A DNA stretch of 30,750 nucleotides from a virus, in the IMG/VR virus record IMGVR_UViG_3300027631_000085, positions 1 to 30,750 of that record; one strand, 5' to 3'. A program made the translations under genes and the position numbers. The notes under the pieces were generated by a model, which ran no database searches, had not been told where the DNA came from, and saw only the letters and a program-made list of their open reading frames with translations. Positions 1 through 30,750 of this stretch are shown here, piece by piece. The first letter of the stretch is position 1. Each line of letters opens with the position of its first letter.

Positions 1-351
1 GATATATACGATAATCAACAAGTTAAAAAGAAGAATATTTCAGAAATGATTGAATCTCTTCGTAAGTTGATTAAGAATGTAGGAGAAGCAACTGTACTTG
101 CTCCAATCATTAGAGATTTAATAGATACATCCGTTAAAAACGATGACCATTTAATTAAACTTGCAACAATCGCACAAAGATTAGCATCTGCTGAAGCTAA
201 GGGAATTGGTGAAGATGGTTGGTTGAGTGAGCATGAAAAAACTCAATTACTTACTGAATTAGAAGATACAGTAAATGAATTAGATAAAAAGAACGAAGAA
301 AAATTGGTTGATATTCAGATAGAATTAGATGAAATTAAATCTAAAATATAA
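1..351 (+). CDS. C-terminal part of an unrecognised, probably virion-associated protein (5' end outside window)
   Basis: The reading frame is open from base 1 with no stop, so the Met codon at 46 is probably internal and the gene begins to the left of the window. The visible 116 residues are predicted mostly helical and highly charged, ending in a Glu/Lys-rich stretch (about the last 45 residues) that looks like a coiled coil. No family was recognised. Its stop overlaps the start of the spike gene (TAATG), so the two are translationally coupled and it probably belongs to the same tail/baseplate operon. A role in tail assembly is inferred from position only. Confidence 0.7.
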   Translation, partial: DIYDNQQVKKKNISEMIESLRKLIKNVGEATVLAPIIRDLIDTSVKNDDHLIKLATIAQRLASAEAKGIGEDGWLSEHEKTQLLTELEDTVNELDKKNEEKLVDIQIELDEIKSKI

Positions 352-1625
352 TGTTTGATATTACAAATAATAATGAATCATTAAATAAAAAATCTAGTAC
401 CTTAGAGATTTTCTTATCTAAGGTAAATCGAGTATTTAAAACTGAAGATGATTTTTTAGAATTAGATAAAGATAATGATTATGTGAGTGTCTATAATGAT
501 AATTCGGATATATCGGATAAAGATACCAAATATTATGGAGCAATAGATTTTAAAACCAACGATACATTTTCTTCGGATAAACTATATCACGCGTTTCCAT
601 TTGATAAAAATAATTTTACATTTCCATTAGTAGGAGAAACTGTATTAGTTTTAAACCTAAATGCTCAGTATTTTTGGCTACCATATAGTTTAACCATTTA
701 TCCAAATTTTAGAGAAGATTATAAAACATCCGAATTATTTAGTAAATCGGAGTTAAGTGATGCTAATACATCTTCAAAATCTAGTGATTATAAAAAGCAA
801 AAGGAAACGGGAATATCTACATCTAATGCCGGTAGTCAAAAAGAAAAGAAGCCAGAATACGCTATTAAAGAGGGTATTAAATTTTTAAAACCAAATGATG
901 GTGATACTATATTAACTGGTAGAGTTGGTAATACCATTCGTTTTAGTGAATTCCATTTAACCGAAGATGGTAAAACATCTTCTCCATCTATATTCATTCG
1001 TAATAGACAAAATTCTGAATTAGATTCAAAGCCAATTGGTACATTGGTAGATGAAGATATTAATAAAGATGGTACATCCATCTATATAACATCCAATAAA
1101 GTAAAAGTACCATTTACCGAAACTATTAAAAAAACTAAAGTAGGATTTAAAGAATATCCAAACTCCAAAGATTTAAGTGGTGACCAATTATTTATCAATT
1201 CAGACAGAATCGTATTATCGGCAAAGGCAAAAGAATTTATTATTTTTGGTAAGGGTAACACCGGTGTTATAACAGATGGTAATTATTCGATAGATGCTGA
1301 GAAGGAAATTTACATACACAATAAAAAGAATGTAACAATTCATTCCGAAGGAGCTAACCAAATATTTTTAAATTCAGAAAATGGTAAGATATATTTAGGT
1401 AAAAATAAAGGAGAAGGAGCAGCTGGAGCAGCTGTTCAAAAAATGGTATTAGGTGGTGAACTGGTTAAAATAATGGGAGAGTTAATCGATGAAATAACCA
1501 AACAAATATACGCAACTCCTGTTGGACCAACTGCACCCGGTCCTACCAACGCAGCAGCATTTAAAGCTATAAAAGGAAAGTTGAATACTTTATTATCTGC
1601 TAAAAACTATTTAAGTAAATCATAA
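351..1625 (+). CDS. gp5-like baseplate central spike protein (no lysozyme domain)
   Basis: 424 residues. Residues about 20-125 resemble the OB-fold of phage spike/VgrG proteins, with a Phe-Pro-Leu-Val-Gly-Glu turn near 90. A Ser/Lys-rich linker (about 128-165) follows. Residues about 175-355 are a run of short beta strands with alternating hydrophobics (for example IVLSA, IYIHN, VTIHS), as expected for a trimeric beta-helical needle. The C-terminus (VLGGELVKIMGELIDEI, then Pro-rich, then a helix) matches the pattern I associate with spike or hub proteins. T4 gp5 carries a lysozyme domain; I see none here. It would sit at the tip of the tail tube. It overlaps both neighbours by TAATG. The assignment is by pattern and position, next to gp25 and gp6; it could be another OB-fold hub protein. 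Confidence 0.6.
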   Translation: MFDITNNNESLNKKSSTLEIFLSKVNRVFKTEDDFLELDKDNDYVSVYNDNSDISDKDTKYYGAIDFKTNDTFSSDKLYHAFPFDKNNFTFPLVGETVLVLNLNAQYFWLPYSLTIYPNFREDYKTSELFSKSELSDANTSSKSSDYKKQKETGISTSNAGSQKEKKPEYAIKEGIKFLKPNDGDTILTGRVGNTIRFSEFHLTEDGKTSSPSIFIRNRQNSELDSKPIGTLVDEDINKDGTSIYITSNKVKVPFTETIKKTKVGFKEYPNSKDLSGDQLFINSDRIVLSAKAKEFIIFGKGNTGVITDGNYSIDAEKEIYIHNKKNVTIHSEGANQIFLNSENGKIYLGKNKGEGAAGAAVQKMVLGGELVKIMGELIDEITKQIYATPVGPTAPGPTNAAAFKAIKGKLNTLLSAKNYLSKS

Positions 1626-2857
1626 TGTCTTGGACACTATTCAAAATAAATGTTTTAAAATCTATGGTATCTTTTCAATTCGCAAAGGATATGGATGGAT
1701 TTGCTGAATTTTATGCAAATGAATATGATAGGTGTATAAAAAGAGGTGGAGATATGATTTACGGAGTTCCTATTATAAATGGGAATGTTTCCGGAATGAT
1801 AGATGTAATTAAAGCAGCTCTTAAAAAAGGACAAGATTCGGATGGTGAAAACTTTAATATATTAGCCGAAATATATCCAAAAGCATTTGATGCATATTGG
1901 TTGGGAGCTGAAATGGCACCAATACCAAGCCCACTATTAAAGCCAGCTGGTTGGCAATCAACTCCACCTGCTCCCGGTACAATTATGAATATTGGACCTA
2001 ATCCAATGATGTTAGCCGCATCAGCGGCATTACATAAAGCTGAAGTGGAAGCAATGCAGGCTTTAGAAGATAAACTAAAAGAACAAACTATTAATATACC
2101 AAAAATTGGCGAAGTTAATGTTTATGAAACTATTCAAAAAATATTAAAGAAAGAGCCGGTTGATTCGAATATAGCAAATCATCCCGCAATTAAAGCAGGT
2201 AAAACTATAATTCAAAAAGTAAAAACGGCTAAGAAGAAGAAACCATCTATTGGTTCTCAAATGAAAAAAGCTATTAAATTTCCATTTCCAGAATTACCAA
2301 AGAAAAAAGAAATCATTGAAAAAGCTAAAAAATCTTTATTAGATGCGGCAGTTGAAGAATTAAAAAAGCAATTAATTATACCAATTGAGGCAACTATATT
2401 GGCACCAATTCAAGCTGCTATTCAAACGGCTGTGGAACTATCAAATAGTATTCCATCACCAAAACCAACTCCTCCTCAAATTAAAAAATTTATAAAAGAT
2501 ACAATTGATGGAGCAGTACCGGATATAGAACTACCGGGTATTAGTATTCCAAAGATACCTACAAAGGAGGAATTGCAAAAAATGATAGATGATGCAACTC
2601 CAACCAAAGAAGAATTGTTGGCAATGGCATATGATTTGATTAAAGATAAAATACCACAAATTCCCAACATATTTTTTATACCACCAACAATACAATTCAG
2701 TTTTCAAACAAATATAATGATTAACCCATTTGTTAATGTAGCTAAAACCCATTTGATGGGAGCTAGTGGTATAATGTCCGTTATGTCACAATATCCGCCA
2801 CCTGCTCCACCCGCTCCTGCTATATTAAATTGGAATGGGTATAAAATCGTAGGATAA
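1625..2857 (+). CDS. Virion structural protein, unrecognised, in baseplate operon
   Basis: 410 residues, starting at the ATG that overlaps the spike stop codon. The first ~100 residues look globular (FAEFYANEYDRCIKRGG). A Pro-rich patch lies around 100-120. Residues about 130-290 are helical and Lys-rich, and the C-terminal third is rich in Pro and Ile, ending with a run of Pro-Pro-Ala. No enzyme motif was seen. Placement between the spike and gp25 suggests a hub or tail-tip component, but that is inferred from neighbourhood alone. It is followed by a 56-nt gap carrying the ATATTTAT motif, so it is probably the last gene of its unit. Confidence 0.6.
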   Translation: MSWTLFKINVLKSMVSFQFAKDMDGFAEFYANEYDRCIKRGGDMIYGVPIINGNVSGMIDVIKAALKKGQDSDGENFNILAEIYPKAFDAYWLGAEMAPIPSPLLKPAGWQSTPPAPGTIMNIGPNPMMLAASAALHKAEVEAMQALEDKLKEQTINIPKIGEVNVYETIQKILKKEPVDSNIANHPAIKAGKTIIQKVKTAKKKKPSIGSQMKKAIKFPFPELPKKKEIIEKAKKSLLDAAVEELKKQLIIPIEATILAPIQAAIQTAVELSNSIPSPKPTPPQIKKFIKDTIDGAVPDIELPGISIPKIPTKEELQKMIDDATPTKEELLAMAYDLIKDKIPQIPNIFFIPPTIQFSFQTNIMINPFVNVAKTHLMGASGIMSVMSQYPPPAPPAPAILNWNGYKIVG

Positions 2858-2884
2858 TACAATTGTATTAAATTTATTCTTTCA

Positions 2885-2900
2885 ATATTTATTATAAACA
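2885..2900 (+). promoter_or_regulatory. ATATTTAT-N3-AAACA motif before the gene at 2914
   Basis: ATATTTAT at 2885-2892, three bases, then AAACA to 2900, 21 nt between the ATATTTAT and the ATG. It is one of seven intergenic copies in the window. A promoter -10-like role for a phage-modified polymerase is inferred from recurrence and placement; no -35-like partner is obvious. Confidence 0.5.
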
Positions 2901-2913
2901 TACACAAATTACT

Positions 2914-3417
2914 ATGGATTCAAAATTATTAGTAGGTTTAATTAAGGAGGTTGTTAAAAACGAAGTAAAACAACAAGTTAAAGAAGAATTAGCTAAATTA
3001 ATTAAATCTGGTGCAGTTACATTAAACTCACAAAGAAAAACAACTAGTCCCACATTAAGGGAGATGACGGAGGTAAATACTACTGCTCCTATTAGACAGC
3101 AAATGGTAAATACCAAACAACAAACACCTCAAATCAAAAAGGAATTTACAAAAGACCCAATGATTAATGAGATTCTTAATATGACACAACCATTTACATC
3201 GGAGCAACGTAAAGAAGGCGCTCAAGCGGTTGGTAGTGTATTGGATATGATTAAACCCGAATTGAGGGTAGATGAGAGCGAATGGGAAACTATGGATTTT
3301 AGAGATATAGATATACCACAAAATACTCCTCAATTCGAATCAACGGGTGATGGATTACAAGATGCTACAATAAAAGCATTGACAAGAAATTATTCGGAAT
3401 TAGTTAAAAGATTTTAA
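2914..3417 (+). CDS. Small helical protein preceding gp25, unrecognised
   Basis: 167 residues. The N-terminal ~35 residues form an amphipathic, Lys/Glu/Val-rich helix, probably a coiled coil (LIKEVVKNEVKQQVKEEL). The middle is polar, Thr/Gln-rich and likely disordered. The C-terminal half has short helices and ends in NYSELVKRF. No enzyme or fold was recognised. It is the first gene after an intergenic motif and lies 2 nt before gp25, so it is probably made with the wedge proteins. An oligomeric assembly factor or minor wedge component would fit, but nothing in the sequence proves it. Confidence 0.6.
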   Translation: MDSKLLVGLIKEVVKNEVKQQVKEELAKLIKSGAVTLNSQRKTTSPTLREMTEVNTTAPIRQQMVNTKQQTPQIKKEFTKDPMINEILNMTQPFTSEQRKEGAQAVGSVLDMIKPELRVDESEWETMDFRDIDIPQNTPQFESTGDGLQDATIKALTRNYSELVKRF

Positions 3418-3419
3418 TA

Positions 3420-3857
3420 ATGGCAATAGAGATTGGTAGAGTAAGTACGAAGGATTTAACAAGTAATTCTTATAAATCATTGGGAATTGGAATAAATAGA
3501 CGTTCCGATTCTAATGGTATATTTGCTACAAACTATACCACTATCAAACAAACTAGAGATAATTTAATAAATCTAATAATGACCCGAAAGGGTGAGAGGG
3601 TTATGCAGCCCGATTTCGGATGTGATATACATAGATTAATATTTGAACCAATATATGGTGAAGATATTAAAGATAGAGTAATCGATGCGATTGAAGATGC
3701 AGTAGCTATGTGGATGCCATTTGTATCAATAAACGATATAGAATTTCCATTTGATGATAATGATATAGATAATAACAAAATAAATGTTTCTATAAAATTT
3801 TCATTAAGATTAAATCCTAATATATCAGAAACAATAGAAGTAACGATAAATCAATAA
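3420..3857 (+). CDS. 25: Baseplate wedge protein, gp25/GPW family
   Basis: 145 residues, close to the usual 130-140 of the family. It has the family signatures: a segment with TRKGERVMQPDFGCDIHRL (about 56-74) followed by FEPIYGEDI and a helix ending in a Trp-Met-Pro-Phe turn (about 97-101), then alternating strands to the C-terminus. In T4, gp25 is a core wedge subunit that starts sheath polymerisation; the same fold occurs in type VI secretion TssE. It starts 2 nt after the preceding stop and is followed 7 nt later by gp6, the order found in many contractile-tail systems. No Shine-Dalgarno sequence precedes the ATG. Confidence 0.92.
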   Translation: MAIEIGRVSTKDLTSNSYKSLGIGINRRSDSNGIFATNYTTIKQTRDNLINLIMTRKGERVMQPDFGCDIHRLIFEPIYGEDIKDRVIDAIEDAVAMWMPFVSINDIEFPFDDNDIDNNKINVSIKFSLRLNPNISETIEVTINQ

Positions 3858-3864
3858 TAACACA

Positions 3865-5895
3865 ATGGCCATCAAACCGTTAAATAAGAATTGGGGTAGT
3901 AATAGAGAACTAACATATGTTGGTAAGGACTTTGCCAGCTTTAAGCAAAATTTAGTAGAATTTACAAAAACATATTTCCCAAACCAATATTCGGATTTCA
4001 ATGAAGCATCTCCGGGTATGGTATTTGTAGAAATGGCAGCCGCAATTGGCGATGTTTTATCATTCTACCAAGATACACAATTAAAAGAATCAATGTTATC
4101 GCATGCTACTGAACGTAAAAATGTAATAGCATTAGCACAATCGATGGGGTATAAACCAAAGGTAACAACCCCAGCCGTTACAACTTTAACTGTTTATCAG
4201 TTAGTTCCAGCTATCAGCAATGGTGCAAATCAATATTCACCAAACCCATCTTATTTTTTAAGAATAAAAGATGGTATGGAAATCGTATCAACAACCAATC
4301 CAAATATCATATTTAGAACAACTGATTCTGTTGATTTTTCAAATGAAACTAATAGAGAAATAGATGTTTACGAAAGAAATAGTGCTACCGGAGAGCCAAC
4401 TTTTTATTTAGTTAGTAAAAAAATAAAAGCAATTTCTGCTAGAGAAAAGGATACAACCATTTCATTTACCGATACTACTGATTATCCTGTTGCAACAATA
4501 AATGAAACAAACATAATAGGAATAACATCGGTAGTAACCGATGATACGAATGCTAAATGGTATGAAGTTCCATATTTGGCACAAGAAAGTATATTTGTAG
4601 AACAACCAAACACCGAATCAAATGGTGGACAGCTAAGTGACGAATCATATACAGTACCATATATTTTAGAAGTACAAAAAGTACCACGTAGATTTTCAAC
4701 TAAAGTAAATTCCGATAACACAATAGATTTACAATTTGGTAGTGGGGATGTAACTATGAATGATGAGCAAATTCTACCAAACCCTAAAAATATAGGATTG
4801 GGATTAGCTAATTCGGTACAAAGATTAAATCAGGGGATTGACCCATCTAATTTTCTAAAAACAAATACGTTTGGAATTGCACCTTCTGGTCAAACATTAA
4901 ATGTAAAGTATTTAGTTGGTGGAGGAGTTGAATCGAATGTAAATTCAGGCGATTTAACTACTATATCTAGAATAGAATTTGAAGAAGATTTATTGTCTGT
5001 GGATAATATAACAACCTATTCTCAAATAAAAAGTAGTGTAGCAGTTGAAAATTTAGAACCAGCAGTTGGTGGTAGAGGAAGTGAATCAATTGAGGAAATT
5101 AGACAAAACGCATTGGGAATGTTTGGTTCTCAAAATAGAGCAGTAACTAAGCAAGATTATATTGTAAGAGCATTAAGTATGCCAGAAAGATATGGTAGTG
5201 TTGCTAAGGTATATGTTTCGCCGGATGGTGAAATTGATAATAATTCACCATCATCCATATTAGCATCTCCAAATAATATTGCAGAATTCGTAGGTGTTGT
5301 GGAGGGATTGCAAAATAAATCTAAATTAGAAATACAAACTGAATTAGTAAAATATTTAACACAAAAGAAAACATCAATTGCCGAAGTTAACAATCCATTT
5401 GCAATTAATATGTATATATTAGGGTATAATGGTGATAAAAAGCTTACTCAAATAAATCAAGCGGTTAAGCAAAATCTTAAAACGTATTTGGGTGAGTATA
5501 GAATGATGACAGATGCCGTTAATATCATAGATGGATTTGTAATCAACATAGGAGTTGATTTTGAAATAATATGTTATCAAAACTATAATAAAAGAGAAGT
5601 ACTATCAGCTTGTTTAACCGAAATGCAAAACTATTTTGAAATAGATAATTGGACATTCAATAAACCAATTAATATTTCTGAATTAGAATTAATATTAGCA
5701 AATGTGGAAGGTGTAATGAGTGTACCATCAGTAAAAATATCAAACATATGCAAAAGCGATGGTAATGAAAATTATTCACCAAATAGATACAACATCGATG
5801 AAGCAACTAAAGGTAAGATAATATATCCATCTTTAGACCCTTGCATTTTCGAAGTAAAATACCCTAACAAAGATATAAAAGGAAGAGCTTTATAA
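3865..5895 (+). CDS. 6: Baseplate wedge protein, gp6 / Baseplate_J family
   Basis: 676 residues, similar in size to T4 gp6 (about 660). The N-terminus has the diagnostic segment FNEASPGMVFVEMAAAIGDV (about 44-63) followed by FYQDTQLKESML and TERKNVIALAQSMGY. A Baseplate_J-like core follows. Near residue 400 comes GGRGSESIEEIRQNA and then NRAVTKQDYIVRALSMP. gp6 dimers join neighbouring wedges into the hexagonal baseplate and drive its change of shape on contraction. It directly follows gp25, as expected of physical partners. The protein is complete and shows no frameshift. Confidence 0.92.
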   Translation: MAIKPLNKNWGSNRELTYVGKDFASFKQNLVEFTKTYFPNQYSDFNEASPGMVFVEMAAAIGDVLSFYQDTQLKESMLSHATERKNVIALAQSMGYKPKVTTPAVTTLTVYQLVPAISNGANQYSPNPSYFLRIKDGMEIVSTTNPNIIFRTTDSVDFSNETNREIDVYERNSATGEPTFYLVSKKIKAISAREKDTTISFTDTTDYPVATINETNIIGITSVVTDDTNAKWYEVPYLAQESIFVEQPNTESNGGQLSDESYTVPYILEVQKVPRRFSTKVNSDNTIDLQFGSGDVTMNDEQILPNPKNIGLGLANSVQRLNQGIDPSNFLKTNTFGIAPSGQTLNVKYLVGGGVESNVNSGDLTTISRIEFEEDLLSVDNITTYSQIKSSVAVENLEPAVGGRGSESIEEIRQNALGMFGSQNRAVTKQDYIVRALSMPERYGSVAKVYVSPDGEIDNNSPSSILASPNNIAEFVGVVEGLQNKSKLEIQTELVKYLTQKKTSIAEVNNPFAINMYILGYNGDKKLTQINQAVKQNLKTYLGEYRMMTDAVNIIDGFVINIGVDFEIICYQNYNKREVLSACLTEMQNYFEIDNWTFNKPINISELELILANVEGVMSVPSVKISNICKSDGNENYSPNRYNIDEATKGKIIYPSLDPCIFEVKYPNKDIKGRAL

Positions 5896-5896
5896 T

Positions 5897-6961
5897 ATGC
5901 ATAAATTATTCACATCATCATACGATGCCAGTATCTACCTACAACAACCCGAACAAAACGCAGGTAGAGATGAGATATTAGAGGTTGGCAAACTATATTA
6001 CGGGTCTACAAAAGATATAGCTAGAACATTAATTAAATTCGATGTAGCCAATATGGGAATACCATCCGGCTCTATTGTCTATTTAAACTTAAAATCATCC
6101 CAAGCAGAAGAAATTCCATTGGAATATACTATTCATGCTAATGCTGTTTCTCAAAGTTGGAATATGGGTATTGGCACAAAATTTGATAATATAACATCGG
6201 ATGGTGTGAGTTGGTATTATAAAAATGGCGTTGATAAATGGATGGATTATGTAGCAATTCCAAATTCATATGCAAGTGGTTCTGATACAGGCTCTATATC
6301 AAATGGTGGTGGTGGTACTTGGTACACCGCATCGATGGCATCTCAATCTTATAATTATGAAGATGCTGATATTAGAATGGATGTAACGAATATAGTTAAT
6401 TTATGGTTAAGTGGTTCTATACCAAATAACGGATTCATTATACATCATAGTTCCTCTGCGGAAAATAATGATTTAGATTATGGTGTATTAAAATTCTTTT
6501 CAAAAGAAACCAATACTATATACGAACCAAAATTGGAATTAGTTTGGAATGATTTCTCTCAAATTACAGGAAGTTTAGCACCAACAACAGGTTCTGCCGA
6601 AGATGGATATAAGGTTGTACTTACAAACTTAAAAAATGAATATCCAGCAAACGAAACTATTAAGATTAGAGTAAAGGCTAGAGATATGTATCCATTGAAA
6701 ACATTTGGCACTACATTTGAATATGACCAAACTAAATATTTACCAATAGCATCTTATTATCAATTGGAAGATTATAAGACGGGTGAGATAGTATATCCAT
6801 TTGGCGAATACACAAAAATAAGTTGTGATTCAATATCAAATTATTTTAATATAAGTTTAAACGCATTACCAATCAATAGAACGTATAAATTAAAAATTAA
6901 AATAGAAGAAGGTGGCATATCTACTATTATAGATGATAAATTAATTTTCGAAATAGTATAA
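5897..6961 (+). CDS. DNRLRE/CBM96-like beta-sandwich virion protein
   Basis: 354 residues. Residues about 5-215 resemble the DNRLRE (CBM96-like) beta-sandwich: an N-terminal Ser-Tyr-Asp-Ala segment, then ARTLIKFDV (about 43-51), strands ending in a QSWNMGIGT loop, a Gly-rich SNGGGGTWYT turn near 135, then the MDVTNIVNLWLSG segment and a C-terminal LELVW strand. The last ~135 residues form a second beta-rich domain. In surface proteins this fold binds glycans or stabilises filaments; here it lies directly after gp6, where T4 encodes larger wedge proteins. A baseplate-surface or receptor-contact part is inferred. It starts 1 nt after the gp6 stop, so it is in the same operon. The fold call is by eye. 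Confidence 0.6.
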   Translation: MHKLFTSSYDASIYLQQPEQNAGRDEILEVGKLYYGSTKDIARTLIKFDVANMGIPSGSIVYLNLKSSQAEEIPLEYTIHANAVSQSWNMGIGTKFDNITSDGVSWYYKNGVDKWMDYVAIPNSYASGSDTGSISNGGGGTWYTASMASQSYNYEDADIRMDVTNIVNLWLSGSIPNNGFIIHHSSSAENNDLDYGVLKFFSKETNTIYEPKLELVWNDFSQITGSLAPTTGSAEDGYKVVLTNLKNEYPANETIKIRVKARDMYPLKTFGTTFEYDQTKYLPIASYYQLEDYKTGEIVYPFGEYTKISCDSISNYFNISLNALPINRTYKLKIKIEEGGISTIIDDKLIFEIV

Positions 6962-6962
6962 A

Positions 6963-8102
6963 ATGACAACATTAGAGGCGATTGCACAAAAATTGGATGA
7001 AAAAAGAAAATCGGATTTAGAATCAATATTATCTATATCCGGCTCTCAAGCTATTGCCAAAAATCAATATGGTATTACGGTAGTTGATGAAAATAACATT
7101 GCATCATCTTTAGTATTTAAGGAATTAAATAAAAATAAATACGATGAAGCTGAACTATTAAAAGCAATCGATTTGGATATTAAGGAATTAAGACCAAACA
7201 TCCCTACTCCAAATTTAAATTTAGTTCCTAAACCATTATATGATGAAGAAGTACTTCAGAATGAAGATTTAAGAAAGCAAGTAGCTGATTTAAACGTAGA
7301 AGTATCCAATTTAAACTCAACTATATCAGATTTAGAATCTCAAGTACAATCTGAAATAAATAATAGATTAGCAATTGAACAAACTAATGATGCATTAGTT
7401 AATCAACTAAATACATTAGTACAAACCATTGATGATTTTGCTTTACAAATACAAAATTCACTACAAAAATCAGTAGAGGAAGGAATTCTTAGAGCATCAT
7501 TACAATCCCAAAATACCGGGTTTAAAGCACAAATTCAGGCATTGATTAAACAAATTGACTCATTGAATTCAATTATAGAAGGTTTGCAATCTCAATTAGG
7601 AGCGGTACAAAATCAGCAAGCGATTGTACAAGGTACACAAGCACAAGCAATGGCAGCTGGAGCAGATGTTGTTAATGATGTGGCAATTGTTAAAATATCT
7701 CCAGATGAAGATTCAAATAAACCAAAAATATTTGCTAGATTTAGTGCTACGGGTGCAAATCAATGGAAAAATGGTAAATCATTATCAATTACTAATAATG
7801 ATAAGCAACCAATAACCGTAACGCTAACTCCTAAAAATCCACAAAATAGAGAATTTTATAAAATACCACAAAAGAGCTTTACAGTTGATGCGGGAGCGAG
7901 TAAAGATGTAGAATTTACTTTAAACTTTGATGCGGTTGGTGATTTGGATTCTCGCAAAAAGGGAGGGTGGTTTAATGGAAAAAGCCACTCTAAAGATTAT
8001 TTAGATGGTTCTTTGAAAGTAGTAATAACTCGTTCAGATGGAACTTCTAAAGATAAAACATACGAAGCCGGTTTTGGTAAATATCACCCAGATTCATATT
8101 AA
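6963..8102 (+). CDS. Coiled-coil virion protein with C-terminal Ig-like domain
   Basis: 379 residues. A helical N-terminus (1-85) leads to a long coiled coil from about 98 to 220 with clear heptads (LNVEVSNLNSTISDLESQV). After an Ala/Gln-rich hinge, residues about 235-379 form a beta-rich domain resembling an Ig-like module (ITNNDKQPITVTLTPKNPQN). The shape, a trimeric or dimeric rod with a head, resembles phage whisker, collar or short-fibre proteins, but I cannot name the family. It lies in the wedge operon with 1 nt to the preceding gene and 6 nt to the next. Confidence 0.6.
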   Translation: MTTLEAIAQKLDEKRKSDLESILSISGSQAIAKNQYGITVVDENNIASSLVFKELNKNKYDEAELLKAIDLDIKELRPNIPTPNLNLVPKPLYDEEVLQNEDLRKQVADLNVEVSNLNSTISDLESQVQSEINNRLAIEQTNDALVNQLNTLVQTIDDFALQIQNSLQKSVEEGILRASLQSQNTGFKAQIQALIKQIDSLNSIIEGLQSQLGAVQNQQAIVQGTQAQAMAAGADVVNDVAIVKISPDEDSNKPKIFARFSATGANQWKNGKSLSITNNDKQPITVTLTPKNPQNREFYKIPQKSFTVDAGASKDVEFTLNFDAVGDLDSRKKGGWFNGKSHSKDYLDGSLKVVITRSDGTSKDKTYEAGFGKYHPDSY

Positions 8103-8108
8103 TAAATT

Positions 8109-9407
8109 ATGAGTATTAAAAAATATACAAATATAGATAATATAAATAACAATTCAGAAAATGCAGGACAATTTTTGCAAACTGAAGATTTATTTATTGT
8201 AAGTCAAAATCAAATAGAAGATACTGATTTTGGCGATTGTAGATATGACGTAATGGAAGTTTCTGTTTATGATATAAATAATAACTTATTACCACAAAAG
8301 AATGGAAATAACGTTGCGTATATTAAAACGGGAGATATTAAAAACTATATGTATAGCCTTACAAACAAAGGCGGACAAAAAGAGTTAGCAATTGATATTG
8401 AAAAATTATTAAATGATTTAGGATTTACAAATGGAATTCTAAAAGTTAATGTTAATTTTGTTAGAAATAAAGTAGGTAGTGATAATGGGCTAACAAGAGT
8501 ATGGGTACACGAAATATCACCATCAAGAACCGAAATTAGAATATTACCATTAAAAACAAAAAATAGTAATGTTAATACTATAACCAATAAAGAATTTACA
8601 AATATAAATAATTTAAGTAAAGATTTTAAATATTATAAAAAAAATATATTAGATTCATTGGACTCATTTGAAGTAAATTATTTAGAATCGATAACATCAT
8701 TAATGGTTAATAGATTTGGTAAAGATTTCGAATCTATTCTGCGTAAAGATTTTGGGTTATCTAATTTTAGTGCTTTCAAAAAAAGAATATTTTTAGATTT
8801 CAAAACAAGCGTAACCTATTGGTTAACAAATAAAGAATATATTATTTCGGAATCAAATTATGGTAAACCATCCATAACTAGGTTTGAAGATTGTGAGCAA
8901 TATGAGTTTAGTAGATTAACGGCACAAATTCAAAACATTTTAAGAAATTGTATAGAATATAATACAAAAACTTTAAATAGAAGAAATATCACTATAAAGG
9001 TATTACCAAAAGAATTTGAAATTGCTGAACTTAAAAAAGAAATAAAAGATTTGGTTGGTAATATAGTAATAAATGATACTAAAGTTAGAAATGTTTATAA
9101 TCCACAAAACGTTAAATTGGAGATTAAAGGTACAAATCCACCAAAAGAAATTATAGTTCCGATAGAATTACCACCTGCGCCAATAGAAGTAGAACCATTA
9201 CCGATAAAGCCATTACCAATACAACCAACTCCTATTAAAGTAATAGAACCAATGCCAGAACCACAACCAAAGCCAATTCAAGACGTTATACCAACACCAT
9301 CATATGGTGGTGGCGGTGGTGGGGGTGGGTTTACCGAAGTTGATCGTGGTGATGTTAGAATTGGTAGAGATAGAATTTACGAAGGTGGTAGAGAAAATAT
9401 ACAATAG
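8109..9407 (+). CDS. Virion protein with Pro-rich arm and octaglycine hinge
   Basis: 432 residues. The first ~150 form a beta-rich domain with a VWVHEISPSRTEIRILPL strand pair, a phrase I associate with baseplate or fibre proteins of marine T4-like phages. A helical middle section follows (about 170-310). Residues about 352-398 are Pro-rich (PLPIKPLPIQPTPIKVIEP), ending in a run of eight Gly (400-407) and a basic tail. The Pro-rich arm plus hinge suggests an extended linker that docks onto a neighbour. It ends in TAG, one of only two TAG stops here. The next large gene begins in the same frame after a 24-nt gap. Confidence 0.6.
   Translation: MSIKKYTNIDNINNNSENAGQFLQTEDLFIVSQNQIEDTDFGDCRYDVMEVSVYDINNNLLPQKNGNNVAYIKTGDIKNYMYSLTNKGGQKELAIDIEKLLNDLGFTNGILKVNVNFVRNKVGSDNGLTRVWVHEISPSRTEIRILPLKTKNSNVNTITNKEFTNINNLSKDFKYYKKNILDSLDSFEVNYLESITSLMVNRFGKDFESILRKDFGLSNFSAFKKRIFLDFKTSVTYWLTNKEYIISESNYGKPSITRFEDCEQYEFSRLTAQIQNILRNCIEYNTKTLNRRNITIKVLPKEFEIAELKKEIKDLVGNIVINDTKVRNVYNPQNVKLEIKGTNPPKEIIVPIELPPAPIEVEPLPIKPLPIQPTPIKVIEPMPEPQPKPIQDVIPTPSYGGGGGGGGFTEVDRGDVRIGRDRIYEGGRENIQ
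9306..9329 (+). repeat. Eight consecutive Gly codons
   Basis: Codons 400-407 of the preceding gene are all Gly (GGT, GGC and GGG mixed), giving a flexible hinge after a Pro-rich arm. A second run of eight lies 190 bases downstream in the next gene. Confidence 0.9.
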
Positions 9408-9408
9408 G

Positions 9409-9424
9409 ATATTTATACTAAACA
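9409..9424 (+). promoter_or_regulatory. ATATTTAT-N3-AAACA motif before the gene at 9432
   Basis: ATATTTAT at 9409-9416, three bases, then AAACA ending at 9424. It begins 2 bases after the TAG stop of the upstream gene and lies 15 nt before the GTG start. It matches the copy at 2885 in both words and their spacing. Confidence 0.5.
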
Positions 9425-9431
9425 ATAAAGA

Positions 9432-12400
9432 GTGGTAAAAGCATTAGAAAATATTTTTGGAGGAGAACCTACATTGAATTCGTATGATGGTATGGGTCAA
9501 TATACCAGCTTTATAGACGGAGGCGGCGGAGGAGGGGGAGGATATACCCCACCGGTAGAACCAAATCCAACATTTATTCCACCAACATATTCAAATGAAA
9601 TTGTAGGAAAGTCTATTAAGATAAATTTAATATCTAATTCAGGCGAAGTAGAATTTTTAGAAAATGGTGTATCAAAAGGATATGGTATAAATACTACTAT
9701 TAACTATTCACCATCTACTACGTTTAATAGTTCTAAAAAATACGAAGTATCTAAAACCGGACAAAAATCAACCAAATATTACGAAGTTTCTATTAAGAAA
9801 TCGTATCAAAGTGAAGATACCATTGCACAAGATAGTCCTTCTACTCCGTTAGTGCCCGTAAGGCGTGGATTTTTTGGTAGATTGAGAGATAGATTAGATA
9901 TCCAACCTGTAAAAAATACATTATTTGGTGGATTATTTGGTAAATCTAAAAAGTTTAAAGTTAAAACTCCATTAAATATTAAACCGGTTACCAATGCAAT
10001 AGAATATAACTATTCGGAAATACTTTCGGTACAAGAATTTGATTTACAATCCGATGGTACTTATAATGCAACTAATACTCAAACATACGAAATTGGTTCG
10101 ATAAGTTTAAATTTTGAATTAACAGCCATAAAGGCATCTGATGAAATTAAGGTTGTTACTGAATTAGAATATGAAGTAGCATTTTCATCAAACTTTAGAC
10201 AAGAATTAGCAAATAATGTAATATTAAATTATACAATATTTCAAAATGATGGTACTATATCAGATAGTGGAAAATTATCTTTAGCTGATAGTAATATTAT
10301 TAGAAAAATAAATTCAGATGCTTTAAAGGGTAGAGTTGATTTTAAAATAGAGTATGTAAATAAGCCGACAGAATATAGTTTAATAAACATATATCAAACA
10401 ACCAATACTGCTAAATTAGCAGAAGCTGGTCCTAATTCTATCGATTTTAACCAATGGAGTAATCAAAATTCATCATTCTCTTTACCAGCTGAACAACTTA
10501 AATCTGGCATATCTGTTGTTGTTTTATTTGAAAAGGAGATAAATGTAGATAGACCTATTATCAACTTAGATACTACTCAATATAGTGTACAGGTAAAAGA
10601 TTCGGATGTAGAAAGAGAAATATATGTTCCATTCAAAGTATCTAATACCGATAACGTAAGAGTATATATAGATGGTAGAGCTGATACAATATTAGTTCCA
10701 TCTTCGGCTGGATTTGTAACCTTATATTTTAAGAAAGATTTTTCCGAAGTATATGGTACTAAAAAAATAGTATTAGTTGCCGAAAGTAATAAATATGGTA
10801 CAGGTGATTCGGTAACAGCGTTAATTACATTTACAGCCGTAAATGATTTTCCATCCATTACCGAAATAACATTCGCAGATACAATAGATGTACCATCATT
10901 TTCTGATTTAAATATAGATTTAACATATGAATACTCTTCTTTTGCAACTTCAACAATAGATGTTGATTTAAAAGCAAACGATGGTAGTAGAATATCATTA
11001 TTCAAAAGTTTAACGCCAAACGGAAATATCTCTATAAATTTAAAAACATTAAGAGATAAGTTTTCTAACTGGTCCGGAAATGATGGACTAAGTTTAATAT
11101 TTAAACCTTTCAATAGAGCAGGTTCGGAAGAATTAATAGGTAATGAATATGAAATAAAAACCCAATTAGTTTTACCATCTATTCAGATAGATGAAAATAT
11201 ATTTGGAGCAGCAATGTTCGATTCATTCTTATCTCAATTGCAAATTATTGAGCCGGAGAAAGAAAGTAGATATCTAACGCATCTTGCTAATTTTGATAAT
11301 AATGAACAAATATTAATATCAACTTGGGAAAATGATAATTTTACATTATCATCGAAGGTGCAAGATGAATTGGGTAATACTGTAATTAAAGATGAAGTAA
11401 ATAGTATTTTACTAAAATTATACGAACCAATTCCAACTAACATTGTACCAAATACAACGTTTTGGATAACTAAATTAATGGCTAATCCATTAGTTGAAAC
11501 TATCGTACTAGCAGACCAAGCTAATTTAAAATGTCCACCATTAAAGGGACCAAACTTTAATGTAGATGTGGATTATACAATTGGAAATTCAACTAATTTT
11601 GAATCATTAGATAATTTAATTCTTAGTTCATCGGTATCATCTTCCGCACAATTAATATCAACGTATTTAAGTGGTTCTACGTTTAATAATGATAGTTTAA
11701 ATATAGAATACACAGATGGTTCAACATATTTATGGAATAATTTTGTTCATTTTAGTTCAGCCAAAGAGAGAGTTGATAACTTTTTATATAAAGTTCAATT
11801 AATAGAAGCATATGATGGATTAATAGCATCCGCATCTACTGATATTACTAATACGGGGTTTATTAATTCTGTAGCTAATCAGCAAGAATTAGAAAGACAA
11901 TCTACAAAAAAGAATCAACTTGTAAATGGATTTGATGGATTTGAAAAATTCTTATATACATCATCATCCGCATACACTACAAATAATGGTAGTTCTATAA
12001 CTTGGCCTTACAATAATGGTAATAGAATATCATCAAATGATACATCTAGCGTTTTACCTTGGTATAATAATATTATAGAGTTAGCAACCATATATGATAA
12101 CAATAACCAAAACTATATATTAAACAATATACCACAATATATTGTATCCGATGAGAATAATGATAGTTTATTATTATTTTTCTCAATGATTGGTCAACAT
12201 TTTGATTCAATTTATTATTATACAAAATCAATCGAAAAAAGTAGAGGTTTAGGTTATAAACAAACGGGAGGAATATCAGATAAACTTTTATTTGATGCAT
12301 TAAAATCATTTAGTTGGGATGCAAAAAATTTAGATGCAGATTCAAAATTATGGTCATATGTATTTGGCCAAACGAATGGTGAAACCGAACTTAATCCTAC

Positions 12401-14717
12401 AAAACAAAGAACAAATGAAGTATGGAGAAGAATTGTAAATAACATACCATATTTGTTAAAACATAAAGGTACTAGGCGTGGTGTTTATGCCTTATTAAGT
12501 TGTTATGGTATCCCTTCATCAAATCTTTCAATTTTAGAATTTGGTGGACCGGAAGTAACGGAAACAACTAAGAGTAAATTGGTATATGATAACATTACTA
12601 CTGCTCTTAAATTTAATAGTAGTGCTTATATTTCTATGGGTTGGAAAAACACCAACAAACTTAGAAAACCCGATACAATAGAATTATTTGTAAAACCAAC
12701 TACGGCTGGCAAATATCGTATTATTGATGGGGATAATAGTATGGCTTTATGGCTAAGTGGTAGTGTGGGTGATGAATATGGTAAAGTTAAATTTACATAT
12801 TCTGGTTCAAATGATTTGGTAAATACAATATCTTCATCCTTATTGCCAATATTTAATGATAAATTCTTTGGCATTGAGATTAGTAGAACATTAAACGCTT
12901 CTAGTAGTAGTTTTGAATTAAATGTAAAACAATCCAATAAAGAAAAGACTATATTTCAGGAATCAATCTCAGCTAGTGTTAGTAATGTACTATCCGATTG
13001 GGAAAATGGTACTATTTTAGAATTTGGTAATGGATTTGTAGGTAGTTTAGATGAATTCCGTATATGGAATACGCCATTGGATAAAGAAAGATTTTACGAA
13101 CACGTTTCATTCCCCGAAATGATTAATGGTAATAGTATTTCTGCATCAACTACCGATTTATATTTCCGTTTAGATTTTGAATATCCAAAAAACTTAGCAG
13201 TATCGCAATCTTTAATAAATGTTGCGAATAATATCTTTTATCCTAAAAATTTTGTAAGAAATCAATTTGAAGAAACCGGAAGTATTGTAAATGTAATATC
13301 AACACTAAATGCACCAATAAGTGCATCTGCTATTGGATTTACACCATCTACATCATATCCTTATAATTTTGAAACGATAGATAGAAGTGTTGTATTGGAG
13401 ATACCTGATATGGGTTCAACGAGATATTCAACTAATAAAGTTAGATTCGAATCTCAAACCGATTTTAGTGGAAATGATGTAAGTGGTGGTGTTGATTTAT
13501 CTATAAAAAGTAGAGCAACTAAAAAAGCATTTGACCAATCTCCAACCGATTCAAATAGAGTTGGATTATTCTTTTCTCCTACAAAAGAATTGAATATTGA
13601 TATTGCAAAATCATTGGGTGGAATTAATTTAGACAACTATATTGGCGACCCATCCGATAATTATAAATCAAATTATTCAAATTTAGATAGTTTAAGAAAT
13701 TATTATTTTGAAAGATTTGATGGTAGAGATATTTACGCATATATTAATCTAATCAAACTATATGAGAAATCTATGTTTGAGGATATTAAGAATATGTTAC
13801 CAGCAAGAGTTAAAGCAACTACTGGTCTATTAATTGAACCACATATTTTAGAAAGAAGTAAGATTGAACAAAAAAGACCTACGGCTGATGATTATCAAAA
13901 AGAGGCAAATATAAAATATTCGGATACAACTAAATTAATAGCAGATTCAAATCAATATCTTGCTACAATAAATTCAGATTTATCAGAACAATTGATTGCA
14001 GAAAATAATCAATATAGTGCTACTATATACACTGCATCATTACAAACGACAACCGCTGATAGTTATCAAATTGAAGCTAAATACGATTATGATGCCGAAA
14101 ATGATATATCATCCGAATATTACCAAAAAGAAATTACGATAAACGCAGGATTGGGGAATCCATCTATATTGACGGAAATTGATATATATGATACAAATAC
14201 CATTGTTGGACAAAGTGTATATGAAACTGTAGGATTTGGTATTTATGCACAAAGTGGTTCTGCTATTAGAACTTATTTTGATAAAGAAGGTAGACGAGTT
14301 AAAGAACGAATTAGAATACAATTGGTAACCGAACAAAAGGAAAGAGTTGTAACTAAATTTGCTGTAACCGCATCTGCTACGGGAATGGGTGACCCGCGTG
14401 GGGGATATGTTTCGGATATTCAAACATATAATGAAACTACATTAAATATTCAACCATTTTCGGGTTCAATAGTACCAATCATTGGAGGTAATATAATCGA
14501 TATTAAAAATGTTGATGGATATTTATCAACTCATTACAGAAATACAAACGATTTAACGAGAGGAATGCAAAACTCATTCTTTAGAGGTTCAAAAAATACA
14601 GCAGCAACAACATTGGATGGTTCATCTCCAATTGAAACATTTACTTCTAATCCTAATACATTGAAGGTAAATAAATCTGGTAGAGATGCGAGTGAACCAA
14701 TTTTGGAAGTAGAATAA
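9432..14717 (+). CDS. Giant tail/baseplate protein with LamG-like domain and 19-residue repeats
   Basis: 1761 residues. The start is a GTG; an in-frame TAA lies 6 bases upstream and the next ATG is 20 codons in. Eight Gly (30-37) and a Pro-rich stretch follow the N-terminus, then several beta-rich, fibronectin/Ig-like modules (about 60-560). Residues about 890-1045 include NIPYLLKHKGTRRGVYALL, a pattern resembling P2 gpI-like tail proteins and one I recall from large virion proteins of T4-like phages. Residues about 1055-1250 look like a concanavalin/LamG lectin fold (ISMGWKNTN, then GFVGSLDEFRIWNTPLDKE). Five 19-residue repeats occupy 1485-1579. The C-terminus (FFRGSKNTAATTLDG) looks conserved in this protein type. 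It probably links baseplate to fibres and may contact cell-surface glycans. It has its own upstream motif. Confidence 0.7.
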   Translation: MVKALENIFGGEPTLNSYDGMGQYTSFIDGGGGGGGGYTPPVEPNPTFIPPTYSNEIVGKSIKINLISNSGEVEFLENGVSKGYGINTTINYSPSTTFNSSKKYEVSKTGQKSTKYYEVSIKKSYQSEDTIAQDSPSTPLVPVRRGFFGRLRDRLDIQPVKNTLFGGLFGKSKKFKVKTPLNIKPVTNAIEYNYSEILSVQEFDLQSDGTYNATNTQTYEIGSISLNFELTAIKASDEIKVVTELEYEVAFSSNFRQELANNVILNYTIFQNDGTISDSGKLSLADSNIIRKINSDALKGRVDFKIEYVNKPTEYSLINIYQTTNTAKLAEAGPNSIDFNQWSNQNSSFSLPAEQLKSGISVVVLFEKEINVDRPIINLDTTQYSVQVKDSDVEREIYVPFKVSNTDNVRVYIDGRADTILVPSSAGFVTLYFKKDFSEVYGTKKIVLVAESNKYGTGDSVTALITFTAVNDFPSITEITFADTIDVPSFSDLNIDLTYEYSSFATSTIDVDLKANDGSRISLFKSLTPNGNISINLKTLRDKFSNWSGNDGLSLIFKPFNRAGSEELIGNEYEIKTQLVLPSIQIDENIFGAAMFDSFLSQLQIIEPEKESRYLTHLANFDNNEQILISTWENDNFTLSSKVQDELGNTVIKDEVNSILLKLYEPIPTNIVPNTTFWITKLMANPLVETIVLADQANLKCPPLKGPNFNVDVDYTIGNSTNFESLDNLILSSSVSSSAQLISTYLSGSTFNNDSLNIEYTDGSTYLWNNFVHFSSAKERVDNFLYKVQLIEAYDGLIASASTDITNTGFINSVANQQELERQSTKKNQLVNGFDGFEKFLYTSSSAYTTNNGSSITWPYNNGNRISSNDTSSVLPWYNNIIELATIYDNNNQNYILNNIPQYIVSDENNDSLLLFFSMIGQHFDSIYYYTKSIEKSRGLGYKQTGGISDKLLFDALKSFSWDAKNLDADSKLWSYVFGQTNGETELNPTKQRTNEVWRRIVNNIPYLLKHKGTRRGVYALLSCYGIPSSNLSILEFGGPEVTETTKSKLVYDNITTALKFNSSAYISMGWKNTNKLRKPDTIELFVKPTTAGKYRIIDGDNSMALWLSGSVGDEYGKVKFTYSGSNDLVNTISSSLLPIFNDKFFGIEISRTLNASSSSFELNVKQSNKEKTIFQESISASVSNVLSDWENGTILEFGNGFVGSLDEFRIWNTPLDKERFYEHVSFPEMINGNSISASTTDLYFRLDFEYPKNLAVSQSLINVANNIFYPKNFVRNQFEETGSIVNVISTLNAPISASAIGFTPSTSYPYNFETIDRSVVLEIPDMGSTRYSTNKVRFESQTDFSGNDVSGGVDLSIKSRATKKAFDQSPTDSNRVGLFFSPTKELNIDIAKSLGGINLDNYIGDPSDNYKSNYSNLDSLRNYYFERFDGRDIYAYINLIKLYEKSMFEDIKNMLPARVKATTGLLIEPHILERSKIEQKRPTADDYQKEANIKYSDTTKLIADSNQYLATINSDLSEQLIAENNQYSATIYTASLQTTTADSYQIEAKYDYDAENDISSEYYQKEITINAGLGNPSILTEIDIYDTNTIVGQSVYETVGFGIYAQSGSAIRTYFDKEGRRVKERIRIQLVTEQKERVVTKFAVTASATGMGDPRGGYVSDIQTYNETTLNIQPFSGSIVPIIGGNIIDIKNVDGYLSTHYRNTNDLTRGMQNSFFRGSKNTAATTLDGSSPIETFTSNPNTLKVNKSGRDASEPILEVE
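9519..9542 (+). repeat. Eight consecutive Gly codons
   Basis: Codons 30-37 of the giant gene (GGA, GGC, GGG mixed) encode eight Gly followed by Tyr-Thr-Pro-Pro. This mirrors the hinge at the end of the upstream protein. Confidence 0.9.
13884..14168 (+). repeat. Five tandem 19-residue repeats
   Basis: Residues 1485-1579 of the giant protein split cleanly into five 19-residue units starting ADDYQKEA, ADSNQYLA, AENNQYSA, ADSYQIEA and SEYYQKEI. A conserved Gln at position 5, and Tyr at 4 or 6, mark each unit; the rest is degenerate, so the DNA repeat is old. Confidence 0.75.
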
Positions 14718-14735
14718 CGGAATTTTAAAAATATA

Positions 14736-14748
14736 ATATTTATAAACA
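14736..14748 (+). promoter_or_regulatory. ATATTTAT-AAACA motif before the gene at 14765
   Basis: ATATTTAT at 14736-14743 runs straight into AAACA (to 14748), without the three-base spacer of other copies. It lies 21 nt before the ATG. Confidence 0.5.
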
Positions 14749-14764
14749 AAGATAATAACAAACT

Positions 14765-15388
14765 ATGGGATATTTAAGTAATACAGAATTGACTGTTGAT
14801 GCAATTCTTACCAAAAAAGGTAGAGAAAAATTAGCAGCAGGACAAGGGTTAAACATCACTCAATTTGCTTTAGCAGATGATGAGATTGATTACACACTTT
14901 ATGAACCAGCACACCCAAAGGGTTCTGCTTTTTATGATTCGGCAATTAAAAATATGCCAGTTTTAGAAGCTAATCCCGATGAAACGCAAGTAATGAAATA
15001 CAAATTGGTAACCTTACCTAAGAATACAACTCGTATTCCTGTGGTTGAGTTTGGTATTCCTAATATTGCAGTTAATCAAAGAAGTGGTGAAGTTTCACTT
15101 TCTCCAACAACATCTCCTGCCGGAAATAGAAGAATGGGTTATACCATTATACTATCTAATAAAAACGCTGGTGATATAGTAGGTGAAGGCGTTAGTGCGG
15201 ATGTGGGTACAGTGCCAGTATTTATTGGTGATGATGTATCTGCAACGGCAGCAATCGCTAAAGGATTATCTTTCAAATTTATTCCAAACCCATCATTAAC
15301 TTCGACTATCAAAACAACTATAACTGTTTATGGTAACGAAACGGGTGGTTCACAAACAATTCCGGTAACCGTAACATACGTTCAATAA
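14765..15388 (+). CDS. Virion structural protein of marine T4-like phage type
   Basis: 207 residues. The N-terminal third has ILTKKGREKLAAGQG followed by FALADDEIDYTLYEP and a HPKGSAFYD turn. I recall this pattern from an uncharacterised structural protein of T4-like cyanophages; that is from memory, not a search. The C-terminal half is a beta-rich, Ig-like domain (residues about 100-207) with no Cys. It is the first gene of a two-gene unit ending at the terminator at 16640. Its place in the particle is unknown; a tail, neck or fibre-anchoring part would fit. Confidence 0.65.
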   Translation: MGYLSNTELTVDAILTKKGREKLAAGQGLNITQFALADDEIDYTLYEPAHPKGSAFYDSAIKNMPVLEANPDETQVMKYKLVTLPKNTTRIPVVEFGIPNIAVNQRSGEVSLSPTTSPAGNRRMGYTIILSNKNAGDIVGEGVSADVGTVPVFIGDDVSATAAIAKGLSFKFIPNPSLTSTIKTTITVYGNETGGSQTIPVTVTYVQ

Positions 15389-15396
15389 TTTAAACT

Positions 15397-16617
15397 ATGG
15401 CATTAATAAGAGACAATAGAGGAGCCCTATTAGCAAGTAATTTATCACAATACTTAGCAGGCGCAGCAAATACCGCAGGCACTCCAATAGATACTAACGA
15501 AATGGTTAGAATCTTAAACCAATTTTTGGGTGAAGGAGAGCAAATCAGCTCTGACTTAACAACTGTAACGAATGGTATTTACAAAAAATTCGGTGCAATT
15601 GATAAAGTAACTAATAGAACAGAAGTTGTAACTTCGGGAATTTGGAGTGGTGATGCCGGTTCTTTAACCACATTTTATACTTCATCTGCACAACTTAACT
15701 CCGCAACGGGTAAGTATTATTTAGATGTTTATAATGAAAATCCATTAACATCGGATATAGCTGAAGTTCAGTTTTCAATAGCATATGGAGATGCAGCAGC
15801 ATCGGGTTCACCTACGTTAACACAAGATGATTCATCTACGTTACCTACAAAAGCAATATACAATCAAATGAAGAATGTATTGTTAGATTCAGCTGACCCA
15901 TATTTTACTGATTATGCTGGAAACGATATGAAATCATTCTACGCATTAAACGTAAATAGAGCTAGATATAAAGAAAAATTAGACCCAGGTAATATCTCAA
16001 TCGATTTATCGGGTTCAGTAGGATTGGTAACATTAATCGATGATAGTGGTGGAACTGATGAAAATGTAACAACCGCAGGTAGAGTTTATAACTTAGTTAG
16101 TGGTTCATTAAATATTGGTTCAGCGTTAACTGCTTCAATCAATACATATGTAGCATCAAACGGAGCAGGGTTTGGATTATTCTATCCTGATATGGGTATC
16201 GTATTATTAAATCCATCAGCTTTATCAGCATCAGTAGGTGGTAATCTAATGGCAGCAGTTGGAGCAACAACGGGTCTATACCATCAATCGGGTTCTTCAT
16301 CTGGTTCATTAAAATTATTTGATGCATTGAATAAAGGAGCAGATTTCCAAGCTCGTAGAACCGAAAACGTTTCTACATCACATTATTTTGTAAGAGCTAA
16401 TAATAGAGAATTTAACTTCTCAAATAACCCAACATTCATTACAGGTTCAACTGGTCAGTTTGTTAATTCATCATTTGAAAAAGACCCTAAAGTGTACATC
16501 ACTACTGTAGGACTTTATGATGATGGAAATGAATTATTAGCAGTAGCTAAAACATCACAACCAATTGCAAAATCATTCGATAAGGAGATAGCAATTAAAG
16601 TTAAATTAGATTTCTAA
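15397..16617 (+). CDS. Virion structural protein, paralog of the gene at 16688
   Basis: 406 residues. A helical N-terminus (MALIRDNRGALLASNLSQYL) is followed by a beta domain with SATGKYYLDVYNENP and EVQFSIAYGDAAASGSP, a pattern I associate with virion proteins of marine T4-like phages. The C-terminus has REFNFSNNP at 337 and ITTVGLYDD at 368, then LLAVAKTSQPI. The next gene has the matching ITTIGLYDD also at residue 368, and is also 406 residues long. Gly/Ser/Ala-rich stretches suit an abundant structural protein. It starts 8 nt after the preceding stop, so it is co-transcribed, and is followed by a strong terminator. A tail-tip or fibre-adaptor role is inference. Confidence 0.65.
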   Translation: MALIRDNRGALLASNLSQYLAGAANTAGTPIDTNEMVRILNQFLGEGEQISSDLTTVTNGIYKKFGAIDKVTNRTEVVTSGIWSGDAGSLTTFYTSSAQLNSATGKYYLDVYNENPLTSDIAEVQFSIAYGDAAASGSPTLTQDDSSTLPTKAIYNQMKNVLLDSADPYFTDYAGNDMKSFYALNVNRARYKEKLDPGNISIDLSGSVGLVTLIDDSGGTDENVTTAGRVYNLVSGSLNIGSALTASINTYVASNGAGFGLFYPDMGIVLLNPSALSASVGGNLMAAVGATTGLYHQSGSSSGSLKLFDALNKGADFQARRTENVSTSHYFVRANNREFNFSNNPTFITGSTGQFVNSSFEKDPKVYITTVGLYDDGNELLAVAKTSQPIAKSFDKEIAIKVKLDF

Positions 16618-16639
16618 TCAGAGGATATAACTAACAATC

Positions 16640-16663
16640 AACCCCCTTCAATGGGGGTTTTTT
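16640..16663 (+). terminator. Rho-independent terminator
   Basis: A 7-bp stem, AACCCCC (16640-16646) with GGGGGTT (16653-16659), closes a 6-base loop. The 3' arm runs into six T (16658-16663). The five G:C pairs stand out in this A+T-rich genome. It lies 22 nt after the stop of the gene at 15397 and ends that unit; the next motif and gene follow at once. Confidence 0.88.
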
Positions 16664-16672
16664 GTTAATTTG

Positions 16673-16680
16673 ATATTTAT
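16673..16680 (+). promoter_or_regulatory. ATATTTAT motif before the gene at 16688
   Basis: ATATTTAT lies between the terminator and the ATG, only 7 nt before the start codon and with no AAACA after it. If it is a -10-like element, the transcript would have almost no leader. It restarts transcription just after a terminator, which fits a promoter role. Confidence 0.45.
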
Positions 16681-16687
16681 ATACGAT

Positions 16688-17908
16688 ATGTTAAAAAGAA
16701 TACCGAAATCCGATATTAGTATTCGCCCATTTAAGGCGTATAAAGAATGGAGTTTTAATAACTTTGATTCTGGTTCAATTACTATGTTGGAAGCAAATGA
16801 AACTTCAACAAATTTAAATTTAATACCAACGGGTAGTTTAACAGGTTCCACTTATCCACAAAATTCGATATATGGCCAGTTAAGAGCTCAATTTTACTTT
16901 GATTCGGGTGATAACGTATTTTTAAGAAGTGGGCATAAGAAAAAATCATATACTAATGCTAAATTGGCAAAAGAAAGATTTTTAAGTGGTTCTGCTAAAG
17001 TACTATCTATTCCAAATATATACGTTGGTGAGGGGATAAAAAAAGGTTCGGTAGTATTAATAGATAATCGGGATGAATTAAATGAGGTATCTTATATGGA
17101 TGATTCATTTGGAAATCTACAAGATGATAGAGACCAAATTAATATTTCCAGAATTGATGTAGAAAAACGATTATTCAATTTTATAGATTTAGATGAAAAT
17201 ATATATTCTACTTCATTAGTACCAATTGTAGAAGTTGGAGAATTTGATATAGAAGCAGGAACATTGGATATTATATATAATGGAATTCGAAGACCAACAA
17301 TAAATTTAATTAGTTTAGATATTGAATCGGGAATAGCAATAGCGGAAGATATTCCATTTTTACCCGAACAAGCGCAAGGTATTAAAATTGGTAACGTATT
17401 TTATAATCAAGGATTAATTGTAATAACAAAAGATGTTGCTAGTAGATTAGTAAACGGATGGCAATTGGATTATAAATCAACCAAAACAATTTATGAGCAT
17501 GAATATCTTTTGATTGCAAATGAAGATGAATTCAATGTATCACAAAACCCATCAGCAGTTGTTGAAGTTGGAAAGGTAACCGAATTTATAACAGGTAGTG
17601 ATAATAAAATATATAAAGTTACAACTAACCCTGGTGCAAAATATATTAAGAAAAAATCTACATTGGAAAACGGAGATATATTAGATTATAGATTCGCATC
17701 AAATTATACATCTTCGGTGAGTGGTGGTTTTGAACATTATGATTTAAGTGGTTCGGTAGATAGTACGGGTTCATTCTTAGCACCATTTATTACAACAATT
17801 GGATTATATGATGATAATTGTGATTTAGTAGCAGTTGCTAAGTTACCACAACCAATTAAATCAGAACCGGATATGCCTGTAAACTTTATTATCCGTTTTG
17901 ATACTTAA
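16688..17908 (+). CDS. Virion structural protein, paralog of the gene at 15397
   Basis: 406 residues from the ATG at 16688. A longer frame from a TTG at 16670 would begin inside the ATATTTAT motif region and is unlikely. The N-terminus (RIPKSDISIRPFKAYKEW) leads to beta-rich domains. EDEFNVSQNP near 279 and ITTIGLYDD at 368, followed by LVAVAKLPQPI, match the C-terminal domain of the upstream gene, although the segment between these two motifs is about 57 residues longer here. The two N-terminal halves look unrelated, so this is a shared docking domain on different bodies. It forms its own unit between the terminator and the next motif. Confidence 0.65.
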   Translation: MLKRIPKSDISIRPFKAYKEWSFNNFDSGSITMLEANETSTNLNLIPTGSLTGSTYPQNSIYGQLRAQFYFDSGDNVFLRSGHKKKSYTNAKLAKERFLSGSAKVLSIPNIYVGEGIKKGSVVLIDNRDELNEVSYMDDSFGNLQDDRDQINISRIDVEKRLFNFIDLDENIYSTSLVPIVEVGEFDIEAGTLDIIYNGIRRPTINLISLDIESGIAIAEDIPFLPEQAQGIKIGNVFYNQGLIVITKDVASRLVNGWQLDYKSTKTIYEHEYLLIANEDEFNVSQNPSAVVEVGKVTEFITGSDNKIYKVTTNPGAKYIKKKSTLENGDILDYRFASNYTSSVSGGFEHYDLSGSVDSTGSFLAPFITTIGLYDDNCDLVAVAKLPQPIKSEPDMPVNFIIRFDT

Positions 17909-17911
17909 CTT

Positions 17912-17927
17912 ATATTTATATTAAACA
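17912..17927 (+). promoter_or_regulatory. ATATTTAT-N3-AAACA motif before the gene at 17937
   Basis: ATATTTAT at 17912-17919, three bases, then AAACA at 17923-17927; 17 nt lie between ATATTTAT and the ATG. It has the same two words at the same spacing as the copies at 2885 and 9409. Confidence 0.5.
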
Positions 17928-17936
17928 AATAACATT

Positions 17937-18218
17937 ATGTCAAAGATTTTAGAATTATACGAAGCAAACAAAGATACGGCTAGATTGGATAATCCTCAGC
18001 CTAAAATAATAGCAGCAAATGCTAGTAAAGACCAAACACCATATTCTTTGGGTAATGGCTTTGCCGGTAAAAAAGATATAGATGAGGAAGGATTATTAGC
18101 TGTTGAGAAGAGAAATGCAAAAGGTAATAGATATGGCGCCGGAGAATTTGGCGGTGGATACCCTAACGCAAAAGGATATACCGATAAGAAAAAATATGGT
18201 GATACTCCTAGAAAATAA
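17937..18218 (+). CDS. Small Gly/Lys-rich protein, unrecognised
   Basis: 93 residues. A short N-terminal helix (SKILELYEANKDTARLD) is followed by a polar, Gly-, Lys- and Asn-rich region with little predicted order and a repeated Gly-Tyr-Pro/Gly-Tyr-Thr pattern near 73-82. There is no Cys, signal peptide or membrane segment. It lies 9 nt before the endonuclease gene, so the two are probably co-transcribed. It could be a minor structural protein trailing the late cluster or an accessory to the nuclease; the sequence does not decide. Confidence 0.55.
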   Translation: MSKILELYEANKDTARLDNPQPKIIAANASKDQTPYSLGNGFAGKKDIDEEGLLAVEKRNAKGNRYGAGEFGGGYPNAKGYTDKKKYGDTPRK

Positions 18219-18227
18219 AAAAAATTA

Positions 18228-18644
18228 ATGGCTAAAAAAGTTACAAAAAAGAGTAATCCAAAATGGGTTGCTAAAAAATATGGATTTAAGTCTGGTTTAG
18301 AAGAAACCATATCAAAACAAATAGAGTCCAAAGGAATTGTTGTAGAATATGAAACTGAAAAAGTTCCATACATAATTCCAGCATCAAACCACACATATAG
18401 TCCCGATTTTAAATTACCCAATGGTATTAGAGTAGAGACAAAGGGTAGGTTTGTAGCAGCCGATAGGAAAAAACATTTGTTAGTTAAGGCTCAAAACCCC
18501 AATTTGGATATACGATTCGTATTTTCCAACTCTAAGAACAAAATCACAAAAAACTCCAAAACCACATACGCAGATTGGTGCGATAAAAATGGTTATAAGT
18601 ACGCAGATAAGGAAATACCGGATTTATGGTTTTTAGAACCATAA
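18228..18644 (+). CDS. T7-type endonuclease I (Holliday junction resolvase)
   Basis: 138 residues, near the 149 of T7 gp3. It cuts branched DNA such as Holliday junctions, clearing replication and recombination intermediates before packaging. It matches T7 endonuclease I along its length, including ESKGI, KVPYIIPASNHTYSPDF, LPNGI-VETKG and DRKKHLL. The four catalytic residues are present as Glu25, Asp60, Glu70 and Lys72, each offset by exactly 5 from Glu20, Asp55, Glu65 and Lys67 of T7. The N-terminus is Lys-rich. T4 uses the unrelated endonuclease VII (gp49) for this step, so this is a swapped module. It sits just upstream of primase and the gp46/47 fusion. The family match is strong from memory of the T7 sequence. 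Confidence 0.93.
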   Translation: MAKKVTKKSNPKWVAKKYGFKSGLEETISKQIESKGIVVEYETEKVPYIIPASNHTYSPDFKLPNGIRVETKGRFVAADRKKHLLVKAQNPNLDIRFVFSNSKNKITKNSKTTYADWCDKNGYKYADKEIPDLWFLEP

Positions 18645-18646
18645 AA

Positions 18647-18679
18647 ATTTGGTAATATCAAATATTTGTAGTATATTTG
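18647..18679 (+). promoter_or_regulatory. Bacteroidota-type promoter for the primase/recombination genes
   Basis: TTTG at 18648-18651 and TATATTTG at 18672-18679, 20 nt apart, match the known Bacteroidota housekeeping consensus (TTTG, 19-21 nt, TAnnTTTG) exactly. The predicted transcription start is only a few bases past 18679, practically at the GTG at 18684, so the mRNA would be leaderless or nearly so. The -33 box lies within an inverted repeat, ATTTG-N7-CAAAT (18647-18663), a possible operator. This is the only sizeable gap lacking the ATATTTAT motif. Confidence 0.75.
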
Positions 18680-18683
18680 TGAT

Positions 18684-19625
18684 GTGTTAAGTAATAATGA
18701 TAAGAATAAGGTAATTAATGCCCTTACTAATGTATTGGGCCATGGTCTTACGTTGAGAGGCAACGAATTGGCATTTCACTGTCCATTCTGCAATCATCAT
18801 AAGCCGAAACTCCAAGTCAATACCGAAACTCAAAAGTGGCATTGTTGGACTTGCAATAGTGGTGGTAAAAAACTGACATCTTTACTTCGTAAATTAGATG
18901 TAGATAGAAAAACTATATCTCTTATTAGAGAAATCTATGGCGATAGTAATTGGACACCACAACAAGAAGATGCTGAAACAAAGGTATTCATCCAACTTCC
19001 AAAAGAATTTATTTCATTAGCAGAAGAAGCAAAGGGATTTAACCCAGAATATAAACATGCTATGTTTTACCTTACTCAACGAGGAATTGGTATAAAGGAA
19101 ATAGTTAAATATAATATTGGATATTGCAAAGATGGATTATATAGTAGGAGAGTTATTATCCCATCATATGATTTAAATGGTCAATTAAACTACTTTGTTT
19201 CTCGTTCATATTATTCTGAAGAGAAGATGAAATATAAAAATCCACCAATCAGTAAAAATATAATAGCATTTGAATCGCAAGTTAATTGGAATGAACCAAT
19301 TATATTATGTGAGGGTGTATTTGATGCAATAACAATTAAAAGAAATGCTATCCCATTATTGGGTAAGTTCCCATCGAAACAATTAGTTGAGAAAATATTT
19401 ATGAGTGGAGTTACTGATATCGTTATTTCATTGGATAATGATGCTATTAATGAAGCACTTAAAGCAGCTGATTATTTCAGAAAGCAGGGAATATGTGTAA
19501 AGATGATGTATCTTAGAGATAAAGATGCATCGGAAATGGGTTATACAAATTTTTATGAAGAACTAAAGAAAACTAAAGAGTTTTCATCCGAAGAATTACT
19601 ATTAAGCAAAATAAATAGTTTATGA
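18684..19625 (+). CDS. DnaG-type DNA primase (gp61-like role)
   Basis: 313 residues. It would make RNA primers for lagging-strand synthesis with the phage helicase. A zinc ribbon has Cys33-x2-Cys36 and Cys54-x2-Cys57. A TOPRIM domain follows, with Glu210 in the LCEGVFDAI segment and Asp251-x-Asp253 in SLDND. It is short for a bacterial DnaG and has no fused helicase domain. The start is GTG: no in-frame ATG precedes the zinc ribbon, and an in-frame TAG lies at 18669. The Bacteroidota-type promoter ends 4 nt before it, implying a leaderless mRNA. Its TGA overlaps the ATG of the next gene (ATGA), so primase and the recombination protein are coupled. Confidence 0.9.
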   Translation: MLSNNDKNKVINALTNVLGHGLTLRGNELAFHCPFCNHHKPKLQVNTETQKWHCWTCNSGGKKLTSLLRKLDVDRKTISLIREIYGDSNWTPQQEDAETKVFIQLPKEFISLAEEAKGFNPEYKHAMFYLTQRGIGIKEIVKYNIGYCKDGLYSRRVIIPSYDLNGQLNYFVSRSYYSEEKMKYKNPPISKNIIAFESQVNWNEPIILCEGVFDAITIKRNAIPLLGKFPSKQLVEKIFMSGVTDIVISLDNDAINEALKAADYFRKQGICVKMMYLRDKDASEMGYTNFYEELKKTKEFSSEELLLSKINSL

Positions 19626-22600
19626 AAAGATTAAAAACAATCTACCACATTGCCGATGTACATATTCGTAATGTACAAAGACATAAAGAGTACAGAAAAG
19701 TATTTGAAACAATGTTTGAAGAAATTCGCAAAAGAGGAACGGAAAATTCACTCATCTACTTAGCAGGCGATATTGCACATGCTAAATTGGAATTATCTCC
19801 TGAATTAGTTAGAGAGATAAGTTGGTTATTTACAGAATGTTCTAAACATTGTGAAACAATCCTTATTACGGGTAATCACGATTGTAATATGAATAACTCC
19901 GATAGATTAGATGTACTTACTCCAATCGTAGAAGCATTAAACTTACCAAACTTTACATATTTAAGAGATACTCAAATATATTCTATTGGTGGAATTGATT
20001 TTGGCGTGTTTAGTATCTTTGATGATAAAAAGAATTGGCCAAAAGCTGATACATTATCGGGCAATAAGAAGATTGCTTTATTTCACGGACCCGTTGATAA
20101 TTCACAAACCGATGTTGGATATGTAGTATCATCTCGTCATTTCACTACCGATATGTTCGATGGATATGATTTGGCTCTATTGGGGGATATTCATAAAAGA
20201 CAAACTATGATTTCACCAAGCGGATGTAAAGTAGTTTATGCTGGTTCATTAGTACAGCAAAACTTTGGTGAGAGTTTAAATGGACACGGATTTTTAGCTT
20301 GGGATTTAGATTCTATGAAATATGAGGCAATTGATATTCCAAACGAATATGGTTATTATACATTGGATATCGATAATGGTAAAGTTCCAATTGTAACCGA
20401 TATGCCAAAGAAGCCTCGTTTAAGAGTTCGTTTATCAAATACGGATTCGGCTGATACCAAAAAAGTAATTACTGAAATTAAAATGAGATATGGTGTAGAA
20501 GATTTCACAATCATCAGAACCGACTCATTTAATAAGCAAAAGACTGGCAATCGTTTGAGTAAATTAGATTTTGAAGATGTAACGGATATTAATCATCAAA
20601 ATACATTGATAAGAGATTACGTTCAAAGAATGATGCCGTTTACAACTACCCCAGATTTGGATGCGTTGGAAGTTATCAATAGAGATATCAATAGTAGAAT
20701 AACGCAAGAAGAAATACATAGAAATATTCATTGGAAACCTATTAAGTTTACATTCAGTAATATGTTCTCATATGGTGAAAAAAATAAAATTGATTTCCAA
20801 AAGATTGGTGGATTGATGGGATTATTTGCTCCAAATGCAGCCGGTAAATCTTCTCTATTTGATGCGATATCATTTTGTTTATACGATAAGAGTAGTAGAG
20901 CTTATAAGGCTCAAAATATTATGAACAATCGTAAATCGGATTTCGAATGTGAACTACATTTTCAAGTAAACGGAATCGATTTCTATATTAACAGAACCGC
21001 TAAAACAATTAACAAAGGAAAGAACGTTAAAGTAGATGTTCAATTTTGGAAAGAAGAGGGTGGAGTTAGAACATCTTTAAATGGTACGGAACGTAGAGAT
21101 ACAAATGCCGTAATTGAACAATATGTTGGTAAGTATGAAGATTTCGTATTGACTGCTCTATCGTTGCAAGGCAATAACTCTATATTCATTGATAAATCGC
21201 AAAGTGAGAGAAAGGATTTGCTTGCTCAATTTATGGGATTAAATGTTTTTGATAAATTATATGAAACAGCTACCGAAGATATTAAAGAAGTAGCAGTTCT
21301 TATTAAGAACTTTAAGAAAACCGATTTCACATCCGAATTAGCTGAAAAAGCATTAGAGAAACAAACTAAAAAATCCGAATTAAGGGGATTAGAAAAAACC
21401 TTAGAAAGTAGGTCAATTGATGTAACCGACTTATCTGATAGAATATTGGGATTAACAAAAGAGTTGGTGCCAGTAGATGGTAATTTAGATTTAGAAACAT
21501 TAGAAAAGAAAAAAAACGATATTGGTAGAGATATATTGCACGTACTTTCGGAAGAGAAAATTAAAAAAGGAAAGTTAGATGAATATACCGAATCTATATC
21601 TGAAATTTCAAAATCGATTGAAGAAAAGAAATATATCAATGAGCAACCAATTGAAGAAGCTAAAAAGGAATGGGATGTATTGAAGGGTGAAATTAATAAC
21701 ACCGAAAGATATATCGCATTAGTAGAACAATCATTGGAATCTAATAGAGAAAAACTTACACATTTGGCTCAGCACGAATATGACCCGAATTGTAACTTTT
21801 GTATGAACAATGTGTTTGTAAAGGATGCAAAAGAAACCGAACAAAGAGTTGAAGAGCAAATAGCTGATTTAGAAGAAATGCATGGTAAATTAAATTCGTT
21901 AATTAACCAAGCAAGCCGATTAGCAGATGTTGATGAGCAATGGGATGATTTGGTTGAGTTAAAATCTAAATATCAGAAAGCAATTGTAATCAAAGAAAAA
22001 ACTATTGCAGAATTAAACGGATTTACAACTCAACAACAATTGTATGATAATCAGTTGGAACAAGTTAAAGCTGATATTCAAAAATATCACGATAATGAAG
22101 ATACTATTAAACGTAATAAACAAATAGAATCGGTAATTACTGGGTTGAATAAAACTAAAAGTGAAATTGAATCGGAAATCAAATCAATCAATAAAGATAT
22201 TGCAGGATTAAATGGCTCTATTTCTTCATTAGAATCGTTTATAGAGGGGATAAAGCAAAAGATGGGTGATGTTAAGGACTTGGAAGAAAAGAACCGACTA
22301 TACACCTATTATTTAGATGCTGTGAAGCGTGATGGAGTTCCATATGAATTGATTTCTAAAGCAATGCCAGTTATTGAAAATGAAATCAATAATATATTAG
22401 GACAGGTTGTTGATTTTAGTATTGTAATGGATATTGATGGTAAGAATATCAATGCAAAGATTGTTTACGAAGACCAAGAATGGCCGTTGGAGATGTGTAG
22501 TGGTATGGAGAAGTTTGTAAGTGGATTAGCAATCAGAGTTGCTCTAATCAATATATGTAACTTACCTCGTCCAAACTTCTTAGTAATTGATGAAGGATTT

Positions 22601-22768
22601 GGTACATTGGATGCAAATAACTTATCATCACTATTTATGATGATGCAGTATTTGAAAACTCAATTCGATTTCATTTGGATGATTTCTCACTTAGAACAAA
22701 TGAGAGATATCGTAGATGGATTAATAGAGATAAAGAAAGTAGATGGATTCAGTAAAATTGATTTTTAA
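19622..22768 (+). CDS. Fused Mre11/SbcD-Rad50/SbcC recombination protein (gp47-gp46 fusion)
   Basis: 1048 residues. Residues about 1-345 are a metallophosphoesterase with Asp12-x-His14, Asp50 in GDIAH, Asn85-His86 in GNHDC, His155 and His191 in GDIHKRQ. From about 360 on is an SMC-type ATPase: Walker A GLFAPNAAGKSS (Lys409), long coiled coils either side of a zinc hook (Cys724-x2-Cys727), an ABC signature (CSGMEKFVSG), Walker B VIDE (Asp990-Glu991), a D-loop (GTLDANN) and an H-loop (MISHLEQ). In T4 these are two proteins, gp47 and gp46, that resect DNA ends and start recombination-dependent replication. The fused chain is longer than the T4 pair together (about 900). All key residues are present, so it is probably active. 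Both ends overlap neighbours (ATGA, TAATG). Confidence 0.93.
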   Translation: MKRLKTIYHIADVHIRNVQRHKEYRKVFETMFEEIRKRGTENSLIYLAGDIAHAKLELSPELVREISWLFTECSKHCETILITGNHDCNMNNSDRLDVLTPIVEALNLPNFTYLRDTQIYSIGGIDFGVFSIFDDKKNWPKADTLSGNKKIALFHGPVDNSQTDVGYVVSSRHFTTDMFDGYDLALLGDIHKRQTMISPSGCKVVYAGSLVQQNFGESLNGHGFLAWDLDSMKYEAIDIPNEYGYYTLDIDNGKVPIVTDMPKKPRLRVRLSNTDSADTKKVITEIKMRYGVEDFTIIRTDSFNKQKTGNRLSKLDFEDVTDINHQNTLIRDYVQRMMPFTTTPDLDALEVINRDINSRITQEEIHRNIHWKPIKFTFSNMFSYGEKNKIDFQKIGGLMGLFAPNAAGKSSLFDAISFCLYDKSSRAYKAQNIMNNRKSDFECELHFQVNGIDFYINRTAKTINKGKNVKVDVQFWKEEGGVRTSLNGTERRDTNAVIEQYVGKYEDFVLTALSLQGNNSIFIDKSQSERKDLLAQFMGLNVFDKLYETATEDIKEVAVLIKNFKKTDFTSELAEKALEKQTKKSELRGLEKTLESRSIDVTDLSDRILGLTKELVPVDGNLDLETLEKKKNDIGRDILHVLSEEKIKKGKLDEYTESISEISKSIEEKKYINEQPIEEAKKEWDVLKGEINNTERYIALVEQSLESNREKLTHLAQHEYDPNCNFCMNNVFVKDAKETEQRVEEQIADLEEMHGKLNSLINQASRLADVDEQWDDLVELKSKYQKAIVIKEKTIAELNGFTTQQQLYDNQLEQVKADIQKYHDNEDTIKRNKQIESVITGLNKTKSEIESEIKSINKDIAGLNGSISSLESFIEGIKQKMGDVKDLEEKNRLYTYYLDAVKRDGVPYELISKAMPVIENEINNILGQVVDFSIVMDIDGKNINAKIVYEDQEWPLEMCSGMEKFVSGLAIRVALINICNLPRPNFLVIDEGFGTLDANNLSSLFMMMQYLKTQFDFIWMISHLEQMRDIVDGLIEIKKVDGFSKIDF

Positions 22769-23502
22769 TGTTAGTAGATAATAAATTCCTTTATATTAGT
22801 TTACCAAGATGTGCATCAACCGCATTTCAAATATCTTGTATTAAAAATAATATAAACATACAACACGCTAGAGGGTTTATCGATAACATTATATCATCAA
22901 CAAATACTTTATTAGATATTCAAACTCTAAAAGATAATACACCCCATTATCACGAATCTTGTTCAGAATTATTTGATAAATTTGGAAATAATTATGAAAT
23001 AATATCGGTAAAACGAGATAGGCATATGCGATTTATATCTTGTTGGGAACACGTTATTCACGAGCTTGAAATTAAAAACGAATATGATATTGCAAATATT
23101 TTAAAAGAATTAGATGAAAATGATATTTTATATTATACATCAAACGATATAGTGGATATTGATAGTATGAATCTAATAGTTACTTCGTTTATAAAAAAAT
23201 ATTCAATAGAACCTAAAACGGATTTTGCTAAATTATATTTACCGACTATGCTTGGTATCCAATTTAACGCAATTTCAGAATGGCATGAGCATAATCCAAA
23301 TATTATATGGTTCGATTTTGATAAGTTGTATGAATTAGAAGAATGGGTATCGAATAAATTGGGAAACCCTTTTAAATTAGAGAGATTGAACTCAAGTAAG
23401 CATATAGAATGTAACTTAAAACGTACTGATAATTTTATTAAAAAATATAATAAAATATATGATAGTTATGATTTTAGAAAAGAGAAAAAAACTTTAATAT
23501 AG
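22768..23502 (+). CDS. Sulfotransferase-like protein
   Basis: 244 residues. The N-terminal KFLYISLPRCASTAF (6-20) looks like the 5'-phosphosulfate loop of PAPS-dependent sulfotransferases. YEIISVKRDRHMRFISCWEH (76-95), with Arg83 and Ser91, looks like the 3'-phosphate-binding motif. Such enzymes move sulfate from PAPS to sugars, proteins or small molecules; the substrate here is unknown. Family members are usually about 250-350 residues, so this is compact. The ATG overlaps the stop of the recombination gene (TAATG), so it is expressed with the replication block, yet it precedes the tail fibre, where glycan-modifying genes often sit. It ends in TAG, 6 nt from the end of the convergent gene. 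The family call is by motif; catalysis is unproven. Confidence 0.65.
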   Translation: MLVDNKFLYISLPRCASTAFQISCIKNNINIQHARGFIDNIISSTNTLLDIQTLKDNTPHYHESCSELFDKFGNNYEIISVKRDRHMRFISCWEHVIHELEIKNEYDIANILKELDENDILYYTSNDIVDIDSMNLIVTSFIKKYSIEPKTDFAKLYLPTMLGIQFNAISEWHEHNPNIIWFDFDKLYELEEWVSNKLGNPFKLERLNSSKHIECNLKRTDNFIKKYNKIYDSYDFRKEKKTLI

Positions 23503-23508
23503 ATGGGA

Positions 23509-23688
23509 TTAGTAAGATTGACTTTTTACCTTATCAGCTCTTAACACACCCGCTTGAGGTTTAGTTACACCAATGTGTTTCTTAATTAAGTTCTCAACTA
23601 AACTCCCCATCTTAAACCCGTGTTCTTCACAATAATTTTTGAGAAGTTCATGGGTTTCTTTTTTTATTTGAAGCATTGCATATTTCAT
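23509..23688 (-). CDS. Small ribbon-helix-helix DNA-binding protein
   Basis: 59 residues, the only convincing minus-strand gene. Residues 3-8 (YAMLQI) form a short strand, 10-23 (KETHELLKNYCEEH) a first helix, then a Gly-Phe-Lys-Met turn, and 28-39 (GSLVENLIKKHI) a second helix: the CopG/Arc/MetJ layout. A basic 20-residue tail follows. Such proteins dimerise and bind operators through the paired strands. It is convergent with the sulfotransferase (6-nt gap) and divergent from the giant tail fibre. Its leader holds an ATATTTAT copy 38 nt upstream of the ATG. It probably represses its own gene or the fibre gene; that is inference. A second Met at residue 5 is a possible start. Confidence 0.75.
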   Translation of the reverse strand: MKYAMLQIKKETHELLKNYCEEHGFKMGSLVENLIKKHIGVTKPQAGVLRADKVKSQSY

Positions 23689-23785
23689 AATTTTATATTT
23701 CTTTAGTTTTTATTAGTTTTCTTTATATAAATATGAGTTATTTATTTTTTGAAGATATTTATTAGTATAAAATATTTCAAATACA
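23689..23785. promoter_or_regulatory. Divergent regulatory region with paired opposite ATATTTAT motifs
   Basis: A 97-nt, very A+T-rich gap between divergent genes. ATATTTAT on the minus strand (23727-23734) faces the ribbon-helix-helix gene; ATATTTAT on the plus strand (23755-23762) faces the fibre gene, 23 nt before its ATG. The two form an inverted pair 20 nt apart. No TAnnTTTG-type promoter is visible. It is a plausible operator site for the small regulator. Confidence 0.5.
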
Positions 23786-26700
23786 ATGGCATTAATACAA
23801 AAAACTTTATTTCCCGAAAATTTAGATAGATACAATGTATTTGTAGAAGATACAACCCCAAACAGTAGATATTTCAATATAACTGAATTACCTGATACAT
23901 TCACAGGTGGTAAAAATGCTTTTCTTATAGCTGGTGCACCTGAATTGGTAGCCGATACTTTAATAAAAATAGAAATTAAAGACGCCGCTGGGAATATTAT
24001 ATATCACGAGCCTGGCGAAGGTAGTATGATAACTACCATAAATGGCGACCAATTTACAAGTGAATATTATGAAGGGGTATCTAAAGTTGTATCCGTATAT
24101 GTGTACCCAGGCGATACTGCATACGGGCCGTGTACAATTACAATTTTAGGAGAATTAAGTTCATATTATGATAATAATGGATTAGTATCACCTATACCAT
24201 TAAATTGGGAAGGACAATATAATGTTAAGTGGCAAAAAACTATTAATGTAAATCCTACATTAGCAAATACCACTAAAATACGTTTTTATAGAAGACCAAG
24301 CGTATCTATTAATGAATTAATTTCACCGGTTTATAGAATAGAAAGTGGTTTAAAAATAAATACGGGAATAAACCAATCGTTTGCCAATATCAAATTATCA
24401 AATTTAGAAACTTTTGCCGGAGATGTTAAACGTATAAAAGTTTTTAGAACATCATTGGGAGATATTTCTGATTATGATATGATTCAGGATATATTAGTTG
24501 AATCAAAGGAATTATTAACATCATATGATTTAAGTGGTAGTGTAGTTGGAAATACGGGAACATTAACATCTGAAACTTTTAAAAGTTATTGGAATACTGG
24601 TTCATTAAATGCTACATTAGATTCGACTAGAGTTGAAGCAGGCGTAAAATTAAAAGGAGCGGGTAATTTTACATATTCCGCATCTTTGGATTTAAAAAGT
24701 ACAAATACTTACGAATTAAATTTAGATGCATTTTATTCAGCATCAACTCCAAGTAATTTAGGAATATACATATTATCAGGCTCAACAAGCAGTAGTATTG
24801 GTACATTAAATGGAATTAGCCCAACTAAAAATTTATTAGATACAACTATTCCATTTAAACTTGATAAAGAGTTTTCTCCCGCTACTTTATATTTTTCACA
24901 ATCACAGGGAGAATGGAATTTAGGAAATATTAGTTTAAGGCTATCGGAAGATACCGCATTTTCGCCAGATGAAGTTTCATTTGTAACAACAATGCCAACT
25001 GTTGTTGGTAATGAAGATTATAATTTCAAATTTGAATTTTATGATGTAAATAATAATTACGTTCCGGTTATGGTTACCGGAAGTGCAAATTTTACGGGAG
25101 GTTCAAACGCTATTACAAAATTATTAACATTTGAATCGGATAGAACGGCATTTCGTTTTAGTACAGGCTCATATGCAAACCCACCAAATCAAAATGTAAA
25201 ATTTAAAACAATAAAAACAAATTTTACAGGCTCAATAACATATGCATCATCCGCATTTGATGTTGGTGGTACTTATATTACACCAGCTTCGTATGCAGGA
25301 ACTTATCCTGGTTGGTTTACATCACAAAATGATAATGGTGCGCTTTTAAGTATTGCAAGTTTTAGTGGAAGTGTTAGTAGTGTATTAGTTGGTTCAATTG
25401 TATATACTGCATCGTGTGAAGGATTTGAAGAATATGAAACCATATATAGATTTGAGGATGGTGATAATGCACCCGGTGTATTTGTAACGGCAAATACTAA
25501 TCAATTCATTTATAAAGCAACCGATTTATCATTAAATCCAACGGGGCAAGTTATTACAATAGAAGCTAAACGTAAAAACTTAGCATCAGCAACAACTCCA
25601 TTAACTGTAAATTCTGGAAGTGGAAAACCACCATTGACATTGGTATCTACGAATGCAACAAATGGAGTAGATACTTACACATTAGCCGGCTCAACATATC
25701 CATTTGGAACGAATGAAAGTATTTATTATATATCAGGTTCAGACCAATTTGGTAACCAATTTTCAGATGCAATTAAAATAACACCTGTAAAAATATTAGA
25801 TGGGTTTTCAATTGGAGCAAGTAATGAAAATACATCATTTCCTGCTAATTCAGTTGGTTCAGTAATTGGTGGGTTTGCTGCAAGTAGTGGTTCTATAACA
25901 GTTAAAGTTGGTAATGAAGATATAAGTTATGCATCTCCTATTGCAAATAATAAATTTAGTGCAAGTATTTCATCAACCTCCGGATTAACCGCAAATACAT
26001 TTAACGGAACAAACTATTCGATAAATGCTTTAAGTGCAGATAGTGGTTCTTTAACTCTATTAGTAAAATATCAAGATGGAGGCGGAACTATAATAAGTTC
26101 TTCAAAAGAAATAACATATTCAAAAGTTAAAAAAGCTGCACCAGTTTTAAGTTTCATAGTTGGTAACAATACTCAAGTAGTTACTGCAAAATCAACGGGT
26201 GCACAAATTGATTCATTTGTAACTGCAAATTTATCAGTAATCGAAACATATGATGGTGTTAGTTCTACTAAAACATTAACTGCGGCACCTACTACTACGG
26301 CTACAAATTCATACACAATTGGTGCTAAAACGGCTACCACAATTGCGTTACCAAATATGGCAAATGGTACGGATTCGGTTGATATAACAATAGCAGGTTC
26401 AGTAGTTGATTCGGAAAATACAACAAGAAATGTTTATGGTAGTATATCATTAGCAAAAACCAAAAAAGCAGTACCAAGCGTAAGAATATCGGCAACTCCA
26501 CAATCTCAAACTGTTGCAGCAAATGCAGCTGGTACGCAAACCGGCGCATTGGCAAATGTAACAATAAGTGCTTTAGAAGGAACTACCGATAGATTTACAT
26601 CAATGGTAATTCAAGGAACACCCGTTGGATTTTCAACTGCTCCAACTGTTAGTGGTGCAACGTTAACAATGACATCGGCTATTATGAACGCAGATGAAGC

Positions 26701-29608
26701 ATCGGTAACATTGACTGTAACTCATACAGATAGTGAGGGTACTACGGGGCAAACTCAAACAATAACAATACGAGCTTCTAAAATAAAGCAAGGAGAAAGT
26801 GGAGTAGTTGTAAACTTAAATCCGGCATCACAAGTTGTTACAAGAAGTAATACGGGAACATACGGAACACCAGCCACATTTGTAGTTAGTGTTGTTGAAG
26901 GAGCTACTACATATACATACGATGGTACATCGCCATATGCAGTATCTACATTTAGAATATCAGATTTAGTTGGTGGAACAAATAGTAACGGAACAATTAC
27001 ACCAACTACCCCAACAACAATATCCGGTACAATCGTATCATTTAATGTTATATATGCTAATGCAGCTGGAACATCAGTAACAATTCCACAAACTCATAAA
27101 GTATCGGTAACATTGGATGGGCAAACCGGACCTGGAGTTGTTTTTACAGGAAATTGGGAAACAGGTAGAGCTTATCAATTTAGTGCAGGAGCAGGGACAG
27201 GTCGTAGAGATGTTGTTCTTTATCCAGCTAGCTCAGCAGGAACATATTATGCAGCAACAGTACAACATACATCGACTCCAACCGGAGTAACGGGCCCACC
27301 AACAGTTGGTACTTATTGGGAATCATTAGGAGCACAAGATTTCTTTGTAGCAGCTAAAATTGGTTTATTTGAAGATTCGTATGTACAAAGTACATTAAAT
27401 ATTGGTAGTAATAATAATGGTGGAGTAAGTACTGCAAATATAACACTCGCAGGCGGTACTGCGTATCCATATTTTTCATTAGGACAAACTACCGCTGGTG
27501 TATATAATGCTACCGGTGTTTTTATAGGCGCTATTAGTGGTAGTACTAATACGGAATATAAAATGTCATTAAAGAGTGCTTCCAATTCACTTTTATGGGA
27601 TGGTACATCTTTAACTATAAATGGTGCTGGTACATTTAGTGGAGCACTTAGTGGTGGTACAATTTCAATCGGTAGTGGTAATAGTATTTTTAGAGCCACA
27701 ACCGATGGTATTTGGTTAGGAAACGCAGTATTTGCAGATGCACCATTTAGTGTGAGTGCAGCTGGAGCTTTAAAAGCAACTTCCGCTAATATTACGGGAG
27801 TAATTAATGCAACATCTGGTAATTTTAGCGGCCCTATAACATCAACTGCAACAATAACGGGTGGTACTATAATTGGGGGTTCTATTACGGGGGGTATAAT
27901 TACGGGAGGTAGTATAGTGGGTTCAAATTTGGCTGGAGGTACTATACATGTACCAAATGCAACGAATCCGGTATTTGAAGTAAACTCGGCTGGTATAATG
28001 ACCGCAACAAATGCGGTTATTAGCGGGCAAATAACGGCAACATCGGGATTGTTAGGTAATTGGGTAGTTGACCCACCGGCGGCTGGTGGTTCTTTGAAAG
28101 ATAATACTGGTAGAATTGTTTTAAATCCAACTGATAAGAGGATATCAATGTTCAATTCATCAGGTGAATTAAAAGCTCAAATTAACGCAGATGATACACT
28201 ATCTTCAATTGGGGCAGGTAACATTTATGTATATGGTATTGGAAACGATACTAGTGCCCCTTCCGGCCCCACTTCGGATGCAGGAAGTTTAACGGCGGTT
28301 GTTGGAACTCCCATTTATAGTACTGCTGCAACGTTTACTATACCAACCGCTGGAGAATATCAATTATCCGAATTATTTAGTACATATTCACCACCACCAA
28401 CAATAAATTTAGCAAGTAAGGTATCTTCACTTGGTACAGTGAGTGTAAGTACGGGTAATCCATATGGCTATATTACTCCTAATTATCCAGGTGATTATTA
28501 TTCCTCAACCTCATATGGTAAGTCTATTAGTCAGACCTTATTTTTTGTTATAGAAAATGATTCAACCGGAGCTGAAATCGCCGCACTTACGGTTTCAACT
28601 GCAAACGCAAGAGGTGGATACTCAATTACTAATCAATATTACGCAAACAGTATTTCAAACACAGCTTGGCAATACATTGCGGGATATTCATCTGGCGGTA
28701 ACTCTTGGTCAAGTACTACAACACCACCAATTACTGCAGTTGTGAATTTCCCATCAGCAGGAACATATCGAGTTAGATATAAATCGGTGATGAGTGCACA
28801 AAGTGGATATCAATATTATTTAGATGGTACTACTGAAAATGGAACTTACACTTATTTTACTGTTTCTGGTATTGGTGGAGTTGCATTGAGTTCGCTTTAT
28901 GGAGCTGTTAATTTTAATAAACCAGCAAACTTTATTGAAATGTCCGGTGGAGGATTTCAAGCGGTTACAAACTCCGACCAATTTGTTAAAATAACTAGAG
29001 AAGCTCCTGGCTCAACTTATGGTGTAACCCTTTTACAAGTAGAGGGCGGACGAACTGTATTGAATCAAGATGATGCTACCGATGAGGTTTTATATGTAAA
29101 CGGAAAAAGCACATTTATTGGAAAAACTGATTTAGGTGGCAGTTTTTATAGTGGAAACTTTTATGATGCAATTGGAGCCAGCCCAAAATTACCATATATG
29201 GCTGGAATGGTTCAGCAAACTTATTCTTTTGTAAGTCCCGGCACAGCAGCAGCTCCTGAAAGTCTAGCTTATTATATATCTCAAGGTAATATGCAACATT
29301 GGTTATATTATAGTAGTAATACAAGTAGATATTACGCATTACCAAACCAACTTAGTACAGGTGCATACGAACCGGTGGGTAATAGCGCAATAAATTTACC
29401 ACAAGGTACTACATTGTTTTTATTCAATAAAAATGATGCAGCATCTGTTTTTGTTAGAGGACTTTTACCCGGCAGTACAGGTGATGGGTTTTATGAATTA
29501 CCGGGTGGAACAGGAATAATTGTAGTATATCTTGGTAGTTCTTCTATCGATGGCCCATCAATGGATTATAAATGGATTATTTATTCTCAAATTGATAATA
29601 CTTGGTAA
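23786..29608 (+). CDS. Giant tail fibre / receptor-binding protein
   Basis: 1940 residues. An N-terminal anchoring region (about 1-250, MALIQKTLFPENLDRYN) is followed by beta-rich Ser/Thr/Gly modules. Residues about 669-1110 hold four Ig-like modules of roughly 105-115 residues, joined by K-V/T/I-K linkers at about 669, 781, 893 and 998. After about 1110 comes a shaft region resembling C-terminal fibre parts of lambda J-like tail proteins (YVQSTLNIG, ATTDGIWLGN, FSVSAAGALKATSANI). Six 5-residue repeats lie at 1358-1387. The variable C-terminus (about 1430-1940) probably holds the receptor-binding tip and lacks a peptidase or chaperone domain I can name. The candidate assembly chaperone lies 13 nt downstream. 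Receptor specificity cannot be read from the sequence. Confidence 0.85.
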   Translation: MALIQKTLFPENLDRYNVFVEDTTPNSRYFNITELPDTFTGGKNAFLIAGAPELVADTLIKIEIKDAAGNIIYHEPGEGSMITTINGDQFTSEYYEGVSKVVSVYVYPGDTAYGPCTITILGELSSYYDNNGLVSPIPLNWEGQYNVKWQKTINVNPTLANTTKIRFYRRPSVSINELISPVYRIESGLKINTGINQSFANIKLSNLETFAGDVKRIKVFRTSLGDISDYDMIQDILVESKELLTSYDLSGSVVGNTGTLTSETFKSYWNTGSLNATLDSTRVEAGVKLKGAGNFTYSASLDLKSTNTYELNLDAFYSASTPSNLGIYILSGSTSSSIGTLNGISPTKNLLDTTIPFKLDKEFSPATLYFSQSQGEWNLGNISLRLSEDTAFSPDEVSFVTTMPTVVGNEDYNFKFEFYDVNNNYVPVMVTGSANFTGGSNAITKLLTFESDRTAFRFSTGSYANPPNQNVKFKTIKTNFTGSITYASSAFDVGGTYITPASYAGTYPGWFTSQNDNGALLSIASFSGSVSSVLVGSIVYTASCEGFEEYETIYRFEDGDNAPGVFVTANTNQFIYKATDLSLNPTGQVITIEAKRKNLASATTPLTVNSGSGKPPLTLVSTNATNGVDTYTLAGSTYPFGTNESIYYISGSDQFGNQFSDAIKITPVKILDGFSIGASNENTSFPANSVGSVIGGFAASSGSITVKVGNEDISYASPIANNKFSASISSTSGLTANTFNGTNYSINALSADSGSLTLLVKYQDGGGTIISSSKEITYSKVKKAAPVLSFIVGNNTQVVTAKSTGAQIDSFVTANLSVIETYDGVSSTKTLTAAPTTTATNSYTIGAKTATTIALPNMANGTDSVDITIAGSVVDSENTTRNVYGSISLAKTKKAVPSVRISATPQSQTVAANAAGTQTGALANVTISALEGTTDRFTSMVIQGTPVGFSTAPTVSGATLTMTSAIMNADEASVTLTVTHTDSEGTTGQTQTITIRASKIKQGESGVVVNLNPASQVVTRSNTGTYGTPATFVVSVVEGATTYTYDGTSPYAVSTFRISDLVGGTNSNGTITPTTPTTISGTIVSFNVIYANAAGTSVTIPQTHKVSVTLDGQTGPGVVFTGNWETGRAYQFSAGAGTGRRDVVLYPASSAGTYYAATVQHTSTPTGVTGPPTVGTYWESLGAQDFFVAAKIGLFEDSYVQSTLNIGSNNNGGVSTANITLAGGTAYPYFSLGQTTAGVYNATGVFIGAISGSTNTEYKMSLKSASNSLLWDGTSLTINGAGTFSGALSGGTISIGSGNSIFRATTDGIWLGNAVFADAPFSVSAAGALKATSANITGVINATSGNFSGPITSTATITGGTIIGGSITGGIITGGSIVGSNLAGGTIHVPNATNPVFEVNSAGIMTATNAVISGQITATSGLLGNWVVDPPAAGGSLKDNTGRIVLNPTDKRISMFNSSGELKAQINADDTLSSIGAGNIYVYGIGNDTSAPSGPTSDAGSLTAVVGTPIYSTAATFTIPTAGEYQLSELFSTYSPPPTINLASKVSSLGTVSVSTGNPYGYITPNYPGDYYSSTSYGKSISQTLFFVIENDSTGAEIAALTVSTANARGGYSITNQYYANSISNTAWQYIAGYSSGGNSWSSTTTPPITAVVNFPSAGTYRVRYKSVMSAQSGYQYYLDGTTENGTYTYFTVSGIGGVALSSLYGAVNFNKPANFIEMSGGGFQAVTNSDQFVKITREAPGSTYGVTLLQVEGGRTVLNQDDATDEVLYVNGKSTFIGKTDLGGSFYSGNFYDAIGASPKLPYMAGMVQQTYSFVSPGTAAAPESLAYYISQGNMQHWLYYSSNTSRYYALPNQLSTGAYEPVGNSAINLPQGTTLFLFNKNDAASVFVRGLLPGSTGDGFYELPGGTGIIVVYLGSSSIDGPSMDYKWIIYSQIDNTW
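27857..27946 (+). repeat. Six tandem 5-residue repeats in the fibre shaft
   Basis: Residues 1358-1387 read TGGTI, IGGSI, TGGII, TGGSI, VGSNL, AGGTI. The x-Gly-Gly-x-Ile unit puts a hydrophobic residue every fifth position, as in beta-helical or pentapeptide-type stalks. The DNA is locally G-rich (ggggg and gggggg runs), unlike its surroundings. Confidence 0.8.
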
Positions 29609-29621
29609 AAAATAAAAAATT

Positions 29622-30083
29622 ATGAATAATACTTACAAATTTGATTACGTTTATGTATCCGGCTCATTATTGGAGTGGCCGATAAATAAGAAAGAAATTG
29701 AAAAAAGAATAGAAACCGGTAGTACCGAATTCAATTCGGAATTTTTAAAATCTTATGGTTATTATGAGTTAAATAAACTCATGCCCACATCTCATTCCGA
29801 AGAGGAAACATATGATATGGATATTACTCCATATGAGAGTGGCTCTTGTTATTATTTAGGATATACTATTAGAAAAAAAACAGAAAAAGAATTGGATATT
29901 CATTATAAACATCAATGGATTACACTTAGAACAAAGAGATTAAAACTATTACAAGAAACTGATTATATGGGTAATTCCGATTATCCAATTACAAATGAGT
30001 GGAGAGAATATAGACAGGCTTTAAGAGATATAACCGAACAAGGTAATCCATTTGATATTATTTGGCCAAATAAACCGGAATAA
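29622..30083 (+). CDS. Tail fibre assembly chaperone (Phage_tail_APC-like C-terminus)
   Basis: 153 residues. The C-terminal ~60 residues match the pattern of phage tail assembly chaperones: Arg-x2-Arg-Leu-Lys-Leu-Leu-x-Glu-Thr-Asp-Tyr, then Trp-x2-Tyr-Arg-Gln-Ala-Leu-Arg-Asp-Ile, then Gly-Asn-Pro-Phe-Asp-Ile-x-Trp-Pro. The N-terminal half is specific to this phage and probably contacts the fibre. Such proteins help fibres fold and trimerise. The ATG lies 13 nt after the fibre stop, the usual fibre-then-chaperone order. The family call comes from the recognisable C-terminal phrase. Confidence 0.75.
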   Translation: MNNTYKFDYVYVSGSLLEWPINKKEIEKRIETGSTEFNSEFLKSYGYYELNKLMPTSHSEEETYDMDITPYESGSCYYLGYTIRKKTEKELDIHYKHQWITLRTKRLKLLQETDYMGNSDYPITNEWREYRQALRDITEQGNPFDIIWPNKPE

Positions 30084-30084
30084 A

Positions 30085-30318
30085 ATGACAGAATTAAAAA
30101 TGATAATAGAAGATTCTAATTTATTTTCTATTGAACAAATTTTAAAAAATGAAAAAGATTTTTCCGATAATCAATTTCAAAACGAATTAGATTTGTATAT
30201 AAATGAATATATAAAAAATTTTAATAAGGAAAATTTTAAAGATGGGGTTCACTTAAATTCTATTAAAATTTACTATGATGATGCGCTAGTTAGAAATGTG
30301 CAAAAAAATAATGTATGA
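30085..30318 (+). CDS. Small acidic protein, unrecognised
   Basis: 77 residues from the ATG at 30085, 1 nt after the chaperone stop. A longer frame from 30052 would overlap the chaperone's last 32 bases and is less likely. It is predicted helical and rich in Asp, Glu, Asn and Lys (DNQFQNELDLYINEYIKNF). There is no Cys and no known motif. Its TGA overlaps the next ATG (ATGA), so it is coupled to the downstream glycosyltransferase-like gene. It may assist either neighbour; function unknown. Confidence 0.55.
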   Translation: MTELKMIIEDSNLFSIEQILKNEKDFSDNQFQNELDLYINEYIKNFNKENFKDGVHLNSIKIYYDDALVRNVQKNNV

Positions 30319-30750
30319 TAGTATTCATAACAACAGGTTACGGAAAAAATATAGTAGGAGGTTCGGATATATGGTGTAACAACTTTATGGAGAACGTTTT
30401 ACCATTAGTTACAGAAGATTACAAAATTGTGGTTGATGGTAGACCTTTGTTGCCAGAAGAAGATGCAATTTATACTTTCCAAAACGATGAAGAAATAAAT
30501 AGGATATTAAATGAATGTGATAAGATAGTTTTCTTACATCATTCTTACAAACCAAATCCTATAATCAAAAAATATCTACACAAAGCTCATACAACCTTTG
30601 TTCATGCTTTCATTCCCGATATGTTGGGATTAAATGATGAGTATGAGAATTTAATGACTAAGGTTGATTGGGAATGGCAAAAAGAAATATTAGATAATTC
30701 TGATAATATTGTGTGGATTGGATATGAAGATGATACTATACACAAAAGTT
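30315..30750 (+). CDS. Probable glycosyltransferase, N-terminal part (3' end outside window)
   Basis: 145 codons are visible with no stop before the window ends. The N-terminus reads IVFITTGYGKNIVGGSDIW: a first strand, a Gly-rich loop and a Gly-Gly-x-Asp/Glu-x-Trp turn like the donor-side opening of GT-B (GT4-type) glycosyltransferases. Alternating strands and helices follow, such as DKIVFLHHSYKPNP and TTFVHAFIPDM, as in an N-terminal Rossmann-like domain. The catalytic C-terminal domain is outside the window, so the call is tentative. It overlaps the preceding stop by ATGA. In this position such an enzyme might decorate fibres, DNA or the cell surface. Confidence 0.5.
   Translation, partial: MIVFITTGYGKNIVGGSDIWCNNFMENVLPLVTEDYKIVVDGRPLLPEEDAIYTFQNDEEINRILNECDKIVFLHHSYKPNPIIKKYLHKAHTTFVHAFIPDMLGLNDEYENLMTKVDWEWQKEILDNSDNIVWIGYEDDTIHKS

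Follow-up and report, generated by a model that had tools for sequence, protein, structure and literature searches.

The 1048-residue protein studied here is, with a probability of roughly 0.87, a phage Mre11/Rad50 (SbcD/SbcC) fusion of the Mimivirus R555 type that probably acts as an M2R2-like homodimer in DNA end processing. The fusion is real and intact. It is ordinary in its own group and of a kind that has already been described. Its gene lies in a 30,750-base virus record from IMG/VR (the window, by which we mean the whole stretch of DNA that was analysed), and its carrier is a tailed phage of freshwater type.

The Mre11-Rad50 complex is usually studied as separate subunits. The window protein is a convenient natural single-chain form: there is one gene to express, and the stoichiometry is fixed.

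Domain organization of the single chain

The fused gene is one frame with 1048 codons, an ATG start, a TAA stop and zero internal stops. A nuclease of the Mre11/SbcD type comes first, followed by a capping domain and the helices for Rad50 binding. A linker some 10 residues long then leads to an ATPase of the Rad50/SbcC type, which is complete and has a CxxC hook. The gene, its parts and its two upstream neighbours are:

18228..18644, + strand: endonuclease of phrog_945, a conserved neighbour with a relative in 94 loci
18684..19625, + strand: DnaG-like primase (CHC2 zinc finger, Toprim-like; phrog_47; Pfam Zn_ribbon_DnaG)
19622..22768, + strand: the fused gene
19622..20311, + strand: nuclease (calcineurin-like phosphoesterase) domain, residues 1-230 (Pfam, motif conservation, AlphaFold2 secondary-structure boundaries)
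20183..20194, + strand: GDIH motif, with Asp where Mre11/SbcD normally has His (GHxH); GDIH in 71/71 close relatives including the window
20312..20521, + strand: capping domain, residues 231-300 (AlphaFold2: strands 233-238, 243-251, 264-272 and 295-300, one helix 276-290)
20588..20698, + strand: helix-loop-helix Rad50-binding region, residues 323-359 (AlphaFold2: helices 323-337 and 343-359, block means about 90)
20699..20728, + strand: interdomain linker, residues 360-369 (AlphaFold2: no secondary structure, block mean 65)
20729..21316, + strand: N-terminal Rad50/SbcC ATPase lobe, residues 370-565 (Pfam, motif conservation, AlphaFold2)
21317..22324, + strand: coiled coil with the hook CNFC (residues 724-727, 21791-21802) near its middle (AlphaFold2: helices 569-901)
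22325..22765, + strand: C-terminal Rad50/SbcC ATPase lobe (Pfam, conservation, profile match, AlphaFold2)

The protein matches the SbcD-like family phrog_100 at residues 6-337 and the SbcC-like family phrog_77 at residues 298-1047. The model of phrog_100 has 989 positions, and the match to phrog_77 starts ahead of the ATPase. These model lengths suggest that both families already include fused members.

The nuclease half carries all Mre11/SbcD phosphoesterase motifs (DxH, GD, GNHD, H and GHxH) with one substitution. They read D12xH14, GD at 49-50, GNHD at 84-87, H155 and GDIH at 188-191, and the Pfam model Metallophos matches residues 6-192 with 39.5 bits against a cut-off of 21.5. The Asp in GDIH departs from canonical Mre11. 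The preliminary description placed all nuclease and ATPase motifs, including the zinc hook, in one uninterrupted frame. The single open frame, the motif set and the CxxC hold up, but GHxH reads GDIH. Every fused row of our motif comparison has Asp-Ile-His; most separately encoded phage SbcDs have GHxH. Proteus phage Stubb, a separate pair on a long branch, reads GDLH and thus also has Asp there.

The capping domain and the Rad50-binding helices are joined by a loop (residues 301-316) that AlphaFold2 predicts with low confidence, with a block mean below 50. Residues 182-352 align in a profile match with residues 204-373 of the Thermotoga Mre11 chain 3tho_B. Since that protein has 379 residues, the alignment reaches almost to its end, and the Rad50-binding region is retained.

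The ATPase half is a split ABC ATPase, with Walker A, Q-loop, signature, Walker B and H-loop arranged around a CxxC-hooked coiled coil. Walker A (GLFAPNAAGKSS) occupies residues 400-411 (20819-20854) and the Q-loop Gln is residue 516. Pfam AAA_23 matches residues 377-596 with 56.3 bits against a cut-off of 27. The C-terminal lobe holds the signature SGMEK at 960-964 (22499-22513), the Walker B motif FLVIDE at 986-991 (22577-22594) and the H-loop His 1023 (22688-22690). The Pfam model of the SbcC Walker B matches weakly at 957-1008, and SMC_N is also weak at the C-terminal end. The textbook Rad50/SbcC signature is SGGE(K/R), and the window protein has SGMEK instead. Both hook Cys residues are kept in all 71 aligned sequences.

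An AlphaFold2 model built from a 42-row alignment has a mean pLDDT of 82.4 and a pTM of 0.48, a value expected because the coiled coil is long and flexible. Profile searches match solved SbcC, Rad50 and Mre11 chains (best 6s6v_C, E 7e-38), and a Foldseek search of the PDB brings up Mre11-Rad50, SbcCD and SMC-family structures. In a structural search of a viral library, the top match is the full-length repair protein of Tupanvirus (25% identity, E 4e-73). Full-length repair proteins from Harvfovirus, Yasminevirus, Terrestrivirus and Catovirus are also among the best matches, with the phages pT24 and PTm1 lower. Among named proteins, those nearest in structure are giant-virus ones of the fused type.

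The protein is predicted to be a Mn-dependent, ATP-driven nuclease. The most likely architecture is a homodimer equivalent to the usual M2R2 complex. In such a dimer, the two nuclease domains would pair as in Mre11. Each helix pair (323-359) would pack in cis and grip the base of the Rad50 coiled coil, so that the short linker would join parts that are already adjacent. The ATPase heads would close and open with ATP, presenting DNA ends to the nuclease, and zinc hooks would join the coiled coils. In the phage, the protein would play the part of T4 gp46/47: it would trim double-strand ends to 3' single strands that serve recombination-dependent replication as well as repair, and it might degrade host DNA too. 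This role in recombination and resection is proposed by analogy with T4.

Conservation of the fusion and of its neighbourhood

In IMG/VR, a scan picked up 439 related stretches, from which we retained 80 loci. Seventy of these hold the gene nearly end to end and were translated, giving 71 rows with the window. All 70 (69-100% identity, independent viral contigs) are open, including residues 340-370, and the key catalytic letters are identical in 71/71 aligned sequences. Starting from Microcystis phage Mel-JY01 and a 735 kb phage, we reached more distant relatives, most of them fused as well, with lengths of 1043-1066 and 1202-1250 residues. The relatives at 37-43% identity and the second clade of 1202-1250 residues are also open through the junction.

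An error in sequencing or assembly could in principle have erased a stop or a frameshift between two genes. There is a precedent for such an artefact in Listeria phage LMTA-57, which has a fused frame of 1009 residues over 3027 bases. We rejected it as an independent phage fusion: other Listeria phages match over 3028 bases, and the annotated ones almost all have two ORFs. Some match at 100.0% identity (as rounded in print) and yet are one base longer, so the LMTA-57 fusion looks like a single-base error. With an apparent fusion there and a genuine one here, conservation across contigs is the decisive test. In the linker (codons 360-369), the first, second and third codon positions show on average 0.177, 0.076 and 0.544 differences from the window per codon. 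This bias towards third positions indicates that the linker is translated and constrained. Because all 70 full-length relatives are open and the junction codons vary mainly at third positions, as coding sequence does, the fusion is not an assembly artefact; with the diverged relatives and the second clade open as well, we give an error practically no credence.

Alternatively, the gene could yield two products, if translation also began inside the gene, close to the junction, and gave a free Rad50-like chain besides the full one. In-frame ATGs do occur at codons 337, 338, 381 and 399. No Shine-Dalgarno-like stretch lies upstream of them, although the true start has no obvious one either. The pair at 337-338 is missing in Mel-JY01, and a start at 381 or 399 would remove the first strand of the ATPase lobe. 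We consider a second product very unlikely.

Outside viruses, a narrow search of cellular genome contigs (one alignment scan with two peptide patterns) gave 100 pattern matches and zero relatives, which does not establish absence from cells. Plasmids gave partial matches to the SbcC lobe alone, at 23-34% identity and none covering 80%.

The genes around the fusion are conserved too. Endonuclease, primase, fusion and a large ORF form a conserved run. The primase stop overlaps the start of the fusion as ATGA, and the fusion stop overlaps the next start as TAATG. A relative of the primase is present in nearly all loci of the window's clade. The order endonuclease-primase-fusion is found in nearly all of these loci and in most Mel-JY01-like loci; the clade of 1202-1250 residues is without this neighbourhood in the loci seen. 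An AAA_23 search of 11 long records found no copy other than this family's in 10 of them, and three matches in the 735 kb phage (LR756501.1). The corresponding Metallophos search found one match in eight of the records and more in G002, LR756508.1 and LR756501.1, where the extra matches may be unrelated phosphoesterases.

These results bear on a different role, in which the protein is no resection enzyme but a regulatory or defence-type SMC-nuclease, for example one that counters host defences or degrades host DNA. Phage SbcCD-like nucleases can degrade host DNA, according to a note in the gp46/47 record, and GDIH and SGMEK are distinct motifs that mark the fused clade. Against such a role, the gene is conserved beside a primase and an endonuclease, it supplies the sole SbcC-like ATPase in most long relatives, and its domain order and Rad50-binding helices are as in Mre11-Rad50. 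We therefore think a defence-type nuclease improbable and prefer a part in resection.

Comparison with known fusions and separate pairs

Yoshida, Claverie and Ogata (2011) described Mimivirus R555 as an Mre11-Rad50 fusion and listed twelve further fusions from bacteria, plasmids, eukaryotes and one Bacillus phage (PMC3175470). They argued that the helix-loop-helix and the linker let the chain keep its natural contact, for which a linker of 9-12 residues is required (PMC3175470). The window protein likewise keeps the capping domain and the helix-loop-helix, followed by a linker of 10 residues.

Kinship with R555 is strongly suggested, and related giant-virus proteins lead the structural search. 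We compared the two proteins through the published description of R555. Both have an N-terminal Mre11-like and a C-terminal Rad50-like part, keep the capping domain and helix-loop-helix, add a short linker and are spread among aquatic viruses. R555 has Asp242 in place of P. furiosus His206 (PMC3175470), as the window protein has Asp at the same place. Homologs of R555 are abundant in aquatic viral metagenomes and probably partly phage-borne, and some GOS scaffolds that carry them also carry phage primase genes (PMC3175470). R555 differs in its length of 1351 residues and its longer coiled coil, whereas the window protein has 1048 residues and belongs to a tailed phage.

Among phages, relatives are carried by Mel-JY01, Tenacibaculum phage PTm1 and two huge metagenomic phages. 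The Mel-JY01 protein (WWT39521.1, in PP395634.1) is one chain of 1066 residues with 42% identity over its full length, and it also has a primase and a GIY-YIG endonuclease upstream. It differs in a 174-base ORF between primase and fusion, and is labelled only 'AAA domain containing protein'. A further fused clade of 1202-1318 residues (LR756501.1 of the 735 kb phage, IMG/VR loci L113-L122 and the Tenacibaculum phages PTm1 and pT24) shares the domain order, the Asp-Ile-His and the single chain. Its coiled coils are longer, its IMG/VR members have 24-27% identity, and its genes do not lie beside the same primase in the loci seen.

Separate pairs of the T4 gp47/gp46, SPO1, RaK2 and T5 types (the last represented by Proteus phage Stubb) have the same two activities and motif set, with the nuclease gene upstream of the ATPase gene. 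They differ in having two chains and mostly GHxH and an SxGE(K/R)-type signature, as opposed to GDIH and SGMEK. As the preliminary description held, the two functions are separate genes in T4 (order 47, 46.2, 46.1, 46) and one chain in the window. The 1:1 ratio that it saw fixed by the fusion is a trivial consequence of the single chain.

The preliminary description also proposed a search for other single-chain SbcD-SbcC proteins, and would have counted it against its interpretation if the fusion were common and well described in related phages. The 439 related IMG/VR stretches make the fusion not unusual in its own group, and its kind was published in 2011 (PMC3175470). Most individual phage records, however, carry only the label 'AAA domain' or 'DNA repair exonuclease'. 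Its interpretation is hence supported in part: the single chain is genuine, and it is common.

A proposed single old fusion and its re-split relatives

We built a tree of 34 rows from 574 conserved columns, with separately encoded pairs joined end to end. All 21 fused rows group with the two interrupted ones in a single clade (support 100/99), and the separate pairs lie outside it. An SGMEK-like signature is common to the window's large clade; in most separate phage pairs the signature is of the SxGE(K/R) type and the nuclease motif is GHxH. The single clade and the common Asp-Ile-His suggest one old fusion behind the sampled phage fusions.

Recurrent fusion has been proposed over a wider set (PMC3175470). 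Our tree is not in direct conflict with that proposal, because its rows were chosen for their similarity to fused proteins, the branch of PTm1 is long, and the fusions in it are from phages only, with no cellular or giant-virus fusion.

In several relatives the gene is two ORFs. In loci L112, L132 (with its near copy L133) and L137, the nuclease is cut after its GDIH motif and before (Y)PGS; L134-L136, L138 and L140-L143 are uncut relatives. LR756508.1 is cut at the same place, and its gap holds an ORF of 305 residues that matches HNH-endonuclease (phrog_1271) and, weakly, TnsA-like proteins. When LR756508.1 was examined for an intron, Rfam gave no match up to E 1.

Both interrupted rows of the tree fall within the fused clade. 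They recall two other split phage genes: Aeh1 nrdA, split by mobE, whose enzyme still works, and T4 gene 60, split by mobA (PMC2988022). We lean slightly towards the view that the phage fusions make up a single old viral lineage of (MR)2 enzymes in one chain, with a metal site of their own that contains Asp. In this view the chain was later cut anew within the nuclease domain and away from the old gene boundary, probably once a homing endonuclease had invaded the gene. If so, nature offers three forms of the same enzyme (two chains, a single chain, and two chains with the cut in the active-site region), and the need for covalent linkage can be tested. The re-split relatives are a natural test of which covalent links are essential to the enzyme.

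The cut junctions themselves differ. The ORFs overlap in L112 and L132; in L137 an in-frame stop is followed by a new ATG. Because the junction type varies among these relatives, a programmed frameshift is disfavoured. The added tails of the cut relatives are alike and read E-x-V-[IV]-x-E-x-[DE]-[LM]-x-x-Y.

Relatives with a divided gene

In several relatives the single-chain SbcD-SbcC gene is divided (coordinates are internal to each locus).

L112:3313-6547, two-ORF version, cut inside the nuclease domain
L132:2301-5553, two-ORF version, cut inside the nuclease domain (L133 is a near copy)
L137:3474-6755, two-ORF version, cut inside the nuclease domain
L086:5953-10178, split gene with an intervening ORF (LR756508.1, a 484 kb phage)

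The first three are cut between the GDIH and YPGS motifs of the nuclease domain, and the short tails at the cut resemble one another. The two ORFs overlap by 14 nt in L112 and by a short stretch in L132, while in L137 an in-frame stop is followed by a new ATG. Because the junction layout varies among loci, the sequences argue for two translated ORFs and not for a programmed frameshift.

LR756508.1 shares this cut point. Its gap holds a 305-aa HNH-endonuclease-like ORF (phrog_1271, with a weak TnsA-like N match), and an Rfam search for an intron at the split found none. The gene was probably split by insertion of a homing endonuclease.

An apparent fusion in a Listeria phage

L083:3917-6946, single 1009-aa frame deposited as 'recombination exonuclease' (Listeria phage LMTA-57, KJ591605.1)

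In other Listeria phages the same stretch is one base longer and nearly always contains two ORFs. Judged by this comparison, the LMTA-57 frame is likely a one-base deletion that joins two ORFs.

Other proteins of the window

The window also encodes a 207-aa protein (14765-15388) without a match in PHROG or Pfam. At those loci in the window's clade where this protein is present, its identity is 82-97% (mostly >90%), usually higher than that of the DnaG-like primase or the fusion in the same loci. A 244-aa protein (22768-23502) has counterparts at just 2 of the compared loci. Judged by eye, its N-terminal start, LYISLPRCASTAF, resembles a sulfotransferase-type nucleotide loop, although the libraries searched gave no match. 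Two very long proteins, of 1761 aa (9432-14717) and 1940 aa (23786-29608), had no match in the libraries searched. The latter may be a fiber; its gene is directly followed by a tail-fiber-assembly gene (29622-30083).
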